Assembly: GCA_947174785.1 (NCBI GenBank)
Contig: CAMWKG010000008.1
Location: 1-63,557, forward strand
From: an uncultured Mollicutes bacterium
GTDB taxonomy: Bacteria > Bacillota_I > Bacilli_A > Acholeplasmatales > Anaeroplasmataceae
Length of the DNA stretch: 63,557 bases
Direction of reading: 5' to 3'
Notes under the pieces: generated by a model
Told to the model about the DNA's origin: nothing
The model's database searches: none
Seen by the model: the letters and a program-made list of their open reading frames with translations, nothing else
Position numbers and translations under genes: made by a program
Shown: piece by piece, positions 1 to 63,557 of the stretch
How positions within the stretch are numbered: position 1 is the first letter of the stretch
Layout: the number at the start of each line of letters is the position of its first letter

Positions 1-136
1 AAAGAAAAATAAAATAACTGTTTAATTATCCCAAAAATCATTTACTTGGATATACATAATGTAATTAAATAAATTTTTTAGACGATATTTATTCATATGA
101 AAAAATCGAAATTTGGATATAAAACTTAAATAACTA

Positions 137-165
137 TTGACATTTTGCTTTGAATCATGTAAACT
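137..165 (+). promoter_or_regulatory. Promoter of the methyltransferase gene
   Basis: A TTGACA -35 box (137-142) is followed after 17 nt by TAAACT (160-165). It lies about 40 nt before the methyltransferase ATG at 207, so transcription would start downstream of the alternative TTG start at 171. The first 136 bases hold no gene that I can support. Confidence 0.6.
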
Positions 166-206
166 AGACATTGTATAAACATGTAAAGTGGACAAAAGGT
201 GAAAAT

Positions 207-1499
207 ATGGCAATAATGACATTGGCAGAAGTATCAGAAAAATGTGGAAAAAGTCAAAAAACTGTTCGAAGAGCAATAATGGCAGGTGAACTTATTGCTA
301 CTAAAGTACAAAATCATTATCAAATTGAAACAGAAGATTATAACAATTGGAATAATGGTGAGAATAAAAAAACTTCTGAAAAGAATACAGTAAAAGAAAA
401 AAATGATAAAGTGAATTGGATAGACATTAGTGATGTATGGAACATAAATGGTTGGCAAAATCCTCAAGATAGAAATGGTCTTAATTTTATAGATTTATTT
501 TCTGGTGCAGGTGGATTAAGCTGTGGATTATGTATGGCTGGATTTACACCAATTGCCTCTGTTGAAATTATGCCAGAAGCTGTTGCGACCTATGAATTTA
601 ATTTTATTCAAACGAAAGGTTTTAATGAGCAGGTTGAAACTAGAGATATAAGAAGTGAAGAAGTTAAACAAAGATTATATGAGGCAGTTGAAGGACAGCA
701 TATTGATTTAATAGTTGGAGGGTTTCCTTGTCAAGGATTTAGTATGTCTGGATATAGAGTTCATACAGATCCTAGAAATAGTCTTTATTTAGAAATGTTA
801 AAAATAGTTAGAAGATTGCAACCAGAGTTCATTGTGATGGAAAATGTTGAGGGACTACGCTCTATGCTTGGTGGCAAAGTGGAAGAAAAAATAATAAAGG
901 ACTATAAAAAAATTGGATATAATATTAATGTGACTCTTCTTAATAGCGCAGATTATTGTGTTCCACAAACACGTCAAAGAGTTATATTTATTGGAAATCG
1001 AATTGGTAGTAAAAATTTTCATCCCAAGCCATTACTGAATCCAGATGAATATTACACTGTTGCAGATGGAATAGCTAGATTTATGAACATTCCAAATGAT
1101 GCTCGCATAAATCACGTTGCTTCAAATCATTCTGCAGAAATGTTAGTAAGATTAGCAGCAGTTCCAGAAGGTGGTAGTTTATATGAAAACTATTCTGACT
1201 CATGGAAAAAAGTGTTTTGGAATCGCCCATCGTGTACAATCAAAGAAAACCATGGTGCAACAAATATTCATCCTATCTTAAATCGATGTATGACAGCAAG
1301 GGAATTGGCTGCACTCCAATCTTTCCCAGATGACTTTATTTTTGCAGGAAGCAAGAAATGGCAATTGGTTCAGATTGGAAATGCTGTCCCACCCTTATTA
1401 GGAAAAGCAATAGGATTAGCGGTTCAAAAGTCTTATAATGTTGCTCATCAGCTACAAATTGTAGAAAAGAGAGAGGATAAAACTTATCACACTTTGTAA
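207..1499 (+). CDS. DNA (cytosine-5)-methyltransferase with N-terminal HTH domain
   Basis: Methylates C5 of cytosine in a specific DNA site, protecting it from the neighbouring endonuclease. All main C5-MTase motifs are visible: DLFSGAGG (96-103, SAM binding), PCQG with catalytic Cys175, ENV (212-214), QTRQR (motif VIII), and QIGNAVPP near the C-terminus. Residues 1-48 form an excisionase/MerR-like helix-turn-helix (TLAEVSEKCGKSQKTVRRAI), which is not part of the normal MTase core. By analogy with regulatory MTases such as M.EcoRII and M.SsoII it may repress its own promoter. The ATG at 207 has an AAAGGTGA RBS; an in-frame TTG at 171 adds 12 residues but overlaps the likely transcription start. 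A terminator and then the endonuclease gene follow. Confidence 0.93.
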   Translation: MAIMTLAEVSEKCGKSQKTVRRAIMAGELIATKVQNHYQIETEDYNNWNNGENKKTSEKNTVKEKNDKVNWIDISDVWNINGWQNPQDRNGLNFIDLFSGAGGLSCGLCMAGFTPIASVEIMPEAVATYEFNFIQTKGFNEQVETRDIRSEEVKQRLYEAVEGQHIDLIVGGFPCQGFSMSGYRVHTDPRNSLYLEMLKIVRRLQPEFIVMENVEGLRSMLGGKVEEKIIKDYKKIGYNINVTLLNSADYCVPQTRQRVIFIGNRIGSKNFHPKPLLNPDEYYTVADGIARFMNIPNDARINHVASNHSAEMLVRLAAVPEGGSLYENYSDSWKKVFWNRPSCTIKENHGATNIHPILNRCMTARELAALQSFPDDFIFAGSKKWQLVQIGNAVPPLLGKAIGLAVQKSYNVAHQLQIVEKREDKTYHTL

Positions 1500-1505
1500 A
1501 AAATT

Positions 1506-1537
1506 GGAAATATCGTTTAACGATATTCCTTTTTTTA
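1506..1537 (+). terminator. Terminator between methyltransferase and endonuclease genes
   Basis: GGAAATATCGTT and AACGATATTCC form a stem of about 11 bp with one bulged A, followed by seven T. It separates the protective methyltransferase from the endonuclease. A TATAAT box (1541-1546) right after it may give the endonuclease gene its own weak promoter. Confidence 0.75.
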
Positions 1538-1567
1538 TGGTATAATTATCTAAAGGAGTGATTTATA

Positions 1568-3001
1568 GTGAGTCAAAAATATGATTTAGGTATTACTGCA
1601 CAGTATCTAATAGCCAAAAAATTTAATTTAGAGGTTTCATCAGCTCTTTTGAATAAAATTAATGCAGCATTGGATAAAGAGAATTATCAATCATTGAGTG
1701 AAGTGATTGATGAGATTTTCAATGCCACAACTATAAAATTGTCAAAATGTACCTCCCTTTCATCAAATTATAGCGTGGTTCCTTATCAATTTTTAACTAC
1801 TGACGGGAAGTCAGTTTCTATTCGATGTAATAAATCAAATGATCGAGTTGCCGTTAGATATTTAGGACAACCTGGGAAAAAGATAATTAATCAAACATTT
1901 GCTTCTATTCTTGGGAAACAATTAGATAATTCAAACGATTATAAAAGATTATTTATTGAACATACAACTGAAATATTACCATTGTTTGTTGATGCTTTTT
2001 TTGATGCTGACTATATTATTTGGATTTATAAAGACAAGCAAGACAATAAATTTAAGTATCATTTTATTGATGGAAATTCAGATGTAAAAATGGAGTTTTC
2101 AAATTATCATATAACGAATACTCAAACGTTGGAGTCATGGAACAATAGCAATATTATTAAATATGATAATGAACCATTAGCAAATATTCAAGTATTTAAA
2201 GATTCTCAAGCAAGAACTTGGATTTTTAGATTTTGTGTTGGCACTTTACTCAAATATATTGAAAAATCAAACTCAAATAATGAAACTCTTGGTGCAACTG
2301 CTGAACGTTCAATTTGTAGTATGTTTAATTTACCTTGGAAAAAAGAAGATAATTTAGATTTAAGATATGATCCAACTCTTGCAGGAATGCTGGAGGATAC
2401 AATAAGGTATACATTTTCTAATCCAGAAGGACTTCCTAGACCAATACAATATGTAGGAAGTGAAAAGGGATTAAGACTTGGAAATAGTAAATGTAGCTAT
2501 GATTTTATATTAGTAGGAAATAAAACACTTTCTTTAAAAACAAATTTGACAGGTGCAAAGGTATGTCCACCTGAAATAGGGCAACCTTCTGCAGAAACAG
2601 CATATTTATATTTTTCTAATTTTGTAGATGAAGATTATATAGATAGAACTAATTTTAAAATTATGGTTTTAAATCATATTGACAAATTGATTCCTATGTA
2701 TTTGGACTATCTATTTGATTCTGACTATTTATTAAGAATCTTTCCATCTAAAAGATTTTCATTTCATTTTGAAAGTGAAGTTTATGAAAAAGGCTTTGGA
2801 AAAAACTACAAATGGAATAAAGAACTTTTTTCTTTCAGTAAAACAAAAATAGAAGATTGGAATGAGAGTAATACAGTTAAATATGATGGAGTTACTATTG
2901 GAGAATTTCAAGTTCATAAGAATAGAAATTGTTATAAATTTAGATTTGATTTAGATGGTTTAAAGACTATTATATGCAAAAGAAAACTATTTGTTGAATA
3001 A
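1568..3001 (+). CDS. Probable type II restriction endonuclease, internally duplicated
   Basis: Likely cleaves the site methylated by the upstream C5-methyltransferase; the call rests on the position and on a PD-(D/E)XK-like core, not on a recognised family. GTG start at 1568 with RBS AAAGGAGTG. The 477 residues form two copies of one fold. GITAQYLIAKKFNL (about 9-22) aligns with GATAERSICSMFNL (about 242-255); YQFL..DGKSVSIRC (about 73-87) aligns with YDFIL.GNKTLSLKT (311-325); and VDAFFDADYIIWIY aligns with LDYLFDSDYLLRIF. In the C-terminal half Asp312 and Lys324 keep the D...xxK spacing. In the N-terminal half these are Gln and Arg, so that half is probably catalytically dead. Confidence 0.65.
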   Translation: MSQKYDLGITAQYLIAKKFNLEVSSALLNKINAALDKENYQSLSEVIDEIFNATTIKLSKCTSLSSNYSVVPYQFLTTDGKSVSIRCNKSNDRVAVRYLGQPGKKIINQTFASILGKQLDNSNDYKRLFIEHTTEILPLFVDAFFDADYIIWIYKDKQDNKFKYHFIDGNSDVKMEFSNYHITNTQTLESWNNSNIIKYDNEPLANIQVFKDSQARTWIFRFCVGTLLKYIEKSNSNNETLGATAERSICSMFNLPWKKEDNLDLRYDPTLAGMLEDTIRYTFSNPEGLPRPIQYVGSEKGLRLGNSKCSYDFILVGNKTLSLKTNLTGAKVCPPEIGQPSAETAYLYFSNFVDEDYIDRTNFKIMVLNHIDKLIPMYLDYLFDSDYLLRIFPSKRFSFHFESEVYEKGFGKNYKWNKELFSFSKTKIEDWNESNTVKYDGVTIGEFQVHKNRNCYKFRFDLDGLKTIICKRKLFVE

Positions 3002-3004
3002 GAA

Positions 3005-3037
3005 GACCCCTTGCGTTTACGCACGGGCTTTTTTTAT
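3005..3037 (+). terminator. Terminator after the endonuclease gene
   Basis: CCCTTGCG, loop TTTA, CGCACGGG with one mismatch, then seven T. Ends the restriction-modification unit. Confidence 0.7.
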
Positions 3038-3499
3038 ACAGGCAAAATCCCTATTTTGGGGGAGGACTATTTATTTCTTAGTATCTATACTAAGTGGTAA
3101 ATAAGAGGCACTAGGTTCGGGTTCAAACAACAAGAAGAAGACCCAAGACTTCTTCCCATAACTTAATTACCAAACCAATCTTCATTTGACATAAGAAATC
3201 TTAATAATTTTTTATTCTCTTTTTAAAAACATACTTCACAAAAATAAATTTTTTTCCAGTATAGATTGAAAAAAGAAAAGGAGAATCTATTCTTATGTAT
3301 AAACATAATTCTATCTAGTAAAAAATCAAGGTTTAGTCCTTGCGGAAGAATGGGCTATACTAATAGCCCATTGGACGCAAACTAAACCGCCTTTTAGATA
3401 GGATGAATTTGATCTATTATCAAGTCAATAATGAAGATGTTTAAAACATAGGACAAACTTTCTCCTGCATAAAATTATGTACAAGAATGGAGAAAGCTT
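3038..3499. other. Non-coding spacer between R-M genes and recombinase module
   Basis: No ORF of note in about 460 nt. It holds a hairpin (CTTAGTA 3077-3083, loop TCTA, TACTAAG 3088-3094, with weaker outer pairs) and the nested multi-stem element at 3311-3401. It may carry recombination sites or a small RNA for the serine recombinases that follow. Confidence 0.5.
3311..3401 (+). ncRNA. Candidate structured RNA or recombination-site element
   Basis: Four collinear nested stems are directly visible: CTATCTA (3311-3317) with TAGATAG (3395-3401); GGTTTAGT (3330-3337) with ACTAAACC (3381-3388); TTGCG (3340-3344) with CGCAA (3376-3380); TGGGCTAT (3351-3358) with ATAGCCCA (3363-3370), loop ACTA. 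All are perfect. I do not recognise a known RNA family. It lies 100-200 nt before a recombinase operon, so it could be a leader RNA or a DNA hairpin site. Confidence 0.5.
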
Positions 3500-3655
3500 A
3501 TGCCTAATAAAATAGAATATAAAGTAGAAAGGACCTTTTCAAGCGATGGTCCTACCTTATTAGAAAAAATAATGGAGTATCTTTTTGAACAGGAGGATAT
3601 AAATATAGATGAATCTAGAATTGAACCACCACCAGAGCTTAATAGAAATATATAA
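3500..3655 (+). CDS. 51-residue recombinase-associated protein
   Basis: Small ORF starting MPNKIEYKVERTFS and ending ELNRNI, with RBS GGAGA about 7 nt before the ATG. Its 3' end overlaps the recombinase start at 3609 by 47 nt in another frame. From memory, small proteins with the pattern EYKVERTFS.DG are found next to large serine recombinases in clostridial mobile elements; the function is not known to me. The overlap implies translational coupling with the recombinase. Confidence 0.7.
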   Translation: MPNKIEYKVERTFSSDGPTLLEKIMEYLFEQEDINIDESRIEPPPELNRNI

Positions 3656-5270
3656 TGTAGGTATCTATTGCCGTCTTTCTAAGGATGATAATAAAGGCAC
3701 AGAATCTAACTCAATCACCAGTCAAAAAGAAAGCTTGACTGACTATGTAAAACGACAAGGATGGTTTTTACATAAGGTCTATATTGATGATGGATTTTCT
3801 GGAGTATCCTTTGACAGACCCGCATTTAAGGATATGATTTCTGATATTGAAAAAGGATATTTAAACTGTGTTGTAGTCAAAGATTTATCTCGTCTAGGAA
3901 GAAACTACCTAGACAGTGGATATTACATAGAAAAATATTTTCCAGAACACAATATCCGATTTGTTGCGGTGAATGATTCTTTCGATTCAATAGATGGAGA
4001 AAATGATTTTGGACCATTTAAAAATATTATTAATGAATGGTATGCTAAGGATATATCAAAGAAGATAAAATTTAGCTTTACTACAAAAGCTAAACAAGGA
4101 AACTTAATTCAAGGCTTTGCTCCTTATGGTTATGTAAAAGCTAAAGATTCTTTAGATTTTGAAATTGATGAAGAAGCAGCTAAAGTCATCTCATACATCT
4201 TCAAAAGCATCTATAATAAAATCCCTGCTAAAGAAGTTATTGATACCTTGAAAAAGAATAAGGTCTATATACCAGGATATTATAACTATATGAAAAAGAA
4301 TGTATGTAAAGAAAAATATGTCTACATAAGTGAAGAAAAGAAATATGCTTGGGATTATTGGAAGCTAGATAGTATTCTAGCAAACGAAATCTATGTTGGA
4401 ACATTAATCAATTTTAAAAAACGAAAAGTAAGCTTTAGAAGTAAAAAACTGGTTCCTAATGACCTATCCAAAATTTTGAAAATAGAGAATCGTTTTCCAG
4501 CCATTATCTCTAAAGAAATGTTTACTGCAGTTCAAGAAATCAGAAGCTCTAAATTTAGAGCTTCAAGAGGGGAACATAAAGAATTCTCTAATTTGATTTA
4601 TTGTGGGGATTGTGGAAGAAAAATAATTCTTAGACGACAATCCAAAAGTAAAGAGCATTATTTTTATTGTGCTAAAGAAACCAAAGGCTGTGGAGGACAC
4701 TATATTCCTTTAATGGTATTACAAGATTTAATCTTGAAAGATTTTAAAGATTTGCAAAGCTTTATTTCTTCAGTTCCTAAAGAAATCCTCCTTTCTAAAT
4801 TAAATCAAATCAATCAACAAAAAAATAACAATCAAATCGCCATTTACCAAAAAGAAAATACAAAAAATGAAAAGCGTCTAAACCATCTAACCGATTTAAT
4901 GAAAAAACTGTTAGACACTTATACTTCAGGAATATTACCTGATGAGGCATATCAGTCTATGATGAAGGACTATAAAAAAGAATATGATGAACTATTCAGT
5001 CAATCTAAAATCTTGAAAACAAAAATAGAGAATACCAAGTCATTTACTGATGAAAAGTTGAGTGAACAACAATTAAACTTCATATTAAGTATAGATGCAA
5101 ATCATCTATTTGAAGAACATCTTCTCAAAAGTATAGTCAAATCCATTCGCATATATGAAACGAATGAAGAAGGAAAAACAGTTAAAATCATCTTAATTGA
5201 ATATTTTGGAATTGGAGTATTAAAGGAGTTATATTATGATGAGCAAAGTAGGAATTTATGCAAGAATTAG
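3609..5270 (+). CDS. Large serine recombinase 1 (CcrA/TnpX-type)
   Basis: Site-specific recombinase that would excise or integrate the mobile element. The N-terminal resolvase domain (about 15-160) has YCRLS with catalytic Ser24, SITSQ, and KDLSRLGRNY. A recombinase domain follows, then a Cys-rich zinc beta-ribbon (CGDCGRK...FYCAKETKGCG, about 333-362) and a C-terminal coiled coil. Its 553 residues are usual for large serine recombinases. RBS AGGAGG lies 11 nt before the ATG, inside the 51-residue ORF. The stop lies 35 nt inside the next recombinase gene, so the two are translationally coupled. Confidence 0.93.
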   Translation: MNLELNHHQSLIEIYNVGIYCRLSKDDNKGTESNSITSQKESLTDYVKRQGWFLHKVYIDDGFSGVSFDRPAFKDMISDIEKGYLNCVVVKDLSRLGRNYLDSGYYIEKYFPEHNIRFVAVNDSFDSIDGENDFGPFKNIINEWYAKDISKKIKFSFTTKAKQGNLIQGFAPYGYVKAKDSLDFEIDEEAAKVISYIFKSIYNKIPAKEVIDTLKKNKVYIPGYYNYMKKNVCKEKYVYISEEKKYAWDYWKLDSILANEIYVGTLINFKKRKVSFRSKKLVPNDLSKILKIENRFPAIISKEMFTAVQEIRSSKFRASRGEHKEFSNLIYCGDCGRKIILRRQSKSKEHYFYCAKETKGCGGHYIPLMVLQDLILKDFKDLQSFISSVPKEILLSKLNQINQQKNNNQIAIYQKENTKNEKRLNHLTDLMKKLLDTYTSGILPDEAYQSMMKDYKKEYDELFSQSKILKTKIENTKSFTDEKLSEQQLNFILSIDANHLFEEHLLKSIVKSIRIYETNEEGKTVKIILIEYFGIGVLKELYYDEQSRNLCKN

Positions 5271-6657
5271 TAGAAGTGATAACCTAGACTTCCACATATC
5301 TATTGAACATCAAATTGAGGGAATTACCGAGTATTGTAATTCCCAACATTTTTCTATAACGAAAATCTATAAGGATATTGGCTATAGTGGCAAAAGCTTT
5401 GACAGACCAGCATTCAAGGAAATGCTACAAGATATTGAAGATGGCATCATCAATACGATCATCGTAAAGGATTTATCCCGCTTTGGAAGAAATCATTTAG
5501 AAGTAGGCAAATACCTAGAGGAAACATTTTTAATTAACGACGTAAGGTTTATAGCTATTGATGATAATTATGATAACCAAGGTATCATTGATGAATCTGC
5601 AGTATTTAAAAATATCTTTAATGAAATGTATTTAAAGGATATAAGGAAAAAAATTAAAACAACCTTTGACTTTAAATCAAAAACTCAACTTTTAAATTCT
5701 AAATTAGGAGCTTTTTACGGATTGAGGCTAGATGAAAACAAAAATTTCATCATTGATGAAGAACCAGCTAAGGTTGTAAAAAGGATATATGATTTATATA
5801 TTCAAGGGGTTACAACCAAGCAAATTGCTGAACTTTTAAATAAAGAGCATATTGTTTCTCCTGGACAATATAGGTATAACCAATATAACGATAAATCTGG
5901 TTTAAAGAATAGAGAGTCTGCCTGGAGAGATTGTTCCATCTATAAGATTTTAACAAATGAGAGCTATACCGGTAAAATTATCAATCGAAAATATATTTAT
6001 GTAAAAGGAAAAAGAATTTTAAATCCCACCCCAGATATTATAGAAAATGGATTGCCAGTCATTATTGAGCCAAGCATATTTCAGCATGTTCAAGAAATCA
6101 GATCAAGCAGACCTAAAAAAAAAGAAAAAGTATATTGTAGTCCTTTCTTAGATAAAATCCAATGTGGACATTGTTCTAAAAGCATGAGATATACTTATTC
6201 TCAAACGATGAATGATTTTTTCTATTGTTGCCCAAAATGTAGGACAAGAATCTATTTGCAGGATTTAATAAAACTTCTTAAAGAAGATATCTCAAAGCAG
6301 CTTTCTACAATTCAAAATAAGGATGTCAAACAATACAAGCAATCTCATATTTCTAAATTAAAAGAAGATATAAAAAGAGTAAATTTAGAAATAAGAAAAG
6401 AGTTTGAAAGCTATGCGAAAAATAAAATTAGTGAGTCTGCATTTCAAGGTACTGTAAAACAACTGATGTTGAAGAAAGAACAACTTAGCTTAGAAATCAA
6501 TAATCAAGAAAAAACTGTTATTCATTCATTAGGAGACCGTTTAGAAGGTATGAAAATTGATTATGTACTCATTAACAAATTAGTAAAAGAAGTGGTAGTT
6601 AAAAATACAGGAAAAAGAAAATATGATGTACATATTAACTATAATTTTAAAGATTAA
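5236..6657 (+). CDS. Large serine recombinase 2 (CcrB-like partner)
   Basis: Second large serine recombinase overlapping the first by 35 nt. The resolvase domain shows GIYARIS with catalytic Ser12, SIEHQ, and KDLSRFGRNH. A recombinase domain and a zinc-ribbon remnant (CGHCSKS...FYCCPKC) follow, then a coiled coil. It is shorter (473 residues) and clearly divergent from its neighbour, so it is an old partner rather than a recent duplicate. Overlapping recombinase pairs are the hallmark of staphylococcal CcrAB and related elements, where both proteins act together. RBS AAAGGAG; ATG codons at 5236 and 5239 are both possible starts. Confidence 0.93.
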   Translation: MMSKVGIYARISRSDNLDFHISIEHQIEGITEYCNSQHFSITKIYKDIGYSGKSFDRPAFKEMLQDIEDGIINTIIVKDLSRFGRNHLEVGKYLEETFLINDVRFIAIDDNYDNQGIIDESAVFKNIFNEMYLKDIRKKIKTTFDFKSKTQLLNSKLGAFYGLRLDENKNFIIDEEPAKVVKRIYDLYIQGVTTKQIAELLNKEHIVSPGQYRYNQYNDKSGLKNRESAWRDCSIYKILTNESYTGKIINRKYIYVKGKRILNPTPDIIENGLPVIIEPSIFQHVQEIRSSRPKKKEKVYCSPFLDKIQCGHCSKSMRYTYSQTMNDFFYCCPKCRTRIYLQDLIKLLKEDISKQLSTIQNKDVKQYKQSHISKLKEDIKRVNLEIRKEFESYAKNKISESAFQGTVKQLMLKKEQLSLEINNQEKTVIHSLGDRLEGMKIDYVLINKLVKEVVVKNTGKRKYDVHINYNFKD

Positions 6658-7071
6658 ATTGACTTGAATTAAAAAATATTTCATTAAACGACCACAACGA
6701 CATTGCTATGTAAAAATAGTTGGATTTATTTCGACTATATTAAATGCTTTCCCCAGATACTCTAATTTAAACTTTAAAATGCTTAAAATTGGTTTTTTAT
6801 ATGATATATATCGCAAAAAGTTGAATAAAGTGTAATTTTGTAGTCAAAAAACATTGAAATAAATGCAGTTTTTGAGTTTTAAAACATTGAAAAAAGGTTT
6901 AGATAAAATAGAGTTTTTACTTTATTCTAAGTTATTTTAACAATTTTAACATTGTTATAGCGCAAGAAGAATAGCTTTTATTTTTCTACAAAAAGAGAGT
7001 TGCACTCCCTATTTGTAGATAGCTTAATATAATAAGGAAGATGATACTTTCTTATAAAAAGAATCAGTTTA
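6658..7071. other. AT-rich spacer with hairpin, no gene
   Basis: No ORF. The only clear structure is a hairpin at 6987-7019, with CTACAAA pairing to TTTGTAG and GAGT to ACTC around a TGC loop; it lacks a T tract and is not a normal terminator. The right end of the recombinase element is likely in or near this spacer, but I could not find a convincing direct repeat. Confidence 0.5.
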
Positions 7072-7143
7072 TTTTGTGCACATATTGACTAATTGCACAA
7101 AAAATGCTAAAATTTGTGCAAGAGGTGATAGTATGCACAAATT
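7072..7143 (+). promoter_or_regulatory. Promoter and twin-palindrome operator of the Fic gene
   Basis: Promoter TTGACT (7085-7090), 17 nt, TAAAAT (7108-7113). Two inverted repeats share the half-site TTTGTGCA. The first has TTTTGTGCA (7072-7080) and TGCACAAAA (7094-7102) around the -35 box. The second has AATTTGTGCA (7111-7120) and TGCACAAATT (7134-7143) around the RBS and start codon. Both have exactly 13 nt between arms and their centres are 40 bp apart. This is the layout of an autoregulatory operator; the Fic protein itself ends in a winged helix. Confidence 0.8.
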
Positions 7144-8188
7144 ACCAATTCAGTATAATTATGATGATATTGATATTTTAAAAGCATTATCTAAAGCTAA
7201 TAATAAATTAGGTGAATTAAATGGCTTAATAAAACTTTTACCCAATCCTCACATAATTTTAAATGCAGTTACATTGGGTGAGGCTAAAGAGTCAAGTGAA
7301 ATAGAAAATATCGTTACAACATTTGATGAAATTTTTAAAGAAATTACTTTGAAAACAAACAATGCTAATTCAAAAGAGGTTGTTGGTTATAGGCAAGCCA
7401 TTTTAACTGGATACTCAAATTTATTAGATAAGGGATATATATCTAAAAATATGATAGTTGATATTCACTCTATAATAGAACCAAATGTTGGTGATATTAG
7501 AAAAATTCCAGGCACGGTAATTTTAAATACAAAAACAAAAGAAGTTTTACATACTCCTCCACAAAGTGAATCCGAAATCATAGATTATATGAGTAATCTA
7601 GAAAGATATATCAATTATCCAGAATTAGAGGATGTAGATTCTATAATTAAAATGGCAATGATTCATTATCAATTTGAATCCATTCATCCTTTTCATGATG
7701 GAAATGGTAGAACAGGAAGAATATTAAATGTATTGTATTTAGTATTAGAAAAGAAATTAAACTTGCCAATTTTATATTTAAGTAAATATATCAATCAGAC
7801 AAAATCCACTTACTATGAATGCTTATATAATATGAGACTAGATAATAAATATATTAAAGATTATTTATTGTATATGATCAAGGGTGTTGAAGAAATGAGC
7901 CGATTCACTATTGAATTTATTGAAAGCTTTAAAAATTCAATGGAAAAGGCTAGTATTTTAATTCGGGATAAATGTCCTAAGCTGTATTCCTTAGAATTAA
8001 TAAATTATTTATTTTATGATTTCTATACCAAGAATGAATATTTAAGAGATAATTTAAAAATATCAAGAAATACAGCATCTAAATATCTGCATGAGCTTGT
8101 GAAAGCTGGATTCTTAATTGAAGAAAAAGTTGGAAATGAAAAAATATACAAAAATGCCTTTTTATATGAGTTGATTTCTAAATGGTAG
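7133..8188 (+). CDS. Fic family AMPylase with C-terminal winged helix
   Basis: Transfers AMP (or another phosphate-containing group) from a nucleotide to a protein hydroxyl. The core motif HPFHDGNGRTGR is at 185-196. An N-terminal SSEIEN (54-59) fits the class II inhibitory motif [S/T]xxxE[G/N], so activity is probably self-restrained. The last 70 residues (SRNTASKYLHELVKAGFL) resemble a winged helix-turn-helix, suggesting DNA binding at the operator around its own promoter. I chose ATG 7133 because the upstream GTG at 7076 lies before the -10 box. A monocistronic gene with a hairpin downstream. Confidence 0.92.
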   Translation: MHKLPIQYNYDDIDILKALSKANNKLGELNGLIKLLPNPHIILNAVTLGEAKESSEIENIVTTFDEIFKEITLKTNNANSKEVVGYRQAILTGYSNLLDKGYISKNMIVDIHSIIEPNVGDIRKIPGTVILNTKTKEVLHTPPQSESEIIDYMSNLERYINYPELEDVDSIIKMAMIHYQFESIHPFHDGNGRTGRILNVLYLVLEKKLNLPILYLSKYINQTKSTYYECLYNMRLDNKYIKDYLLYMIKGVEEMSRFTIEFIESFKNSMEKASILIRDKCPKLYSLELINYLFYDFYTKNEYLRDNLKISRNTASKYLHELVKAGFLIEEKVGNEKIYKNAFLYELISKW

Positions 8189-8196
8189 AAGCTGAT

Positions 8197-8228
8197 AGCC
8201 GTATCAAACAGGATACGGTTAATTTGTT
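8197..8228 (+). terminator. Probable terminator after the Fic gene
   Basis: GCCGTATC and GATACGGT pair across a short loop, followed by the T-rich stretch TTAATTTGTTTT. The T tract is interrupted, so termination may be partial. Confidence 0.5.
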
Positions 8229-8542
8229 TTCATATGTGAATTCCATTTTAAATTATATGAAAATCAATGCCAATAATCTTAATGCACGATGAATTAAATG
8301 TTTTCAAGTTGCACTCTAATCTAAACTTTTTTGCAAAAAATCAAAAAAAGTTTAGACAAAACCAGGAATGCGGATTCTAAGCATAAGATGGAACCTCATG
8401 TGTTATTTTAATGACATGGTTTATATAATAAATGATAATATATATGCATTACCTATATCTGTAATTTGATGTATGGCTTCTTTTACGATTTTTCTGATTA
8501 TTTGATTGTTATATTGGGATTTTAATCTATTACACAATTAAG
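8229..8542. other. Untranslated region with two hairpins
   Basis: No supported gene. TCTAAACTTTTTT pairs with AAAAAAGTTTAGA around 8321-8356. A 17-nt stem-loop at 8368-8384 (ATGC...GCAT) recurs with 14/17 identity at 9038-9054. The region is probably the 5' leader of the Q/P-rich ORF. Confidence 0.4.
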
Positions 8543-8830
8543 TTGAGAACAACACATGTTGTAAATAATTTTGTAAAGCGTCATGTAAATATTCCTACTT
8601 ATTCTACATCATCAGAAAATGTAGTATATAACGAATATGTACAAGGTCAACCAATGTACCAACAACCTATTTTCTATCCACAATATCCACAACAACCAAT
8701 GATGCCAGGACAATATCAAGGAAATGTAGGTACAGATCCATTTGGTCCACAACCTACTACACCAAATGTTAGTCCACAAAACTTCCAAGGGTTTGTTCCA
8801 CCTATGGGCAATGTTCCATTTGGATTCTAA
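8543..8830 (+). CDS. Q/P-rich hypothetical protein, start uncertain
   Basis: Reads about 95 residues from a TTG at 8543 and is rich in Gln, Pro, Tyr and Met (YPQYPQQPMMPGQY). It has no signal peptide or membrane segment. No RBS precedes the TTG and the frame is open only from 8498, so the true 5' end may be lost. Composition recalls spore-coat or other structural proteins, but no family is recognisable. A good terminator right after the stop supports it as a transcribed gene. Confidence 0.45.
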   Translation: MRTTHVVNNFVKRHVNIPTYSTSSENVVYNEYVQGQPMYQQPIFYPQYPQQPMMPGQYQGNVGTDPFGPQPTTPNVSPQNFQGFVPPMGNVPFGF

Positions 8831-8844
8831 TAACTATTTACTTG

Positions 8845-8870
8845 CAAGCTAATCGTAGCTTGTTTTTTGT
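8845..8870 (+). terminator. Terminator after the Q/P-rich ORF
   Basis: CAAGCTA, loop ATCG, TAGCTTG followed by TTTTTTG: a perfect 7-bp stem with T tract. Confidence 0.85.
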
Positions 8871-8941
8871 TTCTTTAAGATGGCAAGTGTATTGCATTAT
8901 ATGCAATATAATTAGTTATCATATGTAAAGCTGTTTTATTG

Positions 8942-8970
8942 TTGACAAATAATATTTTGTTTGGTATTAT
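8942..8970 (+). promoter_or_regulatory. Strong promoter of the RNase III-viperin operon
   Basis: TTGACA (8942-8947), 17-nt spacer, TATTAT (8965-8970). The transcript would start near 8977 and have a leader of about 195 nt, long and structured. Confidence 0.75.
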
Positions 8971-8976
8971 TATAGT

Positions 8977-9170
8977 GCTAAATAAATAATCAAATAATAA
9001 TATGTTTTGAGAATAGGCTCAAAAAATACACATAGAGATGTGGATTTCAAGCATAGAATTATTTCATTTGCATAATAACATCTTATGATCTTAGATAAGC
9101 TACTTATTTATTTGGCACTGTAGGCTCTAATCCTGCTTACAAACAAATATTTAAATAAGGAGGCTTTTCT
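8977..9170 (+). promoter_or_regulatory. Structured 5' leader with sequestered RBS
   Basis: Hairpins: TTTTGAG (9005-9011) with CTCAAAA (9018-9024); ATGT...GCAT (9038-9054). CTTATTTA (9103-9110) pairs with TAAATAAG (9152-9159), and AGC (9098-9100) with GCT (9163-9165), enclosing the Shine-Dalgarno AAGGAGG (9157-9163). The 41-nt loop between the arms exposes AGGCTCTAATCCTGCTT (9122-9138), which is complementary over 17 nt to the region after the first gene of the operon (11455-11471). Confidence 0.6.
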
Positions 9171-11447
9171 ATGTCAAAACAAAACATAGAAGGGTTTTTG
9201 AGCAACCCTTTTTTCGTTGCTTTAAAAACCCAAAACAATGATTCTAAGTTTATAGAGCTTAGACTTATGGAATCAATCAAAAGAAATTATGATAAAGACT
9301 ATGATTATCCTTATCAAACGATTCTTGATAAATATTGCTCTTATCATAAGGTTGAATTAAGTGACAAATATAAATATCAAAACGACTATTTACGATTAAT
9401 TAAAGAAACTATATTAGAATATCTACTAGAAGAAGACTGCTTAAAGTATTTTTTGGATAATGAAGAAGAAAGTGAGAAGTTTAATAATGTTTTTAAAAGA
9501 AAACAATTCAATTCCAAACTAATAAAAACAATACTAAATCGAGTTGCATCTTTTATGAGTTTTACATCGTCACAAGACAATAACAACTTATCTTTAATTC
9601 TTTTTAGAGATATTAAAAGAAAAATTGCAGAGTTTAATAACAATTATGTGATACAAGAAATGGGAACTTTAAAAACTATTGTAGATAAAGTGACATCAGG
9701 TGTAAAAACAGAATGTTATTTAGAATTTGGAAAAGGATTTTCTCACTTCTATAGTGAAGAACTGGCAAATTATATTTTTGAGAAGCATGGATATAAATAT
9801 ACCCAAGGTTATAACTCATCTGAATTTCCATTTTTCAATGAAAGTGATGATAAGGTTTTAAGTCTTGCAGTAGTAAATGATGAATCATTCTGGATTTTTA
9901 GTCCACTAAGTCAAAAAACATTACTATCTTTTGCTCATCTTATAGTAAAGCATAATGGCATAAGGCATGCACAGAAATTAATTGATTATGCTTTTGAACG
10001 AGTTTGTGAGGATCGAGTATGTAAGTATCTTTATGATAATAAGCTCAATTTGTATATTTCTTTAAATCCAGAAGAAAAAATGCTTACATGGTGTCTCAAC
10101 AGACTTACCAATCGTTTAAAGTCAGTAACTACTCGAGAAATAGAAGAATCTGATTATGAAGGCTTTTTATATCCTCTTTATAATGGATACGATTTAAAAG
10201 TACAAGAAGGAAAGAAAATCTTTACAAATTTCATTAAAAAAGTATATTCTGATGATGCAGAAAAAATATTCCAATTGTTTGAGAATTTAGATAATATAAT
10301 ACAGGAGTCATTAGTAGTTAACAATCGTGTTCAAAAAAGACGCCTTACCATAAAAACAATGTTGGAAGCAGAATTATTTGGCTATGATGAAAGTAATAAT
10401 CTTAAGAGATTTATGTACGGTTATCATAAAGATTTTGGTACTAAAGAATCTATTCTTGGAAGAATGTATTATCGATGCTTTATCATTAACAAATTAACAG
10501 GAGAAGTTTCAAATGAATGCCTATATGAAATATTTTTTGATATTTTGAATATGATTAATTTTATGCATGGTACAAAATGTTCTTACATCGTTAATCATGA
10601 TTTAAGAAATGAGCATTACTTTTTACTAAAAGATTTGTTAAAAATATATGGTTTTAAAATAGATGATTCTTATAAGGAAAAATATATTACAGCATTGCTT
10701 GATCGTAAGTATGCATCCTTTGAAGAAGTTGAAATGTTCCCTCAATTAGAACAATTGGGAGATGCAATTTATGAGTTGGCAGTAGATAATATTTTATTTT
10801 ATAATCCAAACACAACTTTAGATCATTCAAACCGTGAAAAATTGGTTAAGGCAGATGCACAAATTAAAGTATCAAAAAAAATAGGTTTAAACAAATTATA
10901 TATTTCAAATCTTCACCATTCTCTCAATTCAAAGTATTTAGATTATGAGAAGATTGAAATGGGATTGCATTCATCATTACAAGGAAATTATATTGCAGAT
11001 TCTCTTGAAATGATTATAGGTGCTTTATCTTTAGAATTTGGTTTGCAAAGAGCATTAGATTTTACTACAAAAATTATTTTGGAAGCTAATAGTGATTTAA
11101 AAGAACCAAAAATAGAAAGTTTTGATATTGTATCTCTTAGTCGTTCAAGTATTGACAAAGCTTATTTGAGTAAGATATATCCTTGTCCATTTAGAAGCGA
11201 AGTTTATTATGACCAAGAATATAGTCTGCTTGGATATGCTTTAGGAAAATTACTAAAAATATGTATCATAGGTAATGAAACAAAGGAAAAACGACAAATG
11301 ATTTCAAACACTTCAAATCAAATTTTGCCGCATGACGAAATTGGATATTCTTATACTTATGTTGTGACATACCTATACTATGGTATAGAAGCAACAATAG
11401 AAAAATATAGATCTATAGTTGAGTCTAGCTATAAAGAAAGCAAATAA
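9171..11447 (+). CDS. Large protein with active and degenerate RNase III domains
   Basis: 758 residues. Residues 1-500 match no family I recognise. An RNase III domain spans about 505-640: LEQLGD (526-531) is the signature with catalytic Glu527 and Asp531, and ADSLEMIIGA gives Asp610 and Glu613, the second pair of metal ligands. The E. coli Glu38 equivalent is Pro. Residues 680-752 repeat the pattern without ligands: SLLGYALGKLL matches QLGDAIYELA, and a YLYYGIEATIEKY helix matches ALSLEFGLQRALDF. So it looks like a Dicer-style intramolecular pair, one active and one dead; this is my reading, not a known family. RBS AAGGAGG, 7 nt before ATG. First gene of an operon with viperin and Smr. Confidence 0.8.
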   Translation: MSKQNIEGFLSNPFFVALKTQNNDSKFIELRLMESIKRNYDKDYDYPYQTILDKYCSYHKVELSDKYKYQNDYLRLIKETILEYLLEEDCLKYFLDNEEESEKFNNVFKRKQFNSKLIKTILNRVASFMSFTSSQDNNNLSLILFRDIKRKIAEFNNNYVIQEMGTLKTIVDKVTSGVKTECYLEFGKGFSHFYSEELANYIFEKHGYKYTQGYNSSEFPFFNESDDKVLSLAVVNDESFWIFSPLSQKTLLSFAHLIVKHNGIRHAQKLIDYAFERVCEDRVCKYLYDNKLNLYISLNPEEKMLTWCLNRLTNRLKSVTTREIEESDYEGFLYPLYNGYDLKVQEGKKIFTNFIKKVYSDDAEKIFQLFENLDNIIQESLVVNNRVQKRRLTIKTMLEAELFGYDESNNLKRFMYGYHKDFGTKESILGRMYYRCFIINKLTGEVSNECLYEIFFDILNMINFMHGTKCSYIVNHDLRNEHYFLLKDLLKIYGFKIDDSYKEKYITALLDRKYASFEEVEMFPQLEQLGDAIYELAVDNILFYNPNTTLDHSNREKLVKADAQIKVSKKIGLNKLYISNLHHSLNSKYLDYEKIEMGLHSSLQGNYIADSLEMIIGALSLEFGLQRALDFTTKIILEANSDLKEPKIESFDIVSLSRSSIDKAYLSKIYPCPFRSEVYYDQEYSLLGYALGKLLKICIIGNETKEKRQMISNTSNQILPHDEIGYSYTYVVTYLYYGIEATIEKYRSIVESSYKESK

Positions 11448-11454
11448 TTAAATC

Positions 11455-11471
11455 AAGCAGGGTTAGAGCCT
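11455..11471 (+). repeat. Arm complementary to the operon leader
   Basis: AAGCAGGGTTAGAGCCT pairs with AGGCTCTAATCCTGCTT at 9122-9138 over all 17 positions, with one G.U wobble in RNA. It lies between the stop of the RNase III gene and the RBS of the viperin gene. Base pairing would close the whole 2.3-kb gene into an RNA loop, or pair two transcripts, creating an RNase III-type substrate. Confidence 0.7.
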
Positions 11472-11500
11472 CTAAAAAATATGATTTAGAGGTGAAAAAA

Positions 11501-12283
11501 ATGAAAAAAATAACTTTTAATTTACATTTTACAGATTTCTGTAATTTCAAATGTAAGCATTGCTTTGTGAATAAGCAGGGCAAAGAATTATCGTTAAACA
11601 ATATTAAAATTATCATTGACAAAATAGCTTCTTATTCCAAAGAGAATAATATTGAGTCTAGAATTAATTTGGCAGGTGGTGAACCACTTGTCTCAAAGAA
11701 TATACAATTTATTATTGATTATATTTATTCTAAAGGAATAGAAGTGTCAATTATAACCAATGGATTAGCTTTGTCAAAGGATTTTATAGAGCAAAATAAG
11801 AGTAAGGTTTCTATGATTGGAATAAGCGTTGATTCATTGCATTATCAGACAAACTTTCAAATAGGAAGACATTTATATAATAAAACTCTTTTAGAGAACG
11901 AATTAGTTGAAAAATGTTTATTCATTAAATCTAATGGCATTAAACTTAAAATTAATACGTGTGTTATGTCTTTAAATAAAAATGAAGATTTGCATAATTT
12001 TTTTGAAAAAGTGAATCCAGATAGGATTAAGATACTAAGAGTGTTTTGTGAACATGATGAAAATCTTAATTATCTTTTAATATCCGATAAAGAATGGCAT
12101 GATATACAATTAAAATATTCAGATTTAAAGGTGGTTTTTGAAGATAATGATTATATGAGGGATAGTTATTTAATCATTGATTCAGAAGGAAATCTATCGA
12201 AAAATAATCTTCATTTAAATAATAATTCATTATTAAGTAAAAGTGTAGATGACTGCCTTGATGCTTTGAAACAAGTGAATTGA
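11501..12283 (+). CDS. Prokaryotic viperin homologue (radical SAM)
   Basis: Viperins convert a nucleoside triphosphate to its 3'-deoxy-3',4'-didehydro form, a chain terminator of viral RNA polymerases. Evidence: radical-SAM motif CNFKCKHC (Cys14, Cys18, Cys21), NLAGGEP (SAM-binding GGE motif), SVDSL, and the viperin-type C-terminal MRDSYLIIDSEGNL, close in pattern to the MKDSYLILDE segment of animal viperin. 260 residues is shorter than many bacterial viperins. ATG at 11501 has RBS AGAGGTG with 6-nt spacing; the GTG at 11492 is within that RBS. A nucleotide kinase, the usual partner, is absent. Instead RNase III-type and Smr genes flank it. Confidence 0.88.
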   Translation: MKKITFNLHFTDFCNFKCKHCFVNKQGKELSLNNIKIIIDKIASYSKENNIESRINLAGGEPLVSKNIQFIIDYIYSKGIEVSIITNGLALSKDFIEQNKSKVSMIGISVDSLHYQTNFQIGRHLYNKTLLENELVEKCLFIKSNGIKLKINTCVMSLNKNEDLHNFFEKVNPDRIKILRVFCEHDENLNYLLISDKEWHDIQLKYSDLKVVFEDNDYMRDSYLIIDSEGNLSKNNLHLNNNSLLSKSVDDCLDALKQVN

Positions 12284-12293
12284 GGTATAGAAT

Positions 12294-12530
12294 ATGTCAG
12301 TAGAACTTGATTTACATGGGTTTACAATTCCACAAGCTATCCATATGATTCAGCGAACAATAGTTGCGAATCCTAAATGTACCTGTATTGAAGTAATACA
12401 TGGTTATAATAATGGATGTATTTTGAAAAATGTTTTGAAGAATAAGTATAATATTCATAATCGAAAAGTAATAAAAACTGTTCCAGCACCTTTTAATGAA
12501 GGAAGAACACTTATATTTCTTGAGAATTGA
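12294..12530 (+). CDS. Stand-alone Smr-domain protein
   Basis: Smr domains bind or cut nucleic acids, for example in MutS2 and in RNA-cleaving SmrB. The motif DLHGFTIPQA (6-15) and IEVIHGYNNGCILKNVL (HGxGxGxL-type; here HGYNNG) define the fold. 78 residues is just the bare domain. It starts 10 nt after the viperin stop, with a weak GAGG RBS within the stop region, so it is co-translated with viperin. Its presence next to an RNase III-type protein suggests a role in RNA cleavage. Confidence 0.85.
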   Translation: MSVELDLHGFTIPQAIHMIQRTIVANPKCTCIEVIHGYNNGCILKNVLKNKYNIHNRKVIKTVPAPFNEGRTLIFLEN

Positions 12531-12580
12531 ACATTGAATAATATATCATATTTAAAATATTATGAAAGGGGGATAAAATT

Positions 12581-12745
12581 ATGGGAAAGAACAAGCAAGG
12601 TGTTTCATCTTATACACATACACAGCAACAAAGAGATCATTATGCAAATCAGCATAATCCTAACAATGCTGCACATCAAGCAAATAATAATAACCATGCT
12701 AATCAGTTAAATCCTAATAATCCAAATTATAAAGGAAAACGATAA
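12581..12745 (+). CDS. 54-residue Asn-rich small protein
   Basis: Starts MGKNKQGVSSYTH with a strong RBS (GAAAGGGGG) and ends NYKGKR. It has two similar NQxNPNN motifs (NQHNPNNAAHQAN, NQLNPNNPNY). Such small Asn-rich proteins occur in clostridial genomes, where they are sometimes wrongly labelled alpha-amylase; the function is unknown. It is last in the viperin operon, or a separate unit 50 nt downstream of smr. Confidence 0.7.
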   Translation: MGKNKQGVSSYTHTQQQRDHYANQHNPNNAAHQANNNNHANQLNPNNPNYKGKR

Positions 12746-12756
12746 GATTAGTATAA

Positions 12757-12806
12757 AAGCCTTACCAACAAAGATTACTTGTAAAATTGGTAAGGCTTTA
12801 TTTTAT
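12757..12806 (+). terminator. Terminator of the RNase III-viperin operon
   Basis: AAGCCTTACCAA (12757-12768) pairs perfectly with TTGGTAAGGCTT (12787-12798), followed by TATTTTAT. A 12-bp stem. Confidence 0.85.
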
Positions 12807-12943
12807 ATTTGTTTTCTAAACGAAATATATAGATTATTTTGTGAGAAAGTGTGTAATTAAATTCTCATCGTTTTGCTATAATTTCTTATTCCAATATTCT
12901 ATGATAAATGGTATAATAGCATATGTAAAGAAGGTGATATCGG

Positions 12944-14017
12944 ATGGAAAAGCAATGGGAAAAAGAACTTACTGAATATATCATTCAAGGTGAACCAAAT
13001 CAAAAAGAAAGAAGTCTAATTTGGAAAACAGCTATAGGATTACAAGATGTTGATAAGCTTTCTACATCTGAATATCTTCTTAAAACTGCCAAGGAACATA
13101 TTGAAGGTAAAATCAGCATTGATTCTGTTCAAACTAGAATCAACTCATATTATGAAACAAGAACAGAACGTATAGATTTAGAAAATGATACAGAAGAAGC
13201 AGATAAGGTCTCAGCTCGTATTGCGAAAATTTTAGGTGAAAAAGCTTTTCAGTTTTCACCAACTGAATTACTATCTATTCATAAAAGATTATTTGAAGGA
13301 ATTTTTTGTCATGCTGGTAAAATCAGAGATTGTAATATTTCTAAGAAAGAATGGATACTCAATGGAGAAACTGTGACATATTCCTCTTATAATAATATAA
13401 TGGCAACATTAGAGTATGATTTTACAACAGAAAAGGCTTTTTCATATAAAAACTTAACTAAGGATAGTGTTCTTAAGCATATTGTAGAGTTTGCATCTAA
13501 TCTTTGGCAAATCCATCCTTTTATGGAAGGAAATACAAGAACTACAGCTATCTTTATAATCAAGTATTTAAATACTTTAGGATTTCAGGTAGGGAATGAA
13601 GTTTTTGCAAATAATTCTTGGTATTTTAGAAATGCATTAGTTCGTGCAAATTACAATGATTTATCTAAAGGAATTTATGCTACAAAACAATATTTAATCT
13701 TGTTTTTTGAAAACCTAATGCTAGGTAAGAAGAATGAATTGAAAAATAGATATTTGCATATAGAGTATGAATCTGCCATAGTTAATGAGAAAAATGTCGG
13801 TGTAAATGTCGGTGTAAATGTCGGTGTAAATATAACAGATATGGAACAAGAAGTTCTTGCAGTGATTCGAGAGAATAACACAATTACTGCTACAATTATT
13901 GCTAATCAATGCCAAGTTTCTACTAGAACTGTTGAAAGAACGATAAAATCTTTAAAAGAGAAAAATATATTAGAACGTGTGGGTTCTGATAAGACAGGAC
14001 ATTGGATTGTAAAGTGA
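12944..14017 (+). CDS. Fic protein with N-terminal antitoxin-like region
   Basis: The Fic core motif HPFMEGNTRT (191-200) shows the HPFxEGNTRT variant of single-polypeptide Fic proteins. Residues 10-75 (QGEPNQKERSLIWKTAIGLQ...KTAKEHIEG) look like a VbhA-type antitoxin module fused to the toxin, so activity is probably restrained in cis. A tandem VGVNVGVNVGVN (285-296), encoded by three perfect 12-bp units at 13792-13827, links Fic to a C-terminal winged helix (STRTVERTIKSLKEKNIL). It is unlike the other Fic protein at 7.1 kb in both motif and length. Confidence 0.9.
   Translation: MEKQWEKELTEYIIQGEPNQKERSLIWKTAIGLQDVDKLSTSEYLLKTAKEHIEGKISIDSVQTRINSYYETRTERIDLENDTEEADKVSARIAKILGEKAFQFSPTELLSIHKRLFEGIFCHAGKIRDCNISKKEWILNGETVTYSSYNNIMATLEYDFTTEKAFSYKNLTKDSVLKHIVEFASNLWQIHPFMEGNTRTTAIFIIKYLNTLGFQVGNEVFANNSWYFRNALVRANYNDLSKGIYATKQYLILFFENLMLGKKNELKNRYLHIEYESAIVNEKNVGVNVGVNVGVNITDMEQEVLAVIRENNTITATIIANQCQVSTRTVERTIKSLKEKNILERVGSDKTGHWIVK
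13792..13827 (+). repeat. Three tandem 12-bp coding repeats
   Basis: AAATGTCGGTGT three times in a row inside the second Fic gene, each encoding NVGV in frame. Copy changes would lengthen the linker without a frameshift. Confidence 0.9.
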
Positions 14018-14035
14018 AAAAAGAACTAAAAAAGG

Positions 14036-14080
14036 AAAAGCCCCACAAAGCACAGAGTAATGCTTTGTAGGGGCTTTTTT
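14036..14080. terminator. Bidirectional terminator between fic and the VWA gene
   Basis: AAAAGCCCC(A)CAAAGCA pairs with TGCTTTG(T)AGGGGCTTTT. T tracts on both strands serve the convergent genes; the VWA stop codon (TAA, minus strand) lies in it. Confidence 0.9.
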
Positions 14081-15446
14081 ATATTTCTATATCGCAACAT
14101 TTAAAGTCAAAATCAATATAGTTTGCAATTAGTCTTACTTTGTATTTCTTTGTATTGCACATAGCACAAGAACTTCCATTATCTATGTCTCCAGGTATTA
14201 CAAATTTAATGCACCGAAGAGTTACATTTTGACAAGTTGTGCCTGTAAGAGCTGGTATCGTTAATGTCTTCATACCTCGAGTATGTTCTTCATCATTACA
14301 GTCAATTTCGTTTAATAAAATAGCTAACGCAACTCTCTTGTTAGGACATACATCATTGATAGTTACATCAAACTGGAAGATATGTCCTAGGGATTCTAAG
14401 CTGACATCTCCCAGATCAAATTCAATAGAATCCTCACAGCCATTGATGCTTACATCAATTGGATCAGGACATGGTTCTATAATGATATTAGAACAATCAA
14501 TTTCTATTGTAGGATCAGGGAAAGTTGCAGTATTTCCTTCAGTGTCACTATAAGCGATACTTTCATTTACAACTGTAGTTCCTGTACAAACACCATTATG
14601 CTGAACAGTAAATATTAAAGAAGCACCTTCGCTTTGTGTTACACCAAGCTCATCAATTTTCCATTCGATTGTATTTGAATCAAGTAAGCTTGCCGTTCCT
14701 TTTGTAGGGGCTGACATTGCTATTATTTTAAAACAGTCTGAAATCTTGTCTGTAAGAACAATGTTGGTTGCACCCGGTTTGGAAATATTATTTGCTAAAT
14801 CCTCAAACAAATCTTCTAATTCAGTGTCGTTTGGTGTGATTGCTACATAAGCTGCATCTGGATCTGATGACCAGTCATTTAAAGCCTGAACATCTATACC
14901 ACCATTGCCAGAAAGACCTATACAGTAAATAATGACACCCTCGGCTTTTGCCTGTGTTGCGACAGTATTTGGATTACCACCAGCAGTAGTAATACCATCT
15001 GTAAACATAACCATAACCTTGGCATTCGGAGAACTCATATCAAATAAATCTAAAGCTTTAGTAAAAGCATCTGCATGATTGGTAGACCCATCTGCGTTGA
15101 GGGAATCTACTGCCGTTTTTAAATCTGCAACAGAAGTGATTAGTTGTGTATTTTGTGTTGCAGTATCTGCAAAGCTCACAATACCAATACGACTACCATT
15201 TCCTATTTGACCATCCTGTGTACCATCAGTAGCTTCATCAATAATGTCAATGAATTTCTTAGCTCCATTTTTCATATTTGTTAAAGGACTTCCTGCCATA
15301 CTACCAGATCTGTCTAGGATTAAGACAATATCTGTTGGATTAGTAACGATATCAGGTGCGGCAGTTAAGGACAATGTCACTTGAAATGATTCATTACATT
15401 TAATACTGGTTTTATTAATTTCCTTATTTGAAAGTGTTAAACCCAT
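14079..15446 (-). CDS. von Willebrand factor A domain protein, Cys-rich tail
   Basis: A VWA domain (about 35-220) carries the metal-ion-dependent adhesion site DRSGS, the later Thr (MFTDG) and SNH-type residues, so it may bind ligands through a divalent ion. A beta-rich DUF11-like region follows (about 225-320), then a Cys-rich tail with CxxC-type pairs ending SSCAMCNT...FKCCDIEI. There is no signal peptide or anchor, so if it acts outside the cell the export route is unclear; a spore or intracellular role is possible. RBS AAAAGGAGG precedes the ATG. 455 residues, convergent with the second fic gene. Confidence 0.75.
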   Translation of the reverse strand: MGLTLSNKEINKTSIKCNESFQVTLSLTAAPDIVTNPTDIVLILDRSGSMAGSPLTNMKNGAKKFIDIIDEATDGTQDGQIGNGSRIGIVSFADTATQNTQLITSVADLKTAVDSLNADGSTNHADAFTKALDLFDMSSPNAKVMVMFTDGITTAGGNPNTVATQAKAEGVIIYCIGLSGNGGIDVQALNDWSSDPDAAYVAITPNDTELEDLFEDLANNISKPGATNIVLTDKISDCFKIIAMSAPTKGTASLLDSNTIEWKIDELGVTQSEGASLIFTVQHNGVCTGTTVVNESIAYSDTEGNTATFPDPTIEIDCSNIIIEPCPDPIDVSINGCEDSIEFDLGDVSLESLGHIFQFDVTINDVCPNKRVALAILLNEIDCNDEEHTRGMKTLTIPALTGTTCQNVTLRCIKFVIPGDIDNGSSCAMCNTKKYKVRLIANYIDFDFKCCDIEI

Positions 15447-15955
15447 TTTTTAACCTCCTTTTCTAATATACCCCTTTAACTTTAAAGGGGCTCTTTATAT
15501 TTTATGCTTGAAAAAAGACATATTTTAGGCAATACAATCCCTTAGAAAATAGTGGTTGAAGAATATATTATATGATTTTAACTTTAGAAGATGTGTGAAT
15601 TGATATAATTAGTTTATCGTACACAATTGAAATGATTACGAAGTGTAATATTCCTTTTAAAATACTTATAAAAATATGTTGATTTCCTCAGTGAATTATT
15701 ATGAAATCATAATTGAATGAGGAAAATGATATACTTATAAAATCATATTTAAAGACAAAGTTTTTAAAATCTCATATTAAAATGTTTTCAATTTACTTAA
15801 AAATTTGAAAAAGTATTGTTTTATTTTGCAATAATGTGTATTATATTCAGTGGGAAAGAATATAAGGATTACTTATATTAAAATTATATAAATTTTAATA
15901 TACTTTAAAGAACATTAAACCAAAGAAATGATAATGAAGTTGAGGAGGTTTAGAA
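15447..15955. other. Intergenic region with palindromes, upstream of the GHKL operon
   Basis: No gene in 509 nt. CCCCTTTAA (15471-15479) pairs with TTAAAGGGG (15482-15490), in the leader of the minus-strand VWA gene. ATTATGAAATCATAAT (15698-15713) is a perfect palindrome inside a larger imperfect one with arms TTTCCTCA (15683-15690) and TGAGGAAA (15718-15725); it may be an operator. A long AT-rich leader then precedes the ATPase gene. Confidence 0.5.
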
Positions 15956-17842
15956 ATGGAGAATACGTGGAGATTTCCTGGAAATGGTTATACCCAGGAC
16001 CAAGGATTAGATACTTCAGATATGGAAACATTCAAAAAGGATCCTATTGCATCCTTAGCTAGAGAGCTATGCCAGAACTCTATAGATGCAAGAAGACAAA
16101 ATGCGAAAGGTCCTGTTCGAATTGAATTTAAATCTTTTTCCATAAAAAGAGGAGATATTCCTCAGGTTGAACTGATAGAAAAACAAATCCTGGCATGTAA
16201 GGAAACCTGGTCAACAAATAAAAAAATATCAGATCAGCTGGAAAAGATGATTGAGCAAATCAAAAAAGAAAAGATTTCCTGTCTAAGAATTAGCGATTTT
16301 AATACAAAAGGACTTGTCGGTGTTAGTGGCGGAGATAATACACCTTGGCATTATATGATCCATGGTTCAGGTCTATCTAATAAAGCTGCTACCAGTGGTG
16401 GTTCTAAAGGTATTGGTAAGTTTGCTACCTTTGTCACCTCATATTTTAATACTGTTTTTTATTCAACAGTGACAGAAGAAAAGGAAAAGGGCTATCAGGG
16501 AATCTGTAAGCTTTGTTCTGCAAAACAGGAAGGGACTACAGAAAAAACAATAGGTATTGGTTATTTTGGTTCCTCTGTTAAAAATGAACCAATATCTGGT
16601 GAATTTAATCTGGATAAAACATTTAAAAGAAGTGGTAAAACAGGAACAGATATATTTGTTTTAGGCTTTAAAAATCCTTCCAGCTGGAAAGCAGATATTA
16701 TTTCTAAAATACTAGAAAGCTTTATAAGTGCAATTATTTTTGAGGATTTGGAAGTAGTGGTAGATGATGTTCTTTTGAATAAAGAAAATCTTGGAAATAT
16801 TGTCTATGACGAAGGTCTTATCAATAAGCCCAGCAGAAAATCTGTAATCTCTCAGTATCTCTTACTTACAGATGTTGAGCATAGATTTGAAGATACAATT
16901 GATTTTAAAGGCTTAGGACAAGCAAAGCTTTATCTTATGGAATTTAATAGTGAAAATGAGCATCTTGCTACAAATGGATGTGTGATGATTCGTTATCCGT
17001 TAATGAAAATTAGAGACATTGAAAAAATAACAACTTTACCTTGCAGTGCCATGTGTATCATAGAAGATAATAAATTGAATGCCATGTTAAGAAATATAGA
17101 AAATCCCCAGCATACGAATTGGGAATTTAACCGTATCGAAGAAGATGCTAAGCGTGCAGAGGTCAGAAGTATATATAAACAGCTATTAGATGAAATTAGA
17201 ACCATCATATCAGGGCATTTAATTTCTAGTGATAGCTTTCAAACTGAGGTTGCAGGAGCAGGAAATTTCATACCTGGAGATGATGAAGAAAAGAATGGCG
17301 ATCTGCAAAAAGGTATTTTGGATACTCCATCTATTACCACAAAGAAGGTAAAATCTACAGAACTAAAGCTGAAGGCTTATGTGGCAGATGAAAATGGAGA
17401 TGAAGAAATTGAGATTGAAGAAAGAATCAGAAAGGAATTAGAGGAGCATCAACGAAAAACGGGAAATAATTCTAAGCCTGGGACTGGCGATAGAAGAGAA
17501 GGCCATTTTGGTACTGCTCGTAGTACAATAAAGGTTTCTGAGCTAAAAGGAATGTCATATCGCTTGATGTGTATCAATAAAAAGCTTCGTATGTATGCTA
17601 TCGTATTTACATCTGATTTTGAAGAACGTGATGTCATGCTGGAATTATATGCCTTAGATGATAGTGGTGCTAAAACTCAGGTGCTCATCTTAGCTGGCAC
17701 AATCAATGGCGAACAGGCACATATTATAAACAGAAAAAGAATTCAGTTTTCTATCAGAAAAAATCAAAAAATCAAAATAGAAATGATTACAGACCAAACA
17801 GAATTATTTAGCAGTGAGGTGAGAGTATATGCGTGTAGGTAA
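15956..17842 (+). CDS. GHKL-type ATPase, first gene of three-gene operon
   Basis: Gyrase/Hsp90/MutL-type ATP-binding protein. The Bergerat fold is visible: ELCQNSID (Glu37, Asn41, Asp44; N-box), ISDFNTKGL (Asp114, G1 box), and GSKGIGK (149-155, G2 box). The rest (about 230-628) is not recognised; a charged linker rich in Glu/Lys spans 430-510. The RBS is GAGGAGG. The stop overlaps the next gene by 14 nt, and that gene overlaps a third by 23 nt, so the three products probably form a complex. Similar ATPases occur in prokaryotic conflict systems. The DNA-binding or effector role is inferred only. Confidence 0.85.
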   Translation: MENTWRFPGNGYTQDQGLDTSDMETFKKDPIASLARELCQNSIDARRQNAKGPVRIEFKSFSIKRGDIPQVELIEKQILACKETWSTNKKISDQLEKMIEQIKKEKISCLRISDFNTKGLVGVSGGDNTPWHYMIHGSGLSNKAATSGGSKGIGKFATFVTSYFNTVFYSTVTEEKEKGYQGICKLCSAKQEGTTEKTIGIGYFGSSVKNEPISGEFNLDKTFKRSGKTGTDIFVLGFKNPSSWKADIISKILESFISAIIFEDLEVVVDDVLLNKENLGNIVYDEGLINKPSRKSVISQYLLLTDVEHRFEDTIDFKGLGQAKLYLMEFNSENEHLATNGCVMIRYPLMKIRDIEKITTLPCSAMCIIEDNKLNAMLRNIENPQHTNWEFNRIEEDAKRAEVRSIYKQLLDEIRTIISGHLISSDSFQTEVAGAGNFIPGDDEEKNGDLQKGILDTPSITTKKVKSTELKLKAYVADENGDEEIEIEERIRKELEEHQRKTGNNSKPGTGDRREGHFGTARSTIKVSELKGMSYRLMCINKKLRMYAIVFTSDFEERDVMLELYALDDSGAKTQVLILAGTINGEQAHIINRKRIQFSIRKNQKIKIEMITDQTELFSSEVRVYACR

Positions 17843-18734
17843 AAGGCTATTTCCATATCCGTTATTGAATAACAATCCCTTATATTCTCAATATATCAAT
17901 TCTACAATTTCATTTAAGTATAATGAAGTGATTACGAAAACCCAGTTTATATTAGATGATATTCAGTGCAATATAGACTGTGAGTATCTCTCTTCTTTAA
18001 TAGAAGATGGTTATGCTGAGGCAGTACTTGTTGTTGAGTGTGCCCAGACAATGTTAAGAAAGCACTATACCATTACAGATGATATGAATGACATTAAAAT
18101 TCCTTTGATGGATGTTAGTGGTAAAGTAGATATTTCCTTATTTGTTGTCGCTCTAAAAGATATCCCAAATTTTAAATGTAATGACTTTTTAGCAGATTAT
18201 GGAGACTATGAGTTTTTCATTGAAAAAAATGATATCCTTGCCGTGGATGATGGATATACAAGCCGTATTGAATTTAATGAAGATGAACAAGGAGAAAAAT
18301 CCTCTATTTTCCTTTTGATTAAGGATATGAATATATCTGATAAAACGATGAGAGTCGATTTATCAGATGAGAAAATTATCATATCCCTTCCAGTTGACCA
18401 ATGGAATGAGTATGATAAAACAAAACAAATTAAGCAATATCAGAACCTTTATTTTTCTATTATTGCAGTACCAGCTTTAAGCTATGCTTTAGCAGAGATG
18501 CAAAGATCAGGAGATAATGTAGATAGTATCAGGATAGAAAAGAAGTGGTTTAATGCATTTTGCATAGCTTATGAAAACAGAAATGGAATGGAACTAACGG
18601 ATGAGTTATTTATACAGATGAATCCATATAATGAAGCTCAGAAGCTTTTAAATAATCCTGTGACAAAGGCTTTAGATGATGTGTTCTCATTAACTATGAC
18701 TATGGGAGGTATTGATGATGGAAATCAATATTAA
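17829..18734 (+). CDS. Unknown protein, middle gene of GHKL operon
   Basis: 301 residues with no domain I recognise. It is predicted soluble and beta-rich in the first half, with no catalytic motif. It begins 14 nt before the end of the ATPase gene, and its own end overlaps the DUF6339-like gene by 23 nt. RBS GTGAGAG, weak; translation probably relies on coupling. Phylogenetic profile would be the best way to assign it. Confidence 0.7.
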   Translation: MRVGKRLFPYPLLNNNPLYSQYINSTISFKYNEVITKTQFILDDIQCNIDCEYLSSLIEDGYAEAVLVVECAQTMLRKHYTITDDMNDIKIPLMDVSGKVDISLFVVALKDIPNFKCNDFLADYGDYEFFIEKNDILAVDDGYTSRIEFNEDEQGEKSSIFLLIKDMNISDKTMRVDLSDEKIIISLPVDQWNEYDKTKQIKQYQNLYFSIIAVPALSYALAEMQRSGDNVDSIRIEKKWFNAFCIAYENRNGMELTDELFIQMNPYNEAQKLLNNPVTKALDDVFSLTMTMGGIDDGNQY

Positions 18735-19458
18735 GTTTATGAAGGAAAGTGCCTATATAACGCTTCAAAAAAATCCTGAAGAAGTTTATAATCACATTTT
18801 AAGATATCCTAATGATTCTTCGTGGTTAAGAGACTATCTTGGCTTTGAGCCTTATGAAGTAAAGGAATATTCTATTGAAGATTTTCACCTAAAAACTTCA
18901 GACAACTACAATAAGGTACTATTCGAAAATAGTATAATTTTATATGAGCATTTAAAGTATTTACCAAGATATATCTTGTGCAACCCTAGATTTTGGGCTT
19001 GGATTACTTTTGAAAAAGCATATAAGGTAGCCCAGGCATCCAGCAGTTTATCCAGTTCCTCCTTAATATCTTCTGCATGGCTGATTACTAATTCCAGAAG
19101 ATCATTAATGCTTGGCATAATCTCCAGATTTTTCTTTATGGTACAGATTTCTGTTGATGAAACAAAAAAGGATAAATATGAGTTGACAAAATATCTTATG
19201 TCTAATGCAGAAACCTATAGAAATTTTTGTTATCGAAATATGGGTATGTTAAAAAATGTAACACTAGCTGTCATTCGTGCTCAAAAGGATATTTGTGAGA
19301 GATTGAATATAACATTAATAAATAAGGTAAGTGCGGAGATGGTAAAGGAAACATCAAAGATTGGTTCAGTTATGCTGATTGATGTAATGTCAGAAAAAGA
19401 GATTTATGAGATTGTATTTCCTAAATTTCTTAGATTAGTGGTAAATGTAAGAGAATAA
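18712..19458 (+). CDS. DUF6339-like protein, third gene of GHKL operon
   Basis: 248 residues. The pattern FENSIILYEHLKYLP, FWAWITFEKAYK, RRSLMLGIISRFFF and YELTKYL recalls DUF6339, a family seen next to ATP-binding proteins and DNA methyltransferases. I have this only from memory and cannot confirm it here. The first 23 nt overlap the preceding gene. A Ser-rich stretch (about 107-121) is odd but sits between conserved blocks, so I do not call an insertion. Function unknown; probably a subunit with the ATPase. Confidence 0.6.
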   Translation: MMMEINIKFMKESAYITLQKNPEEVYNHILRYPNDSSWLRDYLGFEPYEVKEYSIEDFHLKTSDNYNKVLFENSIILYEHLKYLPRYILCNPRFWAWITFEKAYKVAQASSSLSSSSLISSAWLITNSRRSLMLGIISRFFFMVQISVDETKKDKYELTKYLMSNAETYRNFCYRNMGMLKNVTLAVIRAQKDICERLNITLINKVSAEMVKETSKIGSVMLIDVMSEKEIYEIVFPKFLRLVVNVRE

Positions 19459-19628
19459 AATTAAATAAAAAACAAGTAAGCTTATAATTATCTATATTCA
19501 TATAGGTCTCTTTTTAGTTTTCTCAAAAGTCTTTAGGAAAAATATTTCTTTTTAGCTGTATTTCTTTCTATTGAAAGAAAGAATGTGATTAAAATGGTAA
19601 AATAAAGAAGAAAAGAGGATTTATAGAT

Positions 19629-19907
19629 ATGAAGACTAGATTAGAAGAAATAATAAAAAGAAGAGGCTTATCAAGAAAAGACATTGCACGTGATTTGCAA
19701 ATCGAAAAAAGAACATTAGATAATTATGTAAATGAAGTAACCCTAATGAATAGTGATATCATTACAAAGCTTGCCAAATATTTAAATGTATCTACAGATT
19801 ACTTATTAGGAGTAGACACTTTAGATGATGAATTTCTAAATGAGAAAATAGATACCATTTGTAATGAATTGAAAGAAATCATCTTTCATTTGAATCATAG
19901 AAAATAA
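19629..19907 (+). CDS. XRE/Cro-type HTH regulator
   Basis: 92 residues with an N-terminal helix-turn-helix (LSRKDIARDLQIEKRTLDNYVN) and the Cro/CI signature LAKYLNVSTDYLLG. A short helical tail may dimerise. RBS AGAGGA. It stands 170 nt after the GHKL operon and may regulate it, but it has its own terminator and could be independent. Confidence 0.85.
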   Translation: MKTRLEEIIKRRGLSRKDIARDLQIEKRTLDNYVNEVTLMNSDIITKLAKYLNVSTDYLLGVDTLDDEFLNEKIDTICNELKEIIFHLNHRK

Positions 19908-19914
19908 AACTCTG

Positions 19915-19939
19915 GCAGCCTAAATTTAGGTTGCTTTTT
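19915..19939 (+). terminator. Terminator after the XRE gene
   Basis: GCAGCCTAAA pairs with TTTAGGTTGC, followed by TTTTTG. Confidence 0.75.
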
Positions 19940-19997
19940 GACATTTTCCTTTTAATTTTTCTAAAATGTGTTAAACTATATTATGTAGGTGATGAAA

Positions 19998-20471
19998 TTG
20001 AAAAATAAAGAGCTAGTCCAAGCATTAATAGATAAAAATTTTAAAATCAGCTGTGCAGAAAGCTGTACTGGAGGACTGTTGGCATCAAGTATTGTTGAGG
20101 TTCCAGCAGCTTCTCAGGTTTTTGATATGTCTTTTGTGACCTATGCAAATGAAGCGAAGGTACAGTTAATTGATGTGAAAGAAAAAACCATTGCAACCTA
20201 TGGAGTAGTCAGTGAAGAGGTTGCAAGAGAAATGGCTATAGGCTGTGCGGAAAAAGCAAATGCTAATGTTGGAGTAGGGATTTCTGGAATAGCAGGACCT
20301 ACAGGTGCAACATCTACCAAGCCTATTGGTATGGTATGCTTTGGTTTTTATATCAATGGCGATATCTTTGCCTATACCAAGCAGTTTGGAAACATCGGAA
20401 GAACTGAGGTAAGAGTCGCTTCTGTTACCTTTGTCATTGATACATTATTAGAACTTTTAAAGTCAGCTTAG
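19998..20471 (+). CDS. pncC: CinA C-terminal domain nicotinamide-nucleotide amidase
   Basis: Deamidates nicotinamide mononucleotide to nicotinate mononucleotide in NAD salvage. Shows AESCTGG, with active-site Ser/Cys region, SGIAGP.G and KPIG, typical of stand-alone PncC. About 157 residues is the normal length of the isolated domain. The start is uncertain: TTG 19998 has the best spacing from AGGTGAT; GTG 19989 and ATG 19992 lie inside that RBS. A TTGACA box near 19937 may be its promoter. Confidence 0.9.
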   Translation: MKNKELVQALIDKNFKISCAESCTGGLLASSIVEVPAASQVFDMSFVTYANEAKVQLIDVKEKTIATYGVVSEEVAREMAIGCAEKANANVGVGISGIAGPTGATSTKPIGMVCFGFYINGDIFAYTKQFGNIGRTEVRVASVTFVIDTLLELLKSA

Positions 20472-20545
20472 GCTGATTTTATTTTTTTGTCGTAATTTTA
20501 GTTTCTTTGTGGTAGAATAGAAGAAGTGTGTGGAGGAATGTAGGT

Positions 20546-21163
20546 ATGAAACCAATTTTAATTGCAATTGCTGGTGGTACAGCAAGTGGAAAAACAACAG
20601 TAGTTGATGAGATTATTAACCATTTTCATTCTGAGGATGTTGCAGTTATCTGTCAGGATAATTATTACAAGGCTCAGGATGATTTATCCTTAGAGGAAAG
20701 AAGAAAGATTAATTATGATCATCCAAACTCTTTTGATTTGGATTTACTATTTGAGGATCTTTCAAGGCTAATGGAAGGTGAAACGATTTTTTCTCCTGTT
20801 TATGATTTTAAGGAGCATAATCGAAAGAAGGATGAAACTACAGCAATTAGTGCAACAAAGGTCATCATATTAGAAGGAATACTTGCATTATATGATTCAA
20901 GAATCAGAAGCTTAAGTGATATTTTGATTTATGTAGAATCTGATCCGGATGTTCGTTTTATTCGAAGATTAAAAAGAGATATCCATGAGCGAGGCAGAGA
21001 TTTAGATAGTGTTATTATGCAGTATTTAAGTACAGTTAAACCAATGTATGATGAATATATTGCTCCTACAAAACGGTTTGCTGATATCATTATTCCTAAC
21101 GATACAAAGCATGATGTAGCTATAGAGATTTTAGCAGCAAAAATTAAAGATATCATAAAATAA
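20546..21163 (+). CDS. udk: Uridine kinase
   Basis: Phosphorylates uridine and cytidine in pyrimidine salvage. Walker A GGTASGKTT (8-16), QDNYY, NYDHPNSFD, and the C-terminal RRLKRDIHERGRD are typical. 205 residues. ATG at 20546 is preceded by GGAGG at 9 nt; an in-frame GTG at 20528 would overlap this RBS. It follows pncC but with 75 nt spacing and a probable promoter, so may be separately transcribed. Confidence 0.95.
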   Translation: MKPILIAIAGGTASGKTTVVDEIINHFHSEDVAVICQDNYYKAQDDLSLEERRKINYDHPNSFDLDLLFEDLSRLMEGETIFSPVYDFKEHNRKKDETTAISATKVIILEGILALYDSRIRSLSDILIYVESDPDVRFIRRLKRDIHERGRDLDSVIMQYLSTVKPMYDEYIAPTKRFADIIIPNDTKHDVAIEILAAKIKDIIK

Positions 21164-21196
21164 AAAAAGTGACTTCACAAACTGTTATTTTTGTGT

Positions 21197-21362
21197 TATA
21201 GTAAAAATGTGGCTAGTAGAAGTTTATAGGTAAGGGCTCTACTTCCTAATAGATGGCCAAGACAACTGAATTGTCGTAGAGAGAGTTTCTTATGGTGATA
21301 AGATAGCGTGATTGAAAATGGTGAGTACAAATTGTACTCTCAAATTTCATCACGCTTTTTTG
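21197..21362 (+). ncRNA. Leader RNA with terminator, copy A
   Basis: Extended -10 TGTTATAGT precedes a transcript of about 150 nt. CTCTAC (21238-21243) pairs with GTAGAG, enclosing a GACAA/TTGTC hairpin; a long terminator follows (AGCGTGA...TCACGCTTTTTT, about 21305-21357). The same architecture, with shared GCTAG, GTAAG, CTCTACTTC, ATAGATGGC and ATAGCGTGATTGAAAAT, occurs at 41806-41965. I do not recognise the aptamer. It precedes a small HTH gene and an S-4TM gene. Confidence 0.7.
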
Positions 21363-21412
21363 TTTTTATAACCGAAGCTATGAAGCAATTCATTTTCACA
21401 AGGAGGAAAAGT

Positions 21413-21640
21413 ATGAGGAACTATAATGAAATGGAAATTAAACTGTTAAAGCTGATTGATGAGCATCCTTCTATGACAATAGAAGGTATGTGTGAATATC
21501 TTTATTTGGGCAGAACCTGCCTGACAAGGTATCTTCGTATTTTTAAAGAAGAAAAGCTAATCTGCGATAATGGACAAAAAAGACCAAATTATCAAAGATT
21601 ATTGACAAATAAAGGGCGACTTTTATTGACAAAAAAATAA
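21413..21640 (+). CDS. Small winged-helix protein
   Basis: 75 residues forming one winged helix: MEIKLLKLIDEHPSMTIEGMCEYL...LTRYLRIFKEEKLI. RBS AAGGAGG is 6 nt before the ATG, after the leader terminator. Probably regulates itself or the membrane gene 43 nt downstream, controlled by leader RNA read-through. Confidence 0.75.
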   Translation: MRNYNEMEIKLLKLIDEHPSMTIEGMCEYLYLGRTCLTRYLRIFKEEKLICDNGQKRPNYQRLLTNKGRLLLTKK

Positions 21641-21683
21641 ATTCCTTTTATAATTATAAGAAGTGATAAAAGGAGTTGATTGT

Positions 21684-22943
21684 ATGCTAAATAAAGTTAG
21701 TGAGCGTTGTGCTTTAGATAAACATGCTAAATTTTATTATGCTTCAAATCGATTGTTCTTTGAACTTAAAATTATTCGAATCCTTTTATACCTTTTAGCA
21801 ATCATTCCAGTTGTAATTACAGCTTTACCACAGATTAAATCTAATCCGGTTTCTAATGTGGTCTGTACACTTGTTTCTTTTGCTATCACTTTGATTAATG
21901 AGTCAACAAGCTCTTTTATGAATCGTCAAAAGGATACTGCAATTTATTCTCTACAATTATATGAAACAGGGGTTACAGGTTCTACATTTTCAAAGATTGA
22001 ATATGATCGTGAGCTGACAAATGAATTAAATGAGCTTGCAATAAGAAGAGGTATTCCTAAAATGAAACAGCAGGAGGAATATCATACTATTTGTGTTCCT
22101 AAGGATATTTCTGATGATTACAGCTATTTATATATTTGCAGAATTAATGCTGCAACCAACAAGTATTTATTAAGCAGAGTCATTTATATTTATTTCTTTG
22201 TTTTAATCGCTATTGTAGCTATCTTTGTTGGGGCAATATTTTTAAAGAAGGAAACAAGCCAGTATTTAATTTTGATTATTGGATTTTATCCATTAATCAG
22301 TCCAATCATCAAGGATTTAAATAGTGCAAAGGAATGTGTCAGAGACTGTACGAAGGTATGTGCAGATATAGATAATTATTTTGCTGATGGAGATGATTCT
22401 GTAGAGCGTCTTGCAAGAATGCACTATTATGTTCAGCAAATTGAATTTGAAATGTTTTCCAGTAGACCAACCATTTATAATTTGTTTAAGAAAATGTTTA
22501 GTAATGGGGTAGCTGTTTTACAGGATGGTGTAACGGAGCGTTTCAGATCTTCTATTGTAGAATTGAAACAAAAGTCATTAATGAATAAGGGAATCCTTGC
22601 TCAGCCTAAGGGAAAATCCTTAATCACCCAAAAGGAATATGACTTAGATCAACTAAAGAAAATAGAAAAACAAAAAAAGGTTGTTAAGATTACTAAGCCT
22701 GTAGAACCAAAGCCAGTAATTTCAAAGTCTGTTCAGGTTAAGCCAGTAAAAACTGTAACTAAACCAGCTGAACCAAGGTCAGTTGCTCCAAAGACTACAC
22801 AGGCAAAGACAGTAAAGCCAGCAGCTAAACCAGTAACAGTGAAAAAGAAGGAAGCTCCTAAAACTGTCAAAAAAATCCCAGCACCAAAGACTACCCAACA
22901 AAAGAAATCAAAGAATTCGACAACAAAGAAGAATACCAAATAG
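21684..22943 (+). CDS. S-4TM-like membrane protein with Lys/Pro-rich tail
   Basis: Four predicted membrane helices at about 29-49, 55-73, 166-187 and 193-211. The soluble part after TM2 (SLQLYETGVTG) resembles the Q.FD..V pattern of the S-4TM putative pore-forming effector family of conflict systems; I regard this as likely, not certain. The C-terminal 120 residues are a Lys/Pro/Ala/Thr tail (KPVEPKPV, KPAAKPV, KKSKNSTTKK) that is highly basic, perhaps binding nucleic acid or the cell wall. ATG 21684 has RBS AAAGGAG; an in-frame start at 21663 lies in the RBS region. Confidence 0.65.
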   Translation: MLNKVSERCALDKHAKFYYASNRLFFELKIIRILLYLLAIIPVVITALPQIKSNPVSNVVCTLVSFAITLINESTSSFMNRQKDTAIYSLQLYETGVTGSTFSKIEYDRELTNELNELAIRRGIPKMKQQEEYHTICVPKDISDDYSYLYICRINAATNKYLLSRVIYIYFFVLIAIVAIFVGAIFLKKETSQYLILIIGFYPLISPIIKDLNSAKECVRDCTKVCADIDNYFADGDDSVERLARMHYYVQQIEFEMFSSRPTIYNLFKKMFSNGVAVLQDGVTERFRSSIVELKQKSLMNKGILAQPKGKSLITQKEYDLDQLKKIEKQKKVVKITKPVEPKPVISKSVQVKPVKTVTKPAEPRSVAPKTTQAKTVKPAAKPVTVKKKEAPKTVKKIPAPKTTQQKKSKNSTTKKNTK

Positions 22944-22960
22944 ATTTCTATGTTTTTCTA

Positions 22961-22989
22961 TTGTAATATTCAATAAAAAAGGGTATAAT
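22961..22989 (+). promoter_or_regulatory. Promoter of the S-box transcript
   Basis: TTGTAA (22961-22966), 17 nt, TATAAT (22984-22989), directly upstream of the riboswitch. Confidence 0.7.
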
Positions 22990-22997
22990 ACATTATG

Positions 22998-23127
22998 TCC
23001 ATAAAGAGAAGATGAGAGACAAGCTCTGTGACTCTTCAGCAACCTTTTCAGTAAGGTGCTAATGCTTGTATGATGGCGATAAAATGTAAGTGATTTAAAA
23101 AGCCATCATTACGATGGTTTTTATTAT
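22998..23127 (+). ncRNA. SAM-I (S-box) riboswitch
   Basis: Core elements GATGAGAGAC, CTTCAGCAACC, AAGGTGCTAAT and GATGGCGATAA match the S-box aptamer that binds S-adenosylmethionine. The expression platform is visible: GCCATC (23102-23107) and GATGG form a terminator with TTTTTATT, while GATGGC (23072-23077) can pair with GCCATC as antiterminator. It precedes priA, in a cluster that ends with metK. Confidence 0.92.
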
Positions 23128-23152
23128 ACATAAAAGGAAAGGATGGGATGAT

Positions 23153-25471
23153 ATGATCGCAAGCATTGTTGTGGACATTGCAGCAAAACAAGTAAATCAA
23201 ACCTTTGATTATATGGTTCCATCTCATCTTGAGGATATCATTCAGGTGGGCTATAGAGTCCGTGTGATTTTTGGTAATCGTACAGTTCTAGGCTTTGTAG
23301 TAGAGCTTAAGGATAAAACCGAGTTTAAGAAAAAACTACGTGAAATTAGTGATATTGTAGATGTTTATCCTGTCTTAAATGAAGAATTTGTTCATTTAGC
23401 AAAATTTATTGCGAATCATAATTTTTCTTATTATGCGGTTGCTTTGCAAACCATGATACCTTCTGCCCTTAAAATCAAATATCAGAAGATAGCCAGAGTG
23501 AAGGCTATTCCAGAGGATTTAAGTGATATTTTTAATGGCAGAAAAGAAATTATCATTGATCATAAAACTCCAGAAGAACTGAACAGGATTTATAAAGCCC
23601 ATAAACAAGGAATTCTTGAACTGGATACTAAATTTAAACAAAACCGAAAAGAAAAGATGATAGAGTATGTCTATATTAAGGATGATACAATGCTTCCAAA
23701 AAGTAAACAGGGAGTAAAGCTTTTGGAGTATTTAAAAGAATTAGATGAGGCAACCTCTGTACCAATGCTACTTGAAAATACGGGCTTTTCTAAAAGTGTA
23801 ATAGATACTTTGATTAAACAAGGAACGCTTTCAACCTATAAGAGGGAAGTATTAGAAATGGGAAGTATCCCTGTTTCTGAAATTCCTCCTTATGAACTGA
23901 ATCCATCCCAAAAGAAAGTATATGAGGCTATTAGCTATAATGAAACAAAAACCTATCTTTTACATGGTGTTACCGGAAGTGGAAAGACCGTTGTCTACAT
24001 TCATTGGATTAAGGATGTTTTAGCTATGGGCAAGCAGGCATTGCTCTTAGTTCCAGAAATCTCCTTGACTCCTCAGATTACTGCCATTTTCCAAAGCCAC
24101 TTTGGAAATGATGTTGCCATATTGCATTCCAGGTTATCCATTTATGACCGTTATACGGCATGGAAGAAAATATTAACGCATCAGGTTCGAATTGTAATAG
24201 GTGCCAGATCTGCAGTATTTGCACCTTTAGATCAGTTGGGAATTATCATCATTGATGAAGAGCATGAACAATCCTATATTCAGGATAATAATCCAAAATA
24301 TAATGCGATTGAAATTGCTAAGCTTAGGAGTCAAACCCATAAGTGTCCTCTTGTGTTAGGAAGTGCCACACCCAATGTTTGTGATTACTATCAAGCAATA
24401 GAAGGAGAATATGAATTACTTACTATGCCAAGTCGTGCCAACAAGCACCCTCTTCCTAAAAAGATTCTTGTAGATATGCGTGAGGAATTAAAATCAGGAA
24501 ACAAGTCTGTTTTTTCTAGAAGTTTGCAAAAAAGATTAATAGAAGTTTATGGAAGAAATGAACAATCTATTTTGTTTTTAAATCGTAGAGGACATTCCTC
24601 TTTTGTTATGTGCAGAAGCTGTGGAAAGGTTATTGAATGTCCACACTGTGATGTATCCTTAACATATCATTCTAGTACGAACACACTGGTATGTCATCAT
24701 TGCGGGTATAAGCAAATGAATGTGGAAAGCTGTCCTGAATGTGGAAGCTCCAAAATAAGATTTGTGGGCAGTGGTACAGAAAAAGTAATGGAAGAAATCC
24801 AAAACCTTCTGCCAGAGGCTAAGGTGCTTCGTGTGGATTTAGATACAACCTCTAAGCTGGTAGATTATGAAGTTCTTTTTGAACAGTTTAAAAAGCATGA
24901 GGCAGATATCATGGTAGGAACCCAGATGATAGCTAAGGGACTTGATTTTGCAGATGTGACTTTGGTAGGTGTTATCAATGCAGATTTAGCATTGCATTAT
25001 CCTAGCTATGCTTCCAATATGACAGCCTATAATCTGATTGAACAGGTTTCAGGACGAGCTGGACGTGGAGAAAAAACAGGAGAGGTTATTATTCAAACCT
25101 ATCAGCCAGAGCATTTTGTTTTAGAGACTTCCCTCAGAAATGATTTTGATGGCTTTTTCAAAAAAGAAATCGCCAACAGGAAAATTACAGGAATGCCTCC
25201 TTTTTCCCTGGCTATAGAGATTATGATTGAATCAGAAAATCTGTCTATGGCAAAAACAGAGGCTTATCGTATGATAGAGGCATTAAAAACAGTGGCTAAG
25301 GAAAGTGAGATTTTAGGACCAGCCGAAGGACTTCCTTTCCGCTTGCATGATATGTACAGGTTTACGATTCAGCTTAAGATTGTAGAAGATGCAGTTATGG
25401 ATAAGATTTCTGAGATCTATCCGCTTTATCAAACCAATAAAGATGTGAATATAAAGATTACAAGGATGTGA
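23153..25471 (+). CDS. priA: Primosomal protein N', replication restart helicase
   Basis: Reloads the replisome at stalled forks. The N-terminal DNA-binding domain (from MIASIVVDIA) is followed by a DEAD-type helicase: Walker A GVTGSGKT, DEEH box and QVSGRAGRG motif VI. A zinc-binding insert carries CRSCG, CPHC, CHHCG and CPECG. 772 residues. ATG 23153 was chosen over the upstream ATG at 23114, which lies in the riboswitch terminator. Its stop is 4 nt before fmt. Confidence 0.97.
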   Translation: MIASIVVDIAAKQVNQTFDYMVPSHLEDIIQVGYRVRVIFGNRTVLGFVVELKDKTEFKKKLREISDIVDVYPVLNEEFVHLAKFIANHNFSYYAVALQTMIPSALKIKYQKIARVKAIPEDLSDIFNGRKEIIIDHKTPEELNRIYKAHKQGILELDTKFKQNRKEKMIEYVYIKDDTMLPKSKQGVKLLEYLKELDEATSVPMLLENTGFSKSVIDTLIKQGTLSTYKREVLEMGSIPVSEIPPYELNPSQKKVYEAISYNETKTYLLHGVTGSGKTVVYIHWIKDVLAMGKQALLLVPEISLTPQITAIFQSHFGNDVAILHSRLSIYDRYTAWKKILTHQVRIVIGARSAVFAPLDQLGIIIIDEEHEQSYIQDNNPKYNAIEIAKLRSQTHKCPLVLGSATPNVCDYYQAIEGEYELLTMPSRANKHPLPKKILVDMREELKSGNKSVFSRSLQKRLIEVYGRNEQSILFLNRRGHSSFVMCRSCGKVIECPHCDVSLTYHSSTNTLVCHHCGYKQMNVESCPECGSSKIRFVGSGTEKVMEEIQNLLPEAKVLRVDLDTTSKLVDYEVLFEQFKKHEADIMVGTQMIAKGLDFADVTLVGVINADLALHYPSYASNMTAYNLIEQVSGRAGRGEKTGEVIIQTYQPEHFVLETSLRNDFDGFFKKEIANRKITGMPPFSLAIEIMIESENLSMAKTEAYRMIEALKTVAKESEILGPAEGLPFRLHDMYRFTIQLKIVEDAVMDKISEIYPLYQTNKDVNIKITRM

Positions 25472-25475
25472 AAAT

Positions 25476-26387
25476 ATGAAAATTGTATTTATGGGAACAC
25501 CAGAGTTTTCTGTACCTATTTTAGAAGCCCTTCATAAAAAGTATGAAATTGTCTTAGTTATTAGTCAGCCGAACAAACTAAAGAAAAAAGGGCAGTGGAT
25601 AGATACACCAGTAGCTGCAACTGCTAAGCGTTTAGGCTTACCTCTATATCAGCCTGAAAAGGTTGGTGCTGATGTTGAATATATCCAAAGCTTTCAGGCA
25701 GATGTATTAGTGACTGCTGCCTTTGGACAGTATATCCCTTCAAAGGTTTTAGCCTTATTCAAAAAGACAATGAACGTTCATGGCTCCCTACTTCCTAAAT
25801 ATCGGGGAGGTGCACCTATTCAGCGTTCCATTATGAATGGAGATACTAAGACAGGAATTACTATTATTGAGATGGCAAAAAAGCTAGATGCAGGAATTAT
25901 GTATGCCAAAAGAGAATGTCCAATTTTAGAAAGTGATACTTCAAGCACAATGTTTGAAAAGCTTTCTTATATTGGAAGAGATTTACTATTAGAGGTTATA
26001 GAAGATATTTATACAGGAAAGCTTACAGGTGAGGTACAAAATGAAGAAGAGGTTACCTATGCCCCTAATTTAACCCCAGAAGAAGAAATCCTGGATTTTA
26101 ATCGTCCTGCAAAGGATATAGTTCATCAGATTATGGGCTTGTCCTTAGACCCAGGGGCTACTATTCTATTTAAGGATGTAAAGCTAAAGGTCTTTCAAGC
26201 TAAGGTTGTAGCAGATGCTTCTTTAAATCAACCAGGAACAGTTTTATCTTTAAAGAAGCAGGTTTTAATTAAGGCTTTAGATGATGCTGTAAGCTTGGAT
26301 TTAATTTTAATCCCTGGCAAAAAGATGCTTCCAGCAAGGGATTTTGTCAATGGTCAAAAAATTTTAAAAGAGTTTGATGTCATTTAA
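25476..26387 (+). CDS. fmt: Methionyl-tRNA formyltransferase
   Basis: Formylates initiator Met-tRNA using 10-formyl-THF. MKIVFMGTPEFSV start, the HGSLLPKYRGGAPIQ motif with catalytic Asn/His/Asp environment (MNVHGSLLP), and the C-terminal tRNA-binding domain are present. 303 residues is normal. Tightly coupled to priA; translation initiation and SAM-responsive control are linked here by the upstream S-box. Confidence 0.97.
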   Translation: MKIVFMGTPEFSVPILEALHKKYEIVLVISQPNKLKKKGQWIDTPVAATAKRLGLPLYQPEKVGADVEYIQSFQADVLVTAAFGQYIPSKVLALFKKTMNVHGSLLPKYRGGAPIQRSIMNGDTKTGITIIEMAKKLDAGIMYAKRECPILESDTSSTMFEKLSYIGRDLLLEVIEDIYTGKLTGEVQNEEEVTYAPNLTPEEEILDFNRPAKDIVHQIMGLSLDPGATILFKDVKLKVFQAKVVADASLNQPGTVLSLKKQVLIKALDDAVSLDLILIPGKKMLPARDFVNGQKILKEFDVI

Positions 26388-26432
26388 TGTCAGATATGGT
26401 ATAATGTAGTTTGAAATGAGGAGGTGGAATAT

Positions 26433-27737
26433 TTGTCGCTAAAAAATAAAATTAAGAACACAAAGTTTTTTAACAATGCATTTGGCTTTGAAAGTGGTAT
26501 TGATATAGCAAATGAAACACAAGTGCTTTATAGAAAAAATATTGTTATAAAAAATATTATCTTTTTATCGAACCTAGTATTCACCTTGATTTTCACAGTG
26601 CTATCGTTTGGTGAGAAGAGTAATTTATTGTTAGCAGGATTATTATTTATTGTGACCTTTGTTTTGAATATTTATTTGAAACGCAGTATCAATAAAAATC
26701 CAGAGAACTATACTTCACAGGAGATTGCAAGCTATTTCTCGTGCTTCTATATGCTGGCCTTAGCAATCGTGCTATATATCAAATTAAAGTTTGGAGAAAT
26801 AAAATATTTACAGGAGTGTGGATATATCCTCCTCTATTATTCTTTGGCTGTTTGTTCTTTTTACCAAAATAAGAAATTATTAAAAACAGTATTTGTGTGG
26901 ACATTAATTGCAGTTACATTTTTGCATTTTGCAGTAACCTATACTATCATATGGTCTGACATTGCAAAGGACATCAGTAAAATATTTACAGAGTTTTTTG
27001 TGAGTGAAGAATTCAGAGATATCCTACTTAGAACTTTACTGCTATGTATTTATATGTTGGTTTTATATAGTATTGTAACAATGAGTGGGTATATGCAGGA
27101 AGAACGTAAAAAGGAGCTAATGAAGCGTAGAGAGGTTCAAGAGGATTTTACAAATGTTGTTACAAAAATATTTGAAGTGACTTTGGATAATTCTTCAAGA
27201 AGTGAAGAGGATAAACAGGATATTTACATTGTCTCTAAAATGTCAAGGCGTTTGGCTGAACTGCTGAGCTTATCCGAAGAAGAAATCGATATGATTGATA
27301 TTCAGTCTAAAATCCATATTGAACAAAGCGTAAACTTTTCTCCTGATGCAAACATGAATGAGGATGAAAAGTATGCATTATTAAAGGAACAAACCAATTT
27401 AGGTAGTATAATTATTTCAAGATTGCAGTTAGAAAGAAAATGTGAGGCAATGATTCGTTCTACATTTGAGGGATCCGATACGGAGGAATTCATCAGAAGA
27501 ATGAATTCTATTCAAAATGAAATAACTGCACAGATTATCTTAATATGTGAGCTTTATGTGACAATGCGCAGTATTAAATCCTATAAAAAGGCATATAGTC
27601 ATAAGGTGACAATGCAATATTTAAGTGAGCATTTTAATGTTTACTTTGATAGAAATGTCTTTGAACGATTTGATCGTTTTAAAGATGAATTTGAAAAAAT
27701 ATATGATGGAAATGAAGGAGTAGAAAATGACTTATAA
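26433..27737 (+). CDS. Membrane protein with degenerate HD-GYP domain
   Basis: An N-terminal half with about six membrane helices (about 40-225) is followed by a coiled coil and a C-terminal region that matches HD-GYP cyclic-di-GMP phosphodiesterases in helix pattern. SRRLAELLSLSEEEIDMI stands for the helix before the HD motif, but HD is replaced (IDIQSKIHI). GYP is also missing (NLGSIIISR), while the last helices VTMRSIKSYKKAYSH and NVYFDRNVFERFDRF match YDALTSDRPYRKAMSH and QFDPEVV. It therefore probably lacks activity and senses or scaffolds. TTG 26433 is chosen because GAGGAGG is 8 nt before it; GTG 26424 overlaps that RBS. Confidence 0.7.
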   Translation: MSLKNKIKNTKFFNNAFGFESGIDIANETQVLYRKNIVIKNIIFLSNLVFTLIFTVLSFGEKSNLLLAGLLFIVTFVLNIYLKRSINKNPENYTSQEIASYFSCFYMLALAIVLYIKLKFGEIKYLQECGYILLYYSLAVCSFYQNKKLLKTVFVWTLIAVTFLHFAVTYTIIWSDIAKDISKIFTEFFVSEEFRDILLRTLLLCIYMLVLYSIVTMSGYMQEERKKELMKRREVQEDFTNVVTKIFEVTLDNSSRSEEDKQDIYIVSKMSRRLAELLSLSEEEIDMIDIQSKIHIEQSVNFSPDANMNEDEKYALLKEQTNLGSIIISRLQLERKCEAMIRSTFEGSDTEEFIRRMNSIQNEITAQIILICELYVTMRSIKSYKKAYSHKVTMQYLSEHFNVYFDRNVFERFDRFKDEFEKIYDGNEGVENDL

Positions 27738-27978
27738 TTATGAAACTAAGGGCACTTGCTCTAAAAAAATAACTTTTGATTTAGATGAAAACGGAAACCT
27801 ACATAATGTTTGTTTTATGGGAGGCTGTAATGGAAATTTAAAGGCAATCGGCAGATTGGTAGAAGGAAAGCCAGCTGAAGAGGTTGTTCGTATATTAGAA
27901 GGAAATACCTGTGGTCCAAGAGCTACCTCTTGTGCAGATCAGCTTGCAAAAGCTATAATGGAGGCCATTCATGCGTAG
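27727..27978 (+). CDS. TSCPD domain protein (TIGR03905 family)
   Basis: 83-residue protein with a single Cys-rich TSCPD domain: [22 protein letters not shown]. The TSCPD motif is also found at the C-terminus of class II ribonucleotide reductases; the role of the stand-alone form is not known. Overlaps the preceding gene by 11 nt and metK by 8 nt. Confidence 0.85.
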
Positions 27979-29128
27979 ATTATTTACATCAGAGTCTGTT
28001 ACAGAAGGACATCCTGATAAAATTGCAGACCAGATTTCAGATGCTATTTTGGATGATATTTTAGCGCATGATCCAAATGCCAGAGTAGCCTGTGAAACCA
28101 TTTGTACAACAGGCCTTGTTATGGTTTTTGGAGAGATGACAACCAACCATTATGTCGATTTGCAGAAGATTGTTCGTAAAACTGTTGCAGATATTGGGTA
28201 TACAAGAGGAAAGTATGGATTTGATGCTGATAATTTAGCGGTACTGTCTGCTATAGATCCTCAATCCCCAGATATCGCTATGGGTGTAGATGAAACGAGT
28301 GACCACGAACAAGGAGCTGGAGACCAGGGCCTAATGTTTGGATATGCCTGTGATGAAACAGAAGAGTATATGCCTATGGCTATTACTTTGGCACATAAGC
28401 TTGCCCGTAAATTGACTGAGGTAAGAAAACAAAATATTTTACCTTACTTAAGACCTGATGGAAAAACACAGGTAACTGTTGAATATGATGAGAATGGTCG
28501 GATTGTAAGAATTGATACAGTTTTAATTTCAACTCAGCATTCTGCAGATGTGGATATGGCTACTCTTGCCAAGGATATTAAAAGAGAAGTCGTTGACAAG
28601 ATTATCCCTAGTCACTTAGTAGATTCTAAGACAAGATATTTATTTAATCCGACTGGACGTTTTGTTGTGGGCGGACCTGCAGGAGATTCAGGCTTGACAG
28701 GAAGAAAAATCATTGTAGATACCTATGGTGGTGCTGCCCCACATGGAGGAGGCTGCTTTTCAGGTAAGGATCCTTCAAAGGTAGACCGTAGTGCTTCTTA
28801 TATGGCCAGATATATTGCAAAGAATATTGTTGCTGCTAAGCTGGCAAGAAAGTGTCAGATTCAGATTTCTTATGCCATCGGTATTGCAGAGCCTACCTCT
28901 GTACTAGTGGATACCTTTGGTACAGCAGTAGTAAGTGAAGATAAGATTGCCGAAGCTATCCGCAAGGTATTCCCACTTACACCAAAGGGAATCATTCAGA
29001 CATTAGATTTGAAGCGTCCTATTTACCTTCAAACTGCAGCATATGGACATTTTGGTAGAACAGATATTGATTTGCCTTGGGAAAAATGCGATAAAACTGC
29101 AGAATTAAGAAACTTATTGTTGAAATAA
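27971..29128 (+). CDS. metK: S-adenosylmethionine synthetase
   Basis: Makes SAM from methionine and ATP. Conserved [14 protein letters not shown]-like N-terminus ([14 protein letters not shown]), [12 protein letters not shown], and [17 protein letters not shown] are present. 385 residues. It overlaps the TSCPD gene and is the last gene of the S-box-led cluster, so SAM may feed back on metK by this riboswitch, although an internal extended -10 promoter before gene 26433 (TATGGTATAAT) may give partial independence. Confidence 0.97.
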
Positions 29129-29198
29129 TGTTGTTTTTTGTTGAGTTTAAGTATATAATTAAAATAAGAAAACCTTGTGTAATTGGAGGAAATGACAA

Positions 29199-29768
29199 AT
29201 GAGTACACCAGTAATTATTGTTCTTGTTGTTATAGGAGTTATTCTATTACTCGTTCTTTGTGTGGTTGGTTGGGTAATTTCAACACGTAATAAATTTATT
29301 CGTATGGAACAGGATGTTGAAAATTCTGAATCTCGTATTGATGTTTATTTGACAAAGAGATTTGATTTATTAACAAAAATGTTAGATACAACTAAGGGAT
29401 ATATGAAGCATGAAAGAGAAACTTTAATAGAAGTTATTCAAATGCGTAATCCTGGGGTAAATGCATCTTTAAAAGAAAAAGCTAATTTTAATGAACAATT
29501 AACAACAGCTTCAAGAAATATTAGAATGGTTGCTGAACGTTATCCTGAATTAAAGGCAGACAGAATGTTTAATAATCTTCAGCAGGCTCAATCTGAGGTA
29601 GAAGAAAACCTTCAGGCAGCTCGTAGCAACTATAATGCAAATGTTGCAAGCTTCAATAAGGCAATCCTACAATTTCCTGCTTCCATAGTTGCAGGTTCTA
29701 GATTCCCTAAAAAAGATTACTTTGAAGCTGAAGAACAAAAGAGACAAGACATTAAAATGGAATTCTAA
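29199..29768 (+). CDS. lemA: LemA family protein
   Basis: One N-terminal membrane helix (about 4-26) and a long helical LemA domain with RMEQDVENSESRIDVYLTKR and ILQFPASIVA. Typical length of 189 residues. Function in bacteria is unclear. RBS GGAGG precedes ATG. Follows metK by 70 nt and ends at a terminator. Confidence 0.92.
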   Translation: MSTPVIIVLVVIGVILLLVLCVVGWVISTRNKFIRMEQDVENSESRIDVYLTKRFDLLTKMLDTTKGYMKHERETLIEVIQMRNPGVNASLKEKANFNEQLTTASRNIRMVAERYPELKADRMFNNLQQAQSEVEENLQAARSNYNANVASFNKAILQFPASIVAGSRFPKKDYFEAEEQKRQDIKMEF

Positions 29769-29769
29769 A

Positions 29770-29812
29770 AAGAAAACTTTACTCTAGATTTGAGTAAAGT
29801 TTTCTTTTACTT
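29770..29812 (+). terminator. Terminator after lemA
   Basis: AGAAAACTTTACTC pairs with GAGTAAAGTTTTCT, then TTTT. A 14-bp stem. Confidence 0.88.
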
Positions 29813-29829
29813 TTAAAAGGAGTATGTTT

Positions 29830-30534
29830 ATGGATAAATATGAGGAATTAAAACAAATTATTAAGGATAGTAAAAAAATCGTTGTCTTTACTGGAGCGGG
29901 CATATCTGTCCCATCAGGTATACCGGATTTTCGTTCTGCAAGAGGAGTATATAGTGAGCAATTCAAGGAGTACTCTCCAGAAGAAATTATTTCCCATTCC
30001 TTTTTTATGGAACAGCCTGAGCTCTTTTATGAGTTTTATGGAAGCAAAATGGTTTTCCCAGATGCTAAACCAAATTTAGCACATCTGTATTTTGCCAAGC
30101 TTCCCAATGTTTCTGCAGTGGTTACTCAGAATATTGATGGTTTACATCAGGCTGCGGGTAGTAAAACAGTTTATGAGCTTCATGGCAGTGTTTTAAGAAA
30201 TTATTGTATGAAATGTCATAAGTTCTATGATGTAAAGGATATTGATGTTCATAAGCCTTCTTTCTGTAGCTGTGGCGGAATGATTAAACCTGATGTTGTT
30301 TTGTATGAAGAACCATTGGATAGTAAGGTCGTATATCCCGCAATAGATGCGATTGCAGAAGCGGATACGATGATTGTTGTAGGTACCTCTTTAGTGGTTT
30401 ATCCTGCCGCTTCCTACTTACAGTTTTTCAGAGGAAAGCATCTCATCCTAATTAATAAATCTAGCACCTCTTATGATTCAAAGGCTGAACTTGTATTTAA
30501 TGAGGATGTAATAGAAGTAGTGAAAAAACTATAA
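29830..30534 (+). CDS. cobB: NAD-dependent protein deacetylase (sirtuin)
   Basis: Removes acetyl groups from lysines using NAD. GAGISVPSGIPDFR, TQNIDGLHQ and the catalytic His in HGS, and zinc Cys CMKCHKF...CSCGG are all present. 234 residues from ATG 29830, which is 7 nt after AAAAGGAG; the ATG at 29824 is only 1 nt away from it. Confidence 0.95.
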   Translation: MDKYEELKQIIKDSKKIVVFTGAGISVPSGIPDFRSARGVYSEQFKEYSPEEIISHSFFMEQPELFYEFYGSKMVFPDAKPNLAHLYFAKLPNVSAVVTQNIDGLHQAAGSKTVYELHGSVLRNYCMKCHKFYDVKDIDVHKPSFCSCGGMIKPDVVLYEEPLDSKVVYPAIDAIAEADTMIVVGTSLVVYPAASYLQFFRGKHLILINKSSTSYDSKAELVFNEDVIEVVKKL

Positions 30535-30536
30535 GA

Positions 30537-30573
30537 AAAAAGTATTTGAGTGCTTTCTCAAATACTTTTTTAA
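30537..30573. terminator. Bidirectional terminator after sirtuin gene
   Basis: AAAAAAGTATTTGAG pairs with CTCAAATACTTTTTT. Shared by the convergent secreted-protein gene. Confidence 0.9.
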
Positions 30574-30574
30574 T

Positions 30575-31534
30575 TTACTTATAATAGGCAATTTTATAGA
30601 AGTAAGGATAATTTGCCATAACTTCACTTAGTTTTGTTTTTGTAGATGCAGGATCATTGACTATGAAGCTGCTTGCTGAAAGTGAATTGGCTCCTGTAAA
30701 GCCTATAACTAAAACCCAATGTTGTCCACCGTTAGCGGTCTTTAAACCAATCAGTACAGGTTGATTATTTTTTAGTTTTGTATAGATGGTACTTAGATAA
30801 TCACTGGCAGTTGAAGTAGTATAGTTACTTGGCCAGTATAAGGAACCATCTGCAGTATAGCTTGAGCTATTTCTAATGGTTGCAGGAGTTTTTTCAAGTC
30901 CTGTTCGATAGCTTTCGCTCATAGCCATACATGTAGTCAAGCAACCAATTTCTCTGATGGTTTGACCTCTTGAGCCTAGGGTTAGACTTGCCCATCTAGA
31001 ATCATATTGCTTATAGCTTACAACGGATAAGGAAATAGCATTATAGATAGTATTACTAACTAAATAAGAGTTTGAAACATATCCTACTTTATTTCCTTCA
31101 AATAACACTTTGGAAAATGCTCCACTATTGGCTAATACAATAACATAATCCTTATGCTTCACCTTTTCAAACTGTTCATAAGAAGTGGAAGGACCAGTAC
31201 GAACATTTAAATTGGATCCATCACCAGTATCCACACGTTTGACATTGCTAGATAAAATATTTACGTAATCCTTATGGACATAGCCATAAGTGTTTTCTAA
31301 ATATTCTACATAATAGAAGTTTCCTTTTTCATTTAGGATAGTTAGATAAGATTTATCTTTTACCTTTCCTATTATGGAAGATGAAGTCGAGTTGCTTGCT
31401 CGAACGTTAAGATTTGTTCCATTTGTTTCTACAACACCTGCCTTACTGGTTGCAGTGGCAGCATTAGCCTTTGGAAAAATATTCAGACTAAGTAAAGCTA
31501 TGAGTGCACCTATAAATATAAGTATTTTTTTCAT
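30575..31534 (-). CDS. Secreted protein with SH3 domains and C39-like peptidase domain
   Basis: Signal peptide MKKILIFIGALIALLSLNIFPKANA, then two bacterial SH3 repeats (TNLNVRA and SNLNVRT, about 30-155), then a papain-like C39_2 domain (YDSRWAS, EIGCLTTCMAM with Cys, WVLVIGF with His). It probably binds and cleaves cell-wall or protein substrates outside the cell. ATG 31534 has RBS GGAGGT; an upstream GTG/ATG region adds 7 residues before the signal. Confidence 0.85.
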   Translation of the reverse strand: MKKILIFIGALIALLSLNIFPKANAATATSKAGVVETNGTNLNVRASNSTSSSIIGKVKDKSYLTILNEKGNFYYVEYLENTYGYVHKDYVNILSSNVKRVDTGDGSNLNVRTGPSTSYEQFEKVKHKDYVIVLANSGAFSKVLFEGNKVGYVSNSYLVSNTIYNAISLSVVSYKQYDSRWASLTLGSRGQTIREIGCLTTCMAMSESYRTGLEKTPATIRNSSSYTADGSLYWPSNYTTSTASDYLSTIYTKLKNNQPVLIGLKTANGGQHWVLVIGFTGANSLSASSFIVNDPASTKTKLSEVMANYPYFYKIAYYK

Positions 31535-31601
31535 TATATCTACCTCCACTACCATTATAAAGAAAATACCAACCCCTTGGGCTGGTAATATTTAGCAGTG
31601 A

Positions 31602-32261
31602 TTATAGAACAAGATAGGAAAGTGCATCTGGAACCTTTAGCTTCCAAGCAGCTTCACTATGCTCTTTATTCTCATCTATAGCTACAATGGCATTTGGGAA
31701 TACCTCTTTTAATAAGTCGGTGTTTTTTAAACATAACCCTTTTTCTTCCATTTTTCCAGAATAAATGTAGCATAAATTATTTTCTGGTATGGATAGTGCT
31801 TTTACTGCATCCATATTTACAATAGGAGAAAGAAGAATCATACCTTTAAAAATTTCACTCTGGTTTAATGCGATAGCTGTATAACAGGCTTTTGAGCATC
31901 CAAAGGAGTAGATATAGTTATTCATACGATATCTTCCCGATAAATAGGGATGAATTGCTGAAACAATAAAATCAGCTAATGTCTTTGACTCATATTCCTC
32001 ATCTCTTCGTTCAGGATGACTTGCAGCAGCAATCCCTACATAGATAGCTTCCTTGCCATCATAGGATAAATCTTCAATAATCTTATCTAATCCTAAAGAT
32101 ACCCCTCTATACGAATCCTCATCCTTATAAAGATTTTGTCCATCTAAAAAATAGATTACAGGATAATATCTTGAGGTATTGTTATAATCCTTAGGTAAAG
32201 CTATTGATATTCGGATGGCACGATTTAGAGGAAAACAGTTTATTTTGAATCCTTCTAGCAT
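31602..32261 (-). CDS. Alpha/beta-hydrolase esterase with odd nucleophile elbow
   Basis: Family of putative esterases (esterase D/Fes-like): YPVIYFLDGQNLY and a nucleophile region YSFGCSKACY. The usual GxSxG elbow here is GCSKA, with Ala in place of the last Gly, a deviation that may lower activity. 219 residues, no signal peptide. It is 67 nt upstream of the secreted protein on the same strand and may be co-expressed. Confidence 0.7.
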   Translation of the reverse strand: MLEGFKINCFPLNRAIRISIALPKDYNNTSRYYPVIYFLDGQNLYKDEDSYRGVSLGLDKIIEDLSYDGKEAIYVGIAAASHPERRDEEYESKTLADFIVSAIHPYLSGRYRMNNYIYSFGCSKACYTAIALNQSEIFKGMILLSPIVNMDAVKALSIPENNLCYIYSGKMEEKGLCLKNTDLLKEVFPNAIVAIDENKEHSEAAWKLKVPDALSYLVL

Positions 32262-32320
32262 AAAACATCACCTACTACCATTATACTTTATTTTTCGAGT
32301 TTTTAAAGAAAATAAAAATA

Positions 32321-32364
32321 TTTGGCAAACAACTATTGACAGTGCCAAATTATAAGTATATAAT
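32321..32364 (+). promoter_or_regulatory. htpG promoter with flanking inverted repeat
   Basis: TTGACA (32336-32341), 17 nt, TATAAT (32359-32364). TTTGGC (32321-32326) and GCCAAA (32344-32349) flank the -35 box. It is not a CIRCE element. Confidence 0.7.
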
Positions 32365-32395
32365 TAGGTATGTAATTTGAAACGGAGGACAATAT

Positions 32396-34288
32396 ATGAA
32401 AGAAAAAATGGAATTTAAAACAGAAACCAAACGTTTATTAGATTTGATGATTAATTCTATCTATACGCATAAAGAAATTTTTTTAAGAGAGTTAATTTCA
32501 AACGCAAGTGACGCAATTGACAAAAGACATTATTTGTCTTTAACAGATTCTACCAAAGCGGCAGATGCTTATGAAATCTTAGTAGAAGCAGATAAGGAAG
32601 CTCGTACCCTAACGATTACAGATAATGGTGTAGGTATGACTAAGGCAGATTTAATTGACCATTTAGGAACAATTGCTAAAAGTGGCAGCAAGGAGTTCTT
32701 AGAGAAGATTGCTAATGAAAAGACTCCTGATGTAGATATTATTGGTCAGTTCGGTGTAGGCTTTTATTCAGCATTTATGGTTGCTAAAGAAATTACAGTA
32801 TATACAAAGTCTGTTGCTGATGGTACAGCACATGTATTTACATCTTTAGGACTTGATTCTTATGATATAGATGTGTGTGATAAAAAGGATTTTGGTACGC
32901 AAATTGTAATTTCACTAAGAGAAAATACAGAAGATATAAATTATGATGAGTATTTGGATGAATATCAGATTAAGGAATTGATTAAGAAGTATTCTGATTA
33001 TGTAAGATATCCTATCAAAACTTGGGTAACTAAGTATGATGAAAAGAAGGATGACAAGGATGAGGAAGAGCATACACATCTAGAGCTTGAAACTATCAAT
33101 TCCATGCTTCCAATTTGGAAAAAGAATAAAAGTGAAATAACAGATGAGGAATTAAATAATTTCTATAAATCTAAATTTATGGATTATCAGGATCCTATCA
33201 CTACAATTCATGTAAATGTTGAAGGAATGCTTACCTACAATGCTTTATTGTTTATTCCTAAAAAACCAATTTATGACTTTAATGACCGAAATGAAAGAGG
33301 TCTACAATTATATACAAAGGGTGTATTTATCTTAGACAAATGTAAGGATTTAATTCCAGAATACCTACGCTTTGTAAAAGGCTTAGTAGATTCAGCCGAC
33401 CTTCCTTTAAATATTTCTCGTGAAATGCTTCAGGAGGATCGTTCCATTAAAAAGATTGCTACGAATGTAGAAAAGAAGATTCTTGCAGAGCTTGGACGTA
33501 TGCTTAAAAATGATCGTGAAAAATATGAGGAATTCTTCAATGATTATGGCGTTAATCTAAAGTTTGGTCTATATGAGGAATATGGTGCTAAAAAGGATTC
33601 TTTAAAGGACTTAATTATTCTTTCCAGCTTAAATCAGGAAAAACGTATTTCCTTTGCTGAATACAAAGAGGCTATGATAGAAGGTCAAAAGGACATCTAT
33701 TATGCTGTTGGTAAGGATAAGGATGCCGTATTAAAGCTTCCTCAAATGGATTTAATTAAGAATAAGGGCTACGATGTTTTAATTTTAACTGATGATGTAG
33801 ATGAATTTATGCTACAGGTATTATCTGAATATGATGGAGTTAAATTTAAATCTATCAATCAGGGCGATTTAGATTTAATTGATGAAGAGGCAGCTAAAAA
33901 GATTGATGATCTTAAGGAAGAAAAGAAGGACATCTTGGAGGATATCAAAAAGGCATTACCAGAGTGTAAGGATGTTATCTTCTCTAAACGTCTAGTAGAA
34001 GCACCATGCTGCTTGTCTGCTGCAGAGGGTTTATCCTTTGAAATGGAGCGTGTTTTACAGGCACAGCATCAAGGTCATGGAATGAAGGCAGAGCGTATTT
34101 TAGAAATCAATCCTAATCATGCTGTATTTAAAGCAATGGAAACAGCATATGAGAAAGATAAGGAAAGCTTATCTAAATATGCTAAGCTTTTATATACACA
34201 GGCTTTACTAATGGAAGGAATTCTTCCAACAGACCCACAAGAATTTTCTAATAGTTTATGTGAGTTCATGGTAAACTCTGTTAAATAA
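32396..34288 (+). CDS. htpG: Molecular chaperone HtpG (Hsp90)
   Basis: ATP-dependent chaperone. GHKL motifs EIFLRELISNASDA, DNGVGM and GQFGVGFYSAF are present; middle and dimerisation domains follow. 630 residues, a normal length. RBS GGAGG, ATG 32396. Monocistronic or with the pectinesterase-like gene 28 nt downstream. Confidence 0.97.
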   Translation: MKEKMEFKTETKRLLDLMINSIYTHKEIFLRELISNASDAIDKRHYLSLTDSTKAADAYEILVEADKEARTLTITDNGVGMTKADLIDHLGTIAKSGSKEFLEKIANEKTPDVDIIGQFGVGFYSAFMVAKEITVYTKSVADGTAHVFTSLGLDSYDIDVCDKKDFGTQIVISLRENTEDINYDEYLDEYQIKELIKKYSDYVRYPIKTWVTKYDEKKDDKDEEEHTHLELETINSMLPIWKKNKSEITDEELNNFYKSKFMDYQDPITTIHVNVEGMLTYNALLFIPKKPIYDFNDRNERGLQLYTKGVFILDKCKDLIPEYLRFVKGLVDSADLPLNISREMLQEDRSIKKIATNVEKKILAELGRMLKNDREKYEEFFNDYGVNLKFGLYEEYGAKKDSLKDLIILSSLNQEKRISFAEYKEAMIEGQKDIYYAVGKDKDAVLKLPQMDLIKNKGYDVLILTDDVDEFMLQVLSEYDGVKFKSINQGDLDLIDEEAAKKIDDLKEEKKDILEDIKKALPECKDVIFSKRLVEAPCCLSAAEGLSFEMERVLQAQHQGHGMKAERILEINPNHAVFKAMETAYEKDKESLSKYAKLLYTQALLMEGILPTDPQEFSNSLCEFMVNSVK

Positions 34289-34315
34289 AAAGAAGCATAA
34301 GAAAAGGATATTCAT

Positions 34316-35767
34316 ATGAAGGCAACCAGTCAATTTCCTGAAAACAATTCAAAAAATGTTTGTATAGATACGGAGCTTATTCTGACCTTTGACGAAAAGC
34401 CTATTTTAAATGAAAAAGGATTTATAAAGGTATTTGATTACAATACGGACAAACTGATAGACTGCATTGATTTGAGTTTGCCAGCTGGTCCCACTAAATC
34501 CAAACAAAATCCGTTAGCAGATTATATCAAAAAACCATACGAGTACAAAAACGATGTTGTTACTAATAAGAACACCATTGCAGGAACACCTTCTGCAGAT
34601 TACATAAAAAGTGATGAAAAATATCAACTCACAATTATTGGAGGATTTTCTGATGGATTTCACTTTTACCCAGCTTATGTCAAGGAGAATTCAGTTCATA
34701 TTCAGCTGCATCAAAACTTGTTGGAATACAACCGAAAATATTATGTCTTGATTGATTGTGATATCGTGCAGGGATTTAAAGGCTTTTCCAAAAAGGACGA
34801 TTGGACTTTTTCTACCAAACATAGTTTTCCTGCTACTAAAAATCTGACTGTTTCCAAAAACGGAAATGGGGATTTCCGTACGGTGCAGGGTGCCCTAGAT
34901 TTTATACCCAACCACATAGATAAGAAGTCCCACTACACTATATTCGTTGAAAATGGTGATTATCAGGAATTGGTCTATTTTCGAAATAAGGACTACGTCA
35001 CGATTATTGGGGAAAGTAGAGATGGCGTTATTATTCACTACGCAAACAACGAAGTATTCAATCCCCATCCAGAACTTATAAAGACCAACGAAAGACCTGG
35101 AACCTTTCCTTCAAGAAGAGCTGCCTTTGCAATTGATAATTGTACTCATATTGTTTTAAAAAATCTAACCATTAAAAACGATGCATACGGACAGGCAGAA
35201 GGGCTCCTTGTAAACGGGAAAAATAATTATTTCAAAAACGTACATATCATCGGCAGTGGCGATGCGCTACAAACTAATGGTTCAGCTTACTACGATAATT
35301 GTATAATAGATGGACACGGCGATACCATTTTAGGAAGAGGACCTACTTACTTTTATAAGACGACAATTAATAGTATTAACGCCTTTATGTGGATTAGAAA
35401 TACCAAAGAAAACCACGGTAATATATTTGTAAAATGTATTTTTAATGGTAAGGGGGAAGATGCCGTAATTGCAAGATTGCCTAATAATCATGGTCAACAA
35501 TATCCTGATGCTGAGTGTGTATTGATTGACTGTGAATTAAACAATATTCCACCTATAGGCTTTGACCCGATAGATACCTTGACTGTAAATCTTTGTGAAT
35601 ACAATAGCCATGATAAGCAAGGTAATCCGATTGATATGTCTTTAAGGCATAAAATTGTAAAAGCTTTAGTTCTTGAAAGGGATGCGAAAATCATAGAAAA
35701 TTACAGTAATTATCAATACGTTTTGGGTGAAGAATTCCGTGATTTCTATGAAGAAATAGAAAAATAA
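34316..35767 (+). CDS. Pectinesterase-like protein without signal peptide
   Basis: Residues about 1-170 hold an Ig-like module (PENNSKNVCIDTELILTFDE). From about 180 a right-handed beta helix of the pectin methylesterase family follows (VSKNGNGDFRTVQGALDFI, LQTNGSAYYDNCIIDGHGDTILGRG). Active-site Asp and Arg are plausible in DTILGRG and WIRNT. There is no signal peptide, so it would act on oligomers imported into the cytosol. RBS AAAGGA. Codon usage is somewhat richer in C-ending codons than neighbours, consistent with transfer. Confidence 0.75.
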   Translation: MKATSQFPENNSKNVCIDTELILTFDEKPILNEKGFIKVFDYNTDKLIDCIDLSLPAGPTKSKQNPLADYIKKPYEYKNDVVTNKNTIAGTPSADYIKSDEKYQLTIIGGFSDGFHFYPAYVKENSVHIQLHQNLLEYNRKYYVLIDCDIVQGFKGFSKKDDWTFSTKHSFPATKNLTVSKNGNGDFRTVQGALDFIPNHIDKKSHYTIFVENGDYQELVYFRNKDYVTIIGESRDGVIIHYANNEVFNPHPELIKTNERPGTFPSRRAAFAIDNCTHIVLKNLTIKNDAYGQAEGLLVNGKNNYFKNVHIIGSGDALQTNGSAYYDNCIIDGHGDTILGRGPTYFYKTTINSINAFMWIRNTKENHGNIFVKCIFNGKGEDAVIARLPNNHGQQYPDAECVLIDCELNNIPPIGFDPIDTLTVNLCEYNSHDKQGNPIDMSLRHKIVKALVLERDAKIIENYSNYQYVLGEEFRDFYEEIEK

Positions 35768-35792
35768 ATTTTTAATTGAATTATTTGTAATT

Positions 35793-35828
35793 AAAAGCTC
35801 TCGAACAAATTTGTCCGAGAGCTTTTTT
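35793..35828. terminator. Terminator after pectinesterase gene
   Basis: AAAAGCTCTCG pairs with CGAGAGCTTTTTT around a partly paired loop. It also ends the opposing copA transcript. Confidence 0.85.
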
Positions 35829-35894
35829 GGCATTGATTGAGGTGTGCTCTTAAAATTTCAGTTTTTTAGTATTGCGCTTTCAGATATTCCTTTT

Positions 35895-36095
35895 TTATTT
35901 TGCTTCATAGCCTGCATCAGCAACAGCTTTGATTAAAGCATCCTTAGCAAGACCTTCGCCAGTTACAGTTGCAGATTTGTTTTCTAATGAAACTTCAACC
36001 TTACTTACTCCTTCAACACCAGATAAGGCTTTTTCTACATGTGCTTGGCAATGCTTGCACATCATTCCTTCAACACTTAATTTGATGGTTTCCAT
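35895..36095 (-). CDS. copZ: Putative internally initiated copper chaperone (CopZ)
   Basis: 66-residue HMA domain, in frame with the end of copA, with its own strong RBS 7 nt before the ATG. A complete typical CopZ length and start METIKLSVEGMMCKHC. It suggests that a copA stop codon was lost, fusing two adjacent genes while keeping separate translation. E. coli makes a similar product by ribosomal frameshift in copA; here it would be internal initiation. It is an inference. Confidence 0.65.
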   Translation of the reverse strand: METIKLSVEGMMCKHCQAHVEKALSGVEGVSKVEVSLENKSATVTGEGLAKDALIKAVADAGYEAK

Positions 36096-38336
36096 CCTTT
36101 TCCCTCCTTTTTGTTTTGTTTTATTTGTTTTAAATGTATTTAATCTTAGTGCGTTTGTTACAACAAATACACTACTAAAACTCATAGCTAAAGCTGCAAT
36201 CATAGGATTGAGCTTAATATGAAACGCATAGTAGAACACGCCAGCTGCAAAGATAATTCCAATAGCATTGTAGAAGAATGCCCAGAATAAATTTCCTTTG
36301 ATATTATTAATGGTACGTCTGCTTAATTTTATAGCACTGTATACATCAGATAAGGAATTAGATACTAATATGATATCTGCAGCCTCTATGGCAATATCAG
36401 CACCTCTTCCAATCGCGATTCCGATATCTGCACTCATTAATGCAGGAGCATCATTGATACCATCTCCTACCATCGCAACCTTTTTTCCTTTTTCTTGTTC
36501 TGCCTTAACTACGCTCTGTTTTTCATTAGGAAGAACATCGCTAATTACACGGTCAATGCCAACCTCGTTTGCAATACTTGCAGCAGTAGAAGCATTGTCT
36601 CCTGTAAGCATAATGACATCAAGTCCTAAATGCTTTAATTTGGAAATGCCTTCTTTTGAATCCTCTTTGATTTCATCCTTGACAGCTATTACACCAATAA
36701 AAGTATCGTTCTTTGCAACAAATAGAGGTGTCACTCCAGGTTTACAAATTTTTTCAATTCTTGGATCTTGGGTATCTAATTTTATACCTAGAGTAGTTAG
36801 ATAATTTTTATTTCCTATATAATAGGTTTGTGTATCAATTACTCCTTCAATACCTAACCCAGCATGACTATCATAGCTAGAAAGAGAATAAGGTTCAATG
36901 CCATCCTCAGTTGCCTTAGCTATAATTGCAGAGGCAAGTGGGTGTTCAGATTTTTGTTCAAGAGTATATGCAATTTTGAGTAAATCATCGTTTGTAAAGC
37001 ACTGATAGTCAATTACTTTTGGCTTTCCTTCTGTAATGGTTCCTGTTTTATCTAAAATAATAGTATTTATAGAATGTGTTCTTTCTAGTATTTCTGCATT
37101 TTTAATCAACAGTCCATTTCTTGCTGCTACACCTGTAGCCACCATAATTGCAACAGGGGTTGCAAGTCCTAATGCACAAGGACAAGCAATTACTAAAACA
37201 GAAATGCCTATTCCAAAGGCAAAGCTTGGTCCTTCTAGGAAACAAAACACAATAAAACTGATGATTGCTATCAGCATAACTACAGGCACGAAGAAGAAAG
37301 AAATGCGATCTGCAAGCTTAGATATTGGAGCCTTAGAATTTGCTGCCTCTTCAACTAGCTTAATAATCGTATGGATTGTAGTATCCTCTCCAACCTTTGT
37401 TGCCTCAATAACTACATAGCCACTGGTCAATATTGTAGAAGAAATTGCTTCCTCATGGACTTCTTTATAAACGGGGATACTTTCACCTGTAATATTACTT
37501 TGGTCAAAGGAACCAGCTCCTTCAATAATGATACCATCTACTGGTACCTGCATTCCTTTTTTTACAAGGATATGATCCTGTAGCTTTACATCCTCAACAA
37601 AAACTTCTATTTCTTTACCTTCTCTAATTAAAAGTGCAGTTTTTGGAGCTAAATCCATTAATTTTTCAATAGAAGCATTAGTCTTTTTCTTTGATTTTCC
37701 CTCTAAATATTTACCTACAGATACTAAAACCAGAATTGTAGAAGCAGATTCTAGATAAAGCTCATGTGCTAAATGAGTAATCTCTTGACCGATACCTAAA
37801 CGATATGCCATCAGGTAAATGATATAAATACCATATAAAAGACTTGCAGAAGACCCCATTGCGATTAAACTATCCATATTTGGTGATAGCTTCCAAAGTC
37901 TTTTGAAACCATTAATAAAATAATTGCGATACAAGATAAGTACTGGTAAAGTAAGCAGTAGTTCTGTAATTGCAAGAATTAAAGGATTTTTTTCAAATAT
38001 TGGTGGAATGGGAATATAAATCATCGGTCCCATTGCAAGATAGAACACAAGAAGAGCAAATACAGCAGCGATGATTAAGGTTCTACCTTTGTGGTCATCT
38101 TGGCTGACCTTGGTTGTTTCTTTTTTCTCATTTAAGAAGGCTTTATATCCTGCCTTTTCCACAGCATTTATAATAATTTCATCCTTAAGAATTGTTTCAT
38201 CATAGGATACATCCATTGTGTTCGCTAGTAAATTTACATTACAGGTTTCTATGCCCTCTAGCTTCTCAACAGCATGCTGGACATGACTTTGACAAGCAGA
38301 ACAGGTCATACCTTCGATTTTAAATTTTCTTTTCAT
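35895..38336 (-). CDS. copA: Copper-exporting P1B ATPase with C-terminal CopZ domain
   Basis: Exports Cu(I). An N-terminal HMA domain (GMTCSACQSHV), eight membrane helices with CPC (ACPCALGLA), phosphorylation site DKTGT, and GDGINDAPAL are present. The last 66 residues (METIKLSVEG.., GMMCKHCQAHV) form a second HMA domain like the CopZ chaperone. It is preceded by an internal RBS (AAAGGAGGG, 36101-36110) and ATG at 36095, so free chaperone may be made too. Start ATG 38336 follows AGGTGAT; the stop of csoR abuts. Confidence 0.95.
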   Translation of the reverse strand: MKRKFKIEGMTCSACQSHVQHAVEKLEGIETCNVNLLANTMDVSYDETILKDEIIINAVEKAGYKAFLNEKKETTKVSQDDHKGRTLIIAAVFALLVFYLAMGPMIYIPIPPIFEKNPLILAITELLLTLPVLILYRNYFINGFKRLWKLSPNMDSLIAMGSSASLLYGIYIIYLMAYRLGIGQEITHLAHELYLESASTILVLVSVGKYLEGKSKKKTNASIEKLMDLAPKTALLIREGKEIEVFVEDVKLQDHILVKKGMQVPVDGIIIEGAGSFDQSNITGESIPVYKEVHEEAISSTILTSGYVVIEATKVGEDTTIHTIIKLVEEAANSKAPISKLADRISFFFVPVVMLIAIISFIVFCFLEGPSFAFGIGISVLVIACPCALGLATPVAIMVATGVAARNGLLIKNAEILERTHSINTIILDKTGTITEGKPKVIDYQCFTNDDLLKIAYTLEQKSEHPLASAIIAKATEDGIEPYSLSSYDSHAGLGIEGVIDTQTYYIGNKNYLTTLGIKLDTQDPRIEKICKPGVTPLFVAKNDTFIGVIAVKDEIKEDSKEGISKLKHLGLDVIMLTGDNASTAASIANEVGIDRVISDVLPNEKQSVVKAEQEKGKKVAMVGDGINDAPALMSADIGIAIGRGADIAIEAADIILVSNSLSDVYSAIKLSRRTINNIKGNLFWAFFYNAIGIIFAAGVFYYAFHIKLNPMIAALAMSFSSVFVVTNALRLNTFKTNKTKQKGGKRMETIKLSVEGMMCKHCQAHVEKALSGVEGVSKVEVSLENKSATVTGEGLAKDALIKAVADAGYEAK

Positions 38337-38345
38337 TTTAATCAC

Positions 38346-38639
38346 CTACTGAAATCTTTTAAATAAGTCGACAATTTCATCTAACACTTCATCATTTCCA
38401 ATTAATATATTTTCCTTAACACATGTTTTTATGTGTTTATCAAGCATGAAGTTTGCAAATGATTTGATAGACTTATCAATAGCGGATAATTGAATTAAGA
38501 TTTCATCACAATACCGATCCTCCTGAATCATATTGGCTATGCCTCTGATTTGTCCTTCAATTCGGTTTAGGCGATTCGTTAAAACCTTTTTGTCTTCATC
38601 AGAACGGTATGTCTTTTTTTCCTCTTTACAACAATCCAT
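38346..38639 (-). CDS. csoR: Copper-sensing repressor CsoR
   Basis: Represses copA and dissociates on Cu(I). RLNRIEGQIRGI and Cys44, His69, Cys73 (RYCDE, LDKHIKTC) give the copper-binding W-X-Y signature. 97 residues from ATG 38639, RBS AGAGGTG; a GTG at 38648 is in the RBS. It is the first gene of the csoR-copA operon. Confidence 0.95.
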   Translation of the reverse strand: MDCCKEEKKTYRSDEDKKVLTNRLNRIEGQIRGIANMIQEDRYCDEILIQLSAIDKSIKSFANFMLDKHIKTCVKENILIGNDEVLDEIVDLFKRFQ

Positions 38640-38666
38640 AAGAAACACCTCTTTTTCTATTTATTA

Positions 38667-38700
38667 TTTTATACCCATCAGGGGTATATTGTCAAGGCGA
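38667..38700 (-). promoter_or_regulatory. csoR-copA promoter and CsoR operator
   Basis: On the minus strand TTGACA, 16 nt, TATAAA. TATACCC (38670-38676), ATCA and GGGGTATA form an operator like the G-tract CsoR site, located between the -35 and -10 boxes. Confidence 0.8.
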
Positions 38701-38759
38701 ATATTTATTTTTAAAAATATTGTTATAACTGGATTTCTGTTTTTTCTAAATGGAAAAAA

Positions 38760-38788
38760 TTGACAAAAAGATTAAAATAGAGTATGAT
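38760..38788 (+). promoter_or_regulatory. Promoter of Mn-riboswitch transcript
   Basis: TTGACA (38760-38765), 17 nt, TATGAT (38783-38788). Confidence 0.7.
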
Positions 38789-38793
38789 AGAAG

Positions 38794-38953
38794 TACTTAG
38801 GGGAGTAGATGACCAGATAGGTAGTAATTTCGTCAAGACGGGGGAAACCTCCGGGATTACTTGAAACATCAAGACTTAAGTATAGTAGTATTACTATGCT
38901 TGTCTTGTGGCATACTATAAATGAAGACAGGCTAGTGCCTGTTTATTTTTTTG
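38794..38953 (+). ncRNA. yybP-ykoY (Mn2+) riboswitch
   Basis: GGGGAGTAG (38800-38808), CGTCAAGACGGGGGAAACCTCC and CATCAAGAC match the two helical arms of the yybP-ykoY aptamer, which senses Mn2+. TACTTA (38794-38799) and TAAGTA (38877-38882) form P1. The terminator is ACAGGC/GCCTGT with TTATTTTTTT (38927-38953); the antiterminator pairs TGTCTT (38901-38906) with AAGACA (38924-38929). It controls the P-type ATPase downstream. Confidence 0.85.
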
Positions 38954-38964
38954 GAGGAAAATAT

Positions 38965-41718
38965 ATGGAAGAAAATATAAAGTTCGAACAAAAAAGTATA
39001 GAAGAAACAAAAGAGCTTTTAAAAACAGATTTAGAAATGGGACTTTCTAAGGAGGATGCAAGAGAGCGTCTTTCCTTATACGGAGCAAATGAATTAAAGG
39101 AAAAAAAGAAAAAATCATGGTTTATGATATTCTTAGGAGAATTAAATAATCCTATGATTTTTGTTTTATTTGCAGCTATTGCGGTAACCTTAGGTTTATC
39201 TATTTACGAAACGATTGTCACCCTAAAAGCTCATGAGCCCTTTGATTTCTTGTCAACAGGAGACTGGCCTGATGTTATTATTATTTTGGCAGTAATATTT
39301 ATCAATTCTTTAATTGGAACCATCCAGGAATTAAAGGCGGAAAGCTCCTTAGAAGCATTAAAGAAAATGTCTAGTCCTGAGTCTACAGTTATACGTGAGG
39401 GACTTCATCAAAAAATTAAAGCCAGTGAGCTTGTGGCTGGAGATCTTGTCGTTTTAGAAGAAGGGGATACAGTAGGTGCAGATTTGCGTCTGATAGAAAG
39501 TGTGAATTTAAAAATTAATGAATCCTCCCTGACAGGAGAATCTGTACCAATAGAGAAGAATGCAGAGCTTGTTTTTGATAATGAAATAGGAATAGGTGAT
39601 CGTTTAAATTGTGCCTATATGTCTACTACTGTAAGCTATGGGCGTGGCTTGGGTCTAGTCATAAAAACAGGAATGGAAACAGAAATAGGTAGGATTGCAG
39701 ATGCAATATCAGAAACAAAGGTTGAACCAACCCCACTTCAAAAGGTTCTCGCAAAGCTATCTAAGACCTTAGGATTTTTAACACTTCTCATAGTTCTTGC
39801 AGTTTTAATTGTGGATATCATATGGATTTGTGTGGATGGGAAAGGAACCATGCTGGAGTCTTATATTGAAGCCATCCTAACAGCGATTTCTTTAGCGGTT
39901 GCTGCAATTCCTGAAGGCTTACCAGCAGTAGTTACAATCGTCCTTTCTATTGGTGTGCAGAAGATGGTTAAAGCAAATACGGTAGTTCGTAAGCTTCCTA
40001 GTGTAGAAACCTTAGGTGCAGTTCAGGTAGTTTGTTCAGATAAGACAGGTACATTAACTCAAAATCGTATGACGGTTGTTGAAGCTTATTCTAAAGGAAA
40101 ATACTTTAAAGCATCTGACTTTAAAGAAGAAAATCAGGATGAAGATTTAAAGCTTTTGGCAAAAGGAATGAGCCTTTGTTCTAATGCTACCGTAGATGAT
40201 GGATTATATGGAGATCCAACCGAAATAGCCTTAGTGCTTTTTGCCAACAGCTTTGGTCTATCGAAAAAAGATTTAGAAGCTTCCTATCCTAGAGTAGATG
40301 AACTCCCCTTTGATAGTGTTCGTAAAATGATGTCTACCAAGCATCAAGTAAAGAACAGCACAGTTATTTATACAAAGGGTGCAGTAGATAGTATTTTAAA
40401 GGGAGCTACTCACATAATAGAAAATGGCAAGATTAGAAAAATAGAAGAGGAAGATATTTTAAAAATCAATGAAGCAAATTCCTATTTTTCAAGTAAGGCT
40501 TTAAGAGTACTTGCGTTAGCTTATACTACAGCATCTGAAATTACAGAAGAGAATATGATTTTTGTTGGATTGGTTGCAATGATTGATCCACCAAGACCAG
40601 AGGCTAAGGCAGCAGTGGAAAAATTTAAGACTGCTGGAATTAAAACTGTAATGATAACAGGAGATCATAAGGATACTGCCTTTGCGGTGGCTAAGGAATT
40701 GGGAATATGCGAAAAACAAGAGGAGTGCTATACAGGTCAGGAAATAGATTCCTTAAATCAAGAACAATTAAAGGAAATCTGTAAAACTGCTCGTGTATTT
40801 GCGAGAGTTTCTCCGCAGAATAAAGTGGAGATTGTCTCAGCATTTCAAGCTCTTGGGAATACAGTTGCGATGACGGGAGATGGTGTCAATGATGCTCCAA
40901 GTTTGAAGACAGCCAATATTGGTATTGCAATGGGAATCACTGGTACAGACGTTGCTAAGAGCGCAGCAGATATGGTTTTAACTGATGATAATTTTGCTTC
41001 TATAGAAAAGGCTGTAGAAGAAGGAAGAGGAATCTTTGCAAATATACGTAAAACAGTATTCTTCCTTTTAGGTAGTAATATAGCAGAAGTATTTGCTTTA
41101 TTTTTCTTAATTTGCTTAGGTCTTCCAACACCATTAATTGCAATTCATCTTTTATGGGTGAATTTGGTAACAGATTCCTTACCTGCAATTGCTTTAGGTA
41201 TGCAGCCTAAGGATAAAGACATCATGAATGAAAAGCCTAGAGATTCTAAAGAAAGTATTTTTGCTCATGGTGGTTTAATCTTAACCTTGGGATATGGAAT
41301 TGTAATAACATTTGCTGTAATTATGGCTTACTTTACATGTGGTTGGTTAAATGGTGCTGTTTCCTTGTCTGAAATTAAGTCTTTATACAATTCAAATTCA
41401 GACTTACTTCATCAGGCACAAACCATGGCATTTACAACATTAGCCCTATGTGAACTCTTCCATATGCTAGGCATGAGTAATGTAAGCAGAAGTTTTGTCC
41501 ATATATTTAAGGATAAGAACTGGATGCTGTTTATTGCTTTCTTTATAGGGATAGTATTGCAATTGTTTGTTGTTCAAACACCAGGGGTGAAGAATGTATT
41601 TTCTACTTACAGCTTAACAGGAGTAGAATGGGGAATTATGTTAGGTTTATCATTATTACCACTTATTGTTCATGAAATGGTTGTATTTATCAATTGGATA
41701 AAAAGAAATAAAAAGTAA
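38965..41718 (+). CDS. P-type cation ATPase, likely Mn2+/Ca2+ exporter
   Basis: P2-type ATPase of the SERCA/PMCA class: TGES, PEGLPA in TM4, DKTGTLTQNRM phosphorylation site, and GDGVNDAPSL; about ten membrane helices. 917 residues from ATG 38965, RBS GGAGGA; longer upstream start lies in the riboswitch. Under a Mn2+ riboswitch it probably exports Mn2+ or Ca2+. Confidence 0.93.
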   Translation: MEENIKFEQKSIEETKELLKTDLEMGLSKEDARERLSLYGANELKEKKKKSWFMIFLGELNNPMIFVLFAAIAVTLGLSIYETIVTLKAHEPFDFLSTGDWPDVIIILAVIFINSLIGTIQELKAESSLEALKKMSSPESTVIREGLHQKIKASELVAGDLVVLEEGDTVGADLRLIESVNLKINESSLTGESVPIEKNAELVFDNEIGIGDRLNCAYMSTTVSYGRGLGLVIKTGMETEIGRIADAISETKVEPTPLQKVLAKLSKTLGFLTLLIVLAVLIVDIIWICVDGKGTMLESYIEAILTAISLAVAAIPEGLPAVVTIVLSIGVQKMVKANTVVRKLPSVETLGAVQVVCSDKTGTLTQNRMTVVEAYSKGKYFKASDFKEENQDEDLKLLAKGMSLCSNATVDDGLYGDPTEIALVLFANSFGLSKKDLEASYPRVDELPFDSVRKMMSTKHQVKNSTVIYTKGAVDSILKGATHIIENGKIRKIEEEDILKINEANSYFSSKALRVLALAYTTASEITEENMIFVGLVAMIDPPRPEAKAAVEKFKTAGIKTVMITGDHKDTAFAVAKELGICEKQEECYTGQEIDSLNQEQLKEICKTARVFARVSPQNKVEIVSAFQALGNTVAMTGDGVNDAPSLKTANIGIAMGITGTDVAKSAADMVLTDDNFASIEKAVEEGRGIFANIRKTVFFLLGSNIAEVFALFFLICLGLPTPLIAIHLLWVNLVTDSLPAIALGMQPKDKDIMNEKPRDSKESIFAHGGLILTLGYGIVITFAVIMAYFTCGWLNGAVSLSEIKSLYNSNSDLLHQAQTMAFTTLALCELFHMLGMSNVSRSFVHIFKDKNWMLFIAFFIGIVLQLFVVQTPGVKNVFSTYSLTGVEWGIMLGLSLLPLIVHEMVVFINWIKRNKK

Positions 41719-42104
41719 AATAGAAGTTATCTCAAATCCCTTTTATAACAGTATTAAGAAATGAAAAAATATCATATAATTCTTCCTAAATGAATTGTTT
41801 TATGGTATAATAAAAATGTAGCTAGAAGAAGTCTATAAGTAAGAACTCTACTTCTTATAGATGGCTTTCGACAATTGAATGTAGTAGAGTGGTTTTCCGA
41901 ATGGATAGCGTGATTGAAAATAGTGAGTACATTTGTACTTACAGCTCAATTACGCTTTTTATTTTTAATTCAGAAAGGAGTCAAAAGAATGAATCGCAAA
42001 AAGATTAGGAGGTAATCAACAATTATAATATGTGATATGTGGTTTGATATCTTCCCCACAGATATGAAAAAGATAGTAATTTAACTATTAAAGGAGAAAA
42101 AATT
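41719..42104. other. Intergenic region with leader RNA copy B, no large gene
   Basis: Contains the second copy of the leader element and a 9-codon ORF (41989-42015, MNRKKIRR) with an RBS GAAAGGAG. A gene ahead of this leader seems to be lost or replaced by the DUF1016 gene at 42105. Confidence 0.6.
41806..41965 (+). ncRNA. Leader RNA with terminator, copy B
   Basis: Extended -10 TGGTATAAT, followed by a transcript resembling copy A at 21197-21362. TCTATAAG (about 41833) pairs with CTTATAGA; CTCTAC pairs with GTAGAG. ATAGCGTGATTGAAAAT starts a long terminator stem that ends ACGCTTTTTATTTT. The shared order of stems and compensating base differences suggest a functional RNA family. Confidence 0.7.
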
Positions 42105-43112
42105 ATGGCTAATGAAATAATGGATGGCACATTTTACAATCAAATTAAAAAGATACTTTCGAGTGCGCGAGCAAAAGTTTATTCCACTGCAAATTTTGCA
42201 ATGGTGGAAGCATATTGGGAAATTGGTAAAAGCATTGTTGAAAAACAAGGAGGCAATACAACTGCCGAGTATGGTGCTAAGCTGATTGAAGAGCTTTCCA
42301 AGAAAATGACAGTTGACTATGGGAAAGGTTTTACTGTTGCAAACTTAAAGAATATGCGTCAATTTTATCTCACCTTTCAAAATCGCTACGCACTGCGTAG
42401 CCAATTGAGTTGGACACATTATAGAATGATTATGCGTGTGGAAGATGAAAAGGCACGCAAATTTTATATGGATGAGTGTATTAAGGCAAATTGGAGTACG
42501 CGTCAGCTTGAACGACAGATAAATACATTCTCTTATCAGCGTTTACTTGCAAGTCATGGGAATTACGATGTAGTAGAAGATACTGCAAAAAAGGAACCTG
42601 CTAAGACGCCCGAAGATATTATACGGGATCCGTATGTATTAGAGTTTTTGGGTTTGGAACAGAATGCAAGTTTTTACGAATCTGATTTGGAACAAGCACT
42701 TATAGATCATTTGCAGAAATTCTTACTTGAACTTGGACGTGGTTTTTCCTTTGTCGGTAGACAACATAGAATTTCATTTGATACTCAACATTTTTATATA
42801 GACCTTGTTTTCTACAACTATATTTTGAAATGCTTTGTCTTAATCGACTTAAAAACGAGTAAGCTTACGCATCAAGACATTGGTCAAATGCAAATGTATG
42901 TCAATTATTTCACTCGTGAAATGATGAATGAAGGAGATAATCTGCCTGTTGGTATTTTGCTCTGCGCAGATAAAAATGATTCGGTTGTGCGCTATACTTT
43001 ATCAGAGGATAACAAGCAAATATTTACTTCAAAATATAGGACATACTTGCCTAGCGAAGAAGAATTACAAAAAGAAATTACTGCTGAACGTAAGGCACTA
43101 GCTAATAAATAA
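42105..43112 (+). CDS. DUF1016 PDDEXK nuclease-like protein (YhcG family)
   Basis: N-terminal helical DUF1016_N domain (ANFAMVEAYWEIGKSIVE; SWTHYRMIMRVEDEKARKFY) and C-terminal PD-(D/E)XK nuclease fold (FYIDLVFYN, LIDLKTSKL with Asp-x-Lys in place of Glu-x-Lys). A conserved family often near restriction systems and mobile elements; the biological role is not settled. No R-M genes are next to it. RBS AAAGGAG, ATG 42105. Confidence 0.9.
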   Translation: MANEIMDGTFYNQIKKILSSARAKVYSTANFAMVEAYWEIGKSIVEKQGGNTTAEYGAKLIEELSKKMTVDYGKGFTVANLKNMRQFYLTFQNRYALRSQLSWTHYRMIMRVEDEKARKFYMDECIKANWSTRQLERQINTFSYQRLLASHGNYDVVEDTAKKEPAKTPEDIIRDPYVLEFLGLEQNASFYESDLEQALIDHLQKFLLELGRGFSFVGRQHRISFDTQHFYIDLVFYNYILKCFVLIDLKTSKLTHQDIGQMQMYVNYFTREMMNEGDNLPVGILLCADKNDSVVRYTLSEDNKQIFTSKYRTYLPSEEELQKEITAERKALANK

Positions 43113-43142
43113 AAATGCTACTTAGCAAATCGTGATATGAAC

Positions 43143-43174
43143 AAAAAAGGACTAATTCAAATTAGTCCTTTTTC
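43143..43174. terminator. Bidirectional terminator
   Basis: AAAAAAGGACTAATT pairs with AATTAGTCCTTTTT; used by DUF1016 and the converging oxidoreductase gene. Confidence 0.9.
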
Positions 43175-43175
43175 T

Positions 43176-44423
43176 TTATGCTTGATTATATTTATTTTTA
43201 ATGTATTGGTCAATTTCTTCAGCAACCTTCTTTGTTGCTGCCACAGCTTCAACTACAGTTCTAGCTCCTGATACTACATCACCTGCTGCATAAACACCAG
43301 GACGAGTAGTAGCACCTTTTTCAGAGGTTTCAATTAAACCTCTTTGGTTTGTATCAATTTGCTTTGTATTCTTAACTATGTTGGTCTGAGCACCTTGCCC
43401 AATCGCAATGATAACAGAAGAACTGTTAATCTTATAAGGATGTTCACTATCATTTTTATAGGATATTGTTCCATCCTCATTTTCAATCTTTAGAACAGGT
43501 TCAACGATGATACCATCTGGTTCAATTTTTATGGTATTGAGATAATAGTTCATCTTAACACCATCAACCTCAGCTAGCATTAACTCTTCTTCAAGAGCGG
43601 TAACCTCTTCACGTCCACGGAAGAAGATGATGTCTACTTTAGCAGCAGTCTTTCTAAGAATCGTTCTTGCTGCATCCATTGCTACATTACCAGCACCAAT
43701 AATCACAACATGATCTCCTAAATTATTATAGGAATCAGGATTTTTTAAGAAGTCAATTGCAAAGTGTACATTTCCTAGTGTCTCTCCAGGAATTCTTAAA
43801 CGATTTGGTTTCCAAACGCCTGTACCAATGAAGATTGCATCATAGCCATCCTCAAACATATCATCTATTGTTACTGTAGGTCCTATAAGTGTATTTGGTC
43901 TAAACTTTATTCCTAAATCGCTCATTCGGTTTAGTAGCTTATCTAATATAGATTTTGGAAGTCTAAACTCAGGTATACCATAACGTAAGACACCACCAAT
44001 TTTATCCTTTGAATCAATGATAGTAACATCATATCCCTTTTGAGCAAGTAGAATGGCTAAAGTTAATCCGGCAGGACCAGCACCTATGATACCTACTAAG
44101 TGCCCATTTTTTTCGCCTGGTTCTAGTTTCGCCTTATCTAAGAAGAAGCTAGAAATATAATGCTCCACCTCAAAAAACTTGATTGGAGAGCCTTTATGAT
44201 TTAAAACACAATGTCCCATACAATTTTTTTCATGGGGACAGATTAATGAACAAACTGCAGAAAGTGGATTGTTTTCAAACAGCATCGCTCCTGCCTCATC
44301 CATTTTTCCTTCTAAAAACATTTGCATTATGGTAGGAATTTCTGTTCTGACAGGACATCCTTCCTTACATAATGGTCTTTTACATTTTAAGCAACGTTGT
44401 GCCTCTTGTATAATATCACTCAC
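43176..44423 (-). CDS. GltD-like NAD(P)-dependent oxidoreductase
   Basis: Flavoprotein related to the small subunit of glutamate synthase. N-terminal iron-sulphur Cys clusters (CLKCKRPLCKEGCP, CSLICPHEKNCMGHC), FAD-binding GAGPAGL, NAD(P)-binding GAGNVAMDA and a second FAD motif GVYAAGD. No large gltB gene is adjacent, so it may transfer electrons for another partner. GTG start at 44423, 7 nt after GAGGTG. 415 residues. Confidence 0.9.
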   Translation of the reverse strand: MSDIIQEAQRCLKCKRPLCKEGCPVRTEIPTIMQMFLEGKMDEAGAMLFENNPLSAVCSLICPHEKNCMGHCVLNHKGSPIKFFEVEHYISSFFLDKAKLEPGEKNGHLVGIIGAGPAGLTLAILLAQKGYDVTIIDSKDKIGGVLRYGIPEFRLPKSILDKLLNRMSDLGIKFRPNTLIGPTVTIDDMFEDGYDAIFIGTGVWKPNRLRIPGETLGNVHFAIDFLKNPDSYNNLGDHVVIIGAGNVAMDAARTILRKTAAKVDIIFFRGREEVTALEEELMLAEVDGVKMNYYLNTIKIEPDGIIVEPVLKIENEDGTISYKNDSEHPYKINSSSVIIAIGQGAQTNIVKNTKQIDTNQRGLIETSEKGATTRPGVYAAGDVVSGARTVVEAVAATKKVAEEIDQYIKNKYNQA

Positions 44424-44493
44424 TGTTTTTCACCTCATATCATCTATTATACCTTTTTTTCTTGCAAAATGAAAGCGTTTTATTTATTTTCTT

Positions 44494-44518
44494 ATCACAT
44501 TTGTGATACAATTATAGT
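44494..44518 (+). promoter_or_regulatory. Palindrome and probable -10 of the pseudouridine synthase gene
   Basis: TATCACATTTGTGATA (44494-44509) is a perfect palindrome overlapping a possible -10 TACAAT (44507-44512). The start codon at 44519 has no Shine-Dalgarno, so the transcript may be leaderless. Confidence 0.45.
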
Positions 44519-45340
44519 ATGAAGCAAAATGAACTAATTATGAATGTTGAAAAAGAAGATATTTTATCGGAAATATTAAAGAAAAATGTATCCAAGCGAT
44601 TTTATCGCTTTTTAAAGTATAGTAAGGCAGAGGTTTTAGTTAATGGAGAACCTTTGGAATGGTTTAAAAAGGTTTCTAAAGGAGCAGAAATAAAGGTTAT
44701 TTATATAACTCCAGATAAAGAAATTGATTGGCCTAAGGCAGAAAAGTATCCTAGGGTTGTTTTAGAAACTGACCATTATTTGATTGTGGATAAGGAACCT
44801 AATCTTTTGACAATACCTACTAGAGGAAACCCGAATAGCTTATATCAGCAGTTGGTAGCCTATTTAGGCGAACAGGAGATTCATATTTTGAATCGCTTAG
44901 ATAAAGAAACGAGTGGTCTTGTAGTAGTAGCTAAGGACCGTTATGCAGCAAGTCTCTTAGAACCTACCCATAAGCATATGACAAGAAAATACCTATGCTT
45001 AGTAGAAGGAAAGGTTGAGACATCAGGCACAATCGAAAATTATATTGCCAAAGAGGAAAACTCTAATAAGAGATATGTGAGTGAAGAAGGCAAGCTTGCG
45101 ATTAGTCATTATCGTAGTATAGAGGCTAGAAAAGAGGAAAGCCTATTAGAATTTGTTTTAGCTACAGGAAGAACTCACCAAATTCGAGTACATACAAGCC
45201 ATATGGGACATCCTATTATTGGAGATAAGCTCTATGGCGGAAAGGAAAACTCTGTTTTATGCTTAACCAGCTATAGTGTAGAATTTATTGATCCTTTCAC
45301 AAATGAAAGAATTCATTGTACAATAGAAAAGGAGTGGTAA
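44519..45340 (+). CDS. RluA/RluD family pseudouridine synthase
   Basis: Isomerises uridine to pseudouridine in RNA. HILNRLDKETSGLVV holds the catalytic Asp; the usual first His of HRLDxxTSGL is Asn here. An S4-like N-terminal region is present. 273 residues. Spacing to the next gene is 1 nt, so co-transcribed with the VTT membrane protein. Confidence 0.93.
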   Translation: MKQNELIMNVEKEDILSEILKKNVSKRFYRFLKYSKAEVLVNGEPLEWFKKVSKGAEIKVIYITPDKEIDWPKAEKYPRVVLETDHYLIVDKEPNLLTIPTRGNPNSLYQQLVAYLGEQEIHILNRLDKETSGLVVVAKDRYAASLLEPTHKHMTRKYLCLVEGKVETSGTIENYIAKEENSNKRYVSEEGKLAISHYRSIEARKEESLLEFVLATGRTHQIRVHTSHMGHPIIGDKLYGGKENSVLCLTSYSVEFIDPFTNERIHCTIEKEW

Positions 45341-45341
45341 G

Positions 45342-46082
45342 ATGGAAGAGAATAATAACAAAAAATATAAAATGATTCGAATCATTATTCAGTCAGTTCT
45401 TATTGGACTCCTTTTAGGCTTTGCTATTTTTGCATGTGTTAAGCTATATCCTATCTTTAATCGTATGCAAAAGGATGAGGCATATTTAGAGGAAGTTTTA
45501 ACCTCTATTCGTTCTTATGGAAATATCAGCTGGCTAATTCTCATTGGTATGCAAATTTTGCAAACTGTTTTGGCCATCATCCCATCAGGACCAGTTGTTA
45601 TTCTTACAGGCATGATTTACTCTCCTGCAATCGCTGTAATTATATGTATTGTTGGACAGACACTTGGCGCTTTAGTAGTTATAGGCTTAGTTAAGCTTTT
45701 TGGATATAGCTTTCTTGCATTATTTGTAGACCCGGAAAAATCAAAAAAATTTAAACTCTTAGAGGATGGAAAACGTTGTGGGGTCTTGATGTTTTCTTAC
45801 CTGCTGATTCCTTTTTTGCCTAAGGATCCAATCGCCTTTATCGTCCCCTTTACAAAGGTTAAGGTTCGTTACTTTATATTAATTCTTATTTTTGCAAGAC
45901 TTCCTATGACTATCGTATCGGTTATATTCGGAAATTCTGTAATCACTGGAAATTATATTGCAGCTATTGTTATTGGTTCTATTAGCTTTTTACTTGCCTT
46001 ACTATGCTTTGTTTTTAATAAAAAAATAGTAGAGTGGTTAGATAAATTCACTTCAAAAAAATCTGAAACTGAAGTTGAATAA
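45342..46082 (+). CDS. TVP38/TMEM64 (VTT) family membrane protein
   Basis: Five or six membrane helices and a VTT domain with the GxxxPSGP.V and FARLPMTIVSVIFGNSV region. Related DedA-like proteins are linked to lipid scrambling or membrane homeostasis. 246 residues. RBS AAAGGAG lies in the end of the previous gene. Confidence 0.88.
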   Translation: MEENNNKKYKMIRIIIQSVLIGLLLGFAIFACVKLYPIFNRMQKDEAYLEEVLTSIRSYGNISWLILIGMQILQTVLAIIPSGPVVILTGMIYSPAIAVIICIVGQTLGALVVIGLVKLFGYSFLALFVDPEKSKKFKLLEDGKRCGVLMFSYLLIPFLPKDPIAFIVPFTKVKVRYFILILIFARLPMTIVSVIFGNSVITGNYIAAIVIGSISFLLALLCFVFNKKIVEWLDKFTSKKSETEVE

Positions 46083-46126
46083 ATCCCTGAAATTTTGTTC
46101 ATACTATTCTTGAAAGGAAGAAGAGT

Positions 46127-46456
46127 ATGACAAACGTAAATTGTAATGTTAAGATGTGTGGTTATAATGAAAATTCTAAATGTGCAAAAAAACACATCAA
46201 TGTAGAAGGATTATTTGCTAAAAGTAAAATTGGTACTTTCTGTCAAAGCTTTAAAAATCCACATAATTCTGATATTTTAATTTCTGAAATGGCAAAAGAA
46301 ATGTCTGCCGAGGCAACACCAGTGAAAGTATTATGTAGTGCAAATTATTGTGTTTATAATGAAAACAATGAGTGTTATGCTAAAGACATTAGTATTGGCA
46401 ATGAAAATGCTAGCTACCGCAGTGAAACAGAATGCGACAGCTTTAAAGCTCGTTAA
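46127..46456 (+). CDS. Protein with two DUF1540 repeats
   Basis: Two Cys-rich DUF1540 units (CNVKMCGYNENSKCAKKHI...FCQSF; CSANYCVYNENNECYAKDI...ECDSF), each with four Cys, likely metal binding. A family of Firmicutes spore or stress proteins. 109 residues, RBS AAGGAAG. Its 3' end overlaps the convergent amidotransferase gene by 14 nt. Confidence 0.88.
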   Translation: MTNVNCNVKMCGYNENSKCAKKHINVEGLFAKSKIGTFCQSFKNPHNSDILISEMAKEMSAEATPVKVLCSANYCVYNENNECYAKDISIGNENASYRSETECDSFKAR

Positions 46457-47012
46457 AGAAAAAACTTAAATCAAAAGAAAATAATTCTGGATGAAATTGA
46501 ACTCCATAAATAGGTAAGGATTTATGCTTAATAACTTCAATTTCACCATCTAGGCTAGTTCCTATAGCTTCTAAATCAGGAGCCAGCTTATCAATGCTTT
46601 GATGATGGAAGGAATTGACTAGAACATAATGATTATTCATATAAATGAAATGATTTTCATTCATATGGTGAGCAATATCTTGTTTCAAGGTTCCCCCTAA
46701 AAATACATTGATACTCTGAATACCTCTACAAATTCCAAGTAGAGGTTTTTTTGTTTGGTAGGCATAGCAAATGATTTTTTTATCTAGCATATCCATTTCA
46801 TAATCAATATGATGAGAAGCATAGTTTTCCTGATTGTAATGTAGGGGGTCTATATCGTATCCTCCGGGAAGTAAAAAGGCATCGAAGGCATTCAAGTTTG
46901 TTTCCAGCGTGAGAAAATCATAGGTATGTCCATATTTTTTTAATAAATAAAGATAGCTTTGATGAACAAAATAATCTGTTTCATTTTTTCGTATTGCAAC
47001 ACCAAATTTCAT
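46443..47012 (-). CDS. Class I glutamine amidotransferase (peptidase C26)
   Basis: Gamma-glutamyl-gamma-aminobutyrate hydrolase-type protein. Catalytic Cys in LLGICRGIQ and His-Glu in QFHPE. 189 residues, slightly short for PuuD-like enzymes. ATG 47012 has RBS AGGTGAT; a start at 47021 is in the RBS. Confidence 0.88.
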   Translation of the reverse strand: MKFGVAIRKNETDYFVHQSYLYLLKKYGHTYDFLTLETNLNAFDAFLLPGGYDIDPLHYNQENYASHHIDYEMDMLDKKIICYAYQTKKPLLGICRGIQSINVFLGGTLKQDIAHHMNENHFIYMNNHYVLVNSFHHQSIDKLAPDLEAIGTSLDGEIEVIKHKSLPIYGVQFHPELFSFDLSFFFNEL

Positions 47013-47080
47013 AAAGATCACCTATCTTAAGTATATTGATAAGTTTTAAGAATTATGAGATAATAGAAAAGGTGATTGAA

Positions 47081-47758
47081 GTGTTAGAAGAAATTAAAAA
47101 AAGATTAAGTGAATTGGCTACTCCTAAAACTCAAAGCTTTTCCTATAAGCTTATTCCCAATAGCCTTCCCATATTAGGATGCAAATTTCCTGATTTAAGA
47201 AAACTGGCAAAGGAAATTAATAAAGGAGATTACCAGGTTTTTTTAAGAGAATATGATCAGAGCTCCTTTGAATTACAGCTTTTATATTCTTATGTGATAT
47301 CCTCTGCAAAAATGAGCATAGAAGAAAGAATAGAGTATTTAAGAAAATTTGTACCAACCGTGCAGGATTGGGCTGTTTGTGATGGATTAATTAGCTCATT
47401 AAAATGTTCAAAGAAATATCCTAAAGAAATGCTAAAGTTTATTTTAGAATACCAAAATAGTCATAAAGAGTTTGAGGTACGATTTTTAGCAGAAATGCTG
47501 ATGGCCTATTATCTTACTCCTGAATATGTTAGTGAAGCAGTCAAAATTATTTATACATTAGATATAAAAGAGTATTATGCCAAAATGGGTGTTGCTTGGT
47601 TTATTGCAACCTTAATGATAGATTATAAGGAATATGCGATAGAATTCTTAAAAACTATAGAGGATCCAGTTGTAATAAAAATGGCTATTCGTAAAATCAG
47701 AGATTCCTATAGAATATCCAAAGAAATAAAAGAAGAGGTTTTATTTTATAAGAAATAG
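47081..47758 (+). CDS. AlkD-like DNA alkylation repair protein
   Basis: HEAT-repeat fold of DNA glycosylase AlkD: helices with LRKLAKEINKGDYQ, VQDWAVCDGLISSL, MGVAWFIATLMIDY. 225 residues. GTG 47081 follows AAAGGTG by 6 nt. The longer ORF from TTG 47036 starts at the -35 box of a promoter (TTGATA 47036-47041, 17 nt, GATAAT), so it is not used. Confidence 0.88.
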   Translation: MLEEIKKRLSELATPKTQSFSYKLIPNSLPILGCKFPDLRKLAKEINKGDYQVFLREYDQSSFELQLLYSYVISSAKMSIEERIEYLRKFVPTVQDWAVCDGLISSLKCSKKYPKEMLKFILEYQNSHKEFEVRFLAEMLMAYYLTPEYVSEAVKIIYTLDIKEYYAKMGVAWFIATLMIDYKEYAIEFLKTIEDPVVIKMAIRKIRDSYRISKEIKEEVLFYKK

Positions 47759-47873
47759 TTTTTTTGATAAAATATACAATATATTTTATAAAGTAGCACA
47801 TTTCATTTTAAATTTAAGACAATCTATGATATAATCATACTATATATGTTTTTATTTTAGAAAGGAGAAACGT

Positions 47874-49262
47874 ATGGATAAAAAAACAGCTAAAAAAATT
47901 TTATTAGAATGCCTTACAACTGGTGGAGATTACGCTGAAATATTTTTAGAGGATACAGTAAAAAACTCTATTAGAAGAGTAGGGGAACAAATAGAAGATA
48001 TCAATGCGAGTCATCTATATGGTGCTGCCATTCGTATCTTAAAGGAAAATGCTGAGGTATATGGATATACCAATGATGTAAGCGAAAAAGGATTATTAAA
48101 ATTAGCTAAGAGCTTGAGAACAGCTTATCATGGCAATGTGGTGGTTTCAAATTTCGATTTTACAGACTGTGAAACAACAAATGATACAAGCTTTAAAGTG
48201 CTATCAAAGGATATTCCAAATTCTAAAAAGTTGAGTTATTTAGAAACTTGTACAAATACGATTCAAGCCTATAGTCCTCAAATTGTTCAGGCAGTAGCAA
48301 ATTTTACAGATGAAACTCAAGTGGTGACTATCGCTAATAGTAATGGAGTTTATAAGACAGATACAAGAAATCATCAGAGAGTCTCCGCTATCGCAATAGC
48401 TAGTGATGGAAAGTCAATGGAACAGGCTTCTAATTCTTATGGTGGAAATTTTGATATTACCAATTTCGATGCCTATGATTTTGAAGATTTTTCAAAGAAG
48501 GTTGCAGAGGCTGCAGTAGAGACACTTACTGCCGATGAAATGGTAGGTGGTGTTTATGATGTAGTGATTCATAACGCTTTTGGAGGAGTAATTTTCCATG
48601 AGGCTTGTGGACATGCCTTAGAGGCAACAAGTGTTGCTAAGGGAATGTCTGTGTTCTGTGGCAAGATGGGAGAAAAAATTGCTGCTGATTGTGTTACAGC
48701 CATTGATGATGGTACCATACCGAATGAGTGGGGTAGTGCTAATATAGATGATGAAGGAAATCCTACAAAGAAAAATGTTTTAATTGAAAATGGTATTTTA
48801 AAGAGCTATATGGTAGATATGCGAAATGGTAGAAGAATGAATGCAGCCCCAACTGGTTCAACGAGACGTCAAAGCTACCGTTTCTCTCCAACTTCTAGAA
48901 TGACTAATACCTATATTGCGAATGGTCCTTATACTCCAGAAGAAATTATTGCAAATACAAAGTTTGGTTTATTTGCTAAGACAATGGCAGGTGGTTCTGT
49001 AAATCCTGCAACTGGAGAGTTTAACTTCTCTGTTGGTGAGGCATTTATGATTGAGGATGGCAAGCTTACAAAACGTGTTAAGGGAGCAACTCTTATAGGA
49101 AATGGTAAGGATACAATTATGAACATTGATATGGTTGCCAATAATCAAAGCTTTGGCTATGGTATGTGTGGTTCAGCCTCTGGTAGTATTCCTGCCTGCG
49201 TAGGACAGCCAACGATTCGAGTTAAACAAATGACTGTCGGTGGAAATGGAGGAAATAAGTAA
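47874..49262 (+). CDS. tldD: Metalloprotease TldD
   Basis: Zinc-dependent protease subunit. HEACGH (242-247) is the metal site; the GGGxGG-like C-terminus TVGGNGGNK is typical. Forms a heterodimer with TldE (next gene), cleaving unfolded peptides such as antitoxins and microcin precursors. 462 residues, RBS AAAGGAG. The stop overlaps the tldE start by 1 nt. Confidence 0.93.
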   Translation: MDKKTAKKILLECLTTGGDYAEIFLEDTVKNSIRRVGEQIEDINASHLYGAAIRILKENAEVYGYTNDVSEKGLLKLAKSLRTAYHGNVVVSNFDFTDCETTNDTSFKVLSKDIPNSKKLSYLETCTNTIQAYSPQIVQAVANFTDETQVVTIANSNGVYKTDTRNHQRVSAIAIASDGKSMEQASNSYGGNFDITNFDAYDFEDFSKKVAEAAVETLTADEMVGGVYDVVIHNAFGGVIFHEACGHALEATSVAKGMSVFCGKMGEKIAADCVTAIDDGTIPNEWGSANIDDEGNPTKKNVLIENGILKSYMVDMRNGRRMNAAPTGSTRRQSYRFSPTSRMTNTYIANGPYTPEEIIANTKFGLFAKTMAGGSVNPATGEFNFSVGEAFMIEDGKLTKRVKGATLIGNGKDTIMNIDMVANNQSFGYGMCGSASGSIPACVGQPTIRVKQMTVGGNGGNK

Positions 49263-50587
49263 TGAATTTTGAAAAATTAAAAAAGGCTGCTTTAAAAGAG
49301 GGCATTACAGATATTGAAATTTATGAATCTGCTTCTGACGAAATAGAAATAACAATGTTTAATGGTGTTGTAGAAAACAATACATCAGCTACGACTAAGG
49401 TTTGTGCTATACGTGGTGTATACCAAAATCAAATTGTTACAGTTTATGAAGAGAATTGCGATGATGAGATGATTCCATCTATTATCGAAAGAATAAAGGA
49501 TAATTGTTCTATTAAAAATCAAAAGGATCCTTACTTTATTTATTCAGGAGATAAGGACTATCCTAAGCTGAAAGAAAAAAGTCATGACTTTGATGACTAT
49601 ACTTTAGAAGATAAGGTAAAGCTTTGTACGAAGCTTACAACATTTATGAAGCAACAAAGCTCTCATGTACAAATGGCAGAGGTATCTTATTCAGAAGAAG
49701 AAACTACAACCACCATTGTAAATTCTAATGGATTAGATGTAAAAAGACATTCCAGATATGCATTTTTAGTTGCAGAGGCTGTATGTGTTCAGGATGGCGA
49801 AACTAAAACAGGATTTGATTTTATACGTATAGAAAATATTAAGGATGCTGATTTGAATACGTTAGCTAAAGAAGTAGTAGATTCAGCGATTTCCTCCTTT
49901 GGTGCTGATAGCATAGCCTCAGGAGCTTACCCAGTCGTATTAGATAAGAAAGTTGTTAGTAGCTTATTAGGGGCATTTGCAAATGTCTTTTCTGCCGATG
50001 CAGTATTAAAAAATATGTCCTTTTTAAAGGACAAGGTCGGAGAAGCTGTTTTTGGAAGTAACATTACCTTAATGGATGACCCACTTTCATTAGATGCTCC
50101 TAGTCAATCAGCCTTTGATGATGAAGGTGTTGCAAGCTATACAAAGGCTGTAGTAGAAAATGGTGTTTTAAAAACCTATTTACATAATTTAAAAACTGCA
50201 GCTATGATGGATGTTAAGTCTACAGGAAATGGATATAAATCAGGAGTTCAGACTAGTGTTGGAGTACAACCTTCTAATTTATATTTGAAGGCAGGCGATA
50301 CCTCATTAGAGGATATGTTTTCTAAAGTAGAAAACGGAGTTTATATTACCTCTGTTACTGGTCTTCATGCTGGATTAAATCCAGTAAGTGGATCATTTAA
50401 TCTTCAATCTAGTGGCTTTATGATTGAGAATGGTAAAAAGACAAAGCCAATTACATTAATTATTGTTTCCGGTACCTTGCAGGAGCTTTTGAATAATGTG
50501 AGTGCTGTTGGTAGTGATTTTGAATTTAAGAGAGGAGTCGGTGCGCCTAGCCTTATGATTAAGTCTATGGCCATCTCAGGTAAATAA
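49262..50587 (+). CDS. pmbA: TldE/PmbA, TldD partner
   Basis: Non-catalytic partner of TldD: same fold without HExxxH, with GLHAGLNPVSGSFNLQSSGF. 441 residues. Starts at the last base of the tldD stop, so translation is coupled. Confidence 0.93.
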   Translation: MNFEKLKKAALKEGITDIEIYESASDEIEITMFNGVVENNTSATTKVCAIRGVYQNQIVTVYEENCDDEMIPSIIERIKDNCSIKNQKDPYFIYSGDKDYPKLKEKSHDFDDYTLEDKVKLCTKLTTFMKQQSSHVQMAEVSYSEEETTTTIVNSNGLDVKRHSRYAFLVAEAVCVQDGETKTGFDFIRIENIKDADLNTLAKEVVDSAISSFGADSIASGAYPVVLDKKVVSSLLGAFANVFSADAVLKNMSFLKDKVGEAVFGSNITLMDDPLSLDAPSQSAFDDEGVASYTKAVVENGVLKTYLHNLKTAAMMDVKSTGNGYKSGVQTSVGVQPSNLYLKAGDTSLEDMFSKVENGVYITSVTGLHAGLNPVSGSFNLQSSGFMIENGKKTKPITLIIVSGTLQELLNNVSAVGSDFEFKRGVGAPSLMIKSMAISGK

Positions 50588-50588
50588 T

Positions 50589-51257
50589 ATGGAATGCTTA
50601 AGAATGCGTCAAACCTATAGTTATATAGGTGATTTAGTTGATTTTTTAATTAACAATGAGCAAAGAATTAAAAATTTAATGTTAGATTATGAGATTCAAA
50701 CGAAAGTAGATACTTTACAGGACGGAAGAGAAGTAAAGAGTTTAATGTTTACAAAACAAAATATAAATGTTCGCTTTTTACCTAATCGTATTGATTATAC
50801 TTATTCTTTTCCTAATCCTAGTACAGATCCTAAAAGTGTATATGCTGCTGTAAAAGAATATTTTAAATTATTTTCAGAAATATTTCCTGATGTCAAAGGA
50901 CAAAGAATTGCCATCGTAAGTCAGGGATTTATTAAAAATAATGATAATGAGGCTATCAAAGAATTTACATCTAAAATGGGATTTGAATCTGCATTTGGAA
51001 TGTCTAACGAATTGCATTTTAAAATTAATAACCCTAAAACAGTTTTTGAACCAATTAATTCTGTTTTAAATATTGATATGGGTGAAGCAAAAAACAATAA
51101 AACACAAGAAGTAATGAAGGTTTTATTGGTAAGTATTGATGTCAATACTTTGGCTGCAAATACGGTAGCACGTTTCAATCCAAAAAGCTTTGATCGTGAT
51201 TTTAAAGAAATATTTGCAGAAGTTGAAGTAAAGCATACTCAATTAGCAGGATATTAA
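50589..51257 (+). CDS. Hypothetical protein after tldE
   Basis: 222 residues, soluble, no domain that I recognise. It begins 2 nt after tldE with a weak RBS (CAGG); an in-frame ATG at 50604 is an alternative. Followed by a terminator, so it is the last gene of the tldDE operon. Confidence 0.75.
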   Translation: MECLRMRQTYSYIGDLVDFLINNEQRIKNLMLDYEIQTKVDTLQDGREVKSLMFTKQNINVRFLPNRIDYTYSFPNPSTDPKSVYAAVKEYFKLFSEIFPDVKGQRIAIVSQGFIKNNDNEAIKEFTSKMGFESAFGMSNELHFKINNPKTVFEPINSVLNIDMGEAKNNKTQEVMKVLLVSIDVNTLAANTVARFNPKSFDRDFKEIFAEVEVKHTQLAGY

Positions 51258-51267
51258 AAATCAAAGG

Positions 51268-51308
51268 GACTGTTAAGAAACCGAAAAAGTTTCTAACAGC
51301 CTTTTTTC
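51268..51308 (+). terminator. Terminator of the tldDE operon
   Basis: CTGTTAAGAAAC pairs with GTTTCTAACAG (one bulge), then CCTTTTTTC. A nearly identical hairpin is at 58503-58543. Confidence 0.85.
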
Positions 51309-51360
51309 TTTGGAAGAGATTCTATCTGGAAAGGAATATTCTTTTGTCTTTTTAAGAAAT

Positions 51361-51426
51361 GTGTAAATAAAACTTGACATATCACTTTTCGTGGAATATA
51401 ATAAAAGTGTAAATAAAACTTTACAC
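51361..51426 (+). promoter_or_regulatory. Promoter and repeat operator of the membrane protein-XRE pair
   Basis: TTGACA (51374-51379), 17 nt, TATAAT (51397-51402). GTGTAAATAAAACTT occurs at 51361-51375 and at 51407-51421. The second copy is a palindrome (GTGTAAA...TTTACAC). The downstream XRE protein is the likely ligand. Confidence 0.75.
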
Positions 51427-51452
51427 CATAAAATCTTAAAAGGAGTGAGAAT

Positions 51453-51785
51453 ATGAACAAAGATGAAATTTTAGAAAAGGCAAAAAAGAAACATCCTGTT
51501 GGAGAACTGGAAGAGAAGAAAATTAGCAAATCTGTTTGGATTGCTTTAATTGTAACAATCATTATGGCTGTAGCACTTTTAATAGCTGAGGGCTGCCTTG
51601 GTCATTTTTCTGCTATATTTGCAATTGGAGCTATTTGTTTTACATGGGCGAGTGTATTTTACTTTTGTCAGTATTTTATTGCCAAAAGACCTTGGCAAGT
51701 ACTTATTGGAGCTGTACTTGAAGGTCTTGGAGGAATAACAATGATTGTACTTTACATTTTATTAAATTTAAAAATTCTCTTTTGA
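51453..51785 (+). CDS. Small membrane protein (DUF6442-like)
   Basis: 110 residues with about three membrane helices (about 28-50, 53-75, 83-105). A family usually encoded next to small XRE regulators. 18 nt upstream of the XRE gene. RBS AAAGGAG. Confidence 0.8.
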   Translation: MNKDEILEKAKKKHPVGELEEKKISKSVWIALIVTIIMAVALLIAEGCLGHFSAIFAIGAICFTWASVFYFCQYFIAKRPWQVLIGAVLEGLGGITMIVLYILLNLKILF

Positions 51786-51803
51786 AGGCTTGGATGATTT
51801 GAT

Positions 51804-52010
51804 ATGCGCGAAAAATTAATCCTTCAAAATAATCTAAAAGAAACTAGAATATCTCATGGATATTCACAAGAAAAGCTTGCAGAACTCGTTGGAACTACAC
51901 GACAAACCATAATTGCAATAGAAAAGCAAATCTTTAATCCAACCGCAAAGCTTGCATTACTATTATGTATAGCATTGGATTGTAAATTTGAAGATTTGTT
52001 TTATTTCTAA
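51804..52010 (+). CDS. Small XRE-type HTH regulator (YozG-like)
   Basis: 68 residues, almost all helix-turn-helix: ETRISHGYSQEKLAELVGTTRQTIIAIEK. Ends CKFEDLFYF, typical of the YozG-type. It probably represses the operon via the repeat operator. Terminator follows at 52036-52063. Confidence 0.9.
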   Translation: MREKLILQNNLKETRISHGYSQEKLAELVGTTRQTIIAIEKQIFNPTAKLALLLCIALDCKFEDLFYF

Positions 52011-52035
52011 AATCAGGTTGATATTCTCCAAGATT

Positions 52036-52063
52036 AAATGACCGATAAAACGGTCATTTTTAA
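52036..52063 (+). terminator. Terminator after the XRE gene
   Basis: AAATGACCG, loop ATAAAA, CGGTCATTTTT. Confidence 0.85.
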
Positions 52064-52085
52064 TTTATTGGCATTTTTTTGCAAT

Positions 52086-52116
52086 AAAAAATGGGTTTTT
52101 AGAAACCCACTTTTTT
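52086..52116 (-). terminator. Terminator after pduL
   Basis: On the minus strand AAGTGGGTTT, loop CTAA, AAACCCATTTTTT. Confidence 0.85.
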
Positions 52117-52119
52117 CTA

Positions 52120-52692
52120 TTACTTTACAATTGTACCAAATACTTGACCAGCTAAAGCACCAGCATTTGATTCATCTGTATCAACATGCATTGCTAAAGC
52201 GTAAGTAGAAGAAACACGGATGACAGTATCACCAAATATTAATGATCTACCAGTTTCACTTGTTACCTTAACTTCTACAATTTGGCCATTTTTAACACCA
52301 AACTCTTCTGCATCAGTAGGAGTCATATGCACATGACGCTTTGCTACGATAACGCCTTGAGTTAATTCAACTTCACCTGCAGGACCAACAAGCTTGCAGC
52401 CAGCAGAACCAGCAACATCTCCAGATTCACGGATTGGAGCAGTAATACCTAATGTACGTGCATCAGATAAAGAAACTTCAACCTGATCTTCCTTTCTTTC
52501 AGGTCCTAAAATAGAACAATTTAATTCACCCTTAGGGCCAACAACCTTTACCTTTTGGTTAGAAGCAAACTGTCCAGGCTGAGATAACATTTTCTTAACC
52601 TCTAATGTTGCACCTTTACCAAATAGCTTTTCTAAGGTTTCCTTAGTAACATGTACGTGTCTAGCACTTGTTTCAATAATAAATTCTTTCAT
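52120..52692 (-). CDS. pduL: Phosphotransacylase PduL
   Basis: Interconverts acyl-CoA and acyl-phosphate. Two zinc-site motifs RHVHVT and KRHVHMT, with His ligands, are present. 190 residues, no N-terminal encapsulation peptide, so it is probably cytosolic and serves as the housekeeping phosphotransacetylase. RBS GAAAGGA, 8 nt. Confidence 0.93.
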   Translation of the reverse strand: MKEFIIETSARHVHVTKETLEKLFGKGATLEVKKMLSQPGQFASNQKVKVVGPKGELNCSILGPERKEDQVEVSLSDARTLGITAPIRESGDVAGSAGCKLVGPAGEVELTQGVIVAKRHVHMTPTDAEEFGVKNGQIVEVKVTSETGRSLIFGDTVIRVSSTYALAMHVDTDESNAGALAGQVFGTIVK

Positions 52693-52862
52693 AAAGTCAT
52701 TAATCCTTTCAAAATTAATATTTTACTCCTCTATTATACCATAAAATATAAATTTTGTATCCTATTTAAAAATTTTCTTTTAATTATTCTGTTTTTGAAA
52801 AAGGCGCCGATGAAAGGTTGTAATTTATTTTGATTTATTGTATCATTATAGCGGTGATTGAA

Positions 52863-53150
52863 GTGATTTATAATATATTAGGAATTCTTATTGGAATATT
52901 TGTTCTTATCAATTCTATTTTATTGATTGCAGGAAAAAAAGAAAAGCAATTGGTATGTATTTTTAATTTTGCATTAGCTATAGGATTTATAGCAACAGGA
53001 ATTTGCGGATTTTTTATTCCTGAGAATTTAGACTATATTACAATAATTTTATTATTAATATTTGCGGTTTTGTTTCTGGTTCAGTATTATCTATTTTTAA
53101 AAAAGAACCAAACATCCCAGAAGCATAAAATAACTTCTAGCAAAAAGTAG
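52863..53150 (+). CDS. Hypothetical small membrane protein
   Basis: About 95 residues with three membrane helices and a basic tail (KKNQTSQKHKITSSKK). GTG 52863 has RBS GGTGAT; the longer ORF from TTG 52830 begins in the probable promoter. The 3' end overlaps ylbJ (opposite strand) by 54 nt. Confidence 0.6.
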   Translation: MIYNILGILIGIFVLINSILLIAGKKEKQLVCIFNFALAIGFIATGICGFFIPENLDYITIILLLIFAVLFLVQYYLFLKKNQTSQKHKITSSKK

Positions 53151-53912
53151 TTTATAATAAGGCAGTTCATCTGCAATAGATAAAATTTGCAAATGTTCAG
53201 ATATTCCTAAAAAACCCATAGCCATAAAAGCGATTAATGGATTTGTAGTTTTTTGCATTCCCCCAAGTATTTCTAAAAAAGGATAGATTACGGGATCTCC
53301 CTGTAAAAGAATTTTAATGAGAACTCTAAAGATTATTAAAATTCCTAAAACCTGTAAAACAATTTGAATGTTTTTTTGAATAGATGAAAATAAAAATTTC
53401 AAGTAAGAAATCGGTTCTAAAGAATTGTTTGAACTGATTTTTTCTTTTTTGTTAAAAATATGCATCCAAATAGAGGCTAGAATAAGTACTGCTGCATAAT
53501 AGAGTGGAACAATGATGGCAAATTGCTTGCATAATAAAAGTGTATACGGTAGGGAAAGGGTAGAGAAGGCACATATTAAGTTTTGATATTCTCTTTTTGA
53601 AATTTCCTGTCGTTCATAGCTAGCCTTAAAAAACTTAGTTGATGCAGGAGACCCACATAGCAAGCTGAATAAAATTAAAAATGCACTTTTTTCATTATGG
53701 ATATGAAAGATAAATTTAAATGGCTTGAAGAGAAGTTTACTGATTTTAGATATTAATGGCATATGCTCAATAAAATCTATTACAACAAAGCTAGGATACA
53801 TAATGGGTAAAAGTACTGTAAACCACATTTGGCAGGCATCCATAACTTCTTTAGAAACTATAGAAGGATTAGTTATTAATAGATAAAGTATCAGCAAAAG
53901 TATTATAGTCAT
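53097..53912 (-). CDS. ylbJ: Sporulation membrane protein YlbJ-like
   Basis: 271-residue polytopic nucleoside-recognition domain protein. WFTVLLPIMYPSFVVIDF, FSLLCGSPASTKFF and FLGISEHLQI match YlbJ, required for spore cortex in Bacillus. It is shorter than B. subtilis YlbJ (about 400). It suggests a spore-forming lineage. Confidence 0.82.
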   Translation of the reverse strand: MTIILLLILYLLITNPSIVSKEVMDACQMWFTVLLPIMYPSFVVIDFIEHMPLISKISKLLFKPFKFIFHIHNEKSAFLILFSLLCGSPASTKFFKASYERQEISKREYQNLICAFSTLSLPYTLLLCKQFAIIVPLYYAAVLILASIWMHIFNKKEKISSNNSLEPISYLKFLFSSIQKNIQIVLQVLGILIIFRVLIKILLQGDPVIYPFLEILGGMQKTTNPLIAFMAMGFLGISEHLQILSIADELPYYKLLFARSYFMLLGCLVLF

Positions 53913-54137
53913 AGAATCACATTTAAGTATATTTTTATCTATTAAGTTTTATTCATATTCTTATGGAATATACTTTTGCTGATTTACCTTTTAAATTATT
54001 AATCTATTAACTTTCTTTAACAATATGGATTAGTATACAATCTTCCAATATTTTATGATATCCATTTAATGTCAATTGAAACTTTTTCTTGTTTATAGTA
54101 AAATAGAAATATGATAAGATGACAGGAGGTGTTGGAT

Positions 54138-56225
54138 ATGTTCTTATTTAATGGTAAACAAATGAAACGTATATTTATGGTTTTCTTTTTAGTTTGTTTT
54201 TTTGTCCTATGTTCTTGTCATAAACAAGTAGAGCAACCTCAAGAAAAACCACAAGAAACATATAGTATAACATATGTCATCAATGGTCATGGAGAACAAC
54301 CAGAAAATCTAGTAGAGCAAACGAATCTACCTGATCCACTTCCTATTCTATCTGAAGAGGGATGGACATTTGAAGGTTGGTATACAACACTTTCCTTTGA
54401 ATCAGGCAGTGAGGCAGTTGCTGGAATTGAAATAATCGAGGATACAATACTATATGCACGTTGGAAATATATACCAACACCAATTGAATATTTATACAGT
54501 ATTACTTATGTAACGAATGGGCATGGGCAACAACCAGCTAATCTTAAGAATCAAGCATATATTCCTAGCTCATTACCAGTTTTAAGAGAAGAAGGCTGGA
54601 GGTTTGAAGGTTGGTATTTAGATAATGAAACCTTCTTAGATGAAGCTAAGGTAAGTGTTAAATTAAGTGAAGATACAACTCTATATGCAAAATGGACAGA
54701 AGTCATACCTTCTTATGTTGTTGATTATAAAATAAACAATAGTAAAGCTGGAACCTTAATTGGAGAAACTCATCAAATTGTATATAGAGGAGAGGATACA
54801 ACACCTATAATTGTCGTTCCAAATGTTGGTTATAGATTTCTTGGCTGGAGCAAAACAGGTGAATATCTTGGTGAAATGGAACGTGTTGATGAATTAACTA
54901 GAGTGGATACCAATGTTCAAGACCATATTACTGCGATAGCTATGTTTCAAGGACCTGTCACTTGTGAAATGGAGTTTAAGGCAAGAGATGGAGGGAAAGT
55001 AGAAGGAACATTAAAACAGTCAGTGTGGTATGGAGGTAGAGGAGAAATTGTCACTGCTATACCAGATGAAGGATTTAGATTTGTTAGATGGAGTGATGGA
55101 GAAACTGAAGCAGTAAGAACTAATGAGTGCGTTACATATTACCCAGCCTCAACACCACAAATCTTTGCTGAATTTGAACGATGTGCAAGAAAATTTAAAC
55201 TAGAATATAATGAAGCTACATCAAATACTGAGTTAACTGACTATACTTTCTATTTAGATGATATGGAAAAAGAACAATACTTACCTGTACCACAAAGAGA
55301 AGGATATGAATTTGTAGGTTGGTATTCAGATTGGTTTCATTCTGTACAAGTGACTGATGAAACAGGAAAGATGATAGTAGATAATGATTGGTTTAATAAT
55401 GACTGGATTTTTTATGATAGAACAAATCCTGATATGAAACTATATGCAAGATGGAGACCTATTAAAGAAGTTCCTGTCTATAAGATACTTTTGATATTTG
55501 TCACTCAAGTACATGCAACATTAGAATCTACTAAAAATGGAATGATCCAAGTAGACTATGTAATGAGTGATATAGAAAGAGAATTTTGTATATTAATCAC
55601 GAAAAGGTTAGAAGAATACCTAGAAGCTATATTAAATGGAACAGTAGATTTTCAAGTAGATGCTTACTTTACAAAGATAGCATTATCTGAAGAGAATTTT
55701 TATAGAGGTTCAGCATCACCACTTGGAGGTGGAGGTTTATATTATGATTATGGTATTAATCTAGAGAATGGAGATTTACCTGAAGTAAATGATATGTTAG
55801 ATGATTATGATAGTGCATTGGTTTCTTTTAACCTAAAGGACCGTAACGGTGATTTACATGTTACAGCAGGACATTCAGGAGCTAAATATGGTAACATATA
55901 TCTCGAATCTGTTTTTGGTTCTAAAGTAAATTCAAATTACAATGACTTTTCTCTTGCAGGTGTTTATTATGGTTGGGTTGAACACATTGGACTATATGCC
56001 CATGAGTTAACTCATACCATAGAATTACAATTAAAGAAAGAAGATTGTTATGGGCTACATGAAGCTGCTGAGTATTATGGAAAGCAAGTCCCACTTCAAA
56101 CAGAATTTGATATTCTTAATGATTACTTAAGAAATGAATGCAATATAGGAGGCAAAATTGTCGGTATTCCTTACGAATTTTGGACTGGGGAATATGAAAA
56201 AAATAGTCTTTCAATAAAATTTTAA
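54138..56225 (+). CDS. Lipoprotein with InlB-type repeats and HExxH motif
   Basis: Lipobox VLCSC near residue 27 (surface lipoprotein). Several Listeria-Bacteroides (InlB B) repeats: EGWTFEGWYT, EGWRFEGWYL, GYRFLGWSK, GFRFVRWSDG, GYEFVGWYS, spanning about 35-440. The C-terminal domain has HELTH (622-626) with HEAAEYY about 15 residues later, a likely zinc metalloprotease. ATG 54138 has RBS AGGAGGT, 7 nt. 695 residues. Probably acts on host or surface proteins. Confidence 0.8.
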   Translation: MFLFNGKQMKRIFMVFFLVCFFVLCSCHKQVEQPQEKPQETYSITYVINGHGEQPENLVEQTNLPDPLPILSEEGWTFEGWYTTLSFESGSEAVAGIEIIEDTILYARWKYIPTPIEYLYSITYVTNGHGQQPANLKNQAYIPSSLPVLREEGWRFEGWYLDNETFLDEAKVSVKLSEDTTLYAKWTEVIPSYVVDYKINNSKAGTLIGETHQIVYRGEDTTPIIVVPNVGYRFLGWSKTGEYLGEMERVDELTRVDTNVQDHITAIAMFQGPVTCEMEFKARDGGKVEGTLKQSVWYGGRGEIVTAIPDEGFRFVRWSDGETEAVRTNECVTYYPASTPQIFAEFERCARKFKLEYNEATSNTELTDYTFYLDDMEKEQYLPVPQREGYEFVGWYSDWFHSVQVTDETGKMIVDNDWFNNDWIFYDRTNPDMKLYARWRPIKEVPVYKILLIFVTQVHATLESTKNGMIQVDYVMSDIEREFCILITKRLEEYLEAILNGTVDFQVDAYFTKIALSEENFYRGSASPLGGGGLYYDYGINLENGDLPEVNDMLDDYDSALVSFNLKDRNGDLHVTAGHSGAKYGNIYLESVFGSKVNSNYNDFSLAGVYYGWVEHIGLYAHELTHTIELQLKKEDCYGLHEAAEYYGKQVPLQTEFDILNDYLRNECNIGGKIVGIPYEFWTGEYEKNSLSIKF

Positions 56226-56269
56226 ACTATTTACTTAAAAGAGATACCAATATCAAAACTGCTCAAAAG

Positions 56270-56318
56270 AAAAGGCCATGAATATAGGACTTATGTCCTT
56301 ATTCAAGGCCTTTTAAAT
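56270..56318 (+). terminator. Terminator after the lipoprotein gene
   Basis: AAAAGGCC and GGCCTTTT pair, with GAAT/ATTC and AGGA/TCCT inside. Long stem with mismatches, then TTTAAATTTTTT. Confidence 0.75.
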
Positions 56319-57051
56319 TTTTTAAATACGAGAACTGGCAACTTGAAGACAGTTCAAAACTAGGGAAATAAAGAGATTTATTTCATAAATAGGTGCTTTT
56401 ATTAATTAAATGGTATTTGTATGAGAGTTGGCATTATTGACTTACTTTTCAAATTAGTTTATAATGGATTAGACTAGAAAATGCATATAAATGATTCTGT
56501 TGCTTTTCAAGTATATAAACAAAAAGAGGTTCTTAATCAGTACCTCTTAATATATAAAAAATGGCGACTCGGACAGGATTCGAACCTGCGACCGACGGCT
56601 TAGAAGTTAAGTTACCCACTTTCAATATCTTATTTTTGGTTGATATTCTTTATAAAATGGGCAATTTCTTATAGAATAGCTTTGTCTAACTTATCTAACT
56701 TTTCTATCATTTTAGCATATTATATAAGTTTCCCGCAAAAAATCCCGCATAGTTTTTCCCCGCACAATCCCGCACAAACTCTTTTATATCATTAAAAATA
56801 AAAAACTAGAGGAACAGTACCTCTAGTGTTTTTTTATGGAAATAAAGGGGAATCCAATGGTAAAACCGAGTTGGAGCCTAAGAAGTATCATAAGAGCTTT
56901 AATTAGAACTTTCAAGATACCACCCCCTTTATTGACATTTTTTATTATACAACAAAAATAAAATTTTGTAAATGTTTGTAAAATCCAAATCATTTGTGGT
57001 AAAATTTCATTAACTAATAAAAAGATTAAGTGATTTATAAGGAGCTAATAT
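56319..57051. other. Gene-poor region holding the tRNA scar
   Basis: No CDS. It includes the tRNA-Arg 3' fragment, and 56732-56778 has several GCGGGA-type repeats (minus strand: GTGCGGGATTGTGCGGGG, TGCGGGATTTTTTGCGGG) resembling tyrosine-integrase arm sites. The hairpin ACTAGAGGAACAGTACCTCTAGT (about 56804-56827) is followed by TTTTTT, a terminator. Confidence 0.6.
56562..56606 (-). tRNA. 3' half of tRNA-Arg(UCU), probable att scar
   Basis: On the minus strand, CTTCTAA (anticodon loop, UCU), GCCGT stem, GCAGG TTCGAAT CCTGT T-arm, CCGAGTC acceptor, G and CCA are all in order. The D arm and 5' acceptor strand are missing: the sequence before it (AGTTAAGTTACCCACT on the plus strand) is unrelated. 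It is the copy left when an element integrates into the 3' end of a tRNA gene. Confidence 0.85.
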
Positions 57052-58014
57052 ATGGAAATCAACAAAATTGATTATTTGAATTCAGTTATCAATACAAAAG
57101 AAGAAATTAAATATTCTGGACCTGCTATTTTATATAAGTATAAACCTTTTAATAAATATACTTTTGATATGTTAGAAAAGAATTATCTATATCTTTGTCC
57201 TGCTAAGGATTTAGATGATAAATCTGAATGTGACACATCATTAGATTTTTATAGACTAATGGATTTGGAAACTAATAATTTGAAAAGAGAGTGTGTTGAT
57301 CAAATTATTCAAATGATTATAAAACCTCATACTTCCCCTGAAAAATATGAGAGACTAGTAGCAATGGTTAAAAGAATAACTAAACCTGATGGAACAATAC
57401 GACCAAATTATATGATGGAAATAGCCCCTGAACTTCAAGAACTAGCTCCAAGCATAGATATAGCACCTTTTGTCAATTACATTATTGCGATACCTGATAT
57501 GTTAAATGAACCTTCAATTAAGCCCCAGCTTGAGAAACTTCTTTCCTATGGAGTATATTCTAAAGAAAGGGTAGGAATATGTTCTTTAAGTGAATCTAAA
57601 GACATTGATGAAATGTGGAATAATTATTATGCTGAAGATGAAACAGGTTGTTGTATTGCGTATGATGTATCTAATTATCCTTTCAATCAAAGCATTTTCC
57701 CTGTAGTATATGAAGATACACGAGAGACAAATATTATAATTCAATTGGTTTCAAATCTTATAGGTCAATGGATAAGTGGTTTGAGTAACGGACAGATAAA
57801 AGCAGATATAACACAATATTTAAGATTATTTCTAACCAAAAACACACAATGGAAATATCAACGAGAATGGAGATTGATTGGAGATGCAGAAGAAAAACCA
57901 ATCGCACCTAAAATAATAGCAATCTATTTAGGTAAAAATGTGTCTAAAGAAAATAAGATTAAGATGATGGAATATTGTAAGAGAATGGATATTAAGTTAA
58001 TAGAAAGAAATTAA
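57052..58014 (+). CDS. DUF2971 protein
   Basis: KYKPFNKYTFDMLEKNYLYLCPAKDLDD, SLSESKDIDEMWNNYYAEDETGCCIAYD and WKYQREWRLIG match DUF2971. Family members are linked to mobile elements and defence, without proven activity. 320 residues. RBS AAGGAG. 35 nt before the HEPN-like gene. Confidence 0.82.
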   Translation: MEINKIDYLNSVINTKEEIKYSGPAILYKYKPFNKYTFDMLEKNYLYLCPAKDLDDKSECDTSLDFYRLMDLETNNLKRECVDQIIQMIIKPHTSPEKYERLVAMVKRITKPDGTIRPNYMMEIAPELQELAPSIDIAPFVNYIIAIPDMLNEPSIKPQLEKLLSYGVYSKERVGICSLSESKDIDEMWNNYYAEDETGCCIAYDVSNYPFNQSIFPVVYEDTRETNIIIQLVSNLIGQWISGLSNGQIKADITQYLRLFLTKNTQWKYQREWRLIGDAEEKPIAPKIIAIYLGKNVSKENKIKMMEYCKRMDIKLIERN

Positions 58015-58048
58015 GTTAGAACTAATAATTGAAAGGAATATAGATAAA

Positions 58049-58477
58049 ATGCTTGGAAAAGATATTAAGATAAATGATTATCCGAATGATGTTTTTAAAG
58101 CAGTTGGAAAGATTATAATGTATTCTCAGGAATGGGAACAGGAGTATAAAAAACTTGCTACTATACTTCAAATTCCAATCAAGAAAATTGATGTAGCTTC
58201 ACTAAACAAATTAAATAATGCGTTAAAGAAAGAAAATCATCTAAATGATAAACAATATAAAGATTTAGAAGGTGTTATTAATAAAAGAAATTACATCAAT
58301 CACGAATTCTTTTTAAAAGACTTTCATAAGGATTTTAAAGAAATAGAAAACATATTAAATGACATACAGTTTTTAATATTTGAGGCAACTGATGTTATTG
58401 ATAATTTAATAGATAAATTACAGGGGAATTGCTATTTTCGAAGACCAACTATATTTGATGATACTAAAGCTGAATAG
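58049..58477 (+). CDS. HEPN-like small protein
   Basis: 142 residues, all-helical, with RNYINH (R-x4-H motif) in NKRNYINHEFF, the active-site pattern of HEPN ribonucleases. Close to the DUF2971 gene (34 nt) and probably co-transcribed. No MNT antitoxin is adjacent. Assignment rests on the motif and helical pattern only. Confidence 0.55.
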   Translation: MLGKDIKINDYPNDVFKAVGKIIMYSQEWEQEYKKLATILQIPIKKIDVASLNKLNNALKKENHLNDKQYKDLEGVINKRNYINHEFFLKDFHKDFKEIENILNDIQFLIFEATDVIDNLIDKLQGNCYFRRPTIFDDTKAE

Positions 58478-58502
58478 TCAAAAAACACCTAAAAAAAAGA
58501 AG

Positions 58503-58543
58503 GAGCTGTTAAGAAACCAAAAAGTTTCTAGCAGCTTTTTTTA
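58503..58543 (+). terminator. Terminator after HEPN-like gene
   Basis: GAGCTGTTAAGAAAC pairs with GTTTCTAGCAGC, then TTTTTTT. Close copy of the one at 51268-51308. Confidence 0.88.
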
Positions 58544-58648
58544 TAAAAATATTGTCAGTTTTTGACGAACAGATTTTATTGCTTTGTTGTAGAAAAATGA
58601 TGTAAAATGTAATTATAAAGGAATAAATATAAGAGAGGTCTTAACATT

Positions 58649-59752
58649 ATGGAATACGTTTCTGATTATGTTTTCTCCAAGATAATGGATGATGGAGAAT
58701 TTAACCTTCCAATTGAGTGGGATGGAGATGATTTTTTGAGTACGATATCAAATTTATTTGATAAGTATTTAAAAAAGATAAATGCATATTGTACAGAAGA
58801 AACTACTCATTTTATTAGTTTTGAATGTGATAAAATAAAAAAATGTATTGAAGTTTATTTGAATGGTTTGCCATCTAAATCATATGAATATTTAAATGAG
58901 ATAATGATAGAATTAATAAAGTTTCCTCTTAATATTTTTATAAAAGCTATACCTTATACTTTTAGAAGTACGTCCACTTTCCCACCTATTGAATTTTATA
59001 GAGTAGTAAAAGTCCAAAAGGAAAAAGATTGTGACATAAAAAGACTTTTTCATGTTCCTTATAATTTAAGAAGTAAGATTTCTACATCAAGATATAGTAT
59101 AGCTGGCTATCCATGTCTTTATTTAGGAACCTCATTAGATTTATGCTGTGAAGAATTAAATGTTAAGCCTTTAAAGAGTGAAGCATTTGTATCAAAATTA
59201 ACATTTAAACATATTGTTCCAAATACAATAAAAGTGATAGACCTAGCTATTAAACCACAGGATTTCTTGAATTTTGGTAAAAGCTTTGGTATGGTGGATT
59301 ATAAGAAAAGACGCTTTGTTAGACTTGGTCATTTAACACCTGATGAGATATTCGTTCATTATTTGCTATGGTATCCACTTCTTGCAGCATGCTCATATAT
59401 TAGAAATGATAGAACCGCCAATTTTTCTGCTGAATATATTGTTTCACAAGTTTTAATGCAATGGCTAAGTAATTATAATAAGCAATTTAAAAACGAATTA
59501 TTCGGATTAAGATATTTTTCTTGTGCATCTAAAAGTGCTTCAGAAAAGGGTTTTAATTATGTGTTTCCTACAAGTGGAAAAAGTATATCTTCCGATTTGA
59601 GATTTTGCCCTATTTTGTCACAATGCTTTGAATTGACAAAACCTAGAGATCTTAGGAAATATAGGTCTTTGGAAGAATTAGAACAAGATTTAGATAATGA
59701 TAAGGAGTTGTTTTCTATTTATGATTATCTACCTCTTTACATTGATGAATAA
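58649..59752 (+). CDS. RES-domain protein (NAD+-degrading toxin family)
   Basis: RES toxins break down NAD+ by phosphorolysis. The core RLFHVPYNLRSK..STSRYS.AGYPCLYLGTSLDLCCEEL (about 130-172) has the Arg, Tyr and Glu positions of RES. An N-terminal helical region of 120 residues is extra, and no Xre antitoxin is adjacent. 367 residues, RBS AGAGAGG. May be a standalone defence effector. Confidence 0.75.
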   Translation: MEYVSDYVFSKIMDDGEFNLPIEWDGDDFLSTISNLFDKYLKKINAYCTEETTHFISFECDKIKKCIEVYLNGLPSKSYEYLNEIMIELIKFPLNIFIKAIPYTFRSTSTFPPIEFYRVVKVQKEKDCDIKRLFHVPYNLRSKISTSRYSIAGYPCLYLGTSLDLCCEELNVKPLKSEAFVSKLTFKHIVPNTIKVIDLAIKPQDFLNFGKSFGMVDYKKRRFVRLGHLTPDEIFVHYLLWYPLLAACSYIRNDRTANFSAEYIVSQVLMQWLSNYNKQFKNELFGLRYFSCASKSASEKGFNYVFPTSGKSISSDLRFCPILSQCFELTKPRDLRKYRSLEELEQDLDNDKELFSIYDYLPLYIDE

Positions 59753-59877
59753 CAATATAGTAATAAGGAATTGATTTCGATTTATATTCAAATCAATACA
59801 AATCAAAATGAGAGGAAAAAATCCTCTCATTTTTTACTTTTTTCAATTTTTAAAATCAAATGTAGTTTACGATGAAA

Positions 59878-60378
59878 CTAAGATAGATTACCATAACTAT
59901 CACAAGAAAGCTTTATATCTATATTGACATCTTGAGTAGGGAACAGCCACAAAACCTTATATGTAAATTTTCCTTTTCCATAAGCTGTATTCCCACTATA
60001 AGTAGCTGATCCATCACTAAAACTCCAAGATGAATTATTGATAGAAGTAGAATAATCTGCCTTTGTACATCTTACAGATATTCCTTCCTCAATCCAATAT
60101 TCAGCTGTAAGAGTATAAGTCCATAAAACATTATTATCATTTCCACGCTTTGTTACAGTTCTTTTTCCTTCCTTACTGTAAGAAGTAGAAAGAAGAACCA
60201 CATCATTCATTTGTTCAAATGTTTCATAAATGATATAACTGCCATCTTCAAAATACTGTGTTTCGCTTGAAACTAGAGTGAAATCATCTAAAAGATTATT
60301 CCCACTTGCAGCAATTTTTTGATTTGTTGAAATCAAAAGCACAAATAATAAACAAACAACACCTATAATTTTTTTCAT
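59878..60378 (-). CDS. Secreted hypothetical protein
   Basis: Signal peptide MKKIIGVVCLLFVLLISTNQKIAASG. 166 residues, beta-rich, no known domain. RBS GGGGGAAAT precedes. Third gene of the PadR operon, 16 nt after the previous gene. Confidence 0.75.
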   Translation of the reverse strand: MKKIIGVVCLLFVLLISTNQKIAASGNNLLDDFTLVSSETQYFEDGSYIIYETFEQMNDVVLLSTSYSKEGKRTVTKRGNDNNVLWTYTLTAEYWIEEGISVRCTKADYSTSINNSSWSFSDGSATYSGNTAYGKGKFTYKVLWLFPTQDVNIDIKLSCDSYGNLS

Positions 60379-60394
60379 TTTTATTTCCCCCTTA

Positions 60395-60748
60395 TTACTC
60401 TGTTGTTACTGTTATGTTTCCTCCAAGATTTTCTATGATGCTGTAAATGACTATGCTGGAAACTGCAATGCAAACAATTAACAATGCTAATAAAATAATT
60501 TCTATTATTAGTCGATTTTTAGCTTTTCTTTTCAAGCATTCATTATCTTTATCGAAGCTTTTTGCAATCTCTTGAGGAGCACCAAAATTCTCAATAACAT
60601 CATCTATTGTAGAATTTGGATTATCTTCTAAGAACTCATGAATTCTATCATCTAAGTCTTTTATAAATACGGACTTCATATTGAAAGAACAAGATAAGTT
60701 CTTTTTGATAAAAGAATAATATTTTTTTAAATCATTTTTATTTAGCAT
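60395..60748 (-). CDS. DUF1700-like protein with one membrane helix
   Basis: N-terminal helical domain with IHEFLEDNPNSTIDDVIENFGAPQEIAKSF, of DUF1700 type, and a C-terminal membrane helix (about 79-101). Proteins of this type are typically paired with PadR regulators. 117 residues, 4 nt from the PadR gene. Confidence 0.75.
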   Translation of the reverse strand: MLNKNDLKKYYSFIKKNLSCSFNMKSVFIKDLDDRIHEFLEDNPNSTIDDVIENFGAPQEIAKSFDKDNECLKRKAKNRLIIEIILLALLIVCIAVSSIVIYSIIENLGGNITVTTE

Positions 60749-60752
60749 AAGT

Positions 60753-61091
60753 TTACCCCTTTAATATTGCATTTGCTCCAGCATAAATTTTATCGAATAC
60801 TTGTCTACCGCATTCCAAATATTCCTTCCCTTTTTCCGTTAGATGATAATAAACTCTAAACCTCTTAGCACCAACTAATACTTTATTAGAAGTAATGAAT
60901 CCTTTATTTTCTAAACGATAAAATGGTCCATATAATGAACCTTCTTTAATTTCGATAGAGTTATTACTTTGAGATAGAAGTTCTTGCTTTAATTGATAAC
61001 CATACATATCCTCTTTAGAAAGAAGCTTTAGAATTAATAAGTCTAATAATCCTACCTTAAAATTTTCCTCTATATCCTTTTCCCACGTCAT
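60753..61091 (-). CDS. PadR family transcriptional regulator
   Basis: Winged helix with GLLDLLILKLLSKEDMYGYQLKQEL, EGSLYGPFYRLENKGFI, and YYHLTEKGKEYL. 112 residues from ATG 61091, RBS AGGATG. Probably represses its own operon and perhaps the divergent subtilase gene. Confidence 0.9.
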   Translation of the reverse strand: MTWEKDIEENFKVGLLDLLILKLLSKEDMYGYQLKQELLSQSNNSIEIKEGSLYGPFYRLENKGFITSNKVLVGAKRFRVYYHLTEKGKEYLECGRQVFDKIYAGANAILKG

Positions 61092-61168
61092 TGCATCACA
61101 TCCTAAATTAACATTTTTAAATATAACATAAAATAAATTTTTACACAATACCTTTTAACAAAATATAT

Positions 61169-61198
61169 GTTGACAAAATATTATGCAGAATGATAAAA
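61169..61198 (+). promoter_or_regulatory. Promoter of the subtilase cluster
   Basis: TTGACA near 61169 is followed after about 17 nt by GATAAAAT. It faces away from the padR operon. Confidence 0.55.
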
Positions 61199-61333
61199 TT
61201 ATAATAAGAAAAGAGGAGTAAAGAGGGTGGTATCAAATGTTAAATTTGAAAACAGAATTTGACATAAAATAACTGAGGTTTCAAAGTCAAAAAAACATGC
61301 ATTTCAGTGAAAAAAGTGAGGGAGGTAAATACT

Positions 61334-63085
61334 ATGAGGCATTTAAAATTAATGTTATGTTCACTAGTAATAGCAATAGTATCACTAATAGGAGTTGATT
61401 TATACTATCAAAGTGATTTCCACTTGAACAATGAATTAAAAAAGAAAATCACATTTGAACCTGAATCAGCAGTTCTAAAAAATTCAAGCTTAAATGAAGA
61501 TGAAGAAAACTATGAATATGAAATTACAGGAAGTAATATAATGATAGAACTTTCATCAGATTTTGATTCCTACAGCTTAAGAGATATGTATATCAATAGT
61601 GGAGAAACAGATTATGATTTTATATTGAGCGAGATTAGAAGTGAAGCAAAATCATATTACACAGAACTAAGAAGTGAATTTGCAGATAAGTATCATTTAG
61701 ATATTTATAAGGAATTCAGTAGTCCATTTGTAAACATTCATAGTGACAAAGTATTAGAAGATGTAAATGATTTAGATAATAATTTGAAGAAAGCTATTCT
61801 AGATAGTGATGTAATATGTTCCTTCATTAGCAAAGATCTTACTTATACTTGCTTTGATGGTGGAGGTGGTGGAGGTGGTGACCCATATCCTGATAAAGAA
61901 ACACCATCTGGATTCTTAGGTAAAAAAGAAGTATTAGAAAAAATCAATGCTAGCAATACGGATCTAGATGGTAGTGGCATAAATATAGGAATATTTGAAG
62001 TTTGTGATAATAGTGGTAAACTAGGTTTACCAAATACAAGTTATCTATATGGATTATCAGTGCAAAAAAGAGGGGATAACGGGGAGTTTTCTTCTCATGC
62101 AACTGCTGTAACAAAATGTGTGTCATGGTTAGCACCTAAATCAAATTATTATTGTGGCAGTGTGGATACAGAAGAACAAGGTAACACTAAGAGGTATGAA
62201 GCCACTTTAAATTGGTTGCTGGAAAAACAAATAAATGTAATTAATATGAGTTTTTCAACTTATATTGAGAATACAGAAAGACAATTTGATATGTATGCTA
62301 AAGATAATTTTATCTCTTTAGTAGTTTCTGCAGGTAATAATTCCTATTGTGTGACAACTCCAGGCATATGCTATAATGTAATAACAGTTGGAGCAACAAA
62401 TGTTGAATGTACAGATAGAGCTGATTTTTCATGTTATAGGGTTCCCTATAGCATAGCTAAACCAAATATAATGGCACCTGGAGAAAAAATTTTCTTTGGT
62501 GGTAGTATAACAAACAATGGCAAAACTTATGATAGTGGTACAAGTTTCTCTGCTCCAATAGTGACAGGGGCAGTAGCACAGTTAATGCAAAAAAGACCAA
62601 TTTTGAAATTGTATCCTGAGGCAGTACAAGCAGTATTGTATAATACTGCAAATCAAAGTATGTTAGCTAGCCATGATAAATATGCCGGCTTTGATACGGA
62701 AAATGGTGCTGGTATGCTAGATGTAAAAAAGGCATTAGATAACATTTTTAATTATAATCTTAGAACACTAACAAGTAATGATTATTATAAAAAGACTATT
62801 ACTATGGCTAATATAAGGGTAGAAGCAGGTCAAACTCTTAATGTGAATTTAAATTGGTTGATTAGCTATGATGATATAGAAAAAAAGAAATTAATGACTG
62901 ATTTTGATTTGTATGTGTATAATTCAGATGGTGAAACTATTTCTATCACAAATTCAACTTATAATAATAGTGAACTTGCAAGAATACCTATAACCAAATC
63001 AGGGAATTATCAGATTTGTTTATATCAATTTGACTCAATAAAAAATCCGATAGAACATATAGCACTTGCATGGTCTATCACATAA
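61334..63085 (+). CDS. Membrane-bound S8 subtilisin-like protease
   Basis: An N-terminal signal/anchor helix (about 6-27), a 160-residue prodomain-like region, a heptaglycine linker, then an S8 fold. His255 (SSHAT), Asn335 (SAGNNS) and Ser404 (SGTSFSAP) are in place. The first triad position, usually Asp, is Glu222 (NIGIFEVCD). 583 residues. ATG 61334 with RBS GGGAGGT. Followed by two small lipoprotein-like genes. Confidence 0.85.
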   Translation: MRHLKLMLCSLVIAIVSLIGVDLYYQSDFHLNNELKKKITFEPESAVLKNSSLNEDEENYEYEITGSNIMIELSSDFDSYSLRDMYINSGETDYDFILSEIRSEAKSYYTELRSEFADKYHLDIYKEFSSPFVNIHSDKVLEDVNDLDNNLKKAILDSDVICSFISKDLTYTCFDGGGGGGGDPYPDKETPSGFLGKKEVLEKINASNTDLDGSGINIGIFEVCDNSGKLGLPNTSYLYGLSVQKRGDNGEFSSHATAVTKCVSWLAPKSNYYCGSVDTEEQGNTKRYEATLNWLLEKQINVINMSFSTYIENTERQFDMYAKDNFISLVVSAGNNSYCVTTPGICYNVITVGATNVECTDRADFSCYRVPYSIAKPNIMAPGEKIFFGGSITNNGKTYDSGTSFSAPIVTGAVAQLMQKRPILKLYPEAVQAVLYNTANQSMLASHDKYAGFDTENGAGMLDVKKALDNIFNYNLRTLTSNDYYKKTITMANIRVEAGQTLNVNLNWLISYDDIEKKKLMTDFDLYVYNSDGETISITNSTYNNSELARIPITKSGNYQICLYQFDSIKNPIEHIALAWSIT

Positions 63086-63097
63086 GGAGGAGACTTT

Positions 63098-63523
63098 ATG
63101 AAAAAGATATTACTTTTATTTCCATTACTTTTATTGGTATTAGTAGGTTGTAGTAAAGCTGAAGTAAATGCTGATATGTATAAAATAAAAGATTGGGTAT
63201 ATAAACAAGAAGTTAAGGATTACAAATATGAGATATTAAACACCTATGAGGATTATCAAAAAAACCAAAATCATGACTGTTTACATAGTTATGAAAAAGA
63301 TTATTTTGAATCCAATACACTTATTCTTGTATATTTATATGAACATAGTAGTGGTTTTAAATGGACAATAAAAAATTCGTATAAAAGTGGTAACACTATT
63401 TCTTTAGAAATATGTGATGAATCATTTGAAGTTCAGCCGATGATAACTAGTAGTGCATATTGTGTTGAAGTAGAAGCAAAAGGAATTAAAAAAGTAGAAG
63501 TAAAAAGAATAACAAAAGAATAA
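63098..63523 (+). CDS. Small lipoprotein
   Basis: Signal MKKILLLFPLLLLVLVGC with lipobox LVGC. 141 residues, no recognised domain. 12 nt after the subtilase gene, RBS AAGGAGG, so co-expressed; it may be a chaperone or inhibitor of the protease. Confidence 0.8.
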   Translation: MKKILLLFPLLLLVLVGCSKAEVNADMYKIKDWVYKQEVKDYKYEILNTYEDYQKNQNHDCLHSYEKDYFESNTLILVYLYEHSSGFKWTIKNSYKSGNTISLEICDESFEVQPMITSSAYCVEVEAKGIKKVEVKRITKE

Positions 63524-63543
63524 AAGAAGAGGAGATAATAAAA

Positions 63544-63557
63544 ATGAAAAAGATATT
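63544..63557 (+). CDS. 5' end of a further small gene (cut by window)
   Basis: ATGAAAAAGATATT follows GAGGAGATAATAAAA, the same first codons as the lipoprotein gene at 63098 (ATGAAAAAGATATT), so probably a second signal-peptide protein, perhaps a duplicate. Confidence 0.6.

Follow-up and report, generated by a model that had tools for sequence, protein, structure and literature searches.

Viperins are antiviral enzymes common to humans and bacteria, and a nucleotide kinase gene commonly, though not obligatorily, adjoins those of prokaryotes. The Smr domain of SmrB cuts mRNA on collided ribosomes. Genes of the nucleases HicA and RelE have been recorded beside viperins, cooperation with them has been proposed, and the question has been raised of how such viperin-nuclease loci keep their toxic activities off before infection (PMC10865869). 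RNase III autoregulates its own gene, rnc, by cutting the leader of its mRNA, and other targets titrate the enzyme (PMC5371410); the duplexes bracketing 16S and 23S rRNA are also RNase III sites (PMC8708148). As for SmrB, it uses DLH and HG motifs at collided ribosomes (PMC10897456).

The window, the whole stretch of 63,557 nucleotides that was analyzed, carries an operon in which the gene of an RNase III-fold protein (gene 1) is followed by a viperin (gene 2), an Smr gene (gene 3) and a fourth open reading frame of 54 codons (Table 1). The original prediction had recognized the RNase III-domain/viperin/Smr trio, which stands, and had missed the fourth frame and a 5' leader. A sigma-70-like promoter with 11/12 consensus matches lies upstream of gene 1, and a similar one was seen by eye in the same location in L029, L030 and L026 (other loci are given by such handles where they must be told apart). 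The closing hairpin is probably the terminator of the operon; it was not called by the terminator scan, which had a loop limit of 8.

Table 1. Features of the operon and its RNA elements in the window.
Feature	Position	Strand	Basis or remark
Promoter	8942..8970	+	TTGACA - 17 nt - TATTAT, TG ahead of second hexamer
Structured 5' leader RNA, ~190 nt	8979..9170	+	Fold z, covariation, model R1
Segment X, AGGCTCTAATCCTGCTT	9122..9138	+	Apical portion of the last leader hairpin
Gene 1, RNase III-fold protein, 758 aa	9171..11447	+	PF00636, catalytic set, fold matches
Segment X', AAGCAGGGTTAGAGCCT	11455..11471	+	Inverted repeat I8; between gene 1 and viperin
Hairpin, GCCTCTAAA/TTTAGAGGT	11468..11493	+	Contains viperin ribosome-binding site; stem base shared with X'
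Gene 2, prokaryotic viperin, radical SAM, 260 aa	ATG 11501..12283	+	NF038283, PADLOC pVip, structure matches
Gene 3, stand-alone Smr-domain protein, 78 aa	12294..12530	+	PF01713
Fourth ORF, 54 aa, Asn/Gln/His-rich	12581..12745	+	Homologue in L074
Closing hairpin, AAAGCCTTACCAA/TTGGTAAGGCTTT	12756..12799	+	Inverted repeat I20, 13/13

The gene 1 product is composed of a helical N-terminal part of ~475 residues, an RNase III domain (residues 480-645) and a conserved C-terminal part. It scores 34.2 bits on Pfam Ribonuclease_3 (cut-off 27), and its predicted RNase III domain matches solved nuclease domains (Foldseek TMt 0.78), with a Z of 16.5 across 139 residues against 3n3w. E527, D531, D610 and E613, the equivalents of E. 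coli E41, D45, D114 and E117, are invariant in 7/7 homologues; D531 and E613, which had been named beforehand, are thus among the catalytic acids. At the position of E. coli E38, counted from E41, all homologues have a proline (P524), and Pfam gave no dsRBD match, residues 650-758 being modelled with low confidence; given that replacement and no recognized dsRNA-binding domain, cutting of RNA by this protein is not assured. It is not an rnc orthologue, and on the RNase III equivalog model TIGR02191 it scores 27 bits, below the cut-off of 166. Both fold models (pLDDT 57.8 for the first and 62.4 for the second) were weak outside the RNase III domain, so the N-terminal part is given no fold name.

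That gene 2 encodes a viperin homologue was confirmed by the curated model viperin_w_prok (212.9 bits, cut-off 180), by the radical SAM CxxxCxxC motif at C14/C18/C21 (PF04055, 62 bits) and by matches to the solved viperin structures 6b4c and 5vsl, and in these respects it is like the prokaryotic viperins described as pVip (Bernheim et al. 2021). The same model gave 268 bits for L029, 260 for L030 and 236 for a gene 1-viperin fusion in genome G238. Its top PADLOC match was the pVip class 'Viperins not associated with kinases' (5e-62); no nucleotide kinase adjoins the viperin among the genes of 7-19.5 kb of the window, the nearest kinase being a uridine-kinase-family gene at 20528-21163. The window differs from pVip in that no kinase adjoins the viperin, which is accompanied by a large protein of RNase III type (fused to viperin in one homologue), an Smr protein and a structured leader. 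That two nucleases in place of the kinase would be without parallel is not borne out: HicA and RelE, likewise RNA-cutting enzymes, have already been recorded next to viperins (PMC10865869). Those are, however, small mRNA interferases of unrelated fold, whereas the locus in the window has an RNase III-fold core, also found without viperin, and a long-range RNA pairing.

Gene 3 scores 26.8 bits on Pfam Smr (cut-off 25.7), which is marginal taken alone, and its homologue in L074 reaches 40.9 bits, making the Smr assignment firm. It carries DLH and HGxxNG motifs, in agreement with the HG motif originally assigned to it, and is 59% identical to the Smr protein of L025, which, like that of L074, is also encoded 3' of gene 1. 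SmrB and MutS2 have the same motifs in their Smr domains (PMC10897456), but the protein of the window stands alone, with neither the N-terminal hook of SmrB nor the KOW and ATPase parts of MutS2. The homologue of the fourth frame in L074 is 62% identical and is likewise placed after the Smr gene.

Seven full-length homologues of the RNase III-like protein were found, apparently all in metagenome bins; most RNase III matches of the class search were ordinary rnc genes and were left out. Viperin adjoins gene 1 in five of the seven, from three lineages, one of these being the single-chain RNase III-like/viperin fusion of 1046 aa, and two have no viperin above cut-off in their genome. Smr is present 3' of gene 1 in three and absent in three (L002 is in neither count). 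Within the class sample, viperin occurs in 3/4 genomes with gene 1 versus 8/395 genomes overall (P ~2e-5; P 8e-4 without the window's own genome). The synteny of RNase III-like protein and viperin, on which the original prediction depended, is therefore conserved, and the data support a linkage that did not arise by chance; its fixed three-gene set was not borne out, since by the frequencies of viperin and Smr gene 1 is what stays constant and viperin is its most frequent partner. In the viperin tree, which has several open forks, the gene-1-associated viperins do not form one clade, the pair of the window grouping with viperins of Abi/HNH context, so viperin partners have been exchanged or lost. 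Gene 1 is sporadic (3/55 family genomes), and no homologue was found by tblastn in plasmid and phage records or in the viral contigs scanned.

Three independent loci place gene 1 within a defence island. Its defence neighbours in the window are SoFic (7e-96), PDC-S72 (3e-130) and PDC-M33A/B/C; type I HsdM/HsdS adjoin L025 and HsdR adjoins L030.

The leader folds (z -3.45) into a three-way junction, a conserved hairpin, and a hairpin presenting X; the start of gene 1 also lies in a conserved hairpin. RNAalifold analysis of three sequences (own, L002 and L003) gave 72 pairs, of which 15 carry changes in both bases, whereas shuffling predicts 5.6 (0/500) and sliding yields 1-4. Model R1 found the leader solely in the 3/55 family genomes having gene 1, and gave nothing above chance in L026, L029, L030 and L074; conservation of the leader sequence is thus confined to the family of the window. 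No Rfam family corresponds to it, a permissive threshold returning chance-level matches only.

Segment X pairs with X', 2.3 kb away, at 17/17 positions with one U-G included, the two arms flanking gene 1 in opposite orientation, and nowhere in the entire locus does the leader have a better partner than X'. The native duplex of the window reaches -36.6 kcal/mol; z values in five loci were -5.1 (the window), -5.1, -5.3, -8.2 and -8.4, with 0/2000 shuffles as good in each. Native duplexes range from -34 to -49 kcal/mol versus -13 to -28 with partners swapped across clades, and between the window and L003 five positions are double-compensated while all 17 pairs are kept. These computations show coevolution of the two paired segments in each of three divergent clades. 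Long-range pairing in L074 was not significant (59/1000), and in the fused locus the spacer is gone and the X' partner too. L003 keeps the pairing though it has lost viperin; the target may therefore be whatever cistron comes next, or gene 1 itself. A role of the leader as a guide with genomic targets was considered and rejected: X occurs once and is unique in the genome at <=3 mismatches.

The layout of the hairpin around the viperin ribosome-binding site (RBS) is the same in L002, L003, L029 and L030, with 4-11 of the stem pairs using X' bases. Energetically, the core X:X' duplex (-23 to -35 kcal/mol) outweighs the opening of this hairpin (8-13 kcal/mol). In silico occupation of X' raised the unpaired value of the RBS in the other four loci (0.15-0.33 before, 0.35-0.58 after) and barely freed the RBS in the window (0.28 to 0.32). 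The arrangement is similar to rncO and the rRNA processing stems in that a structured leader precedes an RNase III gene and a duplex brackets a long transcript segment; the rnc cut site, though, is a local leader structure, whereas the partner here lies far downstream, at the RBS of another cistron.

Tentatively, and short of calling it probable, we favor a sporadic mobile antiphage operon in which viperin expression would be set by the long-range RNA duplex, which the operon's own RNase III plausibly takes as a substrate. The RNase III-fold protein with its structured leader would be the constant part, viperin the commonest effector, and Smr and the small protein further cargo. The coevolving pairing offers the gene 1 protein a further possible role, in which it would act on the mRNA that encodes it. 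The X:X' duplex would compete with the stem hiding the viperin RBS and at the same time be a double-stranded target; in uninfected cells the RNase III-like protein may bind or cut it, keeping viperin and the downstream genes low. Upon infection, phage double-stranded RNA or shut-off would divert the nuclease, the duplex would persist and the RBS would open, so that viperin could make chain-terminating nucleotides, with the nuclease and Smr acting on the same infected transcriptome. A bolder version, which we consider rather unlikely as it stands, is a new antiviral class under RNA control, in which an RNase III-like sensor guards its own mRNA by a long-range duplex working like a natural toehold switch; once infection removes the guard, an interchangeable effector would be switched on, and viperin, Smr, or a viperin carrying a DUF2325-like tail are proposed for this part.

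In a rival account that builds on the original prediction, Smr and the RNase III-like protein would be co-effectors that together break down phage transcripts, stalled or chain-terminated, for which viperin supplies the terminators, and the RNA elements would serve mere expression tuning. The fusion in one chain suggests side-by-side action, and the Smr motifs shared with SmrB and the nucleases beside other viperins also speak for this account (PMC10897456, PMC10865869); yet two homologues have no viperin above cut-off in their genome, three have no Smr beside gene 1, and the coevolving pairing is left unexplained. This account is possible at best. The fusion also argues, in its own right, for joint protein action and not regulation alone.

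A toxin-antitoxin-like unit, in which leader RNA holds a toxic RNase III-like nuclease inactive and viperin is cargo, is improbable. Gene 1 is indeed the constant part, with its start in a conserved hairpin and with a structured leader found solely ahead of it, but type III systems, which such a unit would somewhat resemble, have tandem-repeat RNA and a terminator before the toxin gene; the leader here contains no tandem repeats and shares its transcript with gene 1 with no terminator in between, and X' would go unexplained.

Much less credible still is DNA inversion of gene 1 as a cassette switched by nearby serine recombinases: two of these are encoded at 3609-6657 of the window and the arms are oppositely oriented, but the orientation is the same in every homologue, the arm sequences differ between clades, are imperfect (bulges, U-G pairs) and lie within RNA hairpins around ribosome-binding sites, and no recombinase was found beside gene 1 in the stretches read of L025, L029 and L030. 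A duplicated housekeeping RNase III gene beside viperin by chance can practically be dismissed, since the domain, recognizably RNase III, falls far below the equivalog cut-off and the gene is sporadic and repeatedly linked, once fused, to viperin.

Returning to the duplex-controlled operon, no RNase III-type/viperin partnership was found in the sources searched, and the combination of this operon with a coevolving pairing suggests an antiviral system under RNA control that has not been described before. Viperin is here tied to an RNase III-type protein through conserved synteny and gene fusion, and the X:X' duplex before the viperin start is a candidate answer to how viperin-nuclease toxicity stays off until infection.

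The three genes set out in the original prediction as an antiviral operon are real, with an RNase III domain in the product of gene 1, viperin as gene 2 and Smr as gene 3, and the residues named for them (viperin C14/C18/C21; gene 1 D531 and E613) were correctly identified. A GTG at 11492 was discarded as the viperin start, as it falls within the ribosome-binding site. The N-terminal ~475 residues of the gene 1 protein are predicted to be helical, and no dsRNA-binding domain was recognised in it. Its four metal-holding RNase III acids are invariant in 7/7 members, the equivalent of RNase III E38 is an invariant proline, and the ordinary RNase III model gave a score of 27 versus a cut-off of 166; the protein is a member of the RNase III superfamily and not an rnc orthologue.

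Features of the window and of loci in other genomes, with their coordinates
Locus	Feature	Coordinates	Remarks
Window	C5 DNA methylase	171-1499	not matched to a PADLOC defence model
Window	Two serine recombinases	3609-6657	not matched to a PADLOC defence model
Window	Promoter	8942-8970	near-consensus; leaves leader of about 190 nt
Window	X	9122-9138	apical part of leader's last hairpin
Window	Gene 1	9171-11447	758 residues; RNase III domain at about 480-645
Window	X'	11455-11471	complement of X, 2316 nt downstream, between gene 1 and viperin
Window	Gene 2, viperin	start ATG 11501	curated NCBIfam model, PADLOC, match to solved viperins
Window	Gene 3, Smr protein	12294-12530	78 residues
Window	Fourth ORF	12581-12745	54 residues, Asn/Gln/His-rich; precedes closing hairpin
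Window	Closing hairpin	12756-12799	downstream of fourth ORF
Window	vWA-like protein (by eye)	14079-15446	minus strand, between two defence genes
Window	SAM riboswitch RF00162	22996-23079	50.8 bits; ordinary
L029; L030	Divergent upstream gene	586-1440; 6568-7398	no Pfam match
L029; L030	Viperin with DUF2325-like C-terminal tail	4231-5352; 10201-11322	tail of about 90 residues
L074	Small Asn/Gln/His-rich protein after Smr	3151-3324	62% identity to fourth ORF of window, a distant member
L074	Radical SAM protein; DEDDh-type exonuclease	3434-5697	PF04055, possibly B12-binding; downstream of viperin-less member
L060; L061; L062	Second recurring viperin context	3276-6132; 4342-7199; 4429-7211	same layout in three genomes

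Searches for gene 1 in 395 genomes of the class, 84,980 species genomes, the whole order and other groups yielded, all scans together, seven full-length members including the window; the homologous records named here are metagenome bins. The closest, L002 (66% identical), is followed by viperin, inside which its contig stops, and it shares its genus with the window, so the two are not independent. In L003/L025 (45%) Smr comes next and no viperin scored above the cut-off in the genome. L004/L026 (26%) belongs to a different family of the class and joins gene 1 to viperin in one fused protein of 1046 residues. The clostridial loci L029 and L030 (30-32%) carry viperin next, and L074 (24%) has Smr and the small ORF next, with no viperin in its genome. 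The RNase III-viperin neighbourhood thus recurs in other genomes, with viperin beside or fused to gene 1 in 5/7 members, Smr in 3/7 and the small ORF in 2/7. Within the class sample, viperin was present in 3 of the 4 gene-1 genomes versus 8 of 395 overall (P about 2e-5; 8e-4 with the window's genome left out). No other single sign points as strongly as the fusion to the two proteins working together.

The viperins of both clostridial loci end in a DUF2325-like C-terminal tail, the match in L030 (E 0.001) lying under the family's cut-off; other viperins are not known to carry such a tail. The L030 record is titled Corallococcus, probably wrongly, since its genome was sampled from the order to which L029 belongs. 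Both loci have a common divergent gene upstream, and therefore may share one mobile element.

The original prediction had missed the RNA elements of the operon. The leader is more stably folded than shuffled sequence (z -3.45). Comparison of the window with L002 and L003 supports a three-way junction plus further hairpins: among these three sequences, 15 base pairs were changed on both sides versus 5.6 by shuffling (0/500), and 1-4 when partners were slid. A covariance model of the leader matched exactly the three gene-1 genomes among 55 of the family, and none of the remainder; no Rfam family matched the leader.

Pairing between leader and spacer was found at the equivalent place in L002, L003, L029 and L030 with different sequences. 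Native duplexes reached -34 to -49 kcal/mol versus -13 to -28 kcal/mol when leader and spacer were swapped among the three clades, and 0/2000 dinucleotide shuffles attained the native value in each of the five loci. When L003 is compared with the window, both strands of the duplex differ at five positions, yet 17/17 pairs are retained. Luck was therefore ruled out as the origin of the 17-nt X/X' repeat. The spacer was the best leader partner across the whole locus in 4/5 loci; the fused L004 has no spacer and no leader partner, and in L074 the pairing was not significant.

In 5/5 loci, X' is immediately followed by a hairpin that masks the ribosome-binding site of the cistron downstream. X' supplies 4 to 11 pairs at the base of this hairpin, so its bases are contested between the hairpin and X. 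The predicted X:X' core (-23 to -35 kcal/mol) exceeds the opening cost (8-13). With X' blocked in silico, the site was predicted to become more open in four loci (e.g. from 0.33 to 0.58 in L029) and stayed nearly unchanged in the window (0.28 to 0.32). In L003 the pairing is kept and viperin is lost, a 25-codon ORF overlapping the Smr start; the switch may therefore serve whichever cistron is next, or gene 1 itself.

The window also encodes a SoFic protein, a PDC-S72 and a PDC-M33 trio, each matching PADLOC defence models; type I HsdM and HsdS adjoin the L025 locus and HsdR the L030 locus. Gene 1 is sporadic (3/55 genomes of the family), and this setting and distribution are how a mobile defence gene behaves. 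Of note, in the separate viperin context of L060, L061 and L062, an Abi_2-like gene (PF07751, just under the cut-off) lies upstream of viperin, together with a gene that by eye resembles a nucleotidyltransferase; a small HTH-like ORF is found in between, and an HNH endonuclease gene overlaps the viperin end.

The X:X'/hairpin layout resembles a toehold switch, and also the rRNA-bracketing duplexes that are RNase III cleavage sites (PMC8708148); E. coli RNase III cleaves its own leader, and other substrates titrate it away (PMC5371410). From these precedents we propose that the gene 1 protein binds or cuts the X:X' duplex, which would keep downstream expression low. We infer infection as the trigger that would lift this repression, and antiphage activity of the operon; viperin would then produce chain terminators, and the nucleases may target the same transcripts. 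Viperins adjoining HicA and RelE nucleases have been described in a paper that proposes a helper role for the nucleases and asks how they are controlled (PMC10865869); the partner here is RNase III-like. No RNase III-viperin pair appeared in the literature searched, a mention in the 2021 pVip paper or its 2024 follow-up being possible. We rate the operon as a viperin system that is new in its partner and in its mode of control, which would act on translation.
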